A DNA stretch of 64,000 bases from Phytoactinopolyspora limicola. Lineage in GTDB: Bacteria > Actinomycetota > Actinomycetes > Jiangellales > Jiangellaceae. Shown piece by piece: positions 1-64,000 of the stretch. The stretch's first letter is position 1; the number at the start of each line of letters is the position of its first letter. The DNA lies in contig NZ_JAAOEN010000005.1 of assembly GCF_011320225.1 (NCBI RefSeq), forward strand, positions 161,515 to 225,514, written 5' to 3'. The notes beneath the pieces are model-generated. The model was given only the letters and a program-made list of their open reading frames with translations. It had not been told where the DNA came from and searched no databases. Made by a program: the position numbers and the translations under genes.

Positions 1-383
1 TCCGGCGGGGCGGCCTCGCCAGATACGACGTCGTACGATCCCCCCGCCGAGTCGGGCGGGTCGACCGGGACCGGCTGAGTGCGACCGTCGACACTGGGCC
101 CGACGATCGTCGCGTCGGCGGTCGGCTCGGGGAGCTGAAGGGGGCTGCGGCCATCACCCCGCGACGGGGTGGAATCGCGTGACGGGTCGGCATTCGGGGA
201 ACCGGTCCGCGCCGGACCGTCGAGCAAGGTGAGCGGGGCGTCTGAGCCGGAGGGTGGGCTGAAACTGGCGGCGAGGACGGCCGCGGCGCCGAGCGTCAGG
301 GCCGCCGCGACAGCCGCCACGGGCCAGGTGGTGCCGCGTGCTTCCGCGCCGGGCCGGTATCGGCCTGCTCGTCGTTTGCTCAT
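1..383 (-). CDS. Exported or membrane-anchored protein, N-terminal part only (truncated by window edge)
   Basis: Reading the minus strand from an ATG at 383 gives an open frame with no stop to the left edge, so only the first 127 or so residues are seen. It starts with a basic stretch (MSKRRAGRYRPG) followed by an Ala/Leu/Val-rich hydrophobic segment at about residues 21-42, which fits a signal peptide or membrane anchor. After this comes a Pro/Ser/Asp-rich linker typical of a region that spaces a domain from the membrane. The functional domain lies outside the window, so no family can be named; an actinobacterial sortase or DUF3152-type protein would be compatible. Confidence 0.6.
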   Translation of the reverse strand, partial: MSKRRAGRYRPGAEARGTTWPVAAVAAALTLGAAAVLAASFSPPSGSDAPLTLLDGPARTGSPNADPSRDSTPSRGDGRSPLQLPEPTADATIVGPSVDGRTQPVPVDPPDSAGGSYDVVSGEAAPP

Positions 384-689
384 GAGTACTGCCAGGTTAA
401 CGCGCCGAGCGCAGGGTGGCCGGGCCGGCGGGGGGTGTCCACGGCATCGACGTCGCCGGCGCGACCGGCGGGTGGATCCGCGGCGCGGATCCTGGTCCGG
501 TTTGGGCAGCGGGCGTTGTGGAGTCCGGGGGTGGACTTCCAGGTGAACGGATCATGTACGCTCCTTGGCATGCCGCGCCAGCTTGAGCATCATGCTGACT
601 CCGAGTTGCCAGGTCAGGGCGGACACCTCGAGGCGGCATCAGACACCGAAGCGGCGGCTGGTCAGCCAACCGGAACCGGTGATCAGACG
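384..689. other. Divergent intergenic region
   Basis: This stretch lies between the start of the minus-strand exported protein and the likely start of the plus-strand membrane protein, so it should hold two divergent promoters. The plus frame stays open from 435, and an alternative start at 570 would add 40 polar residues to the membrane protein. I see no clear operator, repeat or RNA gene here. Confidence 0.35.
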
Positions 690-1529
690 ATGGATCTCAC
701 CACGCCGCCATCCGGGCTCGGCGGGCCCACGGCCACGCCGGAGCCTGCGCCATGGCCTTGGTTGCTGCGGCTGCGCCCCGGGTTGCTGCTCGTGGCCGTC
801 GCTGCCTTCGTCCTGACGGCCTGGCTGGTGTTCCTCGCCGTCGACATCATCGACGTGGGTGGCATCAGCGACCGGATCCCGATGCCGATGTGGACGTACC
901 TGTTCAACGACCACGTCGTCGAGGTCACCCAGTGGATCATGCTGGCGGTTGTGGTAGCGCTCAGTGGCTACCTGGGCGGTCGGCTGGCTGGAACGGTGCA
1001 CCGGGGTGCGTCGTCGTTCTTCTTCATCCTCGCCATCGGGCTCGGGTTGATGCTGGTGGAGGAGGCCGGCGACATCCGGCATGGCATCAGTGGCGCCGTC
1101 CGATTACATTTCGGCGCTGATGTACTCGGCCTCCCATACCAGATGGTGTCCGACGTGCCGTATTTCGCCGCGCTGGCCGTGCTGCCGCTGTACGCGGTGA
1201 TCCGCTACGGCCGGCACGCGTGGGCGTCGGTGTCGGCCCGCCCTTACCTGGTCGCCGCGGTCGGGCTGTACGGCCTAGCCGCGATCAGCTCCGGCCTGCG
1301 CCATCTGGGCAGCCTGTACGTGAACCTCGGATCGGTGATCGACCGGGCGTTCTTTGGCGGACGGTTCCCTCCGGCGCCAGGCATGACCCAGGATCGTGCG
1401 CACTACTTCGTCGTCGACGGCCCCATCGAGGAGAGCGTCGAACTGTTCGCCGTGACGTGCATGCTGGCCATGGTGCTCGCCTTCGTCGCCGACCTCAGGG
1501 CCGGTCGGCTCGCCACCCAGTTGCGCTGA
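690..1529 (+). CDS. Polytopic membrane protein of unknown function
   Basis: The 279-residue product has about six hydrophobic segments: roughly residues 30-52, after HVVEV, around FFFILAIGLGLML, around PYFAALAVLPLY, around YLVAAVGLYGLA, and near the C-terminus. A polar N-terminal tail rich in Pro/Gly precedes the first one. Acidic residues sit within or next to membrane segments (LMLVEEAGD, IEESVELF). The pattern does not match a transporter or enzyme family I recognise. The start is uncertain: ATG 690 (MDLTTPP) has only a weak ribosome-binding site, and ATG 570 is an in-frame alternative. Confidence 0.6.
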   Translation: MDLTTPPSGLGGPTATPEPAPWPWLLRLRPGLLLVAVAAFVLTAWLVFLAVDIIDVGGISDRIPMPMWTYLFNDHVVEVTQWIMLAVVVALSGYLGGRLAGTVHRGASSFFFILAIGLGLMLVEEAGDIRHGISGAVRLHFGADVLGLPYQMVSDVPYFAALAVLPLYAVIRYGRHAWASVSARPYLVAAVGLYGLAAISSGLRHLGSLYVNLGSVIDRAFFGGRFPPAPGMTQDRAHYFVVDGPIEESVELFAVTCMLAMVLAFVADLRAGRLATQLR

Positions 1530-1664
1530 TGACCACGGAGTGATCGGGGTACTTCGACGCATGTGACGTCCGAAATCACCGGCGATCACGGCAGCCGGAC
1601 GTGACACTGGTATCGGAAACATCGTGAGCGCGCGCCACCAGGGGCGAGAGCGAGGAGACATGCC

Positions 1665-3023
1665 ATGACCGAACAAGCAGACGTCATCGTCGTAGGTATG
1701 GGGGTAGGCGGCGAGATGGTGGCCGGTTCGCTGGCCGACGCCGGGCTCGACGTCATCGGCGTCGAAGGGAACCTCGTCGGTGGCGAGTGCCCGTACTGGG
1801 GCTGTATCCCGAGCAAGATGGCGATCCGGGCGGCCGATCTGCTCGCCGAGGCACGCCGGGTCGACGGCATGGCCGGGCACGCCCAGGTGGACTCGTCATG
1901 GAAACCGGTGGCCGAACGGATCCGCGAAGAAGCCACCACCAACTGGGACGACCAGATCGCGGCGGATCGCTTCACCGACAAGGGTGGACGGCTCGTACGC
2001 GGCTGGGGGCGGCTGGCCGGACCGGGGCAGGTGACCGTCGACGGCACCACGTACCGAGCGCGGCGCGCGGTAGTACTCGGTACGGGGACCACACCGGCGA
2101 TCCCACCCATCGACGGACTAGCCGGCACACCGTACTGGACCAACCGGGAAGCCTTGGAGGCCACCGAGCGCCCGGAATCGCTGCTGGTGATCGGCGGCGG
2201 AGCCATCGGGCTGGAGCTGGCGCAGGCGTTCGCCCGGTTCGGATCGGACGTTGTTGTCGTCGAGGCGGCTGACCGGGTGTTGCCGCCCGAGGAACCGGAG
2301 GCGTCGGCGGTGGTACATGCCGCGCTCGAGGCGGACGGTATCGCACTACACACGTCTAGTGGCGTCTCCGCGGTGCACCATGACGGCACCGCGTTCACCG
2401 TCACCATGGCCGACGGCTCGTCGCGTACCGTGCAGCGGTTGCTGGTATCCGTGGGCCGGCGGGTCGACCTCGGATCTCTGGGGGTGGAGACGGTTGGCCT
2501 CGACCCGTCGGCGCGGGCGGTCACCGTCGATGAGCACCTGAGGGCCGGGGAGCAGCTGTGGGCCGTTGGCGACGTCACCGGGCACGGTGCGTTCACCCAC
2601 GTCGCCACCTACCAGGCGGGGATCATCGTGCGCGACATCCTCGGCGAGGACGGCCCACCGGCCGACTACCGGGCGCTGTCGCGGGTGACGTTCACCGATC
2701 CGGAGGTCGGCGCTGTGGGCATGACCGAGGCTCAGGCCCGGGAAGCCGGTATCGATGTGCGGGTGGGTGTGGCGCAGGTGCCCTCGACAGCACGTGGCTG
2801 GATTCACAAGGCGGGTAATGACGGCGTGATCAAGCTGGTGGCCGACGCCGGCCGCGGTGTCCTGGTCGGCGGTACCTCGGCCGGCCCGAACGGCGGCGAG
2901 GTGCTGGGAGCGCTGTCGGTCGCGGTTCACGGGGAAGTGCCGATCGAACGGTTGCGGCACATGATCTACGCCTACCCGACCTTCCACCGGGGGATCGAGG
3001 ACGCACTGCGCGACCTGCCCTGA
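1665..3023 (+). CDS. FAD-dependent pyridine nucleotide-disulfide oxidoreductase (dihydrolipoamide dehydrogenase-like)
   Basis: This 452-residue protein has the order FAD-binding Rossmann fold (GMGVGGEMVAG, near residue 12), a redox-active disulfide (ECPYWGCIPSK, Cys-x4-Cys, near residue 45), a second NAD(P)-binding GxGxxG (VIGGGAIGLELAQ, near 175) and a C-terminal dimerisation domain. These features place it in the lipoamide dehydrogenase/mercuric reductase superfamily. The usual HxHPTxxE catalytic dyad near the C-terminus reads YAYPTFHRGIE, so the canonical histidine is replaced by tyrosine; its electron acceptor may therefore differ from lipoamide. The start has a good ribosome-binding site (GAGGAGA, about 10 bases upstream). 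It appears to be a single gene, closed by a strong hairpin. Confidence 0.85.
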   Translation: MTEQADVIVVGMGVGGEMVAGSLADAGLDVIGVEGNLVGGECPYWGCIPSKMAIRAADLLAEARRVDGMAGHAQVDSSWKPVAERIREEATTNWDDQIAADRFTDKGGRLVRGWGRLAGPGQVTVDGTTYRARRAVVLGTGTTPAIPPIDGLAGTPYWTNREALEATERPESLLVIGGGAIGLELAQAFARFGSDVVVVEAADRVLPPEEPEASAVVHAALEADGIALHTSSGVSAVHHDGTAFTVTMADGSSRTVQRLLVSVGRRVDLGSLGVETVGLDPSARAVTVDEHLRAGEQLWAVGDVTGHGAFTHVATYQAGIIVRDILGEDGPPADYRALSRVTFTDPEVGAVGMTEAQAREAGIDVRVGVAQVPSTARGWIHKAGNDGVIKLVADAGRGVLVGGTSAGPNGGEVLGALSVAVHGEVPIERLRHMIYAYPTFHRGIEDALRDLP

Positions 3024-3099
3024 CCCCCCTTCCCCATGATCATGAACACTTAGCCGTGCCATAGCACGGCTAAGTGTTCATGATCATGGGGAAGGGGGG
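3024..3099. terminator. Perfect 36-bp inverted repeat with 4-nt loop
   Basis: Beginning one base after the oxidoreductase stop codon, 36 bases (3024-3059) are exactly complementary to 3064-3099, with the loop CATA. The outer part of the stem is six C's against six G's, so the stem is very stable. No U-run follows, but position and symmetry favour an intrinsic, possibly bidirectional, terminator. Such length and perfection are unusual, and it may be one copy of a genome-wide element; compare the palindrome at 29535-29590. Confidence 0.7.
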
Positions 3100-3262
3100 A
3101 AGCGGTTGGCCATCGTCCGCAGCTCACTCATCCGGACGAGCTCGTGCCGGTCCTCGCGAAAGAACCGTAGGTCGTCGGGATCGCCCTGATTTTTCTTGTG
3201 AGGTTTCGCCGTGCTCGCTGCTCTCATTCTCGACAGTGTTTGCCGAGATAGGAGGATCGATC

Positions 3263-4783
3263 ATGAATCACGCGACACGTCAGGTGCCTCGAAGGCGTCG
3301 AACGAGGCGGGGCCGGTCGGCGGCCGTTGGGTTCGTTCTGACGGGTGTCACCGCGGCCGGTGTCCTCGGTGCACACGGCGCACCGGACAACTTCGTCGCG
3401 CCAAGTGCGCCGGGAACCGGAGCGGGTTCACCGCTGATCACCAAGGAGATCGACGACATCGTCATGGGCTACCTGGAAAGCAAGAAGATTCCCGGTGCGA
3501 CCGTGGCCGTGACCAAGAACGGACGTCTGGTGTTGTCCAAGGCGTACGGGCTGGCCGACCTGGAGGACCAAACTCCAATGCAGCCCTGGCACCGGACCCG
3601 GATCGGCAGCGTCTCGAAGGTTCTGACGACGATTGGCGCGTTGCAGCTGGCCGAGGATGGCGCCCTTGACATAGACGGGCACCTGTATGCGTCGTCGGCG
3701 ACACCCGTGTGGGGCTCGGACCCTCAGCAGCCGCCGGCCATCGTGCATTCCGGTGACGGCGTGTTGGACGACGCGGGCGAGTACCTGGCGGCCCTCACGG
3801 AAGGGGTGCGGAAGTTTGGGCCGCAGCCCGGCAGTTCCCAGTCCTCGTTCCTTGGCCCGAACGCTCCTGCCTACCTGAGCAAGGGCAGCTACCAGGCCAA
3901 TGTGACCGAGGCGCTGGATTGGGCCACCGATATGCGCGTGCGTCACCTGCTCACCCACACCGCCGGCTTGTTGCGCAGCGGCAACGGGGAGAAGGCGGCG
4001 GCGATGCTCGGCAAAGATGTGGATGATCTGACCTACCCCGACGTGCACTGGGCGATGCTCGCAGGAGCGAACGGGATTCCGCTGACCTTCCGCGCCGAAA
4101 CCGACCGGGCCTACTCCAACCACGGGTTCGGGCTGGTGGGGCAGATCATGGCTGAGGCGACCGGCACCCCTTATGTCGACTACATGCGGGCCAACGTGTT
4201 CCAGCCACTTGGACTGCACCACGTCGTGCCCCGTGACCTCGAGTCGGAGCTGGGCGAGCGGGACGCGACGTCGTACGCGTACAACAGCGCCGGCGACCCC
4301 GTGCTTCCGTCGAAGAAGTACCAAGAGGTTCGCGACACGCCGGCGATCAGTACGTCGACCGGGGGCTGGGTCGCCACGGCCCAGGATTTGGTCCGCGTCA
4401 TGTGTGGCATCGACGGAGTCAACAACCACCTGCGACTGCTGACCCCCGAGTCGGCCGAGACGATGGCCACGGTGCCGTACCCGCACGCCAAGTCCGACCA
4501 GCCCCTGGGCTGGGACTTCCGCAGTGGCACTCCGGCGGTTACCAAGAGCGGGTCGACACCTCGCGGTGGCGGCGCACGCATCACCAAGTACCTGCCGGGT
4601 GGTTTGGCCGACGCCGAGATCAATGTCGCGGTGGCGACGAACCGGCGGGGTAGCCCACCGGTGAGTTTGCTCCGCAACATCGCCGACGTGGCCGCTGACG
4701 CGGATCTCCCTGCCGACTATGACCTCTTCCCCGGACGGTATCGCTGCGTCACCGACACCCGGTCGTGGATCACATCTCGCTGA
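3263..4783 (+). CDS. Exported serine hydrolase, class C beta-lactamase/DD-peptidase-like family
   Basis: The 506-residue product carries the penicillin-binding-protein/class C beta-lactamase fold signature: SVSK at residues 116-119 (nucleophile Ser and Lys), HLLTHTAGLL downstream, and a YSN motif (RAYSNHGFGLVG). The N-terminus is strongly basic (RRRRTRRGR) followed by a hydrophobic stretch, consistent with a Sec or Tat-like signal or an uncleaved anchor, so it likely acts outside the membrane. The start at 3263 is supported by GGAGG seven bases upstream; the open frame reaches back into the upstream hairpin but that part is not coding. The substrate is unknown; members include esterases, peptidases and beta-lactamases. 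Confidence 0.8.
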   Translation: MNHATRQVPRRRRTRRGRSAAVGFVLTGVTAAGVLGAHGAPDNFVAPSAPGTGAGSPLITKEIDDIVMGYLESKKIPGATVAVTKNGRLVLSKAYGLADLEDQTPMQPWHRTRIGSVSKVLTTIGALQLAEDGALDIDGHLYASSATPVWGSDPQQPPAIVHSGDGVLDDAGEYLAALTEGVRKFGPQPGSSQSSFLGPNAPAYLSKGSYQANVTEALDWATDMRVRHLLTHTAGLLRSGNGEKAAAMLGKDVDDLTYPDVHWAMLAGANGIPLTFRAETDRAYSNHGFGLVGQIMAEATGTPYVDYMRANVFQPLGLHHVVPRDLESELGERDATSYAYNSAGDPVLPSKKYQEVRDTPAISTSTGGWVATAQDLVRVMCGIDGVNNHLRLLTPESAETMATVPYPHAKSDQPLGWDFRSGTPAVTKSGSTPRGGGARITKYLPGGLADAEINVAVATNRRGSPPVSLLRNIADVAADADLPADYDLFPGRYRCVTDTRSWITSR

Positions 4784-4818
4784 AGTTGCGATCAGGAGAC
4801 CGACAGGTGTCCAATGCG

Positions 4819-4833
4819 TTTCGCAGAGCGGAT
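4819..4833. promoter_or_regulatory. Putative IclR-type operator upstream of the ABC importer operon
   Basis: The 15 bases TTTCG-CAGAG-CGGAT form an imperfect dyad in the 264-bp gap before the substrate-binding protein gene. The same layout occurs at 8441-8455 and 13965-13979, before hyuA and iclR. The shared form is TTYCG-N5-CGGAW with a G before CGGAW in all three. IclR-family regulators commonly bind 15-bp dyads, so the assignment to the local IclR protein is an inference. Confidence 0.45.
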
Positions 4834-5047
4834 TGTTGGTTGTGTTGGTGGCCTGCCCGCGCGGACAGTGGTGCATCTCCCGACGACGGCCGTCCCGGCG
4901 GCCAGTGGGCACGTCCGGTGCTCCACCGGCCGCCGGGGACGTGGTGGTGGTAACGGAGGGAAGACCGTCCGGCCCGCCGCTGACTGGCTCGGATGAAAGC
5001 GATGACGGACATGCTGGACCAGGCTCGGAAGAGAGGGTTGTGACGCT

Positions 5048-6037
5048 ATGCCAAGCTCGCCCCGTCGTCAGCCACGTGTGCTGGCACTCGTGATCGCCGC
5101 TGGAGTCGCGCTCACCGCGGCGTGCGGAACGGATTCCGCTGACCCTGCGCCGGACTCGCCGGAGGACGCGGCGAACGACCACGAGGGTCCGATCCGGATG
5201 AATTCGACCGGTTCTTCGGAGGAACTCGTCATGTGGATCGCCGATGCCGAAGGGATCTTCGACGAGCACGACTTGGACGTCGAGATCTCCGACGTCGCCG
5301 GCGCTGGTCTCACCCCGATCGCGCTCACCAACGAGGAGGTCGAACTCGGCATCCAGACCGCGCCGGACTTCCTGCAAGCCGTCGACCAAGGGCTGCCGCT
5401 GACCGCCGCTGCGGGGTTGTCCGTCAACCGGCCGGACAACCCCCGCCTCTTCGTCGTCGCCGGTAGCGACAGCGGCATCGACACCCCGGCCGACCTGGAG
5501 GGAGCCCGGATCGGCACCCCCAGCCGCGGCGGCTCGTTCGAGGTGAGCACCGTGCAGCTCGTGGCGGAACATGGCGTCGACGCCGGCTCCATCGACTGGG
5601 TGGAGGTTCCGTTCGCGCAGATGCAGGCTGCCCTCGACTCCGGCACCGTTGACGCGGTGGCGACGTCGGTGACCCTGCAAGGTGCGCTGGTGGCCGCCGG
5701 GCACGCCGTCGTGCTCGATCTCAGCGAGTTCGGTGACGACGTGCTGGTCACGTTCCTGACCGCGCGCCAGGAATGGGCGGCACGGAATCCAGCGATCATC
5801 GATCGGGTCCGATCGGCGCTGGACGACGCCGCGACCTTCGCCGAGAACAACCCGGAGCGCGCGATCGAGATCATCGTCGAGCGTACCGGGCTGCCGCCGG
5901 AAGCTGCGGAACGGATTCCGCTGCCGACCTCCCGAGTCGACATCGACACCGATCAGGTTCAGTTGTGGATCGACGCGATGCGGGATCAAGACATGTTGGA
6001 GAACGACGTCGACCCTGCGGAGCTGATCGTTCCATGA
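5048..6037 (+). CDS. ABC transporter substrate-binding lipoprotein, NMT1/THI5 (SsuA/TauA-like) family
   Basis: This 329-residue protein starts with a basic N-terminus and a hydrophobic stretch ending in the lipobox LTAAC, with lipidated Cys26, so it is expected on the outer face of the membrane. The body shows features of the NMT1/SsuA group: a start after the linker with ELVMWIADAEGIFDEH, and later DLEGARIGTPSRGGSFEV, the ligand-domain pattern. These proteins bind small organics such as sulfonates, aromatic acids or pyrimidines. It is the first gene of an operon with the ATPase and two permeases, with overlapping stop and start codons downstream, and lies ahead of an aromatic-type catabolic cluster it probably supplies. 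Confidence 0.85.
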   Translation: MPSSPRRQPRVLALVIAAGVALTAACGTDSADPAPDSPEDAANDHEGPIRMNSTGSSEELVMWIADAEGIFDEHDLDVEISDVAGAGLTPIALTNEEVELGIQTAPDFLQAVDQGLPLTAAAGLSVNRPDNPRLFVVAGSDSGIDTPADLEGARIGTPSRGGSFEVSTVQLVAEHGVDAGSIDWVEVPFAQMQAALDSGTVDAVATSVTLQGALVAAGHAVVLDLSEFGDDVLVTFLTARQEWAARNPAIIDRVRSALDDAATFAENNPERAIEIIVERTGLPPEAAERIPLPTSRVDIDTDQVQLWIDAMRDQDMLENDVDPAELIVP

Positions 6038-6882
6038 CTGTGCGCCTGGCTCCGACCTCGGCTGGGGGCCGGCAGACCTCTGACGTCGCCATCGAACCAA
6101 CACCGGAGGTCGCCGGACGCGGATCGATCGACGTGTCCGGTGTTGGCTACCGGTATCCGGGCGCCGCCGCCGAACGGCAGGTCATCGACGATCTGAGTTT
6201 CTCGGTCCGCCCAGGAGAGTTCGTCTGTGTGGTCGGCCCATCCGGCTGTGGCAAGACGACGCTGCTCAAGCTGCTGTCCGGGCTCGTTCCGGCGGAATCG
6301 GGCGGGATACATGTGGACGGCGTGCCAGTGCAGGGGCCGCCGTCGAACCTTGGGTTCGTCTTCCAGGACCATGCCCGGGCCCTGCTGCCGTGGCGTAATG
6401 CCGTCCGCAACGTAGAGTTCGGGCTGGAGGCGGCCGGCGTGGCCCGCAAGGATCGCCGGGAGTTGGCCAGGCAAGCATTACGTCGAGTGCAGTTGCCCGA
6501 TGTGGAGAACCTGTACCCAGCGCAGATGTCCGGCGGCATGCAACAGCGACTGCAGATCGCTCGGGCCCTGGCGGCGACGCCGTCCATCCTGCTGATGGAT
6601 GAGCCGTTCGCCGCTCTCGACGCCCTGACCCGGTTCGCGCTCGAGGACGCGTTGCTGGAGGTATGGCGGGAGCTCGGGCTCACGGTGGTCTTCGTCACCC
6701 ATGACTTGGATGAGGCGGTCTATCTCGCCGACCGGGTCGTCGTGTTGCGACGAGGACCGGCCCGGGTGGTGCGGGAACTTCAGGTCGAGCTCGACCGGCC
6801 TCGTGATCAGGGCCGGACACGAGCCGAGCCCGAGTTCGTCGCGTTGCGGTATGAGTTGTTCGAGACGATCCGGGCGCTGTGA
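6034..6882 (+). CDS. ABC transporter ATP-binding protein (SsuB/TauB-like)
   Basis: The 282-residue ATPase has Walker A GPSGCGKTT (residues 68-76), the ABC signature SGGMQQR, Walker B ILLMDEPFAALD and the H-loop VTHDLDEAVYLADR. The Q-loop region VFQDHARALLPW resembles the nitrate/sulfonate/taurine importer class. It energises uptake by the two permeases downstream. The ATG overlaps the stop of the binding-protein gene (ATGA), indicating translational coupling. The open frame extends upstream to 5773, but that part overlaps the binding-protein gene in another frame and is not coding. Confidence 0.9.
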   Translation: MTVRLAPTSAGGRQTSDVAIEPTPEVAGRGSIDVSGVGYRYPGAAAERQVIDDLSFSVRPGEFVCVVGPSGCGKTTLLKLLSGLVPAESGGIHVDGVPVQGPPSNLGFVFQDHARALLPWRNAVRNVEFGLEAAGVARKDRRELARQALRRVQLPDVENLYPAQMSGGMQQRLQIARALAATPSILLMDEPFAALDALTRFALEDALLEVWRELGLTVVFVTHDLDEAVYLADRVVVLRRGPARVVRELQVELDRPRDQGRTRAEPEFVALRYELFETIRAL

Positions 6883-7637
6883 ACATGGCGGGAATCGTCG
6901 CTGGGTTACGGCCCTATGTGCTCGGCTTGGCCGGAATCGCGGTGTTGACGGCCGGGTGGGCGGTGGTCGCCGCTGCCGAGTTACTCGACGGCGTGCCACC
7001 CCCATTGGAGGTGTTCTCCGCCCTCGGGGAGCAGCTCACCGGCGCTGAGCTGTGGCGGGCCACCGGGCACACCGTTGCGGTGACCGCATCGGCCACCGCG
7101 ATCGCCACCGTCATCGGCGTGCTCGTCGGGGCTGCTATCGGGATGTCGGCCATGATGGACCGGCTGCTCGGATCGACGATCAATACCCTCCGGTTCGTGC
7201 CACCGGTCGCGTTGATCCCGGTGGTGCTGCTGATCATGGGTTTCGGATCGGGCAGCGAGATCGTGGTCGGCACGTTCGCGGCGCTGTGGCCGGTGTTGCT
7301 CAACGTCGCCGCGGCCAGCCGTGAGATCAAGAGCAGGTTCGAGGACATGACCCGGATCCAGCGGTTGGGCCCGGTGCGCAAGCTGTTCTCGGTCTACGTG
7401 CCCGGAACCGTGGCGGCCACCATCACCGGAGTACGGGTCGCCGCCGCACTCGCGCTCATCCTGGTGGTCGCCATCGAGATGTTGGCGGTCCCGGCTGGGC
7501 TCGGACACCAGGTGCGCTTCGCCGGCAATGCCCTGCAACTGCCCACGATGTACGCCTACATCGTCTGGACCGGCTGTGTGGGCTTGCTGCTCAACTCGGT
7601 CCTACAGGCCACCGAGCGATATCTGCGGCGGCCGTGA
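6879..7637 (+). CDS. ABC transporter permease (SsuC/TauC-like), first of two
   Basis: The 252-residue protein has five to six hydrophobic segments and a cytoplasmic EAA-like loop in the region of FEDMTRIQRLGPVRKLFSVY, which contacts the ATPase. The permease sequence pattern (RFVPPVALIPVVLLIMGFG) matches the BPD_transp_1 family for sulfonate, taurine or nitrate-type importers. The GTG start overlaps the ATPase stop; an ATG two codons later (6885) is an alternative. A second related permease follows directly, so the importer probably uses a heterodimeric channel. Confidence 0.85.
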   Translation: MNMAGIVAGLRPYVLGLAGIAVLTAGWAVVAAAELLDGVPPPLEVFSALGEQLTGAELWRATGHTVAVTASATAIATVIGVLVGAAIGMSAMMDRLLGSTINTLRFVPPVALIPVVLLIMGFGSGSEIVVGTFAALWPVLLNVAAASREIKSRFEDMTRIQRLGPVRKLFSVYVPGTVAATITGVRVAAALALILVVAIEMLAVPAGLGHQVRFAGNALQLPTMYAYIVWTGCVGLLLNSVLQATERYLRRP

Positions 7638-8416
7638 TGGGAAGGCGGGATGGAAGCGGAATGGGACACCTCGCCAACGTGCTGATCCGGCTCGTGCTGC
7701 CGGCCGCGCTGATCGGCCTGTGGCAGGTGGCGAGCACATCGGGGTGGGTGAATCCGGTCTTCGTCCCACCCCCGGACCGGGTAGCCCGCACCGGCTACGA
7801 GATGCTCACCGGCGGCGACCTGATCCCGGCCGCCGCGGCAACCACTGGTCGTGCGTTGCTCGGGCTGGCCATCGCGATCGTCATCGCGGTGCCGGCCGGG
7901 TTGGTCTTCGCCTCGTCGCGGCTGGCTGACGGGTTGACTTACCCGGCTCGCGAGTTCTTCCGGGCGCTGCCGACCGTGACCATAGTGCCGGCGCTGATGG
8001 TGATCGTCGGCCCGGGGGAGAGTCTGTCCGTGCTCGCGGTGGTCTTCGGCGCGGTGTGGCCAATTCTGCTCGGCACCATCCTCGGCGTGCGGGAGACCGA
8101 TCGGGTTCTGCTGGACGTGGCGCGGGTACATCGGCTGTCCGCACGTCGTGCCGTGGTCAAGATCCGACTGCCGGCCGCGCTGCCGCAGATCATGACCGGA
8201 ATCCGGATCAGCTTGGCGATCGCCCTGGTGATCGCGCTGGTCGTCGAGATGATGAGTGGTCATGGCGGCCTCGGGTCGATGGTGGTCGAGGCCCGCAGCC
8301 GGTTCCGCAACACCGAGGTGTTCGCGATCGTCGCGGTGATCGGTGTTGTCGGTCTTGTGTTGAACGCGCTCATGGTTCGGATCGAGCGGAGGACGCGGCA
8401 CGACGTGCCTGCGTGA
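7634..8416 (+). CDS. ABC transporter permease (SsuC/TauC-like), second of two
   Basis: This 260-residue membrane protein is related to the permease before it: RALPTVTIVPALMVIVG aligns with the corresponding segment of its neighbour, and VARVHRLSARRAVVKIRLP is the EAA-type ATPase contact loop. It has about six hydrophobic segments. Start GTG 7634 overlaps the previous stop; ATG 7637 or ATG 7662 are possible internal starts. Together with the genes before it, it completes a four-gene importer (binding protein, ATPase, two permeases). A 117-bp gap with a putative IclR site separates it from hyuA. Confidence 0.85.
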   Translation: MMGRRDGSGMGHLANVLIRLVLPAALIGLWQVASTSGWVNPVFVPPPDRVARTGYEMLTGGDLIPAAAATTGRALLGLAIAIVIAVPAGLVFASSRLADGLTYPAREFFRALPTVTIVPALMVIVGPGESLSVLAVVFGAVWPILLGTILGVRETDRVLLDVARVHRLSARRAVVKIRLPAALPQIMTGIRISLAIALVIALVVEMMSGHGGLGSMVVEARSRFRNTEVFAIVAVIGVVGLVLNALMVRIERRTRHDVPA

Positions 8417-8440
8417 ACCTCAGTCCAGTTTGGCAACGCA

Positions 8441-8455
8441 TTCCGCACCGCGGAT
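8441..8455. promoter_or_regulatory. Putative IclR-type operator upstream of hyuA
   Basis: TTCCG-CACCG-CGGAT lies in the only sizeable gap between the importer operon and hyuA. It has the same 15-bp architecture as the sites at 4819-4833 and 13965-13979. Its place suggests that the catabolic genes have their own IclR-controlled promoter besides any read-through from the importer genes. Confidence 0.5.
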
Positions 8456-8533
8456 CGCCTTCTTGTGAACGTGGCCGCGGCCCTGAACAGTTGACGGTGT
8501 TCCCCCATGCCCGAGGAACCGAAGGAGTAGCAC

Positions 8534-10675
8534 GTGGATCGCGCTTCCAAGTCCGCCGTACCGGCCGGGCGATTCCTGGTTGGCACCGACATCGGTGGCA
8601 CGTTCACCGACCTGGTCCTGCTGGAGGCCGGAGAGCAGCCGCGGCTGTTCAAGGTGCCGACCACACCGCACGATCGGTCCGAGGCTGTTGTGGACGCGCT
8701 CGCGCTGGCCGCCTCCGCCGTCGGGCTGCCGCTGCGCGATTTCTGCGCCCAGATCGCCTACTTCGCCCATGGCACGACGGCAGCCACCAACGCGCTGATC
8801 GAGCGGCGTGGTGCTACCACAGCGCTGCTGACCACCGCGGGTTTCACGGATACCTTGCTGATTCAGCGGAGTATGAGCTCCTGGGTAGGGATGGACGGGG
8901 CGACCGGACACTACAGCCGGCGCCGGGACCCGGAGCCGATCGTGCCGCGCGGCCTGGTGGCCGAGGTCCATGAACGGGTGGACGCCGCGGGCGACGTGCT
9001 GGTGGATCTCGACGAGCGTGCGGTCCGCGCCGTGCTGAACCGGTTGCGCGGCGCCGGAGTGGACACGGTGGCGGTCTCATTGCTGTGGTCGTTCGTGCGT
9101 CCCGAGCACGAACGGCGCATCGGTGAGCTGCTGCGGCAGGAGTGGCCCGAGGCGTACGTGACACTTTCGCACGAGATCGCTCCGGTGATCGGCGAGTACG
9201 AACGCACAGCGACGACGGTGGTCAATTCGTATCTGGGGCCGGTGATCCGCGACTACGTCGCCAAGCTGGAATCCCGGATGCAGGACGGCGGGTTCACCGG
9301 CGAGATCTCGATCATGGACTCCGGTGGCGGCGTGATGCGCGCCGGCGATGCCGCGCGGCGGGCCGCCTCCTTGCTGACCTCTGGTCCGGCCGGGGGTGTA
9401 CTCGCCTCGGCCGAGCTGGCCAGCCGGCTCGCCTTCCCCAACGTCATCACCAGCGACATGGGTGGCACCAGCTTCGACGTCGGACTCATCGTCGACGGTG
9501 AGCCGCTCGTGGAACACACGGCCGAACTGGGCGGCTACCACCTGTCGTTGCCGCGCATCAAGGTCAGTGCGATCGGCGCGGGTGGTGGATCGATCGCCGC
9601 GGTCGACGAGGTCGGCGCGCTGGTGGTGGGGCCGCGAAGTGCGGGGTCGGTGCCCGGTCCGGCCTGTTACGGGCGCGGCGGGGACCTGCCGACGGTCACC
9701 GACGCCGACGTCGTCCTCGGCATCATCGACCCGGACTACTTCCTCGGCGGGCGGATGACGCTGGACCGCGAGCTAGCCGAGAAGGCCATCCGGCAGCACG
9801 TCGCCGGGCCGCTGGGGATGACCGTGCTGGACGCGGCGGCCGGGATTCGGAGTGTCGCCGACAACCAGATGGCTGACCTGCTGCGCAAAGTGACGGTGGA
9901 ACAGGGCCGCGACCCACGCGACTTCGTCGTGTTCGCCTACGGCGGCGCCGGGCCCACCCACGCGGCCGGCTACACCGCCGCGGCCGGGATCACGAAGCTC
10001 GTCGTGCCACCAACGTCCACCGTGCACTCCGCGTACGGCACGGTGACCGCGGACCGGTTCCGGGCCGTGCAGGTCACCGACGTACAGCGCACCCCGGCCG
10101 GTGAAGCCGACCCGGCTGAACACATCGATCTGCAGCGGCTGCAGGCCGCCCTCGACGAACTCCAAGCTCGGTGCCACGCCGACCTCGACCACGAACCGCA
10201 GGCCCGGTTCACCCGGTCGTTGTACCTGAAGTTCCGCCGCCAGACCCACGAACTGCCGGTCGCGCTGCCGAAGGGGCCGGTGACACCGGAGATGATGCGC
10301 GGTGTCGTCGAGGACTTCCTCACCACCTACGAACGTGTCTACGGCCCGGGTACGGCGCTACGTTCGGCCGGGTTGGAGATCCACACGCTGCGGGTGGAAG
10401 GCCGGGTCGCGGTGGATGGCCTCGTCGACCCCGAACCCGACGACGGTGCCGGCGACTGGGCGGCGGCCCGTGCCGGGGAACGTGACGTCTACTTCCCCGA
10501 AACCGGACAGGTGCCGGTGCCGGTGCTCCGAGGCGAACAGGTAGGCCCTGGCAGCGCGGTCAGTGGTCCGGTCATTCTCGAGTTCGCCGGCACGACGGTG
10601 GTCATCGGGCCCGGCCAGCATCTGCGGGTCGACCCGTACCGGAATCTCATCATCGACTGTAGGGGGACCGCGTGA
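8534..10675 (+). CDS. Hydantoinase/oxoprolinase family protein, HyuA-type (ATP-binding subunit)
   Basis: This 713-residue protein has the N-terminal Hydant_A_N signature GTDIGGTFTD (residues 17-26), a central actin-like phosphate motif SDMGGTSFDVG (about 306-316) and the glycine-rich GAGGGSIAAVD that follows. It belongs to the ATP-dependent family containing N-methylhydantoinase A, 5-oxoprolinase, and the beta-type subunits of acetone and acetophenone carboxylases. The start GTG has GAAGGAG upstream. It overlaps hyuB by four bases, so the two chains are surely made together. Whether the pair hydrolyses a cyclic amide or carboxylates a ketone cannot be read from this subunit alone; the tail of hyuB favours the carboxylase option. 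Confidence 0.88.
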   Translation: MDRASKSAVPAGRFLVGTDIGGTFTDLVLLEAGEQPRLFKVPTTPHDRSEAVVDALALAASAVGLPLRDFCAQIAYFAHGTTAATNALIERRGATTALLTTAGFTDTLLIQRSMSSWVGMDGATGHYSRRRDPEPIVPRGLVAEVHERVDAAGDVLVDLDERAVRAVLNRLRGAGVDTVAVSLLWSFVRPEHERRIGELLRQEWPEAYVTLSHEIAPVIGEYERTATTVVNSYLGPVIRDYVAKLESRMQDGGFTGEISIMDSGGGVMRAGDAARRAASLLTSGPAGGVLASAELASRLAFPNVITSDMGGTSFDVGLIVDGEPLVEHTAELGGYHLSLPRIKVSAIGAGGGSIAAVDEVGALVVGPRSAGSVPGPACYGRGGDLPTVTDADVVLGIIDPDYFLGGRMTLDRELAEKAIRQHVAGPLGMTVLDAAAGIRSVADNQMADLLRKVTVEQGRDPRDFVVFAYGGAGPTHAAGYTAAAGITKLVVPPTSTVHSAYGTVTADRFRAVQVTDVQRTPAGEADPAEHIDLQRLQAALDELQARCHADLDHEPQARFTRSLYLKFRRQTHELPVALPKGPVTPEMMRGVVEDFLTTYERVYGPGTALRSAGLEIHTLRVEGRVAVDGLVDPEPDDGAGDWAAARAGERDVYFPETGQVPVPVLRGEQVGPGSAVSGPVILEFAGTTVVIGPGQHLRVDPYRNLIIDCRGTA

Positions 10676-12882
10676 CAGTGGACGCCACCATGACGAACCC
10701 GGCCGGGAACGGACCGGCGGCCGTGACCGACGTGGACCCGGTGACGTTCGAGGTGATCCGGCACCGGCTGCTGGCTATCACCGACGAGCAGGGCGCCACC
10801 CTGGCAGCGATCTCCGGTTCGCCACATGTGGTGAACGCGAACGACTTCAACGTCGGCCTCTACCTGCCGGACGGTTCGGTCGCCGCGATGGGCCGTACCA
10901 TCCTGCTGCATTCGGCCTCCATGGCGTTGATCACCCGGCACGTCATCACTGACTGTGCGGAGAATCCGGGAATCGAGCCGGGTGACATGTTCGTGGTGAA
11001 CAACCCGTGGAAGGGTTCGATCCACGCTCAGGACATGGGGGTGGTCGCGCCGATCTTCGTCGACGGCGAGCTGCTGGCTTGGACCGGTGCGATGTGCCAT
11101 ATGCCCGACGTCGGGGGTTCACGTCCAGGCAGCTTCTGCAACGACGCCACGGAGTGTTACCAAGAGGGTCTACAGCTGCCGCCGACCAAGCTGGTGGAGG
11201 CCGGTGAGATCCGGTCCGACGTGTGGAATCTGATCATGGCTCACACCCGGGCGGCCGCTGCGTTCAAGCTGGACCTGCGCGGGCTGATCGGGGCCAACCA
11301 CACGGCGGTGCGAGCCATGACACAGCTTGCCCAGCGGTACGGGGCGGACACGGTGCGCCAGGTGATGGCGGGGTTGATCGAGCTGTCCGAACGCCGGCTG
11401 CGCCAGCGTCTTCGCAGCTTGCCGGACGCGACGGTCCGTTCCACCGCCTATCTCGACAACGACGGGGGCCTGAACGAGACGTACGACGTGTCGCTGACCC
11501 TGACCAAGGCCGGCGAGACCCTGACCTTCGACTACTCCGAGTCGTCACCGCAGGTGCCGGGTTACATCAACTGCACGTTCTCCGGGCTGATGGCCGGAAT
11601 CAACGCGGCCCTGCTGCCGAGTTTGGCGTTCGACGCGCCCTGGAACGAGGGCCTGCTGCATCCGGTTGAGGTGGTCTGCCCGGAGGGCCGGATCTGTAAC
11701 GCCACCCAGCCCGCCGCCGTCAGCGGTGGCGCGCTCGAGGCGGGCTGGCTGGTGGAGATGACCGCCGTCGAGTGCCTGTCGAAGTTGCTGGCCTGTTCCG
11801 ACGAGCTGATGGGAGAGGCGCAGGCGTTGCCCGCCGGCGGACCGGACCAGTTCGTTCTGTCCGGCGTCAACACCCATGGCGAGCGGTTCACCCACGTCAT
11901 GCTCGACTGTCTGGCCACCGGCGGCGGCGCCTACGAGCACCGGGACGGCGTGTGGACTCAGGGGCAACACAACATCGAGCGGCAGCGGGTGTCCAACGCG
12001 GAGTCGATGGAGCTGGAGACGCCCATGTTGTACCTCTGGCGAGGTTTGGTGACCGACTCCGGCGGCGCCGGTCGCCGCCGCGGCGGGCAGAGTATGGGGT
12101 CGGTCTACCTGGTGCACGGCGGCGCCGAGCTGAAAGCGATGTGCAACGGGCACGGCTGGGAGGTGCCCAACTCGGTGGGTGTGTTCGGTGGATATCCGGG
12201 CACGCAGAACATCCGCGAGCTGGTCCGGGCCAGCAACACACACGATCAGCTGGCGTCGGGCCGGATCCCGGGCGCGGTTGCCGAGGTGGACGGGGAACGG
12301 CCGGTGATGCGGGGCCGCCAGGGGATGGTTCCGATCGCGTCCGGTGATGTCATCTCGACCATTCACCAATCCGGCGGCGGTTGGGGAGACCCGCTGGCCC
12401 GGCCGGTGGTCGACCTGCGCCGGGATCTCGACGACGCGGCGGTTAGCCCGGACGCCGCGGTCCGGCTGTACGGGGCGGTCCTGACCGACGACGGACGGAT
12501 CGACGACGACGCGACCGAGAAGCGACGCGACGAGATACGGGCCACGCGTCGCGGCTGGCCCGCGGCCCGCCCACCGGTGCCGATTCCGGACGGGGTAAAC
12601 CGCGTTGGCCCGCTCGGCGCGGGACTGGAGCTGGTCGCGGCGCCGGATGGTGAGCGTTTTGTGAGGTGTACCTGCTGGCAGGGGTTGTGCCGGGCCGGTG
12701 ATCCCTGGCGTGAGCATGCCGGTCTTCAGGTCGGCACCGACGTCCACGAGGTCAGCATGGCCACCCGGTTCAGCGCCCAACTCGAGCTGCGTTCATACGC
12801 GTGTCCAGGATGCGGTGCGCTGCTCGCGATGGATGTGGCCCGCACCGGCAGCCCGGTCGTGCACGATGTGGAGTTGATGTAG
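10672..12882 (+). CDS. Hydantoinase B/oxoprolinase family protein with fused acetone-carboxylase-gamma-like C-terminal domain
   Basis: Most of this 736-residue protein is a HyuB domain, starting with VDPVTFEVIRHRL and containing GDMFVVNNPWKGSIHAQD and the C-terminal GGGWGDP. The last 75 residues are unlike plain HyuB: they hold Cys666, Cys668 and Cys673 (CTCWQGLC) and a CPGCG knuckle (Cys711, Cys714), with a DPWREHA segment between. This resembles the small gamma subunits of acetone/acetophenone-type carboxylases, which carry a metal site. I infer a two-chain ketone or aromatic-ketone carboxylase; a cyclic-amide hydrolase remains possible. The GTG start overlaps the hyuA stop. Confidence 0.82.
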   Translation: MTVDATMTNPAGNGPAAVTDVDPVTFEVIRHRLLAITDEQGATLAAISGSPHVVNANDFNVGLYLPDGSVAAMGRTILLHSASMALITRHVITDCAENPGIEPGDMFVVNNPWKGSIHAQDMGVVAPIFVDGELLAWTGAMCHMPDVGGSRPGSFCNDATECYQEGLQLPPTKLVEAGEIRSDVWNLIMAHTRAAAAFKLDLRGLIGANHTAVRAMTQLAQRYGADTVRQVMAGLIELSERRLRQRLRSLPDATVRSTAYLDNDGGLNETYDVSLTLTKAGETLTFDYSESSPQVPGYINCTFSGLMAGINAALLPSLAFDAPWNEGLLHPVEVVCPEGRICNATQPAAVSGGALEAGWLVEMTAVECLSKLLACSDELMGEAQALPAGGPDQFVLSGVNTHGERFTHVMLDCLATGGGAYEHRDGVWTQGQHNIERQRVSNAESMELETPMLYLWRGLVTDSGGAGRRRGGQSMGSVYLVHGGAELKAMCNGHGWEVPNSVGVFGGYPGTQNIRELVRASNTHDQLASGRIPGAVAEVDGERPVMRGRQGMVPIASGDVISTIHQSGGGWGDPLARPVVDLRRDLDDAAVSPDAAVRLYGAVLTDDGRIDDDATEKRRDEIRATRRGWPAARPPVPIPDGVNRVGPLGAGLELVAAPDGERFVRCTCWQGLCRAGDPWREHAGLQVGTDVHEVSMATRFSAQLELRSYACPGCGALLAMDVARTGSPVVHDVELM

Positions 12883-12884
12883 TG

Positions 12885-13703
12885 ATGAGTGCCGTGATCT
12901 GGACTGGCGCAACGTCGCACGTGGGCGCCATCATCAAGAATCCAGACCCCGCCCCTGAACGTTCGGGGCCGCTCAATGCGGCGTGGGATCGGATGGCCGA
13001 GCAGATCCGGGCGGCGCGGCTGGACGCCATGGTGGTGGTGGCCACCGATCATTACGAGACGTTCCGCCTGGAGCACTACCCGACCTTCTGCCTGGGTGTG
13101 GCCGACGAATACGAAGGCTGGGGTGAGTTCGGCAACCCGACGGGAACGGTAGCCGGCGCGTCGGAGCTGTCCCAGGACATGCTGGCCGGGCTGGTCGATC
13201 GGGGCTTCGATATGTCCCGTAGTCACGAGATGCCGCTGGATCACAGCTTCATGGTGCCGCTGGTGCGGCTCGGTCTGCTCGAGCTGCCGGTGGTGCCGCT
13301 GTTCGTCAATTGCAACACTGCGCCACTGCCCAGCCTGCGTCGCTGCCAAGCGCTCGGTGAGAGCATCCGGGAGGTGGTGGCCGGGGTGCCCGGCGAACGG
13401 CGGGTCGGTGTCTTGGGCACCGGGGGTGTATCACATTGGGTCGGGCTGCCCAGGTTCGGCGACATCAACGAGGAGTGGGACCGCCGTTTCCTGTCGCTGC
13501 TCGAATCCGGGGGGATCGACGAGATCCTGAGCTGGCCGGACGAGGAGATCCTGGAGCGAGCCGGCAACGGCGCGCTGGAGATCCGGACGTGGGTGGTGGC
13601 CCAGGCCGCGTCCGGAACGCCGGCCGGACGGCTGCTGGAGTATCAGCCGATGCCGGAGTGGGCCATCGGCATCGGGGTGATGACGATGGGGGCGGGCACA
13701 TGA
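12885..13703 (+). CDS. Extradiol ring-cleavage dioxygenase, LigB-type class III catalytic subunit
   Basis: The 272-residue product matches the LigB fold (protocatechuate 4,5-dioxygenase beta subunit family). Candidate non-haem iron ligands and catalytic residues are visible: His12 (ATSHVGAI), His56 (TDHYETF), an Asp-His in MPLDHSFM, a late His in GTGGVSHWVG, and Glu residues in INEEWDRRF. These enzymes open catechol-type rings next to the hydroxyls. The preceding stop TAG and this ATG are two bases apart. The gene is followed by an overlapping LigA-type small subunit, so the active enzyme is probably a LigAB-like heterodimer. Its ring substrate is not known. Confidence 0.85.
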   Translation: MSAVIWTGATSHVGAIIKNPDPAPERSGPLNAAWDRMAEQIRAARLDAMVVVATDHYETFRLEHYPTFCLGVADEYEGWGEFGNPTGTVAGASELSQDMLAGLVDRGFDMSRSHEMPLDHSFMVPLVRLGLLELPVVPLFVNCNTAPLPSLRRCQALGESIREVVAGVPGERRVGVLGTGGVSHWVGLPRFGDINEEWDRRFLSLLESGGIDEILSWPDEEILERAGNGALEIRTWVVAQAASGTPAGRLLEYQPMPEWAIGIGVMTMGAGT

Positions 13704-13942
13704 GCCTTCTCGGCCTGACCAAGCTGGCCTGGGACCTGGAACACCAGGAAGGCCTGCTCGACGCCTACCACGCCGCTCCGGCAGCGGTGCTGGCCCGCTA
13801 CCGGCTACAGCCTCGACACCACCAGGCGGTGCTGGATTTTGACGCCGCCACGCTGCTGGACGACGGACTGAACCCGGTGGTGCTGCGGAATCTCCTGGTG
13901 ATCCTTGGGGTGCCGCACGCGAAACTTTACGACGCCCGGTAG
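13700..13942 (+). CDS. LigA-type small subunit of extradiol dioxygenase
   Basis: This 80-residue protein starts at an ATG overlapping the LigB-type stop (ATGA). The segment with TKLAWDLEHQEGLLDAY followed by a loop and a helix rich in Leu (HHQAVLDFDAATLLDDGLN) is like the LigA domain, which caps the LigB active site. It is shorter than LigA of protocatechuate 4,5-dioxygenase (about 140 residues), as in other small LigA-like chains. Its only clear role is with the adjacent catalytic subunit. Confidence 0.75.
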   Translation: MSLLGLTKLAWDLEHQEGLLDAYHAAPAAVLARYRLQPRHHQAVLDFDAATLLDDGLNPVVLRNLLVILGVPHAKLYDAR

Positions 13943-13964
13943 TGGTCCATTCACCGGATCACCG

Positions 13965-13979
13965 TTCCGTGATGCGGAA
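13965..13979. promoter_or_regulatory. Putative IclR autoregulatory operator
   Basis: TTCCG-TGATG-CGGAA is a perfect 5-bp-arm dyad of 15 bases, 43 bases before the iclR start. It is the most symmetric of the three local sites of form TTYCG-N5-CGGAW. It overlaps a second dyad, ATCAC-N6-GTGAT, at 13958-13973. Autoregulation is usual in this regulator family. Confidence 0.55.
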
Positions 13980-14022
13980 TCTAGGCTGGATGTCGACGTG
14001 TACCTCTGGGAAGGGAGACATC

Positions 14023-14850
14023 GTGGTACCTGAGCGGCGCGGCGTACGTTCGGTTGACCGTGCGCTGGACATTCTCACCGCCTTCAGTGCTGCCTACCCG
14101 CGGCTCCAGCTGCGAGAGCTGGCCGACATCGTCGGCCTACCCAAGCCGAGCACTCATCGGATCGCGGTGTCGCTGATCGAACGTGGTTTTCTGCGTCAGG
14201 ACGCCGACGGCGCCTATTCGCTGGGCAGCCGGCTGCTGGAACTCGGGGGACTCGTGTCCAACACCGCGGCTTTGGCCCAGATGACCCGGGACGCGGTCAA
14301 CCAGCTCGCCCGGGAGACCGGTGAGACGGTGCTGGTGGCCGAGGCGGACTGGATGGATCGCACGGTGTTGATCACCAACAAACGCGACGCCACCCATCCG
14401 TTGGCGGTGACCTCACCGGTTGGTAAGCGATCGGCGTTGAGCAACGGCTGTATCGGCAAGGCGATCCTGGGTCATCTCGATCCGGCCGAGGCCGACGAAC
14501 TGGTGCCCCAGCTGCATCTGGCTTCGCGCACGCCGCGCAGCATCGTCGACCACGCCACCTTCCGTGCTGAGGTGGCCGAGACCGCCCGGCGTGGGTTCGC
14601 CACCGAGTCCAACGAGTTCATCGACGGGGTGGCCGGGGTGGCGGCCGCGGTCAGCGTGGGTGGGCGGCCGCTCGGCGCGGTGGCGATCGTCGTCCCGGCG
14701 TCGCGGGCGCCGCGCCGGCGGCTCGACCAGCTCGGCCGCTTGGTGCTGCGAGCGCTGGCCGGTTCGGGCGCCGCTCACGCGGTGCCGGCGGCGAACACGA
14801 ACGTTCAAACAACAGGAGGGCAGCACCGTGTTGAACCTCAAGCCTCATGA
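14023..14850 (+). CDS. IclR-family transcriptional regulator
   Basis: The 275-residue protein has the IclR winged-helix domain at the N-terminus (SVDRALDILTAF, then LADIVGLPKPSTHRI as recognition region) and a C-terminal effector-binding domain with the usual GKAILGHL pattern. Start GTG 14023 is chosen because AAGGGAGA lies just upstream and the helix-turn-helix begins soon after; the open frame reaches back to 13942. It sits inside the catabolic operon, between the dioxygenase and the hydrolases, and is the best candidate to control the three 15-bp sites. Its 3' end overlaps the next gene by 23 bases. Confidence 0.9.
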   Translation: MVPERRGVRSVDRALDILTAFSAAYPRLQLRELADIVGLPKPSTHRIAVSLIERGFLRQDADGAYSLGSRLLELGGLVSNTAALAQMTRDAVNQLARETGETVLVAEADWMDRTVLITNKRDATHPLAVTSPVGKRSALSNGCIGKAILGHLDPAEADELVPQLHLASRTPRSIVDHATFRAEVAETARRGFATESNEFIDGVAGVAAAVSVGGRPLGAVAIVVPASRAPRRRLDQLGRLVLRALAGSGAAHAVPAANTNVQTTGGQHRVEPQAS

Positions 14851-15595
14851 GGCTGGCATCGTGGCCGGTTGGGTGCACTTTCCCAGCGGCGATGATCTGG
14901 TCCGCGGGTATCTGGCGTTGCCGGAAGCCGGAGGGCCGTGGCCGCTGGTTGTCACCGCCCACGAGAACCTCGGTGTCACCACCCACCGCCAGGGTGTCAC
15001 CCGCCAGCTCGCCGCCGAAGGTTTCGTCAGCCTGACGGTCGACATGTTCAGCCGGATCGGTGGCATGCCACCACAGAACTACGCCGGGCAGGAAGACCGC
15101 CGGGCCAAGGCGTTCCTCGCCGCGCGCGACGAGGTCGTGGTGCCCGACCTACAGGCCGGGCTGGAGTTCGCCGCTGGGCTCGACGAGGTGGACGGAGCCC
15201 GCGCGGGAGCCCTCGGGTTCTGCCTCGGTGGCGGCAGTGTGCTGGTGTGGGCGACGCGCACCGACGACGTCAGGGCCGTGGTGTCGTTGTACGGCATCCC
15301 GGTGCTGCCGCCGGAGTACTCACCCACCGGTTCAGCACGATCCCGGATTCCGCTGCTGGCCGAGCTGCGCGCACCCGTGCAATTCCACTTCGGCGGCGCC
15401 GACGAAGCGATCCCGGCCGACCAGATCGACCAGCTCGACGGTGCCCTTCCCACGAGCGCGACACCGGCACAGCTGTACCGCTACGACGGAGCGGGGCACG
15501 CGTATCACGACGACACGCACCCCAACTATCACCCGGAGGCCGCCGCGCTCACCTGGCGACGTACCGTCGACTACCTTCGGGAGCACCTCGCGTGA
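14828..15595 (+). CDS. Dienelactone hydrolase family protein
   Basis: The 255-residue alpha/beta hydrolase has the DLH pattern: a nucleophilic Cys132 in GFCLGGGSV rather than Ser, and a late catalytic His224 in GAGHAYHDD; GGADEAIPA probably holds the Asp. DLH enzymes hydrolyse dienelactones made during aromatic catabolism. The GTG start has GGAGGG seven bases before it and lies within the end of iclR in another frame, so the two are coupled. In a meta-cleavage cluster its role is not obvious: it might open a lactone or act on a ring-fission side product. Confidence 0.85.
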   Translation: MLNLKPHEAGIVAGWVHFPSGDDLVRGYLALPEAGGPWPLVVTAHENLGVTTHRQGVTRQLAAEGFVSLTVDMFSRIGGMPPQNYAGQEDRRAKAFLAARDEVVVPDLQAGLEFAAGLDEVDGARAGALGFCLGGGSVLVWATRTDDVRAVVSLYGIPVLPPEYSPTGSARSRIPLLAELRAPVQFHFGGADEAIPADQIDQLDGALPTSATPAQLYRYDGAGHAYHDDTHPNYHPEAAALTWRRTVDYLREHLA

Positions 15596-15597
15596 CC

Positions 15598-16455
15598 ATG
15601 TGGACCGATCTTCTCGGGGCGGAGGTCCGCTGGATAGACGCCGGCGGTGTGCGGACCCGCGTCGTGTCGGCCGGAGCTCACGGGCCGCCGCTGGTGCTGT
15701 TGCACGGCCGCGGCGGGCACCTGGAAACCTGGCACCGCAACACCTCGGCCTGGGCGGGCACCCACCGGGTGGTCGCGGCTGATCTGCTGGGCCACGGCTG
15801 CACCGAGGCGGCCGGATCGGAATACGGCGTGGCTGAGCTGCTGGACCATGCCACCGCGCTGATCGACACCGTGCTCGCGGAGAGCGGCGAAAAGCGGGCG
15901 ACCGTGGTCGGTCAGTCCTTGGGTGGTTGGGTGGCTGCCTGGTGGTCTCGCCGGCGCCCGGAGCAGGCCCGCCGTCTGGTCCTCGTGGAGCCGGCCGGGT
16001 TGCAGGCGGAGGCCGAGCGGCTGGCCGATCCCCGGGTCGCCGCCGCGTACGAACACGGCGGGGAGGCATTCAAGCAGGTCACTACCGAGACTGTCCGGCT
16101 GCGGCTGCGGCAGCTGATGGACGACGAGTCGACCGTCGACGACGAGATGGTTGAACTGCGCCGCCGCCTTTACGCCGCCGATGGTGCCACCGCGGTGCAC
16201 CGGGCGGTCCGCCGGGCGGACAACAGCCGGTGGCTGCTCACCCCCGAGTGGTGGCTGGAGCATCGGGTGCCGACCCTGTTCATCCGGGGCGAGAACGCGC
16301 ACGTTCCAGCAGCCGTGGTGGAGCGCGCCGCAGCGAATTCCAGCCCAGTCGGCCAGGTATACACCGTGCCCGCGGCCAAGCAATGGCCGCACTACGAGAA
16401 CCCCGCGGTTGTTAACACCGAGGTCGCCCGTTTTCTCAATGGAGGTACATCATGA
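15598..16455 (+). CDS. Alpha/beta hydrolase, MhpC-like (first of a tandem pair)
   Basis: This 285-residue protein has the alpha/beta-hydrolase core: oxyanion segment LLHGRGGHLETW, nucleophile elbow GQSLGGW with Ser107, and a late His region (KQWPHYENP). MhpC-type hydrolases split C-C bonds of meta-cleavage products, which fits the position after the extradiol dioxygenase. The start could also be GTG 15592, overlapping the DLH stop. The next gene is a paralog with the same start pattern (WTD.LGAE) and the nucleophile at the same residue number. Confidence 0.82.
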   Translation: MWTDLLGAEVRWIDAGGVRTRVVSAGAHGPPLVLLHGRGGHLETWHRNTSAWAGTHRVVAADLLGHGCTEAAGSEYGVAELLDHATALIDTVLAESGEKRATVVGQSLGGWVAAWWSRRRPEQARRLVLVEPAGLQAEAERLADPRVAAAYEHGGEAFKQVTTETVRLRLRQLMDDESTVDDEMVELRRRLYAADGATAVHRAVRRADNSRWLLTPEWWLEHRVPTLFIRGENAHVPAAVVERAAANSSPVGQVYTVPAAKQWPHYENPAVVNTEVARFLNGGTS

Positions 16456-17330
16456 CGTTCTGGACCGACGCGCTGGGCGCTGAGATCCGGTTCCACGACG
16501 CCGGCGGCTGGCGGACTCGTTCGCTGGAGGCGGGCGACACGGGAGACCACGTGATCTGTATCGGCGGTTTGACCGGCCATGTCGAGGCGTTCGTGCGTAA
16601 CGTGGTCCCGCTCGCCGAGCGTGGGCTGCGGGTGCACGCGATCGACGCACTCGGGCACGGCTGGACGGATAAACCCGACGACGTCACCTACCACGCCCCC
16701 GTTTTCACCGACCATCTGCTGCGGCTGCTGGACGCACTCGGTGCGGAACGTGCACACGTCGTCGGGCAGTCTTTGGGCGGCTGGATCGCGTTGTGGACGG
16801 CGTTGCAGCACCCGGACCGGATCGGCCGGATCGCCCACGTGACCGGAGCTGGAATCGCGCTCGCCGACAACAAGCGGCAGCAGGAGAGCAAAGCGGTCCA
16901 CGATCGGGTGCGCGATGTGACCCGCCGCGCGGTGGACACACCAACACCGGAGAGTGTGCGGACCCGGCTCGAATGGCTGATGGCCGACCCCGCGACGGTG
17001 ACCGACGAACTGGTGGAAACCCGGTACCGGATCTACACGCTGCCGGACAGCCGCCGCATCATGCCGAAGCTGGTGTCCGAGCAGCCCGGCGAGGAGAACC
17101 GGGTCTACATGCTCACCGAGGAACGCCTGGCCGCCATCGACCACGAGGTGCTCGTGTTGTGGACGGACAAGAACCCGACCACTCCAGCGGAGGTGGGCCG
17201 CCGGGCCAGTGAGATCTTGCCGAACGGGCGGTTCGAGATGATCGACGACGCCGGGCACTGGCCGATGTTCGAGCAGCCGGCCGAGTTCAACCGGATCGTT
17301 GGTGACTTCCTGACCGGGAAGCCGGCATGA
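16452..17330 (+). CDS. Alpha/beta hydrolase, MhpC-like (second of a tandem pair)
   Basis: This 292-residue protein is a paralog of the preceding hydrolase. It starts MTFWTDALGAEIRF, has nucleophile elbow GQSLGGW with Ser107, and ends with the catalytic His in DDAGHWPMFEQP, close to the HWPQWE-type motif of meta-cleavage product hydrolases. The oxyanion-loop region reads IGGLTGHVEAF and lacks the HG dipeptide seen in its neighbour (LLHGRGG). Of the two, this one looks more like a classical C-C hydrolase. Its ATG overlaps the previous stop. Confidence 0.83.
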   Translation: MTFWTDALGAEIRFHDAGGWRTRSLEAGDTGDHVICIGGLTGHVEAFVRNVVPLAERGLRVHAIDALGHGWTDKPDDVTYHAPVFTDHLLRLLDALGAERAHVVGQSLGGWIALWTALQHPDRIGRIAHVTGAGIALADNKRQQESKAVHDRVRDVTRRAVDTPTPESVRTRLEWLMADPATVTDELVETRYRIYTLPDSRRIMPKLVSEQPGEENRVYMLTEERLAAIDHEVLVLWTDKNPTTPAEVGRRASEILPNGRFEMIDDAGHWPMFEQPAEFNRIVGDFLTGKPA

Positions 17331-18055
17331 GCCGCACCGAGCTGCGGGAGCTGGTCGCCACGGGCTGCCGGGTGCTGGCCGCGAACGGCCACTCTGACCT
17401 CGTGTGGGGCCATCTGTCGGTCCGCGACCCGGACGGGCGCGGCGTGTGGCTCAAACGTGCCGGGCTGGGGTTCGACGAGGTCCGGGCCGACGACGTGCAT
17501 CTGATCTCGTGGGATGGCGATGTGGTGGAGGGACCGGAGCCGGTCCACCTGGAACACCACATCCACACCGAAGTGTTGCGGGCCCGCCCGGACGTGGCCG
17601 CCGTCGTCCACAGCCACCCAGAATCGGCGGTGGCACTGGCCGCGACCGGACTGGAACTCGAACCGCTCGGGCACGAGGGCACCTTCTTCACCCCGCCCGA
17701 CGTACCTCGGTTCACCGAGACCGGCGACCTCATCCGGACACCGGAGCTGGGCCGGTCGGTGGCGGCTGCGCTGGGGGACAGGAACGCCTTGCTGCTGGTC
17801 AACCATGGCGTCGTCGTCGCTGAGTCCAGTGTGGAGCGAGCCGTGTTCGGGGCGGTGATCCTGGAGAAGGCGTGCCGGATGCAGCTGCTGGCCGCCATGG
17901 CCGCGGGCGCGGAGCCCTTGCGAGCGTCGGCGCCGGACGAGGCGATCGCCAAACGGGCGCGTTGTTACAGCACCCGCCAGGTCAGCCTGGGGTGGGATTA
18001 CCTGGTGCGTAGCGTGCCGGACGTGGACATGGTCGGCGCGCAGGAGGGACCGTGA
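17327..18055 (+). CDS. Class II aldolase/adducin family protein, possible decarboxylase
   Basis: The 242-residue protein shows the class II aldolase fold: [16 protein letters not shown] at the start, the metal-binding HSHPE motif, and LVNHGVVVA further on with another His. Family members are sugar-phosphate aldolases or decarboxylases of aromatic catabolism, such as dihydroxyphthalate decarboxylase. In this operon a decarboxylase or aldolase acting on a ring-cleavage product is most sensible. It overlaps both neighbours by four bases, so it is clearly part of the same transcript. Confidence 0.8.
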
Positions 18056-18987
18056 CGACGAAGGTGGCGGTCATCGGATCGGGCAACATCGGAACCGATC
18101 TGATGATCAAGGTGATGCGGCTCTCCACGACACTAGAGGTCGCGGCTCTCGTCGGGATCGACCCGGACAGCGACGGTCTGGCCCGGGCTGGCCGGCTGGG
18201 CGTTCCGGTCATCGCCGACGGCGTAGCTGGCCTGGTGCGGTCGCCGGGCTTCGACGATGTCGAGATCGTGTTCGACGCGACGTCCGCCCGCGCTCACGTC
18301 GCCAACGACGCGGTGCTCCGGCCGACCGGCCGCCGCGTCGTCGACCTGACCCCGGCGGCGATCGGGCCGTACGTCGTGCCCGTGGTCAACCTCGACGAGC
18401 ACCAGGACACACCCAACATCAACATGGTGACCTGCGGCGGCCAGGCCACGGTTCCGATCGTCGCGGCGGTGAGTCGCGTGGCCGACGTCCGGTACGCCGA
18501 GATCGTCGCGTCGATCGCGTCGCGGTCGGCCGGCCCGGGAACGCGGGCGAACATCGACGAGTTCACCGAGACCACGGCTCGGGCGTTGGAGGCGGTAGGA
18601 GGCGCCGCGCGCGCCAAGGCGATCATCGTGTTGAACCCGGCCGAGCCGCCGCTGGTTATGCGGGACACCGTGCATTGTCTTGTCCCGGCCGGCACCGAGC
18701 CGGAACGGATCCGGGCGGCCATCGAGACGATGGTGGCCGACGTCGCTGGTTACGTGCCGGGATACCGGCTCAAGCAGCAGGTGCAGTTCAGCACGTTGAC
18801 CAGCCGACCGGAGCTGGCAGTCCTGGCCGGGACGGATGAAGATCTGCTCCAGGTCAGTGTGTTCCTGGAGGTCGAAGGAGCAGCCCACTATCTCCCGGCG
18901 TATGCGGGCAACCTCGACATCATGACGTCGGCGGCGTTGCGGGTAGGGGAGCAGTGGGCGTCGCGGATGGGAGAGAACGGTGCCTGA
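18052..18987 (+). CDS. Acetaldehyde dehydrogenase (acylating), MhpF/DmpF/HsaG-type
   Basis: This 311-residue enzyme converts acetaldehyde (or propionaldehyde) and CoA to the acyl-CoA with NAD. It has an N-terminal Rossmann motif ([12 protein letters not shown], residues 8-19) and the catalytic Cys128 in [13 protein letters not shown], both hallmarks of the DmpF group. It is normally in a channelling complex with the aldolase encoded next. The GTG start overlaps the previous stop. Its presence shows that the pathway finishes by making acetyl- or propionyl-CoA. Confidence 0.92.
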
Positions 18988-20011
18988 GATCTATGTGCAG
19001 GATGTGACGCTACGCGACGGGATGCACGCGATCCGGCACCGTTACTCGGTGGACCGGGTGCGGGCCATCGCGGCCGCGTTGGATGCCGGTGGTGTGGCCG
19101 CGATCGAAGTGGCCCATGGTGACGGTCTGGCCGGTGGCAGCCTGACCTACGGACCGGGAGCACACACCGATGCGGAGTGGATATCGGCCGCGGCAGAGGT
19201 CGTCGGCCGCGCCACCCTCACCACGCTGCTGCTACCGGGTATCGGCACCGTCGACGACCTCAAACGTGCCCATGACCTGGGGGTAACGTCCGTGCGGGTG
19301 GCGACGCACTGTACTGAGGCCGACGTAGCGGCGCAGCACATCGCAACCGCACGTGAACTCGGCATGGACGTCGCGGGCTTCTTGATGATGAGCCATCTGA
19401 ACGGTCCGGCCGGATTGGCCCAGCAGGCCAGACTGATGGAGTCCTACGGCGCCCACTGCGTGTATGTGACCGACTCGGGTGGCCGGCTCACCATGGACGG
19501 GGTCCGGGACCGGGTTCGTGCTTACCGGGACGTGCTGGATCCCGACACCCAGGTGGGTATTCACGCACACGAGAACCTGTCGTTGTCGGTGGCGAACTCG
19601 ATCGTGGCGGTGGAGAACGGGGCCAGCCGGGTGGACGCGTCGCTGGCGGGGCAGGGCGCCGGGGCGGGGAATTGCCCGATCGAGGCGTTCATCGCGGTAG
19701 CCGACCTGGTGGGGTGGGAACACGGATGTGATCTGTTCGCGCTGCAAGACGCCGCCGATGATCTAGTCCGGCCGCTTCAGGATCGCCCGGTGCGGGTGGA
19801 CCGGGAGACGCTGACCCTGGGCTATGCCGGGGTGTACTCCAGCTTCCTGCGCCACGCCGAACACGCGGCCGAACGGTTCGGCCTGGACACCCGAGACATC
19901 CTCGTCGAGGTCGGCCGGCGTGGTCTGGTCGGTGGCCAGGAGGACATGATCACCGACGTCGCGTTGAGCGCCCTCGATGGTGGGCGTGGGAGTAGGAACG
20001 ACCTCACCTGA
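18980..20011 (+). CDS. 4-hydroxy-2-oxovalerate aldolase, MhpE/DmpG/HsaF-type
   Basis: The 343-residue metal-dependent aldolase cleaves 4-hydroxy-2-oxoacids to pyruvate and an aldehyde. It shows the HMGL-like barrel start [12 protein letters not shown], the YVTDSGGRL motif and the metal-binding [11 protein letters not shown]. It starts eight bases inside the dehydrogenase gene and is the last gene of the catabolic run; the next gene is convergent and only 22 bases away. No 2-hydroxypentadienoate hydratase (MhpD) is encoded nearby, so the upstream route to the hydroxy-oxoacid is unclear. Confidence 0.92.
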
Positions 20012-20033
20012 CGAGGGTGGGTCTACCGGGGTC

Positions 20034-21056
20034 CTACCCGCCGGAGTTGCCGTAGACCGTGACGTGGACGTGGTCGTAGTGGTTCGCGGTGTCCGAGCCG
20101 CGGTCCGACATCCAGCGCCAGCCTTCGCTGCTGCGCTGGACCGTCCAGATCCGCTGCGCCCAGATGACCTCGCTGACACCAAGCTCGCGATGGTTGGCCC
20201 GTACCCACTCGGCAATCGAGTCGCCGAGCGAACCCCTGACCATGATGTCGACCGCCCGGCCCTGGCTGTGGGCACCGCCACCGGAGCGGTATCCGCCATA
20301 CGAGCTGACGTCCGGGTAGCGAGCGCAGACCGCACGGTACACCCGGATGGCGTCCTGGGTGAGTCCGCTCTCGATCGAGGTGCCGTGTGAACACTCGGGG
20401 TAGGAAATGCCGTCGTCCGGGGTGTCCTCGGCCTCGTCGTCTTCGTCTTCTTCCGACGGTTCGGTTTCGGAGAGGTAGTCGCCGTTGACCCACGAGGTGC
20501 CACCGCCGTGCAGGATCTGCACCCAGTCGCCGTCGGTGTTCCCGGTGATCTCCACCTCGGTGCCGGCGGCCAGCACGGCTACCACCGTGGTGTGCCTGGC
20601 GGGCCCGGAGCGGACGTTGAGCTCGCTGACGGTGAACATCTGGCCGACGGCCGTGGGTTCCTCGTCCGGCTCGTCGTCGGGTTCGGGGGTGTCCTCGACC
20701 TCTTCTGTGTCGTCCGGCTCTTCGTCGGTTTCGTCGTCGGTTTCGTCGTCGGGATCCTCATTGGGTTCGACGTCGGGGGTGGCCACCGGAGGGAGCGGCG
20801 ACTGCGACGGTCGAGGCGCCGGGGTCCGGTCGACCGACCCACGGCCCAGCGCCGCCTCTCGGTCGATGTCGCCCATACTCATGACGGGTTCGAGCGAGAT
20901 CGCCTGCTGCGGCGACTCGAGCCACGTGACCGAACTGGCCGGCACCGACACGGCAACCGCGACCGGAACTGCCAGCATGACCATCCCGCGGGTGGGGAGA
21001 CGCCGAGCCTTGCGGTGACGTCGAGTCTTTGCGTGCTTGTGGCGTGGCCTCGACAC
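20034..21056 (-). CDS. Secreted SH3-domain protein with C-terminal ARB_07466/peptidase-like domain
   Basis: The 340-residue product has a very basic N-terminus (residues 1-20), a hydrophobic signal or anchor at about 24-45, a long Asp/Glu/Pro-rich linker (95-137), a bacterial SH3 domain (about 139-196, LNVRSGP to SWVNGDYL), a second acidic linker and a C-terminal domain (about 218-336). That domain has GGAHSQGRAVD and the HYDHVHV motif, which resemble metal-binding motifs of M15-like peptidases. It probably works on or at the cell wall. It converges with the catabolic operon and its upstream region carries repeat copy A. Confidence 0.8.
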   Translation of the reverse strand: MSRPRHKHAKTRRHRKARRLPTRGMVMLAVPVAVAVSVPASSVTWLESPQQAISLEPVMSMGDIDREAALGRGSVDRTPAPRPSQSPLPPVATPDVEPNEDPDDETDDETDEEPDDTEEVEDTPEPDDEPDEEPTAVGQMFTVSELNVRSGPARHTTVVAVLAAGTEVEITGNTDGDWVQILHGGGTSWVNGDYLSETEPSEEDEDDEAEDTPDDGISYPECSHGTSIESGLTQDAIRVYRAVCARYPDVSSYGGYRSGGGAHSQGRAVDIMVRGSLGDSIAEWVRANHRELGVSEVIWAQRIWTVQRSSEGWRWMSDRGSDTANHYDHVHVTVYGNSGG

Positions 21057-21349
21057 CTAAGGATCACCCTAAATCGTCGTTATTGTCCCGTTACCATCCC
21101 GTAGAGAACCACACCATGCCGGAGAACGCAACTGCACGAATCACCTGGACAACGGGGCATATGGTGGTGTGACACAAGTGTCATGGGCGCCGCGCCCCGC
21201 CCACGTCGGCGAAATGTGGTGGCCACGAGGCCGGTTCCGCCGACCACGTGGCGGCAGTGGAGCCGGCCGTCTCCGATCGTCGGGCCGTCCCGGTCAGGAA
21301 CGGTGTCACAGTGCCCCGGCAGGCGAGTTGTGCCCATCGATGACGGACT

Positions 21350-21697
21350 CCGGCTGGCCGCCAGACGGACCGACCGTGGCCACCACAAGGCGCCTTGCTG
21401 CACCCGTCACGTCGGCACAAGGAAGCTTGTTCCGGCCCGGGGATGCGCCATAAGGAGGCTTGTTGTTGCCCAGGCGACCATAAGGAAGCTTGTGGCGGGG
21501 CGGGGTGCGCCGTAAGGAGGCTTGTTGTTGCCCAGGTGGAGCTTTCGCACGACGTGAGGTGCTGGCTACACAACGACGCCGACCCACGGAGTGGAGTTAG
21601 CGCTCGGAGTGGAGTTGGAGCGTGATCGGAGTGACATCGGTGTCGCCAAAGCAACACCTTCGCCGCTCCGTCGCTGCACCAACCTCACTCCGCGCAC
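21350..21697. repeat. Dispersed intergenic element, copy A
   Basis: About 340 bases here match 36852-37192 at roughly 90%. The left half contains five AAGG-type repeats (AAGGMRGCTTGT, first one AAGGCGCCTT) starting at 21387, 21419, 21452, 21482 and 21514. The right half has GGAGTGGAGTT direct repeats and a degenerate, shortened inverted arm that stops just before the tetR stop codon. Open frames across it read as low-complexity peptides and are not credible genes. The rest of the gap (21057-21349) should hold the promoter of the SH3-domain gene; I see no clear site there. Confidence 0.75.
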
Positions 21698-21704
21698 CAA
21701 CCAC

Positions 21705-22328
21705 CTACTGGTCCGGCCGGACCCGCAGCCCGTCGAAGGTGATCTTGCATACCGCGTCCGCCAGCGCCGCGGTGTCGGTTCCGCGACCCGGCCGATACCA
21801 CTCGATCAGGGAGTTGACCAGGCCGAACAACAACCGCGCTGTGGTGGCGGGTTCGATGTCCGGCCGGAGGTCACCCTCTGCCTCGGCCTGCTTGACGAGG
21901 TCGGCGGCGAATCGGTCGAACTCGCGCCGCCGGGCCAAGGCGTCCCGCTCCACCTTCGTGTTGCCGTGGACCCGCAGCAATAACGTGACGAAAGGTAGCC
22001 GATCGGTGAGGACGGCGACGCTGCCGCGGACCAGTGCTTCCAGCCGCTCGACGGCCGGCCCGGGCATCGCTTCGACCTCCTGCGCCACCTCGAACAGTCC
22101 GTCCAGGGCTCGGTCGACCGCCAGCCTGAGCAACTCCTGCTTGCTGGGTACATGGTGGTAGATGGCCGACTTGGTGATACCGAGTTTGCGAGATAGATCT
22201 TCCATGCTGGTGCCGTCGTAGCCGCGCTCGTTGAACAGCTTGACGGCCACGTTCAGCAGGGACTCCAGGTCGTAGCCGGGGCGGCCCCGGCGGATCGGCC
22301 GGGAAGGGGGAGGTGGGGCGACGGCCAT
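21705..22328 (-). CDS. TetR-family regulator, probable PaaR-type repressor of phenylacetate genes
   Basis: The 207-residue protein has a proline-rich start and a TetR helix-turn-helix (LFNERGYDGTSMEDLSRKLG, then SAIYHHVPSKQELL), with a ligand domain after it. It lies five bases downstream of paaK in the same direction. TetR-type PaaR repressors controlling paa genes from such a position are known in actinobacteria, with phenylacetyl-CoA as inducer. The PaaR-like sites at 24152-24173 and 26436-26457 support this role, which remains an inference. Confidence 0.85.
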   Translation of the reverse strand: MAVAPPPPSRPIRRGRPGYDLESLLNVAVKLFNERGYDGTSMEDLSRKLGITKSAIYHHVPSKQELLRLAVDRALDGLFEVAQEVEAMPGPAVERLEALVRGSVAVLTDRLPFVTLLLRVHGNTKVERDALARRREFDRFAADLVKQAEAEGDLRPDIEPATTARLLFGLVNSLIEWYRPGRGTDTAALADAVCKITFDGLRVRPDQ

Positions 22329-22333
22329 GCCGA

Positions 22334-23668
22334 TCAGTCCTCCGTGCGCAGGTCTTTGATCCGGCGTAGCTTCCCGACCGAACGTTCCAGAGACTCGGGG
22401 TCGACCACGTCGACGTCGACGGTGACCCCGATGCGGTCTTTCACCACGTGCCGCACCTGCGCGGCGGTGTTCTTGCGGGTTTCGGTAGCGGCGCCAGGCG
22501 CGGCCTCGACCTGCACCGTGAGATGATCCATCCGGTTTTGTCGGGTCAGCACCAGCTGAAAATGGGGAGACAGGCCGGGCATCCGCAGGACGATCTCCTC
22601 GATCTGGGTGGGGAAGAGGTTGACGCCACGCACGATGATCATGTCGTCGCTGCGGCCGGTCACCTTGGCCATCCGCCGGAACGCCGGGCGGGCGGTGCCG
22701 GGCAGGAGGCGGGTGAGGTCACGGGTGCGATAGCGGATGACCGGCATCGCTTGTTTGGTGAGTGAGGTGAACACCAGTTCACCGGTCTCGCCGTCGGCGC
22801 GTACATCGCCGCCCAGCGGATCGACGATCTCGGGGTAGAAGTGATCCTCCCAGACGTGGAGACCGTCCTTGGTCTCGACACACTCCTGGGACACCCCCGG
22901 GCCGATGACCTCGGACAGTCCATAGATGTCGACGGCGTCGATCCCGGCCCGCTCCTCGATCTCCGTACGCATGGCCGGTGTCCACGGTTCGGCGCCGAAG
23001 ATACCGACCCGTAGCGACGACTCCTTCGGATCGAGGCCTTGGCGCTCGAACTCGTCGAGCAGAGTGAGCATGTATGTAGGAGTGAGCATGATGATGCTCG
23101 GCTGAAAGTCGTTGATCAGCTGGACCTGGCGGGCGGTCATGCCGCCGGACACCGGCACCACCGTGCAGCCGAGCTTCTCGGCGCCGTAGTGGGCGCCGAG
23201 GCCGCCGGTGAACAGGCCGTATCCATAGGCGACGTGGACGATGTCGCCGGCTCGACCGCCCGCGGCTCGGATCGAACGAGCCATCACGGTGGCCCAGGTG
23301 TCGAGGTCTCCGGCGGTGTAGCCGACGACGGTGGGCCGCCCGGTGGTGCCACTGGACGCATGGATCCGATTCACCTGTTCGCGCGGCACGGCGAACATGC
23401 CGAACGGATAGTTCTCCCGGAGGTCGTCCTTGGTGGTGAAGGGGAACGACGCGAGATCGTCCAGGCTGGTGCAGTCGGATGGATGTACCCCGGCCGCGTC
23501 GAACGCCCGCCGGTAGTGGGGAACGTTCTGGTAAGCGTGCCGGAGAGTCCATCGCAGGCGTTCGAGTTGTAGCTCGCGCAGCTGTTCCGGGGTAAGGCGC
23601 TCGGCGGTGTCGAGTCCGTCCGGGTCCGGCTGCCCGCCGGCCGGAACGGCGCCGTGGGTGATGGTCAT
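22334..23668 (-). CDS. paaK: Phenylacetate-CoA ligase
   Basis: The 444-residue enzyme activates phenylacetate to phenylacetyl-CoA using ATP and CoA, the first step of the aerobic hybrid pathway. It shows the adenylate-forming motif IHASSGTTGRPTVVGYT, ARSIRAAGGRAGD and, near the C-terminus, GRSDDMIIVRGVNLFPTQIEE, typical of PaaK. The length is normal. Start at 23668 gives MTITHGAVPAG; the open frame extends farther but overlaps paaI in another frame. It follows paaI with a four-base overlap. Confidence 0.93.
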   Translation of the reverse strand: MTITHGAVPAGGQPDPDGLDTAERLTPEQLRELQLERLRWTLRHAYQNVPHYRRAFDAAGVHPSDCTSLDDLASFPFTTKDDLRENYPFGMFAVPREQVNRIHASSGTTGRPTVVGYTAGDLDTWATVMARSIRAAGGRAGDIVHVAYGYGLFTGGLGAHYGAEKLGCTVVPVSGGMTARQVQLINDFQPSIIMLTPTYMLTLLDEFERQGLDPKESSLRVGIFGAEPWTPAMRTEIEERAGIDAVDIYGLSEVIGPGVSQECVETKDGLHVWEDHFYPEIVDPLGGDVRADGETGELVFTSLTKQAMPVIRYRTRDLTRLLPGTARPAFRRMAKVTGRSDDMIIVRGVNLFPTQIEEIVLRMPGLSPHFQLVLTRQNRMDHLTVQVEAAPGAATETRKNTAAQVRHVVKDRIGVTVDVDVVDPESLERSVGKLRRIKDLRTED

Positions 23669-24102
23669 CTCCGCTCGCCTTCTCGCTGGATGGTGCGGCT
23701 GCGACCGCGGAACTCGAGGACGACGTCGCGCTGGTCGGGGGCACCACGGTAGACGGTGACGTCGTAGATGCCGTTGCGCCCGTAACGCGTTCGTTCCTCG
23801 GCGACCGCGACGAGTTCGTCGCCGGCCCGCGCGGAATCCACGAACGACACCTCGGCACCGGAGGCGACGGTCACCGGGCCGTAGCTGTTGCATGCGCAGG
23901 CGAACGCGGTGTCGGCCAGCAGGAACAGGTAGCCGCCATGGGCGATATCGTGGCCGTTGACCATCGCCGGCGTGACCTGCATCCGGACCGTGGCTGAACC
24001 GTCGCCCACGGCCAGCAGCTCAATACCCAGCGACGTCGAGGCGACATCCGCGTCCAGCATGGCCCGCGCCGGGTTCGGGCTGGTGTTCGAGACGTTGCCC
24101 AC
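23665..24102 (-). CDS. paaI: Hydroxyphenylacetyl-CoA thioesterase
   Basis: This 145-residue hotdog-fold protein has the PaaI signature NGHDIAHGGYLFLLADTAFA with the catalytic Asp region, and GAEVSFVDSARAGDEL after it. PaaI hydrolyses dead-end CoA esters such as 3,4-dihydroxyphenylacetyl-CoA and frees CoA. It is the first gene of the minus-strand paaI-paaK-tetR unit and is divergent from the thiolase gene across a 153-bp region carrying a PaaR-like site. Confidence 0.9.
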   Translation of the reverse strand: MGNVSNTSPNPARAMLDADVASTSLGIELLAVGDGSATVRMQVTPAMVNGHDIAHGGYLFLLADTAFACACNSYGPVTVASGAEVSFVDSARAGDELVAVAEERTRYGRNGIYDVTVYRGAPDQRDVVLEFRGRSRTIQREGERR

Positions 24103-24151
24103 GCATCACCTCCGGTCCGGTGCGGACGGACGGCCACCTACCGGGTAGTCA

Positions 24152-24173
24152 ACCGACCGAATGGCCGGTTAAT
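24152..24173. promoter_or_regulatory. PaaR-like operator in the divergent paaI/thiolase promoter
   Basis: The core ACCG-AATGGC-CGGT is a dyad with six-base spacing, matching the ACCG-N2-CG-N2-CGGT core I recall for corynebacterial PaaR, except for TG in place of the central CG. The outer bases also agree at most positions. It sits between the two divergent paa transcripts and can control both. Confidence 0.55.
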
Positions 24174-24255
24174 AATATGCCACCGGGAGAGGGCCGATGC
24201 TACCTTCCGTACGCGGTTCGAGCTGGGCTGTCCGAGGCAGCCGGGAGGAGATCCC

Positions 24256-25476
24256 ATGTCCGAGGTATATCTCGTCGATGGAGTACGAACACCCCAGGGA
24301 CGGTACGCGGGCGCCCTGAGTGGGGTCCGGCCGGACGACCTCGCGGCGCTCGTCGTGGGTGAGGCGGTGCGCCGAGCCGGAGTGCCGGCAGACGCAGTGG
24401 ACGAGGTGATCCTCGGGGCGGCGAACCAGGCCGGTGAGGACAACCGCAACGTCGCCCGGATGGCGGCACTGTTGGCCGGGTTACCCGACGAGGTACCCGC
24501 GTACACCGTGAACCGGCTGTGTGCCAGTGGCCTGACCGCCGTCGCGTCCGCCGTCCACAGCATCCGGGCCGGCGAGAACGGCGTCGTCGTGGCCGGTGGA
24601 GTGGAGTCGATGACGCGGGCGCCGTGGGTGATGGCCAAACCGGGGACACCATGGGCCCGGCCCGGTGAAGTCAGCGACACCTCGCTGGGCTGGCGGTTCA
24701 CCAACCCTCGTTTCTCCGCCGCCGACCGTGAGGTGCCCACCGGATCGGGGCCGGACACCCGCAAGATCACGTTGTCCATGGGGGAGACCGCCGAAGAAGT
24801 GGCTGTACTCGACGGTCTGAGCCGGGCCGAATGCGACGAGTTCGCGCTGCGCAGCCATCAGCGGGCGGTCGCGGCCATCGATGCCGGACGTTTCGACGCC
24901 GAGATCGTGCCAGTACCCGTGGGTGACAGCGAGGTCACCACCGACGAAGGGCCGCGCCGCGACACCACACTGGAGAGACTCGGCCGGTTGCGCCCGGTGT
25001 TCCGCCAGGGCGGCATCGTCACCGCCGGTTCGTCGTCGTCACTTGCGGACGGCGCGGCGGCCCTGGTGATCGCCGGCGAGGACGCGGTACGACGCTACGG
25101 GCTCACGCCGCGGGCGCGGGTCGTGGCCAGCGCCAGCGCGGGAGTCGCGCCGCACGTCATGGGTCTGGGCCCGGTCCCCGCCACGGAGAAACTGCTGGCC
25201 CGGACCGGGACCGCCATCGACGACGTCGGTGCGGTGGAGCTGAACGAGGCGTTCGCGGCACAGAGCCTGGCGGTGATCCGGCGACTGGGCATCAAGGACG
25301 AGCGGGTCAACGCCGACGGCGGCGCTATCGCGCTGGGCCATCCGCTGGGCTGTTCCGGGGCGCGGATCCTGGTGACGCTGCTGGGCCGCATGGAACGTGC
25401 GGATGTACACCGGGGGCTGGCGACCTTGTGCGTTGGCGTTGGACAGGGTGTCGCCATGCTCGTGGAGGCAGCGTGA
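24256..25476 (+). CDS. paaJ: Thiolase, probable 3-oxoadipyl-CoA/3-oxo-5,6-dehydrosuberyl-CoA thiolase
   Basis: The 406-residue thiolase has the acyl-accepting Cys89 (NRLCASGLTAV), His362 in LGHPLGCSGARI and the base Cys392 in LCVGVGQG, so it is complete. Its start (EVYLVDGVRTPQGRYAGALS) and length are like PaaJ/PcaF thiolases. In this locus it should release acetyl-CoA in the last steps of phenylacetate breakdown. It overlaps the next gene by four bases. The exact label paaJ (also called paaE in some schemes) rests on context. Confidence 0.82.
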   Translation: MSEVYLVDGVRTPQGRYAGALSGVRPDDLAALVVGEAVRRAGVPADAVDEVILGAANQAGEDNRNVARMAALLAGLPDEVPAYTVNRLCASGLTAVASAVHSIRAGENGVVVAGGVESMTRAPWVMAKPGTPWARPGEVSDTSLGWRFTNPRFSAADREVPTGSGPDTRKITLSMGETAEEVAVLDGLSRAECDEFALRSHQRAVAAIDAGRFDAEIVPVPVGDSEVTTDEGPRRDTTLERLGRLRPVFRQGGIVTAGSSSSLADGAAALVIAGEDAVRRYGLTPRARVVASASAGVAPHVMGLGPVPATEKLLARTGTAIDDVGAVELNEAFAAQSLAVIRRLGIKDERVNADGGAIALGHPLGCSGARILVTLLGRMERADVHRGLATLCVGVGQGVAMLVEAA

Positions 25477-26351
25477 CCGCCGCGGACGCGACCACCCCGG
25501 GCGCGCGGGTGCCGGGTTCGGTGGGGGTGATCGGCGGGGGCACCATGGGGGCCGGCATCGCCCATGTCTTCGCCGCCGCGGGTGCGCGGGTGGCCGTCGT
25601 CGAGAGTAGCCCGGATGCCGCCACCGACGCGCGGCGACGAATCGAGAACAGTCTGGGTAGAGCCGCCGAGCGCGGGAAACTCCCAGCGACGGTTGGCATG
25701 GTGTTGGATCGGATCACCGTGCTGGCCGACATCGCACACCTGCCGGCACAGCTCGACTTGCTGGTGGAAGCGGTACCGGAGCGGGCCGAGCTGAAGACGT
25801 CCGTGCTCAGCGCCGCGGAAGGTGCGATAGGCCCCGACACGGTCCTGGCGAGCAACACCAGTTCGCTGTCGATCTCCGAGCTGGGTGCCGTCCTAGAGTC
25901 CCCGTCCCGTTTCCTCGGCATGCACTTCTTCAACCCGGTCCCGGCGTCGAAGCTCGTCGAGATCGTGCTGGCGCGGGAGACCGACGGAGGGGTCCGAGAC
26001 CGCGTGGTGGCGTGGGTGCGGGGACTCGGCAAAACCGACGTCGTCGTGCGCGACTCACCGGGATTCGCCACCAGTCGGCTGGGTGTGATGCTTGGCCTGG
26101 AGGCCATCCGCATGCTTGACGAGGGCGTCGCTGACGCCGAGGCGATCGATACGGCGATGGAGCTCGGCTACCGCCATCCCATGGGGCCGCTGCGCTCGAC
26201 GGATCTGGTCGGCCTCGACGTGCGGCTGGCCATCGCCGAGTATCTGCACCGCACGCTAGGTGAGCGGTTCGCTCCACCGCAGTTGCTGCGAGACAAGGTG
26301 GCTCGCGGAGAACTCGGCAAGAAAACCGGTCAGGGTTTCTATCGCTGGTGA
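25473..26351 (+). CDS. paaH: 3-hydroxyacyl-CoA dehydrogenase, probable 3-hydroxyadipyl-CoA dehydrogenase
   Basis: This 292-residue NAD-dependent enzyme has the N-terminal dinucleotide motif VIGGGTMGAGIAHVFA, the LASNTSSLSISELG segment and the catalytic His in FLGMHFFNPVP, followed by the C-terminal domain with GVMLGLEAIRMLDEG. It oxidises 3-hydroxyadipyl-CoA before thiolysis. Its GTG start overlaps the thiolase stop. Enoyl-CoA hydratase (paaF) and isomerase (paaG) genes that usually join it are absent from the window. Confidence 0.87.
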   Translation: MTAADATTPGARVPGSVGVIGGGTMGAGIAHVFAAAGARVAVVESSPDAATDARRRIENSLGRAAERGKLPATVGMVLDRITVLADIAHLPAQLDLLVEAVPERAELKTSVLSAAEGAIGPDTVLASNTSSLSISELGAVLESPSRFLGMHFFNPVPASKLVEIVLARETDGGVRDRVVAWVRGLGKTDVVVRDSPGFATSRLGVMLGLEAIRMLDEGVADAEAIDTAMELGYRHPMGPLRSTDLVGLDVRLAIAEYLHRTLGERFAPPQLLRDKVARGELGKKTGQGFYRW

Positions 26352-26435
26352 TAGGGGACCGGGCCGTGGTTGGTGTCCGGAGCGGGGTTCGTGACTGTCA
26401 ACTCCTTTTCCTCGGCTCCGCTGTCGACTACCATC

Positions 26436-26457
26436 ACTTCCTGAACGTTCGGTTGGT
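26436..26457. promoter_or_regulatory. PaaR-like operator upstream of paaZ
   Basis: On the minus strand this site reads ACCG-AACGTT-CAGG in its core, with well-matching outer bases ACCA and AAGT. Compared with the recalled corynebacterial PaaR motif it has about three mismatches in 22 positions. It lies 88 bases before paaZ, in a 193-bp gap, so paaZABCDE probably form a second PaaR-controlled transcript. Confidence 0.5.
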
Positions 26458-26544
26458 AATTCGTTGGTGTCCTCCGGCGCAGGGCACCTAGGCTGGAAGA
26501 GCGGAACCGGGCGGTGCCTGGGACGACGAGGAGGTCGGACATCG

Positions 26545-28581
26545 ATGACCGCACTACGTAGTTACGTCCATGGCGGGTGGCAGTCTCCGTCGGTCGACGG
26601 GACACCCCTACACGACGCGGTCACCGGCGCCGAGATCGCACGTATCTCCTCCGCCGGCATCGACATGGCCGGCGCACTCGACTATGGCCGCCGGGTGGGC
26701 GGCCCGCCGCTGCGCGAGCTGACCTTTCACGAGCGAGCACTCATCCTCAAACAGCTCGCGCTGTACTTGCAGGGGCAACGCGACGAGTTGTACGAGTTGT
26801 CCTACCGCACCGGAGCCACCAAATACGACGCCCGGTTCGACGTCGACGGCGGCATCGGAGTGCTGTTCACCTACGGCAGCAAAGGCCGCCGCGAACTACC
26901 TAACGACACCGTCTACGTCGATGGCCCGATGGAGCCGTTGGGCAAAGGCGGTACCTTCGTCGGCCAGCACATCGCCACCTCACTGCGCGGGGTGGCCATC
27001 CAGATCAACGCGTTCAACTTCCCCGTATGGGGCCCGTTGGAGAAGTTCGCCCCGGCGTTCCTGGCCGGGGTTCCGTCCTTGATCAAACCGGCCAGCCAAA
27101 CCGCCTATCTCACCGAGAAGCTGGTAGAGCTGATGGTCGGGTCCGGCCTGCTGCCCGAGGGATCACTGCAACTCGTCTGCGGCAGCGCTGGTGACCTGCT
27201 GGATCACGTCACCGAGCAGGACCTCGTGGCATTCACCGGCTCGGCTTCCACCGCGCAGCGGCTGCGTTCGCACCCGGCCATCGTCCGCAACGCCACTCGG
27301 TTCAACGCCGAGGCCGACTCGCTGAACCTATCGATCCTCGGACCGGACGCCACGCCGGGCAGCGCGGAGTTCGACCTCTTCGTCAAGCAGCTGGTCACCG
27401 AGATGACCGTGAAAGTAGGACAGAAGTGCACCGCGATCCGGCGGGCATTCGTCCCCACCGACCATATGGACGAGGTCGCCGAGGCGGTGCGTGAACGGCT
27501 GGGCCGCGTCGTCGTCGGCAACCCGACCGCGCCAGACGTGCGGATGGGGGCGCTGGCCAGTCTGGAACAACGTGAAGAGGTGCGGCGCTCGCTCAAGGCA
27601 CTCACCGATGCCGCGCGGGTGGTCTACGGCGATCCGGAGCAGGTGGACGTCGTCGACGCCGACCCCGAACGAGGTGCGTTCATCTCCCCGGTGCTGCTCC
27701 GTGCCGACGACCCCGGACGTGCCGAACCACACGAGGTCGAGGCGTTCGGCCCAGTGGCGACGCTGCTGCCCTACACCTCCACCGACCACGCCATCGAGCT
27801 GGCCGCGCGGGGCGCCGGAAGCCTGGTGGGCTCCGTCGTCACCGGCGATGCACGGTTCGCCCGCGATGTGGTGGTGGGGGTGGCGCCGTGGCACGGCCGG
27901 CTGCTCGTCGTCGATACCGAGAACGCCAAGGAGTCCACCGGACACGGTTCGCCGTTGCCGATGCTGGTCCATGGTGGTCCTGGCCGGGCTGGTGGTGGCG
28001 AGGAGCTGGGCGGTATCCGCAGTGTGCTCCACTACATGCAGCGCACCGCGGTGCAGGCGTCACCCTCGGTGCTGAGCGCGGTGACCGGCCAGTGGGTGCA
28101 CGGTGCCCGGCAGCACGACACCACCACCCATCCGTTCCGGAAGTCGCTGGCGGAGCTGCGCGTCGGTGACACCGTCGTCGCTGGCCCGCGGACCGTCACC
28201 CAGGCGGACATCGACCATTTCGCCGAGTTCACCGGCGACACCTTCTACGCCCACACCAACGCCGAAGCCGCCGCGGCCAATCCGTTCTTCGAGGGCATCG
28301 TCGCCCACGGATACCTGGTGGTGTCCCTCGCGGCGGGTCTGTTCGTTCAGCCGGATCCCGGGCCGGTGCTGGCCAACTACGGGCTGGAGAACCTGCGTTT
28401 CCTCACTCCGGTCAAACCCGGCGACGAACTCACCGTGACGCTGACCGCCGCCCAGATCACCCCGCGCGTCGATGCCGACTACGGCGAGGTGCGGTGGAAC
28501 TGCGACGTCGTCAACACCGAAGGTGAACTCGCCGCCCGCTACGACGTTCTCACCCTGGTAGCGAAGGAGTGGCCCACATGA
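26545..28581 (+). CDS. paaZ: Bifunctional oxepin-CoA hydrolase/3-oxo-5,6-dehydrosuberyl-CoA semialdehyde dehydrogenase
   Basis: The 678-residue fusion has an N-terminal aldehyde dehydrogenase domain (to about 520) with a glutamate in FNAEADSLN and the nucleophile Cys in [10 protein letters not shown] near residue 295, and a C-terminal MaoC-like hydratase domain from about 535 with [12 protein letters not shown] and [14 protein letters not shown]. PaaZ opens the oxepin ring of the epoxidised, isomerised phenylacetyl-CoA and oxidises the aldehyde formed. The ATG at 26545 follows GAGGAGGTC at a somewhat long distance. paaA overlaps its stop. Confidence 0.93.
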
Positions 28582-29546
28582 GTACCACCACACCCGAGCC
28601 CAGCCTCGAGCAACACTTCGAGGACGTGATCGCCCGCGACCAGCGCATCGAACCACGCGACTGGATGCCCGACGGCTACCGCAAGACGTTGATCCGGCAG
28701 GTGGCGCAGCACGCCCACTCCGAGATCATCGGCATGCAGCCGGAAGCCAACTGGATCACCCGAGCCCCGTCGCTGCGCCGCAAGGCGATCCTGCTGGCGA
28801 AGGTCCAGGACGAAGCCGGGCACGGGCTGTACCTGTACTCGGCGGCGGAGACGCTGGGCGCAGACCGCACCGAGCTGACCGAGAACCTCATCGAGAGTCG
28901 GCAGAAGTACTCGTCGATCTTCAATTACCCCACGCTCGGTTTCGCCGACGTCGGTGTCATCGGATGGCTGGTCGATGGTGCCGCCATCTGCAACCAGGTC
29001 CCGCTGTGCCGCAGCTCGTTTGGCCCGTACGCACGTGGCATGGTGCGCATCTGCAAAGAGGAGTCCTTCCATCAGCGGCAGGGCTACGAGCTGCTGATGA
29101 CCATGATGGGTGGTACCGAGGATCAGCGGCGGATGGTGCAGGACGCGACCAACCGGTGGTGGTGGCCGTCGTTGATGATGTTCGGCCCGCCGGACCACAA
29201 CTCCCCGAACACCGCGCAGTCGATGGCCTGGAAGATCAAGCGGCACACCAACGACGAGCTGCGCCAACGATTCGTCGACATGACGGTGCCGCAGGCCGAA
29301 GCGCTCGGCGTCACGCTGCCGGATCCGGAGCTGCGCTGGAACGACGAGCGTGGGCATTACGACTTCGGGGAGATCGACTGGGCAGAGTTCACACAGGTGA
29401 TCGCGGGCAACGGCCCCTGCAACACGCAGCGGTTGGCACAGCGGCGGCGCGCACACGAGGACGGTGCCTGGGTACGCGACGCCGCGGCCGCCTACGCCGC
29501 CAAACACGCCGCCAAACACGCCGGCAAACACGCCGGTGATCGTTAG
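28578..29546 (+). CDS. paaA: 1,2-phenylacetyl-CoA epoxidase, catalytic subunit A
   Basis: The 322-residue subunit holds the di-iron site of the ring-epoxidising complex: visible carboxylate/His motifs are [11 protein letters not shown] and [13 protein letters not shown], with further acidic residues earlier (HSEIIGMQ). It works with PaaC, PaaB and the reductase PaaE. ATG 28578 follows AAGGAG and overlaps the paaZ stop. The C-terminus ends in an odd KHA-rich tail ([14 protein letters not shown]) encoded by three 12-bp repeats, and the last codons run into a perfect palindrome. Both look like late additions to the gene end. Confidence 0.95.
29496..29531 (+). repeat. 12-bp tandem repeat, three copies, at the 3' end of paaA
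   Basis: GCCGCCAAACAC occurs at 29496-29507 and 29508-29519 exactly, and with one change at 29520-29531. It encodes the AAKH-type repeats of the PaaA tail. The next 12 bases start with GCCGG and lead into the palindrome. Confidence 0.85.
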
Positions 29547-29590
29547 CGGTTTGGTGTCGCCATGGCGACACCAAACCGCTAACGATCACC
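29535..29590. terminator. Perfect 56-bp palindrome between paaA and paaB
   Basis: Bases 29535-29562 are exactly complementary to 29563-29590, centred on CCATGG. The palindrome includes the paaA stop codon TAG and ends 18 bases before paaB. It could act as a partial terminator, an mRNA-stabilising hairpin or both, setting the ratio of paaA to paaBCDE. No U-run follows. It shares TGATC near the ends and TTAGC inside with the hairpin at 3024-3099. Confidence 0.6.
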
Positions 29591-29608
29591 GAGGAAGGGA
29601 GAGGTGAG

Positions 29609-29911
29609 ATGGCGGAGCATCGAGAGATACGAGCCGGCTGGCCGCTGTTCGAGGTGTTCGTGCGCAGCAAGCGGGGCCTCAACCACGTACACGTCGGATC
29701 GCTGCGGGCGGCTGACGCCGAGATGGCCTTGCGGCACGCCCGTGACCTGTACACGCGGCGCAACGAGGGCGTGAGTATCTGGGTGGTGAAGTCCTCGGAC
29801 ATCGCCGCGTCCAGTCCCGACGAGAAGGACCCGTTCTTCGCGCCGTCGGCGGACAAGGTCTACCGCCACCCGACCTTCTATGACATCCCCGAGCACGTCC
29901 CCCACATGTGA
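29609..29911 (+). CDS. paaB: 1,2-phenylacetyl-CoA epoxidase subunit B
   Basis: The 100-residue protein shows the PaaB pattern: WPLFEVFVRSKRGLNHVHVGS at the start and later EGVSIWVVKSSDI, ending with a Tyr/His-rich tail. PaaB is a small non-catalytic subunit needed to assemble the epoxidase. AAGGGAGAGG lies just before its ATG. It is separated from paaA by the long palindrome, the only real gap in paaABCDE. Confidence 0.93.
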   Translation: MAEHREIRAGWPLFEVFVRSKRGLNHVHVGSLRAADAEMALRHARDLYTRRNEGVSIWVVKSSDIAASSPDEKDPFFAPSADKVYRHPTFYDIPEHVPHM

Positions 29912-29919
29912 GGCCGGCC

Positions 29920-30783
29920 ATGGGATTCGACAACGCTTACGAAGCGATCACCGAGGGGACCGACGACGCCCGGTGGGCATTCGGCACCGGGTTCGAGGAC
30001 CCGCTGGCCGGCATCGACACCACCCTGCCCGACGGTGTGGACGCGGCCGAACTGGCCACATACTGTCTGGGCCTGGGCGACGACGCGCTGATCATGTCGC
30101 ACCGGTTGCAGCAATGGTGCACCAACCTCCCCGAACTGGAGGAGGAGGTCGCCATCGCCAACATCGCACTCGACCTGCTCGGCCAGGCGCGGCTGTTGCT
30201 GAGTCGGGCCGCGGCCACTTCGCCCGGTCCGGGTGAAGACCACCTCGCGTTCTTCCGTGCCGAACACGAGTTCCGCAACGTACGCCTGACCGAGGTGGAG
30301 AATGGCGACTTCGGTGAGCTGATCGCTCGACTCCTGGTGTTCTCCACGTGGCGGCTGGCGTTGTTCGCCCGGCTCACGGAAGCGGCCGACCCGGTACTGG
30401 TGGCCATCGCGGCCAAAGGTGTCAAAGAGCTGACCTATCACCGCGACTATGCCGCCCAGTGGGCCGTCCGCCTGGGCGGAGGCACCGCGTACTCACGGGA
30501 GCGGCTGGCCGCTGGTCTCGACGCGGTCTGGCCCTATGTCGGCGAGCTGTTCGTGTCCGGCGACGCCGGGGGAGTCGCGGTTGACCCGGCGACGGTGCGC
30601 GAGGAGTTCGACGGCGTACTCACGCAGGTCCTGAAGGCGGCGACCATTCCGGTGCCGGAGGTGCCGGCCCGGCCTGGTGTTGGTGGCCGGTATGGGCGCG
30701 ACGGCGTACACACCGAAGCCATGGGGTATGTGCTGGCCGAGCTGCAGAGTGTGGCCCGCGCCCACCCGGATGGGGTCTGGTGA
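29920..30783 (+). CDS. paaC: 1,2-phenylacetyl-CoA epoxidase structural subunit C
   Basis: The 287-residue ferritin-like protein is the structural partner of PaaA. It shows LGDDALIMSHRLQQW, EEEVAIANIALDLLGQAR, HEFRNVRLTEVENGDF and KELTYHRDYAAQW, all typical of PaaC. ATG 29920 is preferred since TGAGG precedes it at a good distance; GTG 29908 overlapping the paaB stop is possible. The stop overlaps the paaD start. Confidence 0.93.
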   Translation: MGFDNAYEAITEGTDDARWAFGTGFEDPLAGIDTTLPDGVDAAELATYCLGLGDDALIMSHRLQQWCTNLPELEEEVAIANIALDLLGQARLLLSRAAATSPGPGEDHLAFFRAEHEFRNVRLTEVENGDFGELIARLLVFSTWRLALFARLTEAADPVLVAIAAKGVKELTYHRDYAAQWAVRLGGGTAYSRERLAAGLDAVWPYVGELFVSGDAGGVAVDPATVREEFDGVLTQVLKAATIPVPEVPARPGVGGRYGRDGVHTEAMGYVLAELQSVARAHPDGVW

Positions 30784-31328
30784 CGGCGATGGCGACAACC
30801 ACCCCGGCCCCCACCGTCGATCGCATCTCGCCGGCCGCCGACGCCGCCCGTCGGGTGGCGCAGACCGTGACCGACCCGGAGCTCCCCATGCTGAGCCTCG
30901 CCGACCTCGGCGTGCTGCGGGATGTGTGGGTGGACGACGGGCGCGTCGTAGTGGTCATCACACCCACCTACACCGGGTGCCCAGCGATGGACACCATGCG
31001 TGACGACCTGGTGTACACGCTGCGCGCGGCGGGTTACCACGACGTCGAGGTGCGCACCACACTGCACCCGCCGTGGAGCACCGACTGGATCAGCGCCGAG
31101 GGCAAACGCAAGCTCGCCGAGTACGGCATCGCCCCGCCCGGGCCGGCACCATCCGCGGTGACCGGACCAGTGCCACTCGTCCTGACGCCCACCGTGCGCA
31201 GGGTCGACTGCCCTGTGTGTGGCTCGGCGGACACGGTGGAACTCTCCCGATTCAGCGCCACCGCGTGTAAGGCGCTGCGCCGCTGCCGCACCTGCCAGGA
31301 GCCGTTCGAGCACGTCAAGGAGATCTGA
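30780..31328 (+). CDS. paaD: 1,2-phenylacetyl-CoA epoxidase subunit D (MIP18/DUF59 family)
   Basis: The 182-residue protein has an N-terminal MIP18-like domain (VTDPELPMLSLADLGVLRDV, then PTYTGCPAMDTM) and a C-terminal zinc-ribbon-like part with CPVCGSADTVE and CRTCQEPF. PaaD is thought to help insert metal centres into the epoxidase or its reductase. The GTG start overlaps the paaC stop; ATG 30789 is an alternative. Confidence 0.92.
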   Translation: MTAMATTTPAPTVDRISPAADAARRVAQTVTDPELPMLSLADLGVLRDVWVDDGRVVVVITPTYTGCPAMDTMRDDLVYTLRAAGYHDVEVRTTLHPPWSTDWISAEGKRKLAEYGIAPPGPAPSAVTGPVPLVLTPTVRRVDCPVCGSADTVELSRFSATACKALRRCRTCQEPFEHVKEI

Positions 31329-32420
31329 ATGGCCGCCACCACGAACACCAGGGCTCGGCTACGGGGTGAGTTCCACCGGCTCACCGTCGCCGGTGTCGAT
31401 CGGCTCTGCGCCGACGCCGTCGCGGTGACCTTCGACGTCCCGGACGAACTGGCCGAGACCTACGCCTTCCGGGCCGGCCAGTCGCTGACGGTGCGGCGGT
31501 GGATCGACGGCCGGGACGAGCGGCGCTCGTACTCCATCTGCGCGGCCGAAGGTGGCCCGCCGCGGATCGGTGTGCGGGAGGTCCCCGACGGGTTGTTCTC
31601 CAGGTGGCTTGTGCGCGACGTCCGGCCCGGCGACGAGGTGGAGGTCGGCACGCCCACCGGGAGCTTTACCCCCGACCTCGACCAGTCCGGCCACCACGTC
31701 CTACTGGCCGCCGGTTCCGGGATCACTCCCGTGTTGTCGATCGCCAGCAGCCTCCTGAACCACCCGGCGTCGACGGTGGCCCTCATGTACGGCAACCGCC
31801 GCACGGACACGGTGATGTTCGCCGACGAACTGGCCGACCTCAAGGACCGCTACCCGGACCGTCTCGAGTTGGTGCACGTGCTCTCGCGGGAACCCCGAGA
31901 CGTGGAACTGTTCACCGGCCGGCTCACCCCGGACAAGGTGCACACCCTGGTGGAGGTTCTGCTGGACGCCGGCGACGTCGACCACTGGTGGTTGTGCGGT
32001 CCGTACGAGATGGTCACCGCCATCGAGGAGCTGTTGGACCAACAGCTCGGTGTCCCACGCGACCGGGTGCACCATGAACTCTTCTACGTCGACGACGTAC
32101 CACCACCCCCGGTCCGGCATGAGGACGCTCCCCTCGAAGGTGAAACCAGCGAGGTCACGATCATCCTGGACGGCCGGAGCACCACAACCACGATGGCCCG
32201 CGATACCCCCGTCTTGGACGGCGCTCAGCGGGTCCGCCCGGACCTGCCGTTCGCCTGCAAAGGTGGAGTGTGCGGCACCTGCCGGGCCCGGGTGGTCGAG
32301 GGGGACATCACGATGCGGCGCAACTTCGCGTTGGAGGACGCCGAAGTCGCCGCGGGGTTCGTGCTGACCTGCCAGTCGTTGGTGTGCTCGGCGAAAGTGA
32401 TTGTCGACTACGACGCCTGA
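31329..32420 (+). CDS. paaE: 1,2-phenylacetyl-CoA epoxidase reductase subunit E
   Basis: The 363-residue reductase has an FAD-binding barrel (RSYSICAAE), a NAD(P)-binding domain (LLAAGSGITPVLSIASS) and a C-terminal plant-type ferredoxin domain with Cys310, Cys315 and Cys318 (CKGGVCGTC) and a last Cys in LTCQSL. It moves electrons from NADPH to PaaA. It starts directly after the paaD stop and ends the paa run. Confidence 0.93.
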   Translation: MAATTNTRARLRGEFHRLTVAGVDRLCADAVAVTFDVPDELAETYAFRAGQSLTVRRWIDGRDERRSYSICAAEGGPPRIGVREVPDGLFSRWLVRDVRPGDEVEVGTPTGSFTPDLDQSGHHVLLAAGSGITPVLSIASSLLNHPASTVALMYGNRRTDTVMFADELADLKDRYPDRLELVHVLSREPRDVELFTGRLTPDKVHTLVEVLLDAGDVDHWWLCGPYEMVTAIEELLDQQLGVPRDRVHHELFYVDDVPPPPVRHEDAPLEGETSEVTIILDGRSTTTTMARDTPVLDGAQRVRPDLPFACKGGVCGTCRARVVEGDITMRRNFALEDAEVAAGFVLTCQSLVCSAKVIVDYDA

Positions 32421-32479
32421 TCCCGCGGCGGCGATCTCACTGCCGCACGGTGCCCAATGCTCACCGGTAACCTGCCGCC

Positions 32480-33226
32480 ATGTCGACCATAACGATCACC
32501 ACAGTGGCCGAGCGTCCGGAGTTGGCCAGTCGGATGTACGAGATCCGAGACTCCTGGCCGACGTTCATGGGCCATGACAAACTGGCGAACGCTCTGTTCA
32601 ACCAGGTGGCGGTCACCTTCCCGGACTATTGTGTCGTCGCCACAGCTGACGACGGTCGCGTGATAGGTCGGGGGCGCAGCCTTCCCTACACAACGGAGCT
32701 GCCTGGCCGTGAGCTGTACCCGGACGGCGGTTGGGACACGGTTCTGCAATGGGGGTTCGCCGACCAGCGGAAAGGGCGGCCGGCGACCGCCGCCAGCGCG
32801 CTGGATGTCGCGATCGACGCCGACCACCTCGGACGTGGCTTGTCGCACGACATCCTGGCAGCGATGCGAGCGGCCGTGCAGGCGCAAGGCCACGACGTCC
32901 TGGTGGCCCCGGTCCGCCCCAACGCGAAGCATCTGCGCCCGGCGCTTCCGATGACGACCTATATCACCGAGATGCGCGCGGACGGCCTGCCAGCGGACCC
33001 GTGGCTAAGAGTGCATGTGCGTGCTGGTGCTGCCATTGTCAAGGTGGCGCCGTCGTCGATGGTGATCGCCGGCTCACTGGCGCAATGGCGGGATTGGACC
33101 GGGCTGGCGTTCGACCGAGACGGTGACGTCGTGGTGTCCGGGGCGCTCGTACCGGTGCACTGTGACCTCGCGCATGAGTACGCGGTGTATGTCGAACCCA
33201 ACGTCTGGGTCCGCCACACCTTGTGA
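32480..33226 (+). CDS. GNAT-like acyltransferase/N-acetyltransferase
   Basis: The 248-residue protein has a central segment LDVAIDADHLGRGLSHDIL that resembles the GNAT acetyl-CoA-binding loop (Q/RxxGxG/A replaced by HLGRGLS), followed by a helix and VLVAPVRPNAK. Its N-terminal part (VATADDGRVIGRGRSLPY) fits the beta-strand region of the fold. The substrate is unknown. It starts 59 bases after paaE and is probably a separate unit. Confidence 0.65.
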   Translation: MSTITITTVAERPELASRMYEIRDSWPTFMGHDKLANALFNQVAVTFPDYCVVATADDGRVIGRGRSLPYTTELPGRELYPDGGWDTVLQWGFADQRKGRPATAASALDVAIDADHLGRGLSHDILAAMRAAVQAQGHDVLVAPVRPNAKHLRPALPMTTYITEMRADGLPADPWLRVHVRAGAAIVKVAPSSMVIAGSLAQWRDWTGLAFDRDGDVVVSGALVPVHCDLAHEYAVYVEPNVWVRHTL

Positions 33227-33345
33227 AACGGGCCACCGCTGGTTCACCGCGATGCGTTGAAGAATTTGTGCGGACGAGCGACGATTCCGGCTGACCCGGG
33301 GCGGTCTCATCAGTAACCGACTACTTTTCCATCTAGGAGGATCTG

Positions 33346-34179
33346 ATGAACCAGGCCCCAACCGTCCCGGTTGCTGCCCACACCCTCGACGTGCCAGGCG
33401 CACGGCTTCACTACGAGGTCCGCGGCGCTGGCCCGCTGGTGATGGCGGTTGGCTCACCGATGGACGCCAGCCGGTTCGCTCCGCTCTCGGACCTTTTGGC
33501 CGCCGACTACACCGTCGTCACGGCCGACCCCCGAGGCGCGCACCGCAGCCGGCTCGATGACCTTGATCAGGAGTCAACCCCGGAGGTGCGGGCCGACGAT
33601 CTGGCCCGGATCATCGCCGACGTGGATGCCGGCCCGGCAATGGTGTTCGGCAGCAGCGGTGGTGCGGTGAACGCGCTCGCCTTGCTCCAAGCCCACCCTG
33701 CGCTGGTCACCACCGTAGTGGCGCATGAGCCTCCGCTGGACGAGTTGCTCGAGAACCGGGCGGAGATGCATGAGGAGACCGAGCGCATCGTCGCCACGTA
33801 TCTCGCCGGGGATCACACTGGGGCGTGGCGGAAGTTCCTGGCCAAAGCCAACATCGTGCTACCCGACGAGGTCTTCGAGCAGATATTCGGCGGGGAACGC
33901 GGCCCGGACGAGCACTACTGGTTCGCACACGAACTTCGTCACACGACCCATTGGCGGCCCGACCTCGACCTGTTGCGGACGGTGCGAGACCGGATCGTTG
34001 TTGCGATCGGCGACGAATCGGCGGGGCAGGAGTGCGATCACACCTCACGTGCGCTGTCGGCCGAACTCGGCGTTGATCCGGTCATCTTCCCTGGGGACCA
34101 CACCGGATTCATGGATCACCCGGAGCTGTTTGCCGCCCGACTCCGGGAGGTGCTGCGCTCAGCTGACCGAACCGGGTAG
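33346..34179 (+). CDS. Alpha/beta hydrolase
   Basis: The 277-residue protein has a typical start (LDVPGARLHYEVRGAGPLVMAVGSP), an Arg-Gly strand segment (VVTADPRGAHRS), and the nucleophile elbow GSSGGAVNALAL. The catalytic His is probably in FPGDHTGFMDHP. AGGAGG precedes the ATG at a good distance. A paralog with the same elbow lies at 41389-42261. Its 3' end overlaps by 21 bases with the convergent sigma factor gene. Substrate unknown. Confidence 0.82.
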   Translation: MNQAPTVPVAAHTLDVPGARLHYEVRGAGPLVMAVGSPMDASRFAPLSDLLAADYTVVTADPRGAHRSRLDDLDQESTPEVRADDLARIIADVDAGPAMVFGSSGGAVNALALLQAHPALVTTVVAHEPPLDELLENRAEMHEETERIVATYLAGDHTGAWRKFLAKANIVLPDEVFEQIFGGERGPDEHYWFAHELRHTTHWRPDLDLLRTVRDRIVVAIGDESAGQECDHTSRALSAELGVDPVIFPGDHTGFMDHPELFAARLREVLRSADRTG

Positions 34180-35202
34180 GCCAAAGGCCGAAAAGTGACC
34201 GGCACCGATAAACGAGGTGATGGCGGCGATGCGGTCATCGTGGAGGGTCAGCACGTCGATCGACCATGCCGTGTAGGTGGTGGAGCCATCGGCGGCCAGG
34301 TAGGACGCGACCGCCGGCTGGCCATTCGCGTTGGTGACGACGTGCCGCCATGACCCGCAGCTGGTCAAGGGGACCCGCACCGCGAAGTCGGTGACCGCCG
34401 CCAATCCTTGGTACCAATGGGGCAGCGGCGGCATCGACCAGGTGACGTCCTTGGTAAGCAGGGCCACGAGGGCGTCGGCATCGCCACGTTCGAGCGCGGC
34501 GGTGTAACTCTCGACGAGCTGCCGGACCCGGGTGTCGCCGAGCTCGGTCAGCATCTGGTGTTGAGTGCCGGCCGGCACCTTGTCGGCCAGTGTCTTCCGG
34601 GCGCGGGCCAGCGCTGAGTTGACCGATGTCGTCGAGGTGTCCATCATCGTCGCGATCTCCGCGGCGGAGAAACCGAGCACGTCGAACAGCACCAGGGCGG
34701 CCCGTTGGTTGCCCGGCAGGTGTTGTAGTGCGGCGACGAAGGCGAGCTCGATCGCCTCGCGTTGCTCGTAGCGGGCGTCCGGGTTCGACGGTGCACCCAG
34801 GTCACCGCCGGGATAGGGCTCAAGCCAGGCGACGTCGGTGGCCGGAATGTCGCCGATGACCGGCTGTGTGCTGGCCGGCCCGAGGTCGACGGGTAGTGCG
34901 CGCCGGCCGCGTGACCTGGCGGTGTCGAGACACGTACGAGTAGCCACCGCGTACAGCCAGGAGCGCAACGACCCCCGCCCCTCGAAGCGGGTCAGCGCCT
35001 TCCAGGCTCGGACCAAGGCATCTTGGAGTGCGTCGTCGGCATCGTGGACGGAGCCGAGCATCCGGTAGCAGTGAGCGCGCAGCTCAGGTCGGAGTGGCTG
35101 CACGAGGCGGCCGAAGGCGTCGCCGTCGCCAGCCTGCGCCCGCGCCAGGTCGGTGTGGGCGTCGCCAGCAGTATCAACCGACGCGACGGACTCATCCCGC
35201 AT
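34159..35202 (-). CDS. ECF sigma factor with C-terminal SnoaL-like domain (SigX5/SigG-like)
   Basis: The 347-residue protein has sigma region 2 (AHCYRMLGSVHDADDALQDA, then RAWKAL) and region 4 (LPGNQRAALVLFDVLGFSA, then TSTTSVNSALARARKTL). Its last 130 residues are a SnoaL/NTF2-like domain (YTAALERGDADALVALLTKD), which in related ECF groups tunes sigma activity in place of an anti-sigma factor. No anti-sigma gene is adjacent. It is convergent with the hydrolase gene and overlaps its end. Confidence 0.88.
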   Translation of the reverse strand: MRDESVASVDTAGDAHTDLARAQAGDGDAFGRLVQPLRPELRAHCYRMLGSVHDADDALQDALVRAWKALTRFEGRGSLRSWLYAVATRTCLDTARSRGRRALPVDLGPASTQPVIGDIPATDVAWLEPYPGGDLGAPSNPDARYEQREAIELAFVAALQHLPGNQRAALVLFDVLGFSAAEIATMMDTSTTSVNSALARARKTLADKVPAGTQHQMLTELGDTRVRQLVESYTAALERGDADALVALLTKDVTWSMPPLPHWYQGLAAVTDFAVRVPLTSCGSWRHVVTNANGQPAVASYLAADGSTTYTAWSIDVLTLHDDRIAAITSFIGAGHFSAFGLPGSVS

Positions 35203-35346
35203 AACTCACGATTCTGCCGTATCGGCGGCCCTCGAGGGGACGGGACGAGGGCGTGACAGCGACGACGGTTGAGGAGCATCATGAGAAGGACCGCGTGGCC
35301 GCGTCTGGGGTGGACACCGTCGACGCGGCCTTCGTGAGGGGGACTC

Positions 35347-35727
35347 ATGACTACTCCCGCTGGTGTCGAGATGGGCCGGCAGTACTACATCACCATCCCG
35401 GTGGCCGATGACGGAGCACCGGATGACCACGAGGTGAACCGGGTGTTGGGCCGGCCCGATTGCGCACTCGACTACGACGTCACGCCGCTGGACAGCACGT
35501 GCGTGACGGTGTGTGTGGTGGGGCTGCTGACGGCGGGGAACGAGCCCGCGGTGCTGGTCGATTGCGGGCCGGTCGGCATGCGCCTGATACCGGCAGCCTG
35601 GCTGGCCGAGGTGTACCCCGATCGCCGGGACCCTAGGGTCCCGCTGCCGGAGCTGCCCATTCCCGCCGGGCACCGGCGCGAGGCGAGGGTTACGGCGTCG
35701 CCGACGGTTCGAAGGCCTCCGCGATGA
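35347..35727 (+). CDS. Hypothetical protein
   Basis: The 126-residue product resembles nothing I recognise. GTGAGGGGG lies before the ATG, and third codon positions are strongly G/C, in line with coding. It begins MTTPAGVEMGRQYYITIPVADD, contains a strand-rich middle (CVTVCVVGLLTAGNEPAVLV) and a basic tail. It has no signal or membrane segment. Its 3' end overlaps the end of the convergent beta-lactamase gene by 38 bases. Confidence 0.5.
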   Translation: MTTPAGVEMGRQYYITIPVADDGAPDDHEVNRVLGRPDCALDYDVTPLDSTCVTVCVVGLLTAGNEPAVLVDCGPVGMRLIPAAWLAEVYPDRRDPRVPLPELPIPAGHRREARVTASPTVRRPPR

Positions 35728-36694
35728 CTTCGGCGGCCGCGGCGATGAGTTGGTCGTCGCGTTCGGCGCCCTCCGTCTCCCGGGTGGACAGGAACACCAT
35801 GACGATGGGGTCGCGGCCGGGCGGCCAGACCACGCCGATGCAGTTGCGGGTGCCGTACCCACCAGCTCCGGTCCGGTCGCCCACCGTCCAGTCGTCGGGG
35901 ACACCGGCACGGATGAGATCGTCGGCGGCGGTGTTGCCCACCAGCCACTCGACCAGAAGTTCGCGTTTCTCCTCCGGCAGGGTGTCGTCGAGCACGAAGG
36001 TCTGCAGGCTGGCCGCGAGAGCCCGCGGCGTGGTGGTGTCCCGAGTGTCGCCTGGCACGGCATCGCTGAGTTCAGGTGCGTACCGGTCGACACTGATGGT
36101 GTCGTCTCCGATCTCGCGGAGTGCGTCGCCGAGACCCTCGGGGCCCCCTACCTCGTCGAGCAGGAGGTTCGCCGCGGTGTTGTCGCCATATTTGGTGGTC
36201 GCGTCGCACAGCTCGCGGATCGTCAGGCCGGTGTCGAGATGTTCGCTGGTGACCGGCGCGTGTGCCTGTAGATCGTCTTCGGTGTATGTGATGACCCGTT
36301 CGAGGTCGTCGACCGAGTTCTGTTGCAGAACCACCGCGCAGAGGAGGATCTTGAAGGTCGAAGCGTAGGCGAACCGCTCGTCGGGGCGGTACGTGATCTC
36401 CTGACCGGTGCCAGTGTCCAGCGCGTACACACCAAGCCGAGCGTCGTAGCCGTCTTCCAGCTCCTCGAACTGCTCGGTGAGATCCTCAAGGTCGACGACA
36501 TGATCGGTGGTGGGAGCCGCCGTTGGTTCGGCCGTGCTGGGGTCGCCGGGTTCGTCGGTGCTGGTCGAGGTGGCGGTTGGGCCGGCCGTCGCCGGCGAGC
36601 CGTTGTCGGTCGAACAGGCGACGAGCGGAGCGAACACCGCGACGGCTAGCGTCGAGACAGCGGCGCGTCGGATGAGGGTGGTGCGAGTGGTCAT
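35690..36694 (-). CDS. Class A beta-lactamase, lipoprotein type
   Basis: The 334-residue protein has a lipobox (LVAC, Cys27), a Thr/Ser/Pro-rich linker to about residue 65 and a class A catalytic domain: STFK (Ser112, Lys115), GDN (170-172) in the place of SDN, a glutamate in APELSD (Glu208, Glu166 equivalent) and RTG (274-276) in the place of KTG. All catalytic elements are present, so a working penicillinase is likely. Start ATG 36694 is chosen for the signal peptide; the open frame goes farther upstream into a repeated segment. It is divergent from the LysR gene across a 685-bp repeat-filled region. Confidence 0.88.
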   Translation of the reverse strand: MTTRTTLIRRAAVSTLAVAVFAPLVACSTDNGSPATAGPTATSTSTDEPGDPSTAEPTAAPTTDHVVDLEDLTEQFEELEDGYDARLGVYALDTGTGQEITYRPDERFAYASTFKILLCAVVLQQNSVDDLERVITYTEDDLQAHAPVTSEHLDTGLTIRELCDATTKYGDNTAANLLLDEVGGPEGLGDALREIGDDTISVDRYAPELSDAVPGDTRDTTTPRALAASLQTFVLDDTLPEEKRELLVEWLVGNTAADDLIRAGVPDDWTVGDRTGAGGYGTRNCIGVVWPPGRDPIVMVFLSTRETEGAERDDQLIAAAAEVIAEAFEPSATP

Positions 36695-36717
36695 GGCGGC
36701 TAGTCTGTCCAGGCACA

Positions 36718-36766
36718 CCTGATGCGGTCCAAGACTGTGCCGGATGGTTTGATGCAGAATGGGCAT
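36718..36766 (+). repeat. 49-bp direct repeat, left copy
   Basis: This segment, 24 bases before the beta-lactamase start, matches 37319-37367 at 44 of 49 positions. Both start CCTGATGCGGT and contain GTGCCGGATGGTTTGATGC. The two copies are 601 bases apart and bracket repeat element copy B. Confidence 0.8.
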
Positions 36767-36851
36767 GGAGTGCGACAACTATCGGCGTACTCACCTGACG
36801 CCACCCTCGGATGCCGGGGCTGCCGCAGCGTGCAACGGCACGGGCTACGCC

Positions 36852-37216
36852 GCTTGCCGGCCAGACGGACCGAGCGTGGCCACCACAAGGCGCCTTGCTG
36901 CACCCGTCACATCGGCACAAGGAGGCTTGTGGCGGATCGGGGTGCGCCATAAGGAGGCTTGTTGTTGCCCAGGCGACCATAAGGAGGCTTGTGGCGGGTC
37001 GGGGTGCGCCATAAGGAGGCTTGTTGTCGTCCAGGTGGAGCTTTGGCACGACGTGAGGTGCTGGCTACCCGACGACGCCGACCCACGGAGTGGAGTTAGC
37101 GCTCGGAGTGGAGTTGGAGCGTGATCGGAGTGGAGTTGGTGTCGCCAAAGCAACACCTTCGCCGCTCCGTGGTTGCACCAACTTCACTCCGATCACCAAC
37201 TCCACTCCGAGCACCA
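36852..37216. repeat. Dispersed intergenic element, copy B, with phased repeat array
   Basis: This is the fuller copy of the element also found at 21350-21697. AAGG-type repeats start at 36887, 36919, 36951, 36981 and 37013, spacing 32, 32, 30 and 32 bases. Linkers alternate between two types, so positions 36919-37042 form a 62-bp unit present twice. Further on, CGGAGTGGAGTT occurs at 37086, 37104 and 37126 and leads into an inverted repeat. A lone degenerate array unit (CATAAGGAAGCGTGG) follows at 37231. The rest of the gap from 36695 to 37379 holds the flanking 49-bp repeats and the promoters of the two divergent genes. Confidence 0.78.
37101..37212. repeat. Long inverted repeat inside element copy B
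   Basis: Bases 37101-37141 pair with 37176-37212: 36 of 37 positions of the right arm match, with a four-base insertion (AGCG) in the left arm. The loop is 34 bases. Transcribed, it would form a strong hairpin; in copy A the right arm is degenerate and cut short. Confidence 0.75.
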
Positions 37217-37318
37217 CATTCCGGCCCTCGGGGCAGCAGCCATAAGGAAGCGTGGGGTGGTGGACCGGGCCAACGCAGGTTGTGCTGCTTCTCGAAGCCG
37301 GGCGTCGGCCGCGGCGCG

Positions 37319-37367
37319 CCTGATGCGGTGCGAGGCTGTGCCGGATGGTTTGATGCGGAAAGGGCAT
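37319..37367 (+). repeat. 49-bp direct repeat, right copy
   Basis: This is the partner of 36718-36766, with five differences, and ends 12 bases before the LysR start. On the minus strand both copies read as an open peptide beginning MP and containing HQTIRHSL, which hints at a short repeated sequence family. No transposase is near. Confidence 0.78.
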
Positions 37368-37379
37368 AGCCTTCAGACC

Positions 37380-38270
37380 GTGGACATGCTAGGTGCCTGC
37401 CGGGCCTTCGTATACGTCAGCGAACGAGGAAGCTTCACGGTCGGTGCCGCCACCGCGCGTATGTCGCAGTCGGTGGCGAGCCGGCGAATCGCCGCGCTCG
37501 AACGCCACTTCGGCGAACAGCTGTTTGACCGTTCGGCACGCCGGGCGACGCTGACTCCGTTCGGGCGGTCCATGCTTCCGGCGGCCAAACGTCTCGTCCA
37601 CCTTGCCGAGGCTATGGATCATGCCGCGGCCAGGGCCAAACTCAGCCCGTTCCGGTTGGCGGTTCCCGACACCTGTGCCGCGCGTGATCTCGCGCTACTC
37701 GTGGCTGAAGCTCGCCGGCAACAGATCTATCTGGACGTACAGCTGGCGCCACCAGCGGAACGGATGGAGTTGGTGCGCTCCATGGACGTACGAGCTGCAC
37801 TGGTAGCGGTCCCTCCCGGCGATGGGCCATGGTCGGTGCCGCTGGGTTTGGCTAGTGTCGACCAGCCGCGTGCTCGAGCCGTGTACATGGAGACCCTCCG
37901 GCCGGGTCGCGGCGAGCACGGCCGGCTCCGGCGGATCTGGGTTCAGCCCGAAGACGACGTTCCGCACGTGCGTGACCGCATCATGCAGGTACGGGACGCC
38001 GTCGGACTACAGCCGGCTCAGGTGGCCGTGGCAGGGGCGCTGACGGTTGCCGCGGCCGACGTCTTGGCCACCACCGACCTCCTGCTATGTTCCGCTCGGC
38101 AGGCAGCGGACCTGGGCTTGCACTGGTGCCCGATCGGTGAGGTCGGGTTGGCCCGCGGATACGACGTGGTTGCCGATAGTGGCGACGATGCCCGCAACAT
38201 CCGCACCCGGTTGCGCGCCGGCATCGCCGACTGCCTCGGCGCTCCCGGACACGGTGAGGACAAGACGTGA
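37380..38270 (+). CDS. LysR-family transcriptional regulator
   Basis: The 296-residue protein has a LysR winged helix-turn-helix at the N-terminus (FVYVSERGSFTVGAATARMS, then SQSVASRRIAALERHFGEQLF) and a ligand domain after it. GTG 37380 gives a normal start; ATG 37353 or ATG 37386 are options. Its stop overlaps the start of a class A beta-lactamase-family gene, and a real class A beta-lactamage-type gene is divergent upstream, an AmpR-like layout. It may respond to cell-wall or beta-lactam signals, an inference from context only. Confidence 0.83.
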   Translation: MDMLGACRAFVYVSERGSFTVGAATARMSQSVASRRIAALERHFGEQLFDRSARRATLTPFGRSMLPAAKRLVHLAEAMDHAAARAKLSPFRLAVPDTCAARDLALLVAEARRQQIYLDVQLAPPAERMELVRSMDVRAALVAVPPGDGPWSVPLGLASVDQPRARAVYMETLRPGRGEHGRLRRIWVQPEDDVPHVRDRIMQVRDAVGLQPAQVAVAGALTVAAADVLATTDLLLCSARQAADLGLHWCPIGEVGLARGYDVVADSGDDARNIRTRLRAGIADCLGAPGHGEDKT

Positions 38271-39169
38271 GTGCGGAGCGCATCATCCGCGAGCAGCGCC
38301 GCGCGCTGGACGACGCGGGCCTTCGCGGGTCGTTCCTGGTACGAGACCTGCAGACCGGAGACGAGCTGGGCATCGACCCGGACCTCGAGTTCCCTACCGC
38401 CTCACTCGTCAAGATTCCCCTAGCGCTGGCCACTCTCGAACGGGTCCGCACCGGCGAACTGGACGCTGCCGGAACCGTGCTGATCGAACCTGGGCCGATG
38501 ACGGTGCCCGGCCCCATGGGGTTGAGTCAGTTTCGGCATCCGGCCCAGATCGCCCTCGACGATCTCCTCTACCTGAGTATGTGCCTTAGCGACAACACCG
38601 CAACCGACGTGTTGTTCGGCCTCACACCACCGGACTACGTGACAGCCGTCCTCGAAGAACTCGGGTTGTCCGGCATCACCGTCCGCCATCCGATCCGCGA
38701 GCTCAGTGATACCCCGGCGGACCGGTTCGAGCCAGCTGAACGGCATCTGGCCCATTCGCTGGCCATCGAGGCGGGGACGGGTGGCCGCGGGCACCGGATC
38801 CGGCAGCTGGACGTCACTCGGGCGAACTCGGGGACGGCGCGAGCTTTCGTCGAGCTGTTGCACATGGTGTGGACGGAGTCCGGCCTCGAACCGGTGGTGG
38901 CCGAGCGGATCCGCACCCTGCTGGGTGGCAACGTCATCAGACACCGGCTAGCGCCCGACTTCAGCTCGGATGCGTCGACGTGGTCGTCGAAGACGGGCAC
39001 CTTGCTCAACCTCCGGCATGAGGTCGGCGTGGTGGAACACGCGGATGGGCAGATATTCGGCGTCGCGGTGCTGACGGAGTCGCGGGTGCCGGCGATCGTC
39101 CAGCCGGAGGCGGAAGCCGTGATGGGTCGAGTGGCGCGGACGCTGCGGGATCAGCTGCGGGTGATGTGA
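38267..39169 (+). CDS. Class A beta-lactamase-family serine hydrolase without signal peptide
   Basis: The 300-residue product has all class A motifs: SLVK (Ser46, Lys49), SDN (108-110), a glutamate in the omega-loop region (HPIRELSD) and KTG (242-244). It lacks a signal peptide or lipobox, so it is probably cytoplasmic, which is odd for a beta-lactamase. It may hydrolyse another amide or ester. The GTG start overlaps the LysR stop, so the two are co-expressed. Confidence 0.82.
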   Translation: MSAERIIREQRRALDDAGLRGSFLVRDLQTGDELGIDPDLEFPTASLVKIPLALATLERVRTGELDAAGTVLIEPGPMTVPGPMGLSQFRHPAQIALDDLLYLSMCLSDNTATDVLFGLTPPDYVTAVLEELGLSGITVRHPIRELSDTPADRFEPAERHLAHSLAIEAGTGGRGHRIRQLDVTRANSGTARAFVELLHMVWTESGLEPVVAERIRTLLGGNVIRHRLAPDFSSDASTWSSKTGTLLNLRHEVGVVEHADGQIFGVAVLTESRVPAIVQPEAEAVMGRVARTLRDQLRVM

Positions 39170-39190
39170 TCAGCGTTTGAGGCGAACCTC

Positions 39191-39730
39191 TTATTCGCCG
39201 GTCTCTCCGTCGACGGACTCGCGGAGGAGGTCGGCGTGGCCGTTGTGCCGGGCGTATTCCTCGATCATGTGACAGACAATCCACCGCAGGCTGAACGATT
39301 CACCGTTGCGCTGAGCGCGTTTGGCCGTGGTCTCCAGGCCGTCCTCCGCCAGGGCCGCCGCGGTGAAATCGCGGGACCGGTCGACCGCTGCCGCCCACAA
39401 GGTGTGGAGTTGTTCTGGGGTGTCACTGGCGGCTGAGTGCCAATCCCAGTCTTGGTCGGCGGACCAGTCGACGGTGTCCCAGGGTGGGTGGGGTTCGTTG
39501 CCGCGCAGGGTCCGGGAGAACCAGTGGTCTTCGACGTAGGCCATGTGCTTGAGGAGCCCGCCGAGGGTCATCGACGAGACACCGACGGTTGCGTTCAGCC
39601 CGGCCGCGTCCAGACCGGCCGTCTTCCACGCCAAGGTGGCTCGTTGGTAGTCGAGGAAACCTAACAGGGTGGCGGACTCGTCGGCATTCAAGGGAGGCTC
39701 GGGGCGGCCTTGGTCATCCACGTGGATCAT
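39191..39730 (-). CDS. DinB-family protein (DUF664, possible mycothiol-dependent enzyme)
   Basis: The 179-residue four-helix protein has the DinB/DUF664 pattern: LLGFLDYQRATLAWKTAGL, SMTLGGLLKHMAYVEDHW and a late HMIEEYARHNGHADLLRE. The three His residues in KHM, HMIEEY and HNGHAD are the usual metal ligands. In actinomycetes such proteins are often bacillithiol- or mycothiol-dependent. Start 39730 is chosen for the domain edge; the open frame runs farther. A second DinB gene starts 143 bases away on the opposite strand. Confidence 0.82.
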   Translation of the reverse strand: MIHVDDQGRPEPPLNADESATLLGFLDYQRATLAWKTAGLDAAGLNATVGVSSMTLGGLLKHMAYVEDHWFSRTLRGNEPHPPWDTVDWSADQDWDWHSAASDTPEQLHTLWAAAVDRSRDFTAAALAEDGLETTAKRAQRNGESFSLRWIVCHMIEEYARHNGHADLLRESVDGETGE

Positions 39731-39873
39731 GCGGCGCGAGTTTACCGTGGTCACCGCGGCAGCGCATCGAGCGGAAGGGACGGGCCCGCTAGCACCGGAA
39801 GGGCACCTGTCACCCGGTGCCGATACTGTCATGCGCACGAGCCGGCTCGGGCGGCCGGTCAAGAGAAAGGCGC

Positions 39874-40473
39874 ATGATGAACGATCCGGATCCCAAAGGC
39901 GAGCTACAGCGCTACCTGCAGATCGCACGTGATGCGATGGTGTGGAAGCTGGACGGGCTCTCCGAGTACCAGATCCGGCGGCCGATGACCCCCACAGGCA
40001 CCAACCTCCTCGGCCTGGTCAAACATCTGGCGTCGGTGGAGTTCGGGTATCTGGGGCCCACCTTCGGCCGGCCGTTTCCAGAGTTGGTTCCGTGGTTCGA
40101 TCTGGATGCCCCACCCGACGCCGACATGTGGGCGACCGCGGACGAGTCCCGGGAGTACATCGTCGGGGTTTACCGGAAGGTGTGGGCTCATGGTGACGCC
40201 ACCATCGCAGCACTGACACTCGACGCCGGGGGCGCGGTGCCGTGGTGGCCCGAGGAGCGCCGGCAGGTCACGCTGCACCGGGTGCTGATCCACCTGATCG
40301 CCGAGACCAACCGGCACGCCGGGCACGCCGACATCGTCCGGGAAATGATCGATGGGGTGGTGGGTTTACGGCCGGACAATGACAACATGATTCCGGGGGA
40401 CGAGTCCTGGTGGCAGGATTATCGCGACCGCCTGGAACGGGTCGCCACGGAGGCGGACCAGCGTCGCCGGTGA
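39874..40473 (+). CDS. DinB-family protein (DUF664)
   Basis: The 199-residue protein resembles its divergent neighbour: LQIARDAMVWKLDGLSEYQI, TNLLGLVKHLASVEFGYLG and LIHLIAETNRHAGHADIVRE, with the metal-binding His pattern kept. ATG 39874 follows AGAGAAAGG. The two DinB genes share a divergent promoter region of 143 bases and probably derive from a duplication. The reaction is unknown; related proteins transfer thiols. Confidence 0.82.
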   Translation: MMNDPDPKGELQRYLQIARDAMVWKLDGLSEYQIRRPMTPTGTNLLGLVKHLASVEFGYLGPTFGRPFPELVPWFDLDAPPDADMWATADESREYIVGVYRKVWAHGDATIAALTLDAGGAVPWWPEERRQVTLHRVLIHLIAETNRHAGHADIVREMIDGVVGLRPDNDNMIPGDESWWQDYRDRLERVATEADQRRR

Positions 40474-40514
40474 TGGCGTCTCCGACGCCGCGGGTCACCC
40501 CGTGCCGCCCGCGG

Positions 40515-41111
40515 TTACGCGTCGGACCGGCCGAACTCGAGCACCTCGTCGAGCGTTTGGATGTCCGTCCAGGCCCCGATGGTGCCGCGCAGTCCGATGG
40601 GGGCCTCGCCGGTGCAGGCGGTCATGAGGCCTTCGATCGCGGCGACGAGACCACGGTCGTCGTTCGTCGAGTTGGCGAACACCACTACCGGTGCCCCAGC
40701 GGCGATGGCCTGCTCGAACTCGTCGGCGTCGACCGCCGCTGGGCTGTAGTCGACGGCGACGGACACCACGTCGCCGGTGGCCACGGTCTCGCCGGTGGCG
40801 ACCTCGGTGACCTCGATCTCGAAGGCCACGTACGCGATGCTTTCGTCGCCCGCGGCGTCGCTCGGCCCTTCGTCGAACCCGCCGGTTAATACTCCGGCGA
40901 ACGCCACGTCGGTGTCGTCGGCCAGATCTTGAGGGGAGTCGGATGGCTGGTAGTCATACATGATCCCGACATCGGTGATCCGATCGGCGAACGCGGTGAT
41001 CTCCGCACAGGACGGCGCTTGTGAGGTGGTTGCGTCGGCTCCCTGGGAACCACATGCGGCGGCCAACAAGCCGATGACAGGGACGATGAGCACAGCTCGG
41101 TTGGTCTGCAT
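40515..41111 (-). CDS. Lipoprotein of unknown function
   Basis: The 198-residue product starts with a hydrophobic stretch and lipobox LLAAAC at Cys20, so it should be attached to the outer face of the membrane. The body is acidic (pI low by eye), strand-rich and includes AFEIEVTEVATGETVATGDV, a possible beta-sandwich. No family is recognised. Start 41111 is chosen for the signal peptide. The upstream region carries the TACTGTC dyad at 41238-41253. Confidence 0.7.
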   Translation of the reverse strand: MQTNRAVLIVPVIGLLAAACGSQGADATTSQAPSCAEITAFADRITDVGIMYDYQPSDSPQDLADDTDVAFAGVLTGGFDEGPSDAAGDESIAYVAFEIEVTEVATGETVATGDVVSVAVDYSPAAVDADEFEQAIAAGAPVVVFANSTNDDRGLVAAIEGLMTACTGEAPIGLRGTIGAWTDIQTLDEVLEFGRSDA

Positions 41112-41237
41112 ATCAGGGCTCCGTTCGGGTGGTACCGGGCCGATGCCCGGCACTGATCTGACGCGAGCTGGGCGCGCCCGGTTCCGCTGGTCAGGGTCAG
41201 GACAGCAGATCCGCGCAGTCTCGGCGCCGAAAAAATG

Positions 41238-41253
41238 TACTGTCTTGACAGTA
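41238..41253. promoter_or_regulatory. TACTGTC-N2-GACAGTA palindrome overlapping a TTGACA box
   Basis: Seven-base arms are perfect around TT, in a short A/T-rich patch (about 41228-41262) unusual for this window. The right arm includes TTGACA, a good -35 box for plus-strand transcription towards the hydrolase at 41389; CAGGGT lies 17 bases downstream as a possible -10. A repressor, perhaps TetR- or MarR-type, could bind here. Its gene is not adjacent. Confidence 0.5.
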
Positions 41254-41388
41254 TTTCTTTTCGGTGGCAGGGTCGACGCATGGACGACGTCAGGGTGATC
41301 GAGGACCCAAGGGTGGCCGATTCACCGATGAGTTCTTGAGCCGTGACATGTCTGATTCGTTGGGTAGGTCAGAACCGGAGGAGTAATC

Positions 41389-42261
41389 ATGGCTGATGCG
41401 AAGACACACAATCTCGATGTGCCCGGCGCCGTATTGCACTACGACGTCCGGAGCAACGACAACAGCACCACACCGGTGCTGTTGCTGATCGGTTCACCCA
41501 TGGGTGCAGCGGGCTTCGCCACGCTCGCCGGACACTTCGCCGATCGCACCGTCGTCACCTACGACCCCCGTGGCGTGGAGCGGAGCAGGCGGACCGACGA
41601 CGCCAAAGAGTCCACGCCGGTTGAACACGCCGACGACCTCCACCAGCTGATCTCGGCGCTGAACGCCGGATCGGTCGATATCTTCGCCAGCAGTGGTGGC
41701 GCCGTCAACGCGTTGGTCCTCGTCGCCCGCCATCCCGAGCAGGTGCGCACTCTGGTGGCACACGAACCCCCCGCCGCTCAGGTGCTGCCGGACCGCGAAC
41801 ACGTGTTGGCCGCCAGCCGAGACGTCCACGAGACATACCTGCGTAGTGGTTTCGGCCCGGCGATGGCGAAGTTCATCGCATTGGCCAGCCATGATGGCCC
41901 CTTCTCGGCGGAATACCTCGACCGGCCCGCGCCCAATCCGGCCGACTTCGGTTTGCCAACCGACGACGACGGCTCTCGGGACGATCCACTCGTCGGCCAG
42001 AACATGGTGTCGTGTACCCACCACGTTCACGACTTCGACGCCGTACGAGAGGCCTCGACCCGGGTCGTCGTTGCTGCCGGGGCCGAGTCCGGCGGGCAGA
42101 TGGCTCGCCGGTCGGCCGAGGAAGTGGCCAACCGGCTCGGCATCCCGATCACGACCTTCCCCGGCGACCACGCTGGATTTGCCGGTGGTGAGTACGGCAT
42201 GACCGGGAAGCCGGACGAGTTCGCCGCCACCCTGCGCACCGTACTCGACGGCCCTGGGTGA
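41389..42261 (+). CDS. Alpha/beta hydrolase, paralog of the one at 33.3 kb
   Basis: The 290-residue protein matches the hydrolase at 33346-34179 in many segments: LDVPGAVLHYDVRSND, LLIGSPMGAAGFA, VVTYDPRGVERSR and ASSGGAVNALVL, with FPGDHAGFAGG for the catalytic His. The elbow starts with Ala in place of Gly, a small change from GxSxG. GGAGGAG precedes the ATG. Substrate unknown. It converges with a serine hydrolase gene seven bases beyond. Confidence 0.8.
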   Translation: MADAKTHNLDVPGAVLHYDVRSNDNSTTPVLLLIGSPMGAAGFATLAGHFADRTVVTYDPRGVERSRRTDDAKESTPVEHADDLHQLISALNAGSVDIFASSGGAVNALVLVARHPEQVRTLVAHEPPAAQVLPDREHVLAASRDVHETYLRSGFGPAMAKFIALASHDGPFSAEYLDRPAPNPADFGLPTDDDGSRDDPLVGQNMVSCTHHVHDFDAVREASTRVVVAAGAESGGQMARRSAEEVANRLGIPITTFPGDHAGFAGGEYGMTGKPDEFAATLRTVLDGPG

Positions 42262-42268
42262 TATAGCC

Positions 42269-43276
42269 CTAGGACAGGAGAAGCGCGTCCAGCCGGCTCG
42301 CCACCGGCCAGATGCCGCCGGCGGTGTTGGAGACGACGGTGTAGGTGAGGCCGGTGGACGGCTGGTGCAGGCTCTTGAACGAGACACCGGAGTCGTAACC
42401 CACCAGCATGACGGCGTCGTTCGACTCGTGCAGCCAGAACCCCAGGCCGTATCGCATCGATTCTTCGGGGACCAAACTGCGTGGGCGTATCATCTCGTCC
42501 ACCCACCCGCGGGGGACGATCCGACCGGCCATGAGGGCCGGCCAGAAGGCGCTGAAGTCGGCCACCGTCGTATAGGCGCCGCCATCGCCGGTGCCTCGTA
42601 CTGGAAGGTGGAACACGTTGGTCCGCCAGGTGCCGTCCATGGGCACATAACCCATGGCGGTGCGTTCTGCTGGTTCATCGGACCGTAGGAACGCGGTGTC
42701 GGTCATCCCGGCGGGCGCACAGACGGTGCGGGCCACGAGATCGTGATACGGCTCACCGCTCACCCGTTCGGCGATCAGGGCCAGCACAACGTATCCGCCG
42801 TTGCAGTATGCGAACTGTTCGCCTGGCGTGAACTGCATCGGGTAGCCATCGAGCACTGCCAGGAACTGCTCGGTGGTGGCAAGGTGCTGCACGGGTACCG
42901 GCATCAGGTAGTCGTTGACGTCGAGGTCGGAGTTTTCGTCCAGATAGTCGCCGATCCCGGACCGGTGAGCGAGCAGGTGTTCCACCGTGACCGCGTCGTC
43001 GATGAGTGGAAGGTCGGCGCCCAGCACCGAACGGGCCGTTGTGCCCAGCTCCAGCAACCCGAGGTCGATCAGGCCAATGACGGCCAGTGCGGTCAGTCCC
43101 TTCGAACCGCTGGCGGTGCCGAACCGGGTGTTGAGGGTGTTGGGGATGCCGTAGCCGCGGTGCGCGAGACCATACGCCTTGGCGAACTGGACGATGCCAC
43201 CTCGATCAGCCCGGACGACCCCGGAGAAGCCGCGTTCAGCCGCGACGCCGTCGACTTCACGTTCGAGATCAGCCAC
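42269..43276 (-). CDS. Serine hydrolase, class C beta-lactamase/esterase family
   Basis: The 335-residue protein has SGSK (Ser56, Lys59), LLAHRSGIGDYL and FAYCNGGYVVLALI (YxN motif), so it belongs to the class C beta-lactamase-like group. There is no signal peptide, and the third motif (KTG/HxG) is not clear by eye; it could match GYDSG. Such cytoplasmic members are often esterases or D-amino-acid peptidases. The start appears to be GTG 43276 and has no strong ribosome-binding site. Confidence 0.75.
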   Translation of the reverse strand: MADLEREVDGVAAERGFSGVVRADRGGIVQFAKAYGLAHRGYGIPNTLNTRFGTASGSKGLTALAVIGLIDLGLLELGTTARSVLGADLPLIDDAVTVEHLLAHRSGIGDYLDENSDLDVNDYLMPVPVQHLATTEQFLAVLDGYPMQFTPGEQFAYCNGGYVVLALIAERVSGEPYHDLVARTVCAPAGMTDTAFLRSDEPAERTAMGYVPMDGTWRTNVFHLPVRGTGDGGAYTTVADFSAFWPALMAGRIVPRGWVDEMIRPRSLVPEESMRYGLGFWLHESNDAVMLVGYDSGVSFKSLHQPSTGLTYTVVSNTAGGIWPVASRLDALLLS

Positions 43277-43308
43277 GGGCTCACGGTAGGTCCGGCCGAC
43301 CTGCTAAC

Positions 43309-44112
43309 TCAAGGTGTATTCACGGCGGCCCGCAGCGCAGCTCGTTGCCGGAGCAGTTGAACGACCACTTCCTCCGACAGTTCGAGCCCACCGCCGCTCG
43401 GTTCGGCAGGTAGCTGATGGCGATCACCGTGGATCTCCCGGTGCAGCTCCTCCATGTCTTCGTCGAGTTTGGCCGCTGTCACCGCTGCCTCGCGTAGGCC
43501 GGTGAGAAGCTCGCCGGGAACGTGTTTGTCGTACTTGTAGTAGATCTTGTGTTCGAGGCTGGCCCAGAAATCCATGGCGATGGTGCGGAACTGGACCTCC
43601 ACCCGTACCGCCGTTGGTCCGGCGGACAGAAAGACCGGGATCTCGACGATCGCGTGCAGGCTGCGATACCCGTTGTCTTTGGGGTTGCTGATGTAGTCCT
43701 TGACCGTGACCACGTCGACGTCGCGTTGCCCGGTCAACAGGTCGAAGACCCGGAAGGCGTCCGACACGAACGAGCACGTGACGCGGACACCGGCGATATC
43801 GGTGATCTCCTCGCGGATGCGTTCGAAGGTCGGCTCACACCCCTTGCGGCGGACCTTGTCCAGCACACTCTCGGGCGTCTTGAGCCGGGACGACACGTGT
43901 TCGATGGGGTTGTACGAGTGGATGAGCCGAAACTCCTCCTGCAGGATCCGCAACTTGGTCGTGATCTCGTCCATCCCGAACTTGTAGGACAGCATGAAGC
44001 GGGAGAACTCGTCTCTCAGTTGGCGGAACTCGGCGACGACCTCGGCGGCGTCGTTGATGGTCGACGGAGCTGTTGGGCCGCCGACACCGTCCCCCTGTGC
44101 GATGCCTTTCAC
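43309..44112 (-). CDS. Small alarmone synthetase (RelA/SpoT synthetase domain only)
   Basis: The 267-residue product has the (p)ppGpp synthetase domain: DIAGVRVTCSFVSDAFRVFD, then DYISNPKDNGYRSLHAIV and VEVQFRTIAMDFWASLEHK. There is no HD hydrolase domain and no TGS/ACT part, so it is a stand-alone synthetase of the YjbM/YwaC (RelP/RelQ) type. It would make alarmones on transcriptional command. Start GTG 44112 is tentative; the open frame reaches 44235, but the longer N-terminus looks non-coding. Confidence 0.85.
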   Translation of the reverse strand: MKGIAQGDGVGGPTAPSTINDAAEVVAEFRQLRDEFSRFMLSYKFGMDEITTKLRILQEEFRLIHSYNPIEHVSSRLKTPESVLDKVRRKGCEPTFERIREEITDIAGVRVTCSFVSDAFRVFDLLTGQRDVDVVTVKDYISNPKDNGYRSLHAIVEIPVFLSAGPTAVRVEVQFRTIAMDFWASLEHKIYYKYDKHVPGELLTGLREAAVTAAKLDEDMEELHREIHGDRHQLPAEPSGGGLELSEEVVVQLLRQRAALRAAVNTP

Positions 44113-44261
44113 ATCTCCGATGGTACGTGTGTGCCACCTGGCGACGGGCGGTTCGTCGACACAGCTCTGCCGCCGAGGTTCACCGGCCGGCGGGTGACCA
44201 GTGTGGTCGCCCCCGCCGGGTCGAGACTCAGGCACCGTCGGAGCCCGGCGTCGGCCACAGG

Positions 44262-44912
44262 TCAGGTGATGCTCGCCGCCGCAGATTGGAGTCGGGCGAT
44301 CTCCTCCGGTGTCGACATCCGCGAGATAGCGGCGATATCGCAGATGTACTCGCGCTGGTGCGGCGCGAAACGGTTGGCGATCGTCGCCGGATCCTCCAGC
44401 AACACCCGGTAGATCTCAAGGCCTGCCGCGTAGAAGAGATCCACGAGTTTGAACTCGCCATGGACGTTCTTCATGACGTTGTTCGGGTTGTGGTCGAGTC
44501 CGCCCCAGAACGGGACCGACGTTGCCGCCTCCGCGTCGAGACGTTCAGCCTCGTGGCGCACCTGAGTGATCGGATCACCCGGCGACGCGTCGGTCCAGCG
44601 CTGCGCTACCGCGCCGGCCTCCTCCGCGCTCACCGGTAAGAGGAACTCCATCACCGTCAGGCGACCTCCGCCCCCCAACGCGACGTCGAGGTCGATCCGG
44701 GGCAGCATGGGGTTCCCGTCGAGGCCGTGGCATAGCGCCACGAAGACGCCATACGCCGGCTCGAATGGGCTGATCCGAGCGACCTGCGTACCGTCCGGGG
44801 ACCGCCACACCGTCGCCCAGTCACCCAGGCCGCACACACTCCAACCGCTGGCTAGCAGCCGCCCGGCCGCCTCCCGGTGGGGCAGGCCGCTCAACGTCTC
44901 AGACGAGTTCAC
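44262..44912 (-). CDS. Protein of unknown function with kinase-like catalytic-loop pattern
   Basis: The 216-residue protein begins with LASGWSVCGLGDWATVWRSPDG and has the segment GGLDHNPNNVMKN followed by FKLVDLFYAAG, which resembles the catalytic and metal-binding loops of aminoglycoside-phosphotransferase or protein-kinase-like folds (D-x4-N, then a later D). The N-lobe is short, so this is only a distant likeness. Start GTG 44912 is tentative, and the longer open frame to 45383 overlaps the divergent sigma gene. Confidence 0.55.
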   Translation of the reverse strand: MNSSETLSGLPHREAAGRLLASGWSVCGLGDWATVWRSPDGTQVARISPFEPAYGVFVALCHGLDGNPMLPRIDLDVALGGGGRLTVMEFLLPVSAEEAGAVAQRWTDASPGDPITQVRHEAERLDAEAATSVPFWGGLDHNPNNVMKNVHGEFKLVDLFYAAGLEIYRVLLEDPATIANRFAPHQREYICDIAAISRMSTPEEIARLQSAAASIT

Positions 44913-45056
44913 GTTGCGCAGTGTAGGCGCCCGCCTATGCCACGGCGCGTTCGAGGAAGTCGGGGTGTCGGCGGAAACCGGCTGTGGCCGGAGCGGTCCT
45001 GAGGTGGGCCGGGGGCCGGGTTTCCGTTGTCCGCCCCGTCCGTTCCATAGATCCGG

Positions 45057-45608
45057 GTGCCCGTGAACGTGGAACACTACAGAAGCTCGGTGCGGCCGGA
45101 GGCGACTGTGGACCAGGTGGAAGAGTCTTTCCGTGCCTACGTCGGCGCGCGGCTGCCGGCGTTGAAACGGACAGCATGGTTGCTGGTCGGCGACGTTCAC
45201 CTCGCCGAAGACCTCGTTCAGACCGCACTGTCCAAAGCCGCCATGCGTTGGGAACGGATCGTCGCGCAGGGGGACCCGGAGCCATACGTGCGGCGGATCC
45301 TCTACACCGAACATGTTTCGTGGTGGCGGCGCCGCAAGCTCACCGAGGTGTTGGAGTCGGCGCCGGCGGACCAGCTGGAGCACGTCGTCGACGTGCCCAT
45401 GCGGGTCACCCTCGAGCAGGCGCTGGCCAAGCTGACTCCGAAACAGCGGGCGGTGTTGGTGCTGCGCTACTACGAGGACCTCAGCGAGTCACAGGCCGCG
45501 GAACTGCTGAACGTGTCCATCGGGACGGTGCGATCTCAGACGCGGTACGCGCTGGCGCGGCTGAGGACGCTGGCGCCGGAGTTAGCCGACCTGGAGATGA
45601 CCCCATGA
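45057..45608 (+). CDS. SigE-family ECF RNA polymerase sigma factor
   Basis: The 183-residue protein has sigma region 2 (RTAWLLVGDVHLAEDLVQTA, then YTEHVSWWRRR) and region 4 (LTPKQRAVLVLRYYEDLSE, then LNVSIGTVRSQTRYAL). This is the small actinobacterial SigE-type ECF pattern. It overlaps the next gene by four bases; that partner has one membrane segment close to its N-terminus and likely serves as an anti-sigma or sensor protein. The start is GTG 45057; GTG 45063 is possible. Confidence 0.88.
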   Translation: MPVNVEHYRSSVRPEATVDQVEESFRAYVGARLPALKRTAWLLVGDVHLAEDLVQTALSKAAMRWERIVAQGDPEPYVRRILYTEHVSWWRRRKLTEVLESAPADQLEHVVDVPMRVTLEQALAKLTPKQRAVLVLRYYEDLSESQAAELLNVSIGTVRSQTRYALARLRTLAPELADLEMTP

Positions 45609-46984
45609 GTACACGGCTGCGCACCGCATTACGGGAGGCGGCGGACTCGGCTCCGCCGTTCGATCTGACCACGGACCCGTGGGCGCGGGGTCGCCGGGTG
45701 CGACGACGCCGGCAGATTCAGGTAGTGGGGGCACTCGTCGGCGCCGGGATGCTGGTCGCGGCCTTGGTGCTGGGCGGGGTGCCCCAGTTGTCGAGCGACG
45801 CACCACCGCCGGCCGGCCCCACACCGACGGAAGCCACCCTGCCGGACCGTCTGTTCGATGCGCCGCGTGACATCCCCGACCTCCGGGACGATCCACTGGG
45901 TGGCCCCGCCGCCGTGGTGTATTGGGGGGCAGCACCGATCAGGACCGGGTTGTGGTCCACGTCGTCGTATATTCCGCTTGTCGTCGGTGCGGAACGGGAC
46001 GTCGTCCGGGCGGTCCGTGAGTTGGATGGCCGCGGAGACCGGGTCGCCCTATCGCCGGACGGCACTCGGCTGGCAGCATCAGCTGATTCCTATCCCGACC
46101 CGGATGACGGGCCGAGTGTGCTCATCACCGACCTGGTCAGCGGGCGCACCGAGAGGTTCGAGGTGCCCGACCTGCCGTCGGGCGGCAGTATTGAACGGCT
46201 GACGTGGGCACCGGATAGCCGGGAGCTGCTGGTTCAGGTGGCGGTGGTGACCCAATGGCTCGACGAGGGGGCCTACCGCGCCGACGATCGCGACGCGGTT
46301 CTCGACAGCCATGCTGGCGAGTGGCGTATACGCGCCCACGGCACACCACTGGCGGTGTCGCGGGACGGCCGGCTGGAGCTGCGCTGGGCCGGAGACTACG
46401 GAGACCTGGTTGTTGCCCGCAGCGACGGTCCGGCACAGGCCACGCTTGAGATGTCAACGCCGGAGCTGCTTGTGGAAGGACTAGCCGTCGGGGCGCACCA
46501 AGCGGCGGCCTTCTCACCGGATGGTGAGTCCGTCGCCGTGTGGGCTGTGGGAGACGATAACGTTCCGCCCGACGGATATAACCCACATTCTCTCGAGGTG
46601 TTCGCCACAACGACGGGTAGCCACCTGGGCACCGTCGAGCTTGGCGGTCTGGGTGGAGGCAGCCTTCTGGGCTGGGGCGAAACCGGACTACTGGGGCTCA
46701 TCCCCCACTCGGATCGCGGGACGCGCTTTGTCCGATTCGATGTCTCGGACCTTCCCGAGGTGTCGAGTGAGACCATCGTCAGGCAAGTCCACACGTCGAC
46801 AGAGATAGCCGTGTGGTCGGCCCTCGTGCCGACGGTCTTCCTGGATGCCGACGTGCGGACAGCGGAGCCGCCGTCCGCGCGGTTCACCTGGGTGCCGTGG
46901 ATCCCGTGGCTGCTCGGAGGTGCTGTTCTTGTTGTTGTGTTGGTTGGGCTCTACCAGGTACGTCGTCGGCGGTTGGCGCGTTGA
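45605..46984 (+). CDS. Membrane-anchored beta-propeller-like protein, probable partner of the SigE-type sigma
   Basis: The 459-residue protein has an N-terminal cytoplasmic stretch (about 1-38, MSTRLRTALREAADSA), a membrane segment (about 39-60), a long outside part with propeller-like repeats (VALSPDGTRLAASADS, LTWAPDSRELLVQV, AAFSPDGESVAVWAV) and a second membrane segment close to the C-terminus with a basic end. The S/APDG repeats are like WD40/TolB-type blades. The four-base overlap with the sigma gene suggests a regulatory pair. Confidence 0.78.
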   Translation: MSTRLRTALREAADSAPPFDLTTDPWARGRRVRRRRQIQVVGALVGAGMLVAALVLGGVPQLSSDAPPPAGPTPTEATLPDRLFDAPRDIPDLRDDPLGGPAAVVYWGAAPIRTGLWSTSSYIPLVVGAERDVVRAVRELDGRGDRVALSPDGTRLAASADSYPDPDDGPSVLITDLVSGRTERFEVPDLPSGGSIERLTWAPDSRELLVQVAVVTQWLDEGAYRADDRDAVLDSHAGEWRIRAHGTPLAVSRDGRLELRWAGDYGDLVVARSDGPAQATLEMSTPELLVEGLAVGAHQAAAFSPDGESVAVWAVGDDNVPPDGYNPHSLEVFATTTGSHLGTVELGGLGGGSLLGWGETGLLGLIPHSDRGTRFVRFDVSDLPEVSSETIVRQVHTSTEIAVWSALVPTVFLDADVRTAEPPSARFTWVPWIPWLLGGAVLVVVLVGLYQVRRRRLAR

Positions 46985-47102
46985 AAGCACAGCCCGGTGG
47001 TACGGCGGAAAAAATTCTGTACGTGATGTCGATTCTGGAGTTCCGCCGTTCGACCTGAGGGTGAGAGGGTCCGAAAGAGGACCTGCAACGTAGGAGGCAA
47101 CC

Positions 47103-47522
47103 GTGAAGTACATGCTGATCATGCGGGCGACCGACGAGGCATACGCGGCATTCCAGGACGTCGACTTCGACGAGATCCTCGAGGCCATGGGCCGGTTCAA
47201 TGACGAGATGATCTCGGCCGGCGTTCTCGTGGCCGCGGAAGGCCTCGACGATGCGGCCGAAGGTGTCGTCGTCGACTTCTCTTCCGAACCACCTGTTGTT
47301 ACCGATGGGCCGTATGGCGAGACCAAAGAGCTCTTCGGTGGGTTCTGGATCCTCGACGTCGCCTCCAAAGAAGAAGCTGTCGCGTGGGCCAAACGGGCCC
47401 CCATGACTGGCCCCGGCATGAAGACCGAGATCCGTCGGGTGACGAGTATCGACGAGTTTCCGCAGGACAACGAGTGGATCCAGAAGGAGCGTGCGTGGCG
47501 GGAATCGACCGGCCAGCGGTGA
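47103..47522 (+). CDS. YCII/DGPF-domain protein
   Basis: The 139-residue protein starts MKYMLIMRATDEAYAAF and contains VTDGPYGETKELFGGFWILD, the DGPF-type signature of YCII-related proteins. In many actinomycetes and other bacteria these genes sit directly before ECF42-type sigma factors, as here, where the sigma start overlaps this stop. Its molecular job is not settled. AGGAGG precedes the GTG start. Confidence 0.9.
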   Translation: MKYMLIMRATDEAYAAFQDVDFDEILEAMGRFNDEMISAGVLVAAEGLDDAAEGVVVDFSSEPPVVTDGPYGETKELFGGFWILDVASKEEAVAWAKRAPMTGPGMKTEIRRVTSIDEFPQDNEWIQKERAWRESTGQR

Positions 47523-48814
47523 CCCCATCCGGTAGCGGCCGCAAGGCCGTAGAGGCTGTGTGGCGCATCGAGTCGGCGCGCATCGTCGGCACACTGGCCC
47601 GGTACACCGGTGACTTCCCGATGGCTGAGGATCTGGCGCAGGAGGCGCTGGCCGAGGCGCTTGTCACCTGGCCTCGGGAAGGTGTGCCACGCAACCCTGC
47701 CGGTTGGCTGCTCACCGTGGGCCGTCGGCGGGCGATCGACGCCTTCCGCCGCCGCTCCGCACTCGACGAACGGTACGCCGCCCTCGCCCGTGAGCTGGGT
47801 GAGGGCGGCGTCGCCTCAGGCCGGACCGGAGTGTCCGCGGGGGCATCCCGGCCGGACAGCGACCTATTGTGGGACCCCGATCGCATCGATGACGATCAAC
47901 TGGCGCTGATGTTCCTGGCGTGTCACCCGGTGTTGTCGCGGGAGTCGCAAGTTGCACTCACCCTCCGGGTACTCGGTGGTCTCAACAGTGACGAGATCGC
48001 CAGAGCGTTCCTCATTCCAACAGCCACGGTGCAAGCGCGCATCACCCGGGCGAAGAAGACTCTCGCCGCGGCCAAGGTGCCGTTCGATATCCCGCCGGCC
48101 GACGAGCGTCGACGCCGGCTTGGCTCGGTGCTGAGCGTTCTCTACGTGATCTTCACCGAGGGGTCGACTGCCACGTCGGGAGATGACTGGATACGTCCGG
48201 ATCTGGCCCGTGAGGCGGTCCGCCTGGCGCGGATTCTGGCGAGGTTGGTGCCTGAACAGCCGGAGACGTATGGCCTGCTCGCGCTGCTCGAACTCACCGC
48301 GGCCCGGTTCCCCGCACGTACTGGCGACGACGGTGAACCTGTGCTCTTGGAAGATCAAGATCGACGGCGCTGGGACCACGGGGGGATCCGACGCGGGCGT
48401 GCCGCTCTGGCGCAAGCCCAACGCGTGGGCAACGGGATCGGAGCGTACGGCCTGCAAGCGTTGATCGCCGAGTGTCATGCGGTGGCACCCTCGGTGGAGG
48501 CCACCGACTGGGAGCGGATCGTCCGGCTCTACGAGATGTTGTGCCAGCTGACCCCTGCTCCGATCATCAGGCTGAACCAGGCCGTGGCGATCTCGATGTC
48601 GCAGGGCCCGGCCGCCGCGCTGCAGCGCGTCGATGAGCTGGCCGACAGCGGTAGCCTGACCGGCTCACACCTGTTGCCAAGCGTCCGTGGCGAGTTGCTG
48701 TCCCGTCTGGGGCGACCGGACGACGCGCGGCGCGAGTTCGACCGCGCTATCGACCTCTGCGGGAACGAACGTGAGCGGAACCTGCTGGCGCGAAAGATCG
48801 CCGCCTTGGGTTGA
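47519..48814 (+). CDS. ECF42-type sigma factor with long C-terminal helical extension
   Basis: The 431-residue protein has sigma region 2 (FPMAEDLAQEALAEALVTW, then PAGWLLTVGRRRAIDAFRR), region 4 (SRESQVALTLRVLGGLNSD, then IPTATVQARITRAKK) and a long alpha-helical, TPR-like tail of about 240 residues, ending with RPDDARREFDRAI. This and the DGPF gene before it define the ECF42 group, where the tail is needed for activity. The GTG start overlaps the DGPF stop. Confidence 0.9.
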   Translation: MTPSGSGRKAVEAVWRIESARIVGTLARYTGDFPMAEDLAQEALAEALVTWPREGVPRNPAGWLLTVGRRRAIDAFRRRSALDERYAALARELGEGGVASGRTGVSAGASRPDSDLLWDPDRIDDDQLALMFLACHPVLSRESQVALTLRVLGGLNSDEIARAFLIPTATVQARITRAKKTLAAAKVPFDIPPADERRRRLGSVLSVLYVIFTEGSTATSGDDWIRPDLAREAVRLARILARLVPEQPETYGLLALLELTAARFPARTGDDGEPVLLEDQDRRRWDHGGIRRGRAALAQAQRVGNGIGAYGLQALIAECHAVAPSVEATDWERIVRLYEMLCQLTPAPIIRLNQAVAISMSQGPAAALQRVDELADSGSLTGSHLLPSVRGELLSRLGRPDDARREFDRAIDLCGNERERNLLARKIAALG

Positions 48815-49029
48815 CCCTCGTCGGCCGCCGCAGACGGGAATAGCCGGGTGGCGTCAAGCCACGGCGGACTGCTCAGTTCCGTCAAGGCCAATGTCGCACC
48901 TGTTGATTCCACTAATCCACCGCGTCGACGTAGGTGGTCCTTGTGGCGGCGACGATCCACTCGGCGGACAACTGACGCTCTGGATCAATAGGCTGGCACC
49001 GCCGACCTGCGCCGCGAGATCATCGGGTT

Positions 49030-49614
49030 GTGAGTGACACGCTTGTTCGGGCGTTCCCGAAGCACCTGGCCAGCGTGGCGGCTCGGGTCGCCGCCGGGCT
49101 GCCCCCGGCTCGACTGGAACCCGTCGGCTCGGTGGCGACGAGCCAGGCCGGGCAGTGGCCCCAGCTCAGGGTGATGGGTGAACCCGTCGTCATTCCCATC
49201 CGGATCTACCATCCGGAACCTCCCGAGGAGTTCCTCGCGGGATTGAACGATGCCGAACGCACCGTGCTGGCGTGCCTGTACACCCGGCAGCACAACGGCT
49301 TCGTACGTCAGCGGTGGTTGGCTCACGTGTTTTCCTCGGATGAAGCGTGGGTGGTTCCGTTCGTCGTTCAGCTGCTCGGGGAGTACGTCATCGAGATCTG
49401 TCGTGACGTCGAGACCTTCGTCCTGGACGTGCTGCCCGGACGCCCTGTGTTGCGCCGGAACATCGCGACCTTCCTGGCGGACAACCCGTCGTTCCTCGAG
49501 CTGACCGAATGCCGGGCGGTCAGCTACTGGGCGTGTTACTACCGGTACCGGTTGCCGCTGAGGGGGACCTATCCAGCACTGACGGCGTTGGATGCGTTGC
49601 GCGGGCCTTCATGA
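49030..49614 (+). CDS. Hypothetical protein
   Basis: The 194-residue protein starts at GTG 49030 and shows strong G/C in third codon positions. It contains IRIYHPEPPEEFLAGLNDAE followed by a helical part (TVLACLYTRQHNGFVRQRW) and a Tyr-rich end (SYWACYYRYRL). I recognise no family; the middle suggests a small helical domain found in other actinobacterial proteins of unknown role. A 215-bp gap with nothing notable precedes it. Confidence 0.65.
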   Translation: MSDTLVRAFPKHLASVAARVAAGLPPARLEPVGSVATSQAGQWPQLRVMGEPVVIPIRIYHPEPPEEFLAGLNDAERTVLACLYTRQHNGFVRQRWLAHVFSSDEAWVVPFVVQLLGEYVIEICRDVETFVLDVLPGRPVLRRNIATFLADNPSFLELTECRAVSYWACYYRYRLPLRGTYPALTALDALRGPS

Positions 49615-49971
49615 GCGGAAGGTACGCACCGAGCGGACGGCGAGGACGATCGAGTTGACGATGAGCTGGCACGTCACTCCGGCGCCGAGGACAACGGCGA
49701 TGCTTGTTGCTTCCGCGATAGGGCCGGCGATAGCCAATCCGATGGGGCCGACGCTGTAGGCGCCGAAGGTGACGTAGGACATGACGCGGGAGAGCGATTC
49801 GGGTGGTACACGACGCTGGATCGTGGTGATGACGAGGGTGTTGAACAGGGCCGAGCTGATCCCTGCGATGAAGGCACAGGCGACGACACGGGGTCTCCGA
49901 CGAGACCCATCGATGATCGACAACGCCGATCCGAAGGTGGCGCCCGGAGACGTTTCATCCGTTCGCGCGAT
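49609..49971 (-). pseudogene. Truncated MFS transporter, C-terminal part only
   Basis: The minus-strand frame encodes the last three to four membrane segments of a major facilitator: VVACAFIAGISSALFNTLVI, then PPESLSRVMSYVTFGAYSVG and GLAIAGPIAEATSIAVVLG. No start or first nine segments exist: the frame meets the stop codon of the LysR gene at about 49972. A TTG at 49923 could start a 104-residue protein but this would not be a transporter. It is best read as the 3' remnant of a deleted gene. Confidence 0.72.
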
Positions 49972-50835
49972 CTATTCGATGGTGTCGAGGAAGGCACGTG
50001 CGGCTGCGCTGGGGTTGAAGTCGCTCCAGGCGAGGTATTCGGCGCGGGACGGACCGTCGGTGATCGGGATGGTGACGAGTGCGGGTTCGGCCGGCGCGTA
50101 TCTGGATGGCAGGAGAGTGACGGCGAGGTTCTGCCGGACCAGCCCGATCATGAGATCGACGGCCATCGCCTCGAACTCCACGTCGCGATGGATACCTGCT
50201 GCCGCGAAGGCGAGATCGCTTTGGGTGCGGCCCGGGCTTCCGGCGGGAAAGTCGGCGAAGGTCTCCTGCGCGAGGTCGACGAGCTGCACCTCACTCCGCT
50301 CGGCAAGCGGGTGCTCACGGCTCATCACGGCGACATGCCGGTCGGTGGCCAGGAGCCGCCAGGCGACTCCGCGCGGCTGACGATTCTCTGGAAGGCCGAG
50401 CATGCCGACATCGAGGTCTCCGTCGGAGATGGCGGCTTCTATCGTGTCGCTGCCGGCGACGCGCAGTGCTATCCGGACGGCGGGGTGCAGCCGCCGGAAC
50501 GCGCCGAGCGCACTGGGCACATCAATCGCGGTTGTTGTGGGGATCACTCCTACTCTCAGCCGGCCCCGCACCTGGCCGGTGACGGCTGCGGCGTCTGCCG
50601 CCGCGCGCTCCGCGGCCTCGATACTCGCCCGCGCTGCGGGCAGGAACGCCTCGCCGGCCGGCGTCAGCTCCACTCGGCGGCTGGATCGTGCGAACAGTGC
50701 CACACCCAGTTCCGTCTCCAGTGCCTTGATCTGGTGGCTGAGCGCCGACTGTACAACGAAGGATCGAGCCGCCGCGCGGGTGAAGTTGGCTTCCTCCGCT
50801 ACGGCGACGACGTACCGCAACTGTCGTAGCTCCAT
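49972..50835 (-). CDS. LysR-family transcriptional regulator
   Basis: The 287-residue protein is a standard LysR member: MELRQLRYVVAVAEEANFTR at the start, helix-turn-helix to SHQIKALETELGVALFAR, and a substrate-binding domain from about residue 90. It is divergent from an EamA transporter gene with 79 bases between, and a T-N11-A dyad lies five bases before its own start. It most likely controls the exporter and itself. Confidence 0.88.
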   Translation of the reverse strand: MELRQLRYVVAVAEEANFTRAAARSFVVQSALSHQIKALETELGVALFARSSRRVELTPAGEAFLPAARASIEAAERAAADAAAVTGQVRGRLRVGVIPTTTAIDVPSALGAFRRLHPAVRIALRVAGSDTIEAAISDGDLDVGMLGLPENRQPRGVAWRLLATDRHVAVMSREHPLAERSEVQLVDLAQETFADFPAGSPGRTQSDLAFAAAGIHRDVEFEAMAVDLMIGLVRQNLAVTLLPSRYAPAEPALVTIPITDGPSRAEYLAWSDFNPSAAARAFLDTIE

Positions 50836-50839
50836 ACAG

Positions 50840-50858
50840 CTATCTTGTCTGTAGATAG
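50840..50858. promoter_or_regulatory. LysR-type T-N11-A operator in the divergent LysR/EamA promoter
   Basis: CTATCT-N7-AGATAG is a perfect six-base-arm dyad that includes a T-N11-A box, the usual LysR contact pattern. It is placed for autorepression and for activation of the EamA gene. Confidence 0.55.
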
Positions 50859-50914
50859 TTAGTATGACAAGTATGTGTTGGACTCATCAATGCTGTTGAT
50901 TGCACGATTGATCC

Positions 50915-51850
50915 ATGACGATCGCGACGGCGCCACCTCCGGCACCTCTCCAGACAACTCCTTCCGGCAGCGCCCCCAGGCAGTCCGGGTTGATCGCACT
51001 GACCGCCATCGCTCCGGCGGTGTGGGGCACCACATACATCGTGACGACCGAACTGCTGCCCGCCGGACACCCGATGTTCGCCGGGTTGATGCGGGCGCTT
51101 CCCGCCGGCATCCTGGCGCTGCTCATCACGCGGGCCCTGCCGCGTGGCGATTGGTGGTGGAAGATCGCGGTGTTGGGCACGCTGAACATCGGGCTGTTCT
51201 TCCCCCTCCTGTTCCTCGCCGCGGAGCGGCTGCCCGGCGGCGCGGCCGCGACCTTGGGCGCGACCCAGCCGATCCTCGTCGCCTTCCTCGTCGTCATGGT
51301 CCTCGGTGAACGGCTCTCCAAATGGCGGGTGAGCTGGGGCGTCGTCGGTGTGATCGGTGTCGGTATGGTGGTGCTCGGCCCGGGCGCGGCGCTCGACCCG
51401 ATCGGCGTACTCGCTGGGCTCGCCGGTGCCGCGTCGATGGGCACGGGTGTTGTCCTCACCAAACGGTGGGGGCGGCCCGAAGGTGTCAGCGCGCTTACCC
51501 TCGCCGGCTGGCAACTCACGGCGGGAGGCCTGGTTCTGCTCATCCCCACCCTGTACTTCGAGGGAATCCCGGCCGGCATCGACGGGGCCGCCGTCGGCGG
51601 TTACGTATGGCTCGGGTTAACCGGAGGGCTCATCGCTTACACCCTCTGGTTCGCTGGTATCCGCCGCCTTCAGGTGACCGCCACCGCGCTCCTCGGGCTG
51701 CTGTCCCCGCTCGTCGCCGCCACCCTCGGCGCTTTGTTCCTCGGTGAGACTCTCACCGCCATCCAGCTCGGCGGATTCGTCCTGGCTCTCGCGGCCATGC
51801 TCGCCGGCCAAATGACCCCGCACTCCAAGAAAGGACACCAAAACCGATGA
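50915..51850 (+). CDS. EamA-family (DMT) transporter
   Basis: The 311-residue protein has ten hydrophobic segments in two similar halves, typical of EamA drug/metabolite exporters: LTAIAPAVWGTTYIVTTELL near the start, and a second half from LAGLAGAASMGTGVVLTKRW, ending with LLGLLSPLVAATLGALFLGE. Substrate unknown; family members export amino acids or metabolites. It overlaps the next gene by four bases. Confidence 0.88.
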   Translation: MTIATAPPPAPLQTTPSGSAPRQSGLIALTAIAPAVWGTTYIVTTELLPAGHPMFAGLMRALPAGILALLITRALPRGDWWWKIAVLGTLNIGLFFPLLFLAAERLPGGAAATLGATQPILVAFLVVMVLGERLSKWRVSWGVVGVIGVGMVVLGPGAALDPIGVLAGLAGAASMGTGVVLTKRWGRPEGVSALTLAGWQLTAGGLVLLIPTLYFEGIPAGIDGAAVGGYVWLGLTGGLIAYTLWFAGIRRLQVTATALLGLLSPLVAATLGALFLGETLTAIQLGGFVLALAAMLAGQMTPHSKKGHQNR

Positions 51851-52497
51851 GAATCTCCGTCTTCGGTGCAACCGGAATGGCTGGCAGCGCGGTCGTCGCG
51901 GAGGCGCTGAGCCGCGGCCACGACGTCACCGCCATCTCTCGCAAACCACCCGGCGACGCTGCCCATGAGCGGCTCAGCGTTCTGGGGCTCGACGTAACCG
52001 GCCCCGACGCTCTCGATCCGGTGCTCGCGGAGTCCGATGTGGCAGTCGTGACGATCCGGCTGGCCGCCGGAGAGGAAGACCTCCTAGCTCCCACGACCAC
52101 CAGGTTCCTCGATGCCGCTGAGCGGACGGAAACCCGGGTGCTCGTGATCGGTGGTGCGGGTCCGCTCCGGTCGCCCCGCCATCCAGGTCTTCTCGTCGTT
52201 GATGATCCGGCCTACGTGCCGGCCGCGTGGCGGGCCGTCGCCGGGGCAAGTATCGCTCAGCTCCAGGCTTGCATGCAGCATCAGTACCGCGGATGGGTCT
52301 ACCTGAGCCCGCCCGCCGTTCTAGAACCCGGGCCACGCACAGGTGCGTATCGCCGTGGCACGACGCGACTTCTGACCGATGCCGACGGGCAATCCCAGAT
52401 CACCGCGGCCGACCTCGCTATCGCGGTCAGCGACGAGATCGAAACGCCAAGTGGCGAGCACCACTTCACCGTGGCGGAACAGGTGTACCGACGGTGA
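51847..52497 (+). CDS. NAD(P)-binding oxidoreductase, atypical SDR (NAD(P)H-binding family)
   Basis: The 216-residue protein has the atypical SDR start RISVFGATGMAGSAVVAEAL with the TGxxGxxG-like motif, a strand segment VLVIGGAGPLRS and a C-terminal part with YLSPPAVLEPGPRTG. It lacks the YxxxK pair of classic SDRs. It may be a flavin- or quinone-type reductase or a binding protein. The ATG overlaps the EamA stop. Its end overlaps the convergent MFS gene by 32 bases. Confidence 0.82.
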   Translation: MRISVFGATGMAGSAVVAEALSRGHDVTAISRKPPGDAAHERLSVLGLDVTGPDALDPVLAESDVAVVTIRLAAGEEDLLAPTTTRFLDAAERTETRVLVIGGAGPLRSPRHPGLLVVDDPAYVPAAWRAVAGASIAQLQACMQHQYRGWVYLSPPAVLEPGPRTGAYRRGTTRLLTDADGQSQITAADLAIAVSDEIETPSGEHHFTVAEQVYRR

Positions 52498-53662
52498 TCA
52501 TGCCCGCCACTCCGATCGTCACCGCCGTGATCACGGCGGTGGTCGACCAGCCGAACCAGCCGACCGCGGCCGCCCCGAAAGCGGTCCCGAGGCTCCCGCC
52601 AACGAAATACACCAGCATGTATGCGCTATTGAACCGTGCCGGGGCGGCGGGATCGATGGACAGAACCGTGCTCTGGTTGGCTACTTGCGCAGCGAATAGG
52701 CCAGCGTCGAATAGGGCCAGACAGATGAGGGTCAGTGCAGTGTTCGTCAGCGCGAAGCCCGAGATTGCCGCCGCGAGCCCGGCTAGCGCCAAACCCGCCA
52801 GAATGACGCGCCGAGCACCTATCCGGTCGGTCCACATACCCGCTGCCGGCGTCGCCAGGATGCCCGAGAGGCCAGCCAGGGCGTACATGCCGATCCGCTC
52901 AGGCGAGTACGAAAACGGGGGCTCCGAGAGAGCCACTGCAAGCCCGGCCCACACCGCGCAGAAAGCGAAGAACCACAACGCCCCGCGGATGGCGGCGACC
53001 CGCAGTGTCGAGTAGTGAACGAACAGGCCGGGAAGAGAACGCATAGTGGAGAGGTAGCCGCGTCCGGCTCCGCTGGGTCCGGCCCGGATGATCGATAGGC
53101 AGCCGACAGCAAGGAGCGCACACGCGGCGGCGAACACCAGTAGCATTCCGCGCCAGCCGATCCCGTCAGCCAGCCAGCCTCCAACGATCCGGCCGGCGAG
53201 GATCCCGGCCGAGATCCCAGCGGTGACCACTCCCACGATGGTCGACCGCTGCTGCGGGGGTGCCAGCCGTCCAGCGATTGAGCTAAGACCGGCACCAACC
53301 GCCGAGCACGCACCGACCACGCCGATAACCGAAACCAGCCCCGCGACGTTGCCCGCGGCAGCGGCCAACGTCAACGCGGCCGCAAGAACCCCGAACTGCG
53401 CTGCGAGAACTCGGCCAGGGGAGAACCGATCGACGAGCGGGACAAGGAGACCAAGTCCCACCATGTACCCGATCGGCCCGAACGCCAGCGCGACGCCAAT
53501 GACCGCGATCTGCGAACCCAACGAGTCCGCCACGTCCGCCATAGCCGGCTGGAGCGGATAGATCGTCGACGTCCCTACCGCAGCCGCGAGTGACATGAAC
53601 AGCACCACTGGGCGGCGGAGGTGTGCCGCGGTGGGTCCTTCGGTAACCAGACTGGTACTCAC
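52466..53662 (-). CDS. MFS transporter
   Basis: The 398-residue protein has twelve hydrophobic segments. MFS landmarks include VPLVDRFSPGRVLAAQFGVL between segments 2 and 3, GRIVGGWLADGIGWRGMLLV near the middle and GMWTDRIGARRVILAGLALA in the second half. Substrate unknown; drug or sugar efflux is common in this type. GTG 53662 is the chosen start. It overlaps the oxidoreductase end on the other strand. Confidence 0.88.
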   Translation of the reverse strand: MSTSLVTEGPTAAHLRRPVVLFMSLAAAVGTSTIYPLQPAMADVADSLGSQIAVIGVALAFGPIGYMVGLGLLVPLVDRFSPGRVLAAQFGVLAAALTLAAAAGNVAGLVSVIGVVGACSAVGAGLSSIAGRLAPPQQRSTIVGVVTAGISAGILAGRIVGGWLADGIGWRGMLLVFAAACALLAVGCLSIIRAGPSGAGRGYLSTMRSLPGLFVHYSTLRVAAIRGALWFFAFCAVWAGLAVALSEPPFSYSPERIGMYALAGLSGILATPAAGMWTDRIGARRVILAGLALAGLAAAISGFALTNTALTLICLALFDAGLFAAQVANQSTVLSIDPAAPARFNSAYMLVYFVGGSLGTAFGAAAVGWFGWSTTAVITAVTIGVAGMITVGTPVPPR

Positions 53663-53728
53663 CCGACCGAAACTAGAAGCCGCCGGCCTCCTCCGCTGGC
53701 GGGTTCGAGACGTCACCGTCGGTGTTGA

Positions 53729-54421
53729 CTACCTTGTTGTGAATGCGTCGACGAGTTCGTCGAGTCCGTCGAACTGCCAGTCGAAGGCATCCGAGCCCGT
53801 CGGTGGGTCTCCGACCGGCCGCTGGACGTACGCGGTGCGCATCCCGCTCGCCTGTGCTCCGCGGAGGTCCCACGCGTGGGCGGCCACCATGAGTACACGT
53901 TCGGGTGGGTAGCCGGCGGTGTCGATAGCGAGCTGGTAGACCTCCGGCGCCGGTTTGTATGCCTCGACGGTCTCGGCCGACAAGATCTGGTGCCAGCGAA
54001 GGCCGGCCGTCGTGTTGAGTCGGAGCAGAGTGCTGCGGCTGGCGTTCGAGAGCCCGATGACGGCAAACTGCTGCGCGAGCCGGTTGAGGCCGGCGACGGA
54101 GTCCGGCCAGGCAGGTAGCCGCTCGGCCGCGGTGGCCAGCCGGGCGATGACCACCGGATCGCCGAGCCCGGCGAGGTCGGACACTCGCTCCGCGGCCTCC
54201 CGGTCGATGATCTCGGTGTTGGCGTACGTGCGCTCGCCTTGCCCGATGCGTTGCTGTTCGAGTTCGACGTGCCGCTGCCAGGTGATGAGTAACTCGTCGA
54301 CCGATGCCCCCGTTGACGCTGGTACCGCGTCGGCGATCGCCGTTCGTAGCCCCCTCGGCTCGTCCACCAGAGTGCCGAGAACGTCGAAGACAACAACCTC
54401 GATATCGATGACCCTCGACAT
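53729..54421 (-). CDS. Haloacid dehalogenase type II-like HAD hydrolase
   Basis: The 230-residue protein has HAD motif I as FDVLGTLVDEPRG (nucleophile Asp), motif II in VIGLSNASRST, motif III with the Lys in EAYKPAPEVYQLA and motif IV in MVAAHAWDLRGAQASG. This order and spacing are those of L-2-haloacid dehalogenases, though such genes often act on other substrates. It is divergent from the CGNR regulator gene, and two matching dyads lie in and next to the 39-bp gap, which suggests control by that regulator. Confidence 0.85.
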   Translation of the reverse strand: MSRVIDIEVVVFDVLGTLVDEPRGLRTAIADAVPASTGASVDELLITWQRHVELEQQRIGQGERTYANTEIIDREAAERVSDLAGLGDPVVIARLATAAERLPAWPDSVAGLNRLAQQFAVIGLSNASRSTLLRLNTTAGLRWHQILSAETVEAYKPAPEVYQLAIDTAGYPPERVLMVAAHAWDLRGAQASGMRTAYVQRPVGDPPTGSDAFDWQFDGLDELVDAFTTR

Positions 54422-54444
54422 TTCATGCTCCAGGCTCGGTTCGC

Positions 54445-54505
54445 GTCACCAGTTTAACTGGTGACTACCTTGCCATCGCAGGCCGTCACCGGTCAAGATG
54501 GTGAC
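54445..54505. promoter_or_regulatory. Two 21-bp operators of form GTCACC-N9-GGTGAC
   Basis: The first site (54445-54465) is a perfect palindrome with ten-base arms; the second (54485-54505) keeps the GTCACC and GGTGAC ends with a less symmetric middle. They start 40 bases apart. The first is in the HAD/CGNR divergent gap, and the second ends exactly before GTG 54506, a possible leaderless start of the CGNR gene. The CGNR protein is the likely binder. Confidence 0.6.
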
Positions 54506-55069
54506 GTGGTATTCGTCTTCGTCAGTGGGAATCCAGCCCTCGATCTGGCCAGCACCGTCGGGACTCGTCGAGACAGGCCGGTCGATCTCCTGGCCATACC
54601 CGCAGACCTTGAGCAATGGGTGGCCGAGTGCGACGGGCTTCCAGACCGTGTCGCCGCCGACGCATCGACGTTCGAGTCCGCGTTATCGCTGCGGGAGGCG
54701 ATTTATACGCTGGCCCTCGATCGAGTCCTCGACCGGCCCTTCGATCCGGCCAGTCTTGAGATCATCAACGGTAGGGCGTCCGGACCGATGCTGACGGTTG
54801 AACTCAGCGACACGGGGCTACATACCTCGGGTGATCTGCACATGGTGCTCTCGCACCTGGCCCGAAGTGGTATCGCCGTGCTGGCTGATCGAGGCGCGGT
54901 CTTCAAAGAGTGCGGTCGCGCAGGCTGTACGCGTATCTATCTCGACCGCTCGCGCGGCGCCCGGCGTAACTGGTGCGGGATGGAAGAGTGCGGCAACCGC
55001 GTCAAAGCCGCGGCTTATCGAACTCGTCGGCGAGCCTCGACCACCACCGACGGGTCTCGAGGGACGTGA
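54461..55069 (+). CDS. CGNR zinc finger/ABATE domain transcriptional regulator
   Basis: The 202-residue protein has an N-terminal ABATE domain (FVSGNPALDLASTVGTR) and the C-terminal CGNR zinc finger (CGRAGCTRIYLDRSRGARR, then WCGMEECGNRVKAAA) with four Cys. Such proteins are actinobacterial DNA-binding regulators. GTG 54461 lies in the first dyad, so the GTG at 54506 (VFVFVSG), just after the second dyad, may be the true start; a leaderless transcript would fit. It is divergent from the HAD gene. Confidence 0.85.
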   Translation: MTTLPSQAVTGQDGDVVFVFVSGNPALDLASTVGTRRDRPVDLLAIPADLEQWVAECDGLPDRVAADASTFESALSLREAIYTLALDRVLDRPFDPASLEIINGRASGPMLTVELSDTGLHTSGDLHMVLSHLARSGIAVLADRGAVFKECGRAGCTRIYLDRSRGARRNWCGMEECGNRVKAAAYRTRRRASTTTDGSRGT

Positions 55070-55176
55070 GAAGGGGGCTCCATCGGGGCTCTTCCTGGTC
55101 TTCTTCGACGGATGGCAGCCTCGAAATGAGCGTCATCCGTCATACAAAGCCAGCAAGTGGTGGGCTTGTTGCCCGG

Positions 55177-55563
55177 CTAGGGGCAGCGGGTCGCCAGCAC
55201 GCAGAACTCGTTCCCCTCCGGGTCGGCGAGGACAACCCAGCTCTCATCGCGTTGGCCGACGTCGACACGTCGTGCTCCGAGATCGATCAGCCGACGGACC
55301 TCGTCGTCTTGCTCCCGGTCGGTGGGATTGACGTCGATGTGCAGCCTGTTCTTGACGATCTTGCCCTCGGGGACACGAGCAAAGGTCAACGTTGGTGGTA
55401 CGGGACCGGGGCGGTTCTTGCCTTCAGGCACCGTGGGGGAGCCGATAAAGACAATGTCGTCGGCTTCTTCCTGCACCTCGTAGCCCAGAACCGAGCACCA
55501 GAACCCAGCAAGGCTGCGGGGATCGGCGCAATCGATCGCAAGCTCGGTGAACTTACTGGCCAT
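55177..55563 (-). CDS. VOC-family (glyoxalase/bleomycin-resistance-like) protein
   Basis: The 128-residue protein has one VOC module pair: FTELAIDCADPRSLAGFWCS at the start, RLHIDVNPTDRE in the middle and VVLADPEGNEFCVLA at the end, the usual betaalphabeta repeats. Actinomycetes have many such proteins with unknown substrates. The region between this gene's start and 55798 (234 bases) shows nothing notable. Confidence 0.85.
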   Translation of the reverse strand: MASKFTELAIDCADPRSLAGFWCSVLGYEVQEEADDIVFIGSPTVPEGKNRPGPVPPTLTFARVPEGKIVKNRLHIDVNPTDREQDDEVRRLIDLGARRVDVGQRDESWVVLADPEGNEFCVLATRCP

Positions 55564-55797
55564 AGTGGTAACTCCCAGTCACGTAGCGGTCCGTCAGACC
55601 CACAGACTAGTGTCGCCGCGCCGGAGACCCGCATCTGAATTTCCTTGCCCAGGCGGCACCTCGGATCAGTTACCCGGTGCGGTAAAGAATGTCGCGAAAG
55701 AAATCCGGCAGCGGGTGTCGGATCGGGGGCAGGGTGTTCGTCGCAGAGGTAGGTGGCCGCCATGGAGGTGGCCTCGAACCGTAGGAGATGATCAACG

Positions 55798-56121
55798 ATG
55801 CAGTATCTGGTTTCCGTGATCGACGACACGGCAGGCCTGGCAACCACGGACGAGATGGCGGCGATCGACGTGTTCAACGACCGCCTCCGGTCGGAGGGTT
55901 ATTGGGTCTTCGCCGGTGGCCTCGCCGAGCCCACGTCGGCCACTGTCATCGACAACCGCGGTGCGACGGCGATATTTACCGACGGCCCGTTCGTGGAGGC
56001 GAAAGAGTATCTGGCCGGGTTCTGGATCCTAGAGGCCCCAGATCTCGACGTCGCGCTCGCACTGGCCGCCGATGGGTCGAAGGCGTGCCATCGGAAGGTC
56101 GAGGTGCGGCCGTTCCGGTGA
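55798..56121 (+). CDS. YCII/DGPF-domain protein without adjacent sigma factor
   Basis: The 107-residue protein starts MQYLVSVIDDTAG and has IFTDGPFVEAKEYLAGFWIL, the DGPF motif. The usual ECF42 sigma gene is missing next to it; the nearest one is with the other DGPF gene at 47 kb. It may serve that sigma factor or act alone. A hairpin-forming stretch follows. Confidence 0.85.
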   Translation: MQYLVSVIDDTAGLATTDEMAAIDVFNDRLRSEGYWVFAGGLAEPTSATVIDNRGATAIFTDGPFVEAKEYLAGFWILEAPDLDVALALAADGSKACHRKVEVRPFR

Positions 56122-56159
56122 TCGTGACCAGGTGGGCGACGGTGGAGGGTTTTCGGTGT

Positions 56160-56207
56160 GACGGTGGAGGGTTGTGCTCGCTATAACGAGGAGAACCTGC
56201 CACCGTC
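56160..56207. terminator. Imperfect stem-loop after the DGPF gene
   Basis: The 14-base arms 56160-56173 and 56194-56207 pair at 12 positions, with an inner CTCG/CGAG stem near the loop. An extra copy of the left arm lies at 56138-56151. It may end transcription of the DGPF gene or act in the leader of the methyltransferase gene. Confidence 0.4.
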
Positions 56208-56266
56208 GTCGAACGTAGGCAGAAATCGTTCGCTTCCGCGAGATAGGGGCGCTACGTTCTTGCGAC

Positions 56267-57205
56267 ATGATCTACGAACACCCGCTGGCCTACGTGCTCG
56301 GACTCCACGGCGTCGCACTACTGCGTGCCTACACCGGCGAACACGACCGGGAGTTCGTCGAAGCGCGTATCGCCGAGATACGTCGCCTGCTCGACGACGA
56401 GTCGCTGAAGGCCGCGGGTGTGGCCGTCAGCCGCGTCGACACCGTCGACGGTTACCGGGTGTGGTCGTCGTCGTATGACGAGCCGCGTAACGCGATGTTC
56501 GATTTCGAGGAGCCCACCGTCCGGGAGATCCTGGACACGCTGCCGACCGGCACTGTCCTGGATGCGGCATGTGGCACGGGCAGGTACGCCGAGTACGCCG
56601 TTGAGCTGGGACATCGGGTGCTCGGCGTCGATAGCTCACCGGACATGCTCGAACACGCTCGGCGGCGAGTGTCCGCCGCCGAGTTCCGGCTCGGTGACCT
56701 CCATCGGCTGCCGCTGGCCGATGGCGAGGCCGACATCGTGGTCTGCGCGTTGGCGCTGACCCATGTTCGCGACCTAACCCCGGTGTTAGCCGAGTTCGCC
56801 AGGGTCCTGCGCCCAGGTGGTCACCTCGTACTGTCGGACGTTCACCACGACTCCGTGTTCTTCGGGTCGATCCCACCTGTGCTCGGTCCGAACGGCGAAC
56901 CCGGGCGGCTGCCCGCCTATCGGCACCAGCCTGGTGACTATCTGCGTGCCGCACTCCCGCATGGACTGCAGGTGCGACGCTGCGAGGAACCACGCCTCGA
57001 ACCCAGCCAGGTATCCGTCGACAGGGGAGATGGTGAGCCTGAACCCTGGTCTGCCGTGTCCGTTGAACCGTGGCACCACTGGCCATGGAGCCTCACCCGC
57101 CTAGCTCCTGAGGCGGCCACCGCGGCCCGGGCCGGAACGTCGGCGACGATCATCTGGCATTTCCAGTTGGGGGCAGGTGGGAACAGCGAAGGGTCAGCTA
57201 GCTAA
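56267..57205 (+). CDS. Class I SAM-dependent methyltransferase
   Basis: The 312-residue protein has motif I VLDAACGTGRYAEYA at about residue 100, motif II around VLGVDSSPDMLEHARRR, motif III EADIVVCALALTHV and the LRPGGHLVLSDVH strand, the Methyltransf_11 pattern. About 90 residues before the core form an extra N-terminal helical part. The acceptor is unknown. It converges with an NmrA-type gene, with an eight-base overlap. Confidence 0.88.
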   Translation: MIYEHPLAYVLGLHGVALLRAYTGEHDREFVEARIAEIRRLLDDESLKAAGVAVSRVDTVDGYRVWSSSYDEPRNAMFDFEEPTVREILDTLPTGTVLDAACGTGRYAEYAVELGHRVLGVDSSPDMLEHARRRVSAAEFRLGDLHRLPLADGEADIVVCALALTHVRDLTPVLAEFARVLRPGGHLVLSDVHHDSVFFGSIPPVLGPNGEPGRLPAYRHQPGDYLRAALPHGLQVRRCEEPRLEPSQVSVDRGDGEPEPWSAVSVEPWHHWPWSLTRLAPEAATAARAGTSATIIWHFQLGAGGNSEGSAS

Positions 57206-58061
57206 GCAGGTCCCGGTGATCCTGTGCCCACGACTCGAAGCTGCCCGGGGGCCGGCCGAGAACGCGGGCTACGTCGTCGGTCAGGATCGCGTTGTGTCCA
57301 GCTCGGGCCCAGCCCATCCCGATGAGTGAGGCGTCGACGACGGCGGGGCTCTGGCCGTGCGACAGCATCTGTTCCTTTGCCGATTCGAGGGACAGATCAA
57401 CGGTTGGAATGCTCCGCCCGAGCACCCGTTCTAGTACCGCCGCCTGGTCCGCCACGCTCAGCAGTTCCGGACCGGTCAGCGTGTAGGTGCGCTCGTTGTG
57501 CCCCGGTGACGTCAGCGCCGCAACGGCGACCGCCGCTACGTCGCGGGGGTCGACGATGCCCTGCGTGGCGGTGCCGGTCACGTTGGGGACTGGCTGGCCA
57601 TTGCTGATGGCATCGGTCCACCACAGCACGTTGGACGCGAAGACCGACGGTCGTAGCACGGTCCATGGCATGCCGCTGTCACGTACCGCGTCGTCGGCCT
57701 GCCCATGCCAGACACCGACGGTCGCACCGGTGTCGTCTCGCTCGCCGGTCCCGATGGCCGACAGCCTCACGAGCCTGGTCACGCCCGCTTTCCTCGCGGC
57801 ATCGAGCATGGCCAGGTCCTGCGTGGGCGTTGGTGATGCCGGTACGGTCAGCAAGAACACGCTGTCGACGCCGTCGGCGGCTCGGGCGAGCGATGCTGGA
57901 TCGTCGAAGTCGGCAGTCACGGACTCGACACCCGGTAGGCGCGGCGCTCGAGAGATGTCGCGCATCATGGCTCGGACGGGTTCGTTCTGGGCGGCGAGCA
58001 GGCGGACAACGTGTCGGCCAATGGTGCCCGTTGCACCGGTGACAAGGATCATGTTGGTCAT
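57198..58061 (-). CDS. NmrA-family NAD(P)-binding protein
   Basis: The 287-residue protein starts with ILVTGATGTIGRHVVRLLAA, then has LARAADGVDSVFLLTVPASP and WTVLRPSVFASNVLWW, all typical of NmrA/QOR2-like atypical SDR proteins. It may be a redox sensor or quinone reductase. Start 58061 is chosen over in-frame upstream codons because the Rossmann motif begins there. An AraC gene is divergent 120 bases away and may control it. Confidence 0.87.
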   Translation of the reverse strand: MTNMILVTGATGTIGRHVVRLLAAQNEPVRAMMRDISRAPRLPGVESVTADFDDPASLARAADGVDSVFLLTVPASPTPTQDLAMLDAARKAGVTRLVRLSAIGTGERDDTGATVGVWHGQADDAVRDSGMPWTVLRPSVFASNVLWWTDAISNGQPVPNVTGTATQGIVDPRDVAAVAVAALTSPGHNERTYTLTGPELLSVADQAAVLERVLGRSIPTVDLSLESAKEQMLSHGQSPAVVDASLIGMGWARAGHNAILTDDVARVLGRPPGSFESWAQDHRDLLS

Positions 58062-58181
58062 CGTGCTCTCCGCGGCTACCCACCAGATAGGAAATTTCGG
58101 CGCTCCGTCTCGATCGTCAGCAACGGCGGCGCCGCCGCGGGCTCGGCGGCACGGTCGGAATGTTCGCCGTAGGGTTGGGCT

Positions 58182-58979
58182 GTGCAACTGGAAAACGAGA
58201 TGGTGGTGCCTCGGGCCCTTCGGCCGTGGATCTCGACGATGAGCCTGGCCGCCATCGGTGAGTCCCAGGGCGAACAGCTCGTGGTCGACGAGCCGGATCC
58301 GGCCACCACGCTGACCGTCCGGGTGGACGAGGACGGACGATCCGAGCTGGTGCTCATGGGGCCGCGTACGCAGGCGCTTTACCACTTTGGCCGGCCCGGG
58401 CCGCGGTGCATCAAGATGCGGATCAGGCATGGCCGCGCCAAGAGTTTGGTGAACGGGCCGCTGCACGGAATCGTCGACGGACTGGTGCCCTGGAACGGGG
58501 GCCCGGGTGCGCTTGATGACCCTCAAGCTGGCTGGCTGCGGCGGTTACGCGGGCACGACGGCATGGCCGTCGCCCCGGCGCTGATTCAGCAGCTGGGCGA
58601 AGTACTCAAGGGCCGTATGGCGACCGAGTCAGACGACGACGCGGCTCGACACGATCTCGTCGTCCGGGCGGCGAAGATCCTTGGCGGCGCCGACGCCGAG
58701 TCCATTCAGAACACCGCTGTCCGACTCAATACCAGTGAACGCCATCTGCGCACCGTCTTCGCCGACGTCGTGGGCATGTCGCCGAAGCGGTTCTCCCGCA
58801 TAGATCGCGTCCGCCGGGTGTTGCGGCACATCGGCGAGAAAGACTTGGCACATCTGGCCGTGGAAGCGGGATATTACGACCAGTCTCATATGACGGCGGA
58901 GTTCCGCCGCGTCATGGGGGTGACTCCCGCCGCGTACCTCGCGGGCCGGCTGCCCGCCGCGGCCACGTGTGGCTCGTGA
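58182..58979 (+). CDS. AraC-family transcriptional regulator
   Basis: The 265-residue protein has a C-terminal AraC DNA-binding domain with two helix-turn-helix units: IQNTAVRLNTSERHLRTVFA and DLAHLAVEAGYYDQSHMTAE, followed by FRRVMGVTPAAYLAG. The N-terminal part (about 1-150) is a DUF6597/XylS-type ligand region of a kind often seen in actinobacteria. It starts at GTG 58182 and is divergent from the NmrA gene, so that is the likely target. Confidence 0.87.
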   Translation: MQLENEMVVPRALRPWISTMSLAAIGESQGEQLVVDEPDPATTLTVRVDEDGRSELVLMGPRTQALYHFGRPGPRCIKMRIRHGRAKSLVNGPLHGIVDGLVPWNGGPGALDDPQAGWLRRLRGHDGMAVAPALIQQLGEVLKGRMATESDDDAARHDLVVRAAKILGGADAESIQNTAVRLNTSERHLRTVFADVVGMSPKRFSRIDRVRRVLRHIGEKDLAHLAVEAGYYDQSHMTAEFRRVMGVTPAAYLAGRLPAAATCGS

Positions 58980-59085
58980 GCTGTCGCGCCATTCGCCCGC
59001 GTCCTCCCCTTGTGCGCCGGCCAGAGTCGTGATCTCGTAGCGGGCGCCGCGAGATGTCGGTCGCGATCCGCAGACTTGGTCGTCG

Positions 59086-60069
59086 TCACTTCCAACGGGC
59101 GAGGGCGCGCCGGAGACTACGTTCGTCGCTCAGCCCGCATACGCGCGCGACCTCGGTATATGTGGCCCCCGTTGACAGCATCTCGTGAGCGCGATCGCGG
59201 CGCAGCGCGTCGACCAGAGCCTGGAACGTGGTTCCCGCCTCCGCGAGACGGCGGCGCAGCGTGCGTTCGCTGACATGGAACCTGCTCGCGATGGCCGGCA
59301 TGGTCGGCGCTTCGTCGAGATGTAGGGAGATCGACCGCTCCACCTGTGCGACGAAGCCGTGTATCTCATGCCGCGCTGCTACCTCGTCATCAAGGAGCCT
59401 GCGCATCTTCCGATGACAGAACCGGTCAGCGGTGGGCAGCGGGGTACGCAGGACGTCGGCGGGGATGACGAGCCGGGAGGCAGCACTCTCGTACGTCGCC
59501 GCCGCTCCGAAGAGGTCGAGGAGAACCGCACTGTCGTCGGGTGGCGGGAAAGCGAACTCTGCCTCGATCGGGGCGGGCACGCCGGGAGGGAGGCCAAGGC
59601 CGAGGCTCAGCATCCCGGCGATGCTGGCGAACATCTCTTCGACCACGAAGCGGCTGACGTCTTCGAGTCCAGGTAGCGGCTCGGTGGTGAGAACGAGAGC
59701 GCCCTGATCGTCGTGTGTGTGGAGTTCGGCGAGTGGCCCGGCGAGCGAACGGTAGCGGAGACCGACGCTGACAGCCTGCTCAACATCGTCCGCGGCTACC
59801 ATGGCCAGGCCCAGCACCCCCCACGTCGTCAGCGTCTGTCCGGCACCGATCAGCAGGCCCAGATCGGGGCGTGCGGTGGAAGCCAGCGCGCACCGCAGGA
59901 AGACCCGCGCCTGTCGCACGGTGACCCGCAGCTCAGGCACATCGAGCGATGGACGGGTTATGCCCGCGGCGCTGAGGGCGTCGGCCAGATCCCACCCCGA
60001 CGCGGCGGCGAGGCGATCTGTGATTCGCACAAGCTCGGCATCTGCGGTCGCCGGCTCCATGGTGCTCAT
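59086..60069 (-). CDS. AraC-family regulator with arabinose-binding-type (OruR-like) N-terminal domain
   Basis: The 327-residue protein has an N-terminal Arabinose_bd domain (ARVFLRCALASTARPDLGLL, then TWGVLGLAMVAADDVEQAV) and a C-terminal AraC helix-turn-helix (TMPAIASRFHVSERTLRRRL, then EVARVCGLSDERSLRRALAR). This is the OruR/VirS type. The gene is divergent from the FMO-SDR fusion gene, with a TACCTA dyad between, so it most likely controls that enzyme. Start 60069 is ATG; the open frame runs on to 60411 without coding quality. Confidence 0.88.
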   Translation of the reverse strand: MSTMEPATADAELVRITDRLAAASGWDLADALSAAGITRPSLDVPELRVTVRQARVFLRCALASTARPDLGLLIGAGQTLTTWGVLGLAMVAADDVEQAVSVGLRYRSLAGPLAELHTHDDQGALVLTTEPLPGLEDVSRFVVEEMFASIAGMLSLGLGLPPGVPAPIEAEFAFPPPDDSAVLLDLFGAAATYESAASRLVIPADVLRTPLPTADRFCHRKMRRLLDDEVAARHEIHGFVAQVERSISLHLDEAPTMPAIASRFHVSERTLRRRLAEAGTTFQALVDALRRDRAHEMLSTGATYTEVARVCGLSDERSLRRALARWK

Positions 60070-60140
60070 TCTACCTCTAAGGCGTGGCCGCAAGTGTCCG
60101 GTTCCTGTCCGTTGTGGTCCTCCTCTTGTGCACCCTCGTC

Positions 60141-60158
60141 TACCTAAATTGCTAGGTA
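60141..60158. promoter_or_regulatory. TACCTA-N6-TAGGTA dyad in the AraC/FMO-SDR divergent promoter
   Basis: The six-base arms are perfect. The site lies 24 bases before the FMO-SDR start and is part of a short A/T-richer patch. It may bind the divergent AraC protein, though AraC proteins more often bind direct repeats, so a different repressor is possible (the TetR gene at the right end is one candidate). Confidence 0.4.
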
Positions 60159-60181
60159 ACTGGGGATAAGGAGCATCTTCA

Positions 60182-62500
60182 ATGAAGAGACAATCTTGTG
60201 ACACAGAGGCCGTCGTTCCACAGGGCGTGGCCGCTGAAGCCCGGACGGTCGGCGTGTGCATCGTGGGCGCGGGCCCGGCAGGACTGGCGGCGGCCAGGGC
60301 GTTACGTGCACACGGTGTGCCGTATGAGCACTTCGAGCGGCACGACCGGGTGGGAGGCATTTGGGACGTCGAACGGCCCGGCGGGCCGATGTATGACTCG
60401 GCGCACTTCATCTCCAGCAGGACACGTTCAGGTTTCCACCACTTCCCGATGCCCGACGACTATCCGGACTATCCGAGCCACCGCCAGGTGTTGACCTACG
60501 TCGAGGACTTCGCCCACTCTTTTGGGCTTCTCGACGCGGTCTCATTCGGCGTCGAGGTCCAACGGATCACGTCCTCCGCGGACGGCTGGCTTGTTGAAAC
60601 CTCCCCCGTCGACGGTTCCGAGCCACCGACTGTCCGCCACTACCGAGCGGTGATCTGCGCAAGTGGCGCGCAGTGGTTTCCCCGCATCCCGGACTCCCTA
60701 GACGGGTTTACCGGTGAACTCATCCCGGGTCGGGATTACCGCAATCCCGACCCGTTCATCGGAACCAGCACTCTGGTGATCGGGGCTGGAAACTCCGGGT
60801 GCGACATCGCCGTCGACATTGGGCGGGTGGCGAACCGCTGCGCCCTGAGTCTCCGGCGCGGATATTGGTTCATCCCGAAGCACATCTCAGGCGTGCCAAG
60901 TGACACTCTCGACGACGGGTTGGAGTGGATCCCTCGGCGCCTGCGCCGGTTCCTCTCCGAGCTCACGCTCCGGCTCGTCGTGGGAGATCTGCGCAGATTC
61001 GGCTTACCCAAACCGGACCATCGGCTACTCGACTCACACCCGACCGTGGGCACACGCATCCTTGACTCGCTTGCTCACGGAGACGTCGTGGCGCGGCCAG
61101 ACATCCGGCGGGTGGAGGGCCGAACCGTGGAGTTCGTCGACGGCAGGAGAGAGGAATTCGATCGGATCATCGCCGCCACCGGATACGAGCCCCGGGTGCC
61201 CTACGCCAAAGGTCTCATTACCAGCATCGACGAGGACGAACTGTACCTAGGAACGTTCTCGCGCCGACATCGCAACCTCTTCGTCCTTGGCCTCAATGAG
61301 AGCAACTCCGGGGGGTTCATGCTGTTCGACGAGGCGGCATCCATCGTGGCGCAGTACGTCGTCAGTCAGGATCGCGATCCGTCCCGCGCCGCCCGATTCG
61401 ACGAACGGATCGCGCACCACCACCCCGACCTGCTCGGCGGACTTCACCTGTCCTCCTCGCCAAGGCACCAGGGTTATGTCGACTCCGGTGCCTTCGTCCG
61501 GGCTATCCGAAAGACCCTCGGAGACATGGGGTGGGTAGGAGCTGACCAGGAACCCAATCGATCCACCGAGGGCGGCGGCCCGGTGCGGGAACGCGGCGAT
61601 CTCCGGGGTGAGGTCATCGCCCTGACCGGCGCAACCGGCGGGCTCGGCGCCCACGTTGCCCTGCGGGCCGCGGCACGCGGTGCCACGATCATCGCGATCG
61701 ACGTCGACCTCCACAGGCTGGAACATCTCGTCCGTACCCTTCCGGCCGAGGATGGCCAGAAACATCGCGCCATCGTGTGTGCCGACCTCGCGGATCCGGT
61801 GGCGGTTGAACAACTTGCACAGGAACTCATCGCCCTGCCGAAGCTGGATGCTCTCGTCAGCAACGCAGGGATGGCCATCGGGGGCGAGATAGACGACCGC
61901 ACCGATGAAGATCTGAACCGAGAGATCCGCGTCAACCTCGTCGCGCCGCTGCAACTGACCCGCTCGGTGCTGCCGCGACTGCGCGCTTCTCAGCGGCCAC
62001 GGATCGTCTTTACCGGCTCGCTGGGCGGCGTGATAGCGATGGGAACCGATCCGATCTACGCGGCAAGTAAGTTCGGCCTCCGAGGCGCGGCTCTCTCGCT
62101 ACACCTCGCGTTGCGCCGGGAAGGAATCGCCGTGTCCATCGTGCAACCGTCAGCCATCGACACGCCGATGCTCGAACGTGAGGCAGCAATCGGAGCGGAG
62201 CCGTCGCAATTCATCACCGCTCCGCAGACCCCGGACGACGTCGCCGGTACGGTGATCCGCGCACTGATCTCGCCTCGCCCCGAGACGTACCCGCAACGTC
62301 TCGACGGCTTGCTCGCCCGGGTGGCGATGCTTGCCCCGAACATGCTTCCCGGGCTGACCCGGTTCGCGGATCGGCTCGGGCGCCCCGGTCTCGAACGCTA
62401 CCGTGCACGAATGCGGCAGCGGGGCAGGCAAACGGCACCCGACCAGGTCAGTGGTAACCCATTGACCCGGCAGGGACAAGCCGGGGTCAACTCAGGATGA
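60182..62500 (+). CDS. Fusion protein: flavin-containing monooxygenase-like domain plus short-chain dehydrogenase domain
   Basis: The 772-residue protein has an N-terminal FMO-like part with the FAD motif VGAGPAGLAAARA (residues 28-40), FPMPDDYPDYPSH and a second dinucleotide motif VIGAGNSGCDIA (about 198-209). The FMO/BVMO fingerprint FxGxxxHxxxW/Y reads FTGELIPGRDY (176-186), so the His is Pro182. From about residue 472 an SDR domain follows: TGATGGLG (482-489), SNAGMAIG and Tyr626-x3-Lys630 in YAASK. An FMO/BVMO plus SDR could oxidise an alcohol and a ketone in sequence. AAGGAG precedes the ATG. Confidence 0.87.
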   Translation: MKRQSCDTEAVVPQGVAAEARTVGVCIVGAGPAGLAAARALRAHGVPYEHFERHDRVGGIWDVERPGGPMYDSAHFISSRTRSGFHHFPMPDDYPDYPSHRQVLTYVEDFAHSFGLLDAVSFGVEVQRITSSADGWLVETSPVDGSEPPTVRHYRAVICASGAQWFPRIPDSLDGFTGELIPGRDYRNPDPFIGTSTLVIGAGNSGCDIAVDIGRVANRCALSLRRGYWFIPKHISGVPSDTLDDGLEWIPRRLRRFLSELTLRLVVGDLRRFGLPKPDHRLLDSHPTVGTRILDSLAHGDVVARPDIRRVEGRTVEFVDGRREEFDRIIAATGYEPRVPYAKGLITSIDEDELYLGTFSRRHRNLFVLGLNESNSGGFMLFDEAASIVAQYVVSQDRDPSRAARFDERIAHHHPDLLGGLHLSSSPRHQGYVDSGAFVRAIRKTLGDMGWVGADQEPNRSTEGGGPVRERGDLRGEVIALTGATGGLGAHVALRAAARGATIIAIDVDLHRLEHLVRTLPAEDGQKHRAIVCADLADPVAVEQLAQELIALPKLDALVSNAGMAIGGEIDDRTDEDLNREIRVNLVAPLQLTRSVLPRLRASQRPRIVFTGSLGGVIAMGTDPIYAASKFGLRGAALSLHLALRREGIAVSIVQPSAIDTPMLEREAAIGAEPSQFITAPQTPDDVAGTVIRALISPRPETYPQRLDGLLARVAMLAPNMLPGLTRFADRLGRPGLERYRARMRQRGRQTAPDQVSGNPLTRQGQAGVNSG

Positions 62501-62539
62501 TGAGCACATCCGTGGTGACGGGACCGACTCGCGGCGTTG

Positions 62540-63310
62540 TCAATTCGGGCGGACGGTAAGGATCTGCGAAACGGTTCCGACTGGCCCCTGGATGTCGTAG
62601 ATGACGCTGCTGGTCAAACCCAGGCCGTGAGGTCCGAAGGAGACGGTGGTGTCGAAGCCGATCCACTCCCCACGCGGCTGGGTGAACAGGTGCGCCGTCA
62701 GGTCGAGGTTGGGGAAGGCCACGTCGTTCGGCGAGACTCGCACGGCCATGCCGTTGGCGGCGTCGAATAGTCCGGCGGCGCTGGCCAGCGGGCTGACGTC
62801 CTCGCCGTGGATGAGCGCGAGCGGGGTCCGTACCCAGTACGCGGCACGCCCTGGGCCGGACTCGACGCGACGCACGTCTGTGGAGGCGATGAAGCCGCCT
62901 TGCCACACTGTCAACGGATCCCACACCGGCATGGCGTCCGGCGGTGGGATCGCTGGAAACGCCGACCCCTCGATTCCGGCGGTGTCTCCCGGTCGCATAA
63001 GCCAGGCGCGCAGCAGGACGGCGTCGCGCCCGTCATGTGCGAGAGCGGCCTCGACGAGTTCAATGGTGCGGCCTGGCCGGACGACCTTGACCGTGATGTC
63101 GACGACATCGATCGGGATGGTGCCGAGGATGTCGTAGGAAAGCCGGCCGATCACGAGGTCATCGCCCCGGCGGTGGTCGCGGTCGAGTTCCATGGCATGG
63201 GCCAGCAGGCCGAAGGCGGGTGCGATGTGCTGGAATTCGGGGTCCCACGCTCCGCCGACGTGGTCGGTCGCCTGGAAGCTCGACTCTCCAGTCCGCTTGA
63301 AATAGGCCAT
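62540..63310 (-). CDS. Thioesterase-family protein (TesB-like double hotdog)
   Basis: The 256-residue protein has two hotdog halves: FQATDHVGGAWDPEFQHIAP, with GRLSYDILGTIPIDVVDITV in the first, and MAVRVSPNDVAFPNLDLTAH, with WIGFDTTVSFGPHGLGLTSS in the second. This is the actinobacterial acyl-CoA thioesterase (4HBT_3/TesB) type. It converges with the FMO-SDR gene and could hydrolyse an acyl-CoA in the same or another pathway. Confidence 0.82.
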   Translation of the reverse strand: MAYFKRTGESSFQATDHVGGAWDPEFQHIAPAFGLLAHAMELDRDHRRGDDLVIGRLSYDILGTIPIDVVDITVKVVRPGRTIELVEAALAHDGRDAVLLRAWLMRPGDTAGIEGSAFPAIPPPDAMPVWDPLTVWQGGFIASTDVRRVESGPGRAAYWVRTPLALIHGEDVSPLASAAGLFDAANGMAVRVSPNDVAFPNLDLTAHLFTQPRGEWIGFDTTVSFGPHGLGLTSSVIYDIQGPVGTVSQILTVRPN

Positions 63311-63494
63311 CGTCTCGACTCTTCCGCCTCGTTTTCGGTGCTACGTCGTCAGAGGTTATCTGTAGCAACTTCGGACGACCCGCAGAGACTGCTCCGGGAG
63401 GCGCTGGCCACGCTCTGACCGCACCTTCGTCTCTCCCTCCGCGCCTTGATCGGACGTTACCGATGGCCCGACTCGAGGCGTGTGTCATGGACGG

Positions 63495-64000
63495 TCAGTG
63501 TGGTGTCGGGTCGGCGCCTGGTGCCGCAATGGTGGTGTAGCGGTCGAGGTAGTCCGAAGCGATGGTGCGGGCTTGCTGCGGGGTGATGGCGCCAGTGGAT
63601 ATGAGGCTGCCGAGGCCGTGTGAGAGCGACATGATCTCGTAGGCTCGTTCCGTGGCGGCGGTGCCTGTTGCCATTGTGTGGGGGGCGAGGCTGTCGGCGA
63701 GCCGCCGCAGATGATCGCGATAGACAGCTCCCATCCCATCCGGGTCGGAGACCGACAGTTGCTCTAGCGAGACCCCGAGGCGATGGAAGGCTCTGCTCTG
63801 CTCGTCAAGCGGTAATGCCGCCTCGAAGAACGTTCGTAGCGGGGCGCCCGCTTCCCCCTGGGTGGACGCGAGTGCTTGCTGCCAGTGCTGCACGCTGCGT
63901 TCGGACATGGCTCGCAGGACGGTGGTGAGCAATTCGTTCTTGGACTTGCCGTAGTACTGCACGAGGCGCAGGGAGACGCCTGCTTCGGCGGCCACGTTGC
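63495..64000 (-). CDS. TetR-family regulator, N-terminus cut by the window edge
   Basis: The minus-strand frame is open to the right edge. The visible part starts inside the helix-turn-helix (NVAAEAGVSLRLVQYYGKSK) and goes on to the C-terminal ligand domain, ending TIAAPGADPTPH; about 168 residues are seen and perhaps 30 are missing. The VQYYGKSKNELL end of the recognition helix fits TetR. It lies 184 bases from the thioesterase gene, in the same direction. Confidence 0.85.
   Translation of the reverse strand, partial: NVAAEAGVSLRLVQYYGKSKNELLTTVLRAMSERSVQHWQQALASTQGEAGAPLRTFFEAALPLDEQSRAFHRLGVSLEQLSVSDPDGMGAVYRDHLRRLADSLAPHTMATGTAATERAYEIMSLSHGLGSLISTGAITPQQARTIASDYLDRYTTIAAPGADPTPH

Follow-up and report, generated by a model that had tools for sequence, protein, structure and literature searches.

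A fused flavin monooxygenase and short-chain dehydrogenase in Phytoactinopolyspora limicola matches a recurrent operon pair and carries an altered hinge motif

Results

The window, by which we mean the whole stretch of 64,000 nucleotides of Phytoactinopolyspora limicola DNA analyzed here, contains a single open reading frame of 772 amino acids on the forward strand (60182–62500), with a well-matched AAGGAG ribosome-binding site (60168–60173) before its ATG start. Pfam assigns an FMO-like domain (PF00743, E 1.9e-39) to residues 25–356 and an adh_short domain (PF00106, E 1.4e-38) to residues 478–666. The open frame and these two domains uphold the original prediction that one chain joins an FMO-like domain to a complete short-chain dehydrogenase (SDR). 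On the basis of Pfam, motifs and a structural model, the class B flavin monooxygenase (FMO) domain extends over residues 22–451 or so (60245–61534, forward strand), and Pfam, motifs and a phylogenetic tree place a classical SDR domain at about residues 475–720 (61604–62341, forward strand). Both dinucleotide motifs of the FMO half are intact (GAGPAG at 29–34 and GAGNSG at 201–206), and it also keeps ATGY at 332–335. The SDR half has the TGxxxGxG cofactor motif as TGATGGLG (482–489) and a full catalytic tetrad of N585, S613, Y626 and K630; the predicted Tyr626 and Lys630 are indeed present, both in the IYAASKFG stretch that starts at residue 625. At 17 of 64 columns conserved among its orthologues the SDR half has a different residue, and its substrate may therefore differ from that of its relatives.

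Upstream lies a divergent AraC-type regulator of about 327 amino acids (59086–60069, reverse strand), recognized by its Arabinose_bd and HTH_18 Pfam domains and by neighborhood comparison. Homologues of this regulator sit beside or near the FMO gene in six other loci (L009, L010, L011, L024, L060 and L066). The divergent intergenic region contains an inverted repeat, TACCTA-N6-TAGGTA (60141–60158, no strand), a predicted candidate operator; this is its only copy in the window, and 100 shuffles gave 0 matches even when one mismatch was allowed. An aldehyde dehydrogenase (ALDH) gene lies next to or near the FMO gene in seven loci (L009, L010, L011, L012, L024, L066 and L103). No ALDH gene was found beside the fusion in the window, where the downstream neighbor is a convergent acyl-CoA thioesterase-like gene (62540–63310, reverse strand). 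One of the ALDH loci, from Aeromicrobium (L012:5842–12485), combines FMO and ALDH without an SDR orthologue and continues with genes resembling a four-carbon sugar acid kinase and a PdxA-like dehydrogenase.

The two halves of the fusion recur as neighboring genes in other bacteria. A scan of genome contigs returned 22 loci. In Mycetocola and several Demequina the gene directly downstream of the FMO homologue (about 43–49% identical) encodes a stand-alone SDR, which shares about 40% identity with the SDR half of the fusion. Across the genomes searched and a Burkholderia ambifaria plasmid, 18 loci have an SDR orthologue on the strand of the FMO orthologue and at most about 150 bp away (L009, L011, L024, L013, L017, L018, L020, L027, L031, L033, L039, L060 and L100 to L105), the hosts being Mycetocola, Demequina, other actinomycetes and the B. 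ambifaria plasmid NZ_CP152372. In three Demequina loci (L014, L021 and L023) the SDR gene is found about 2.8–3.2 kb downstream of the FMO gene. The B. ambifaria plasmid is conjugative and carries genes for AraC, FMO, SDR and a protein resembling Mpo1, a 2-hydroxy fatty acid dioxygenase, in a row (L060:8615–12565), which hints at a lipid-like substrate. Phylogenetic trees place the SDR of the window with the paired SDRs (98% SH-aLRT) and apart from seven further SDRs encoded in the same genome, and the FMO inside the clade of paired FMOs (support 96%), where its end branch is the longest of a 27-row clade (0.93). The open reading frame is thus a fused version of a recurrent, uncharacterized operon pair. 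This pairing makes joint action of the two halves likely and strengthens that part of the original prediction, which had proposed a built-in pair of alcohol dehydrogenase and ketone monooxygenase; its Baeyer-Villiger step and its self-supply of NADPH fared less well, as described below.

Within its clade the fusion is found in one draft assembly only, and a domain search for the same fusion elsewhere, as had been suggested, recovered no other fused member of the clade in about 1,600 genome searches, whose samples overlap. The search did recover a second, unrelated FMO–SDR fusion in another genome (G376, L063:6432–8612, reverse strand). Its FMO and SDR halves both belong to other clades, which rules out a common origin.

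At the junction (61523–61606, forward strand), as defined by comparison with relatives, the FMO C-terminus DMGW (448–451) is followed by the linker VGADQEPNRSTEGGGPVRERGDLR. An in-frame GTG (Val468, 61583–61585, forward strand) lies where the free SDR relatives begin and could be a former or internal start. Read in frame +1, the sequence has a TAG stop immediately behind MGW, near the point at which the FMO proteins of the relatives usually end. In those relatives the stop of the FMO gene and the start of the SDR gene are in different frames and typically overlap or are only a few bases apart. Relative to these gene pairs the fusion therefore needed an insertion or deletion and not merely the loss of a stop codon. 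Codon-usage scoring favors the fusion frame along nearly its whole length, junction included, with a small margin near the short linker. Frameshift joining of two genes had been named as what would refute the original prediction: codon usage favors one continuous frame, but a single indel would make or undo the fusion. We read the fusion as an evolutionary indel, bearing in mind that a one-base error in a 40-contig draft would look identical.

The motif FxGxxxHxxx(Y/F) between the two dinucleotide motifs defines FMOs (PMC10682829) and its region, the hinge, is treated as a class hallmark (PMC10682829, PMC9044951). In the fusion this fingerprint reads FTGELIPGRDY (residues 176–186; 60707–60739, forward strand), with Pro182 in place of His. 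An alignment of 76 distinct sequences, the window counted, has His at this position in 75, the window being the sole exception, and the extended set has it in 85 of 85 other distinct FMO homologues, 63 of which belong to the clade marked by SAH[FL]ISS. The predicted substitution is thus real, and Pro182 is not a family trait but is singular to the window among the 86 compared sequences. Codon usage shows no sign of a local double frameshift as its origin. Columns in which at least 95% of 46 non-redundant members of the clade agree were defined as near-invariant (61 columns). The FMO half departs at four of these (H182P, R196S, V197T and N290G), including Ser196-Thr197 (60767–60772, forward strand), which replaces a near-invariant Arg-Val ahead of the NADPH Rossmann strand in the alignment of relatives. 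Three of the four departures sit in the hinge that connects the FAD domain to the NADPH domain (hypergeometric p about 0.001, counted post hoc). In its rate of departure the window ranks fourth, against a mean of 2% elsewhere, with three other homologues changing as many or more columns; the FMO half is no overall outlier in this respect. Because the FMO half retains its core motifs and its changes concentrate at the hinge, general decay of this half is disfavored.

Modeling of the FMO half (mean pLDDT 79, pTM 0.81) yields the double-Rossmann fold of FMOs, and the best PDB matches of this model are DiatB and then ancestral FMOs (E 8e-35). The closest solved structure is DiatB 8z12, at 31–32% identity and a TM-score of 0.75 by query length. 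In the full-length model the SDR half has a pLDDT below 55, and the SDR alignment rows are partly misaligned. Asn57 of DiatB, the residue mutated in 8z16, aligns with Ile77 of the window, and Ile occupies this position in 55 of 76 sequences. The whole clade carries SAH[FL]ISS (60398–60418, residues 73–79) where FMOs have the motif that contains the catalytic Asn. In mFMO, mutation of the equivalent Asn abolished activity (PMC10682829); the chemistry of a clade without this Asn may accordingly differ from that of ordinary FMOs, independently of Pro182. The original prediction also described the domain as BVMO-like. The type I Baeyer-Villiger monooxygenase (BVMO) fingerprint [A/G]GxWxxxx[F/Y]P[G/M]xxxD (PMC4498894) does not match the segment GGIWDVERPGGPMYD (58–72), which is without [F/Y]P at the required place, and FxGxxxHxxxW[P/D] does not match FTGELIPGRDY, which has Pro at the His position and Tyr at the Trp position. 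Together the two fingerprints rule out a type I BVMO identity. Among the papers available to the search, none dealt with natural FMO–SDR fusions or with DiatB.

As a rule of thumb, an Asp after strand beta-2 of an SDR marks an NAD-type enzyme. Asp507 of the fusion lies after beta-2, the same Asp is present in 13 of 13 non-redundant orthologous SDRs, and the SDR half is probably NAD-dependent. R225-R226 of the FMO half is invariant (46 of 46 clade members) and falls in the region of the Arg-Thr pair of mFMO (PMC4220118), a regional match in which residue equivalence is putative. An NAD-type Asp507 alongside an Arg pair fitting NADPH weakens the idea of internal NADPH recycling and with it the proposed self-supply of NADPH, although some FMOs accept both cofactors (PMC4220118).

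Discussion

Our preferred interpretation, to which we give an even chance, is that a conserved operon pair has naturally fused into a bifunctional enzyme that carries out consecutive oxidations of one substrate and whose FMO hinge has been remodeled. We envision a scenario in which the FMO domain would oxygenate a compound with FAD, NADPH and O2, and the SDR domain would interconvert an alcohol and a carbonyl of the same compound with NAD(H). Fusion would provide equal amounts of both domains and could keep the intermediate near, while recycling of cofactor between the two domains is not expected. The divergent AraC-type regulator most likely controls the fusion. An ALDH gene is next in line in several relatives, which suggests a catabolic sequence. 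Judging from the alignments, the altered hinge (H182P, R196S and V197T) probably leaves oxygenation in place with a changed rate, coupling or substrate range, or reduces it. We infer the reaction order, substrate, cofactor use, hinge effect and regulation in this model. That the protein is a bifunctional natural FMO–SDR whose oxygenation remains productive although the class-defining His of the hinge is gone, the hinge having been remodeled alongside a fused SDR partner, is a more specific proposal that we would consider improbable.

Several other explanations merit comparison with this model. The FMO half could have lost productive oxygenation along with the hinge His and its neighbors and persist in a scaffolding or NADPH oxidase role, with the SDR as the active enzyme. 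A residue found in all 85 other homologues and belonging to a class-hallmark motif (PMC10682829, PMC9044951) would then have been given up by the protein with the longest end branch of its 27-row clade, and the change of four of 61 near-invariant columns, against a 2% mean elsewhere, points the same way. However, the FAD motif, the NADPH motif, the Arg pair and ATGY are all intact, and in three other homologues at least as many columns are altered, and we regard this loss as somewhat unlikely. It is improbable, in our estimation, that the fusion is a one-base assembly or sequencing error and that there are really two separate genes, side by side and translationally coupled like those of the relatives. 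In the relatives the two genes do overlap or abut and are read in different frames, the frame +1 TAG right after MGW lies beside the G-rich run GGGGTGGG, no second fused member was found and the genome is a 40-contig draft; against this, the junction is open in frame 0 with coding-like codon usage, contains no homopolymer of five or more, and has a linker whose length fits the tail of an FMO joined to the start of an SDR.

Two further possibilities concern the chemistry. If the FMO oxidized a nitrogen or sulfur compound and the SDR handled the carbonyl product, the nearest solved structures, DiatB and N- or S-oxidizing FMOs, would be natural relatives, and such chemistry is typical of FMOs (PMC7570161). 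Yet the clade has the Ile of SAH[FL]ISS and not the Asn57 of DiatB, and it was mutation of this Asn that abolished the activity of mFMO (PMC10682829); this alternative appears quite unlikely to us. A self-sufficient alcohol-to-ester enzyme, in which the SDR makes NADPH and the FMO performs a Baeyer-Villiger step on the ketone, would resemble engineered ADH–CHMO fusions, which operate in this way (PMC5624969). The clade-wide Ile77 where FMOs have Asn is also suggestive, since Leu or Ile is found near the flavin in Baeyer-Villiger-active FMOs, with the equivalence of that position to Ile77 being putative (review PMC10682829). With Asp507, kept in all orthologues, predicting NAD for the SDR and with type I BVMO fingerprints that the sequence does not match, we judge such an enzyme very unlikely. 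We continue to favor the model of a fused operon pair acting in consecutive oxidations.

As a Rosetta-stone fusion, this protein links an uncharacterized recurrent operon pair and offers a testable functional tie for about 18 loci. With Pro in place of His, it also provides a natural experiment on a class-hallmark residue. Should the fusion prove active, nature would have its own equivalent of the dehydrogenase–monooxygenase fusions engineered for biocatalysis.

Comparison with known systems indicates that these are known enzyme kinds in a fused variant, with a hinge unlike that of every sampled relative, and not a new kind of system. The pairs of Mycetocola, Demequina and B. ambifaria NZ_CP152372 share orthologous halves, gene order and strand with the fusion, and those of Mycetocola and NZ_CP152372 also have an AraC-type regulator; they differ in consisting of separate genes, usually overlapping or abutting, and in keeping the fingerprint His. 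DiatB (PDB 8z12–8z17), a flavin-dependent monooxygenase, is closest to the FMO half by sequence and fold but is without an SDR and has both the fingerprint His and Asn57, where the clade of the window has Ile. The G376 fusion has the same domain order and both Pfam domains in one chain; its fingerprint, FDGEQIHAHDY, contains the His, and since both of its halves come from other clades it represents an independent event. In Mycobacterium tuberculosis, VirS is a regulator of the AraC type and the MymA operon includes an SDR. In the VirS–MymA regulon the regulator gene adjoins a flavin monooxygenase operon, as in the window, but MymA is a type I BVMO encoded in a seven-gene operon without a fusion (PMC13234193). 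Finally, the engineered ADH–CHMO fusions likewise place a dehydrogenase and a flavin monooxygenase in one chain, but they are man-made, NADP-matched and built on a true BVMO (PMC5624969).
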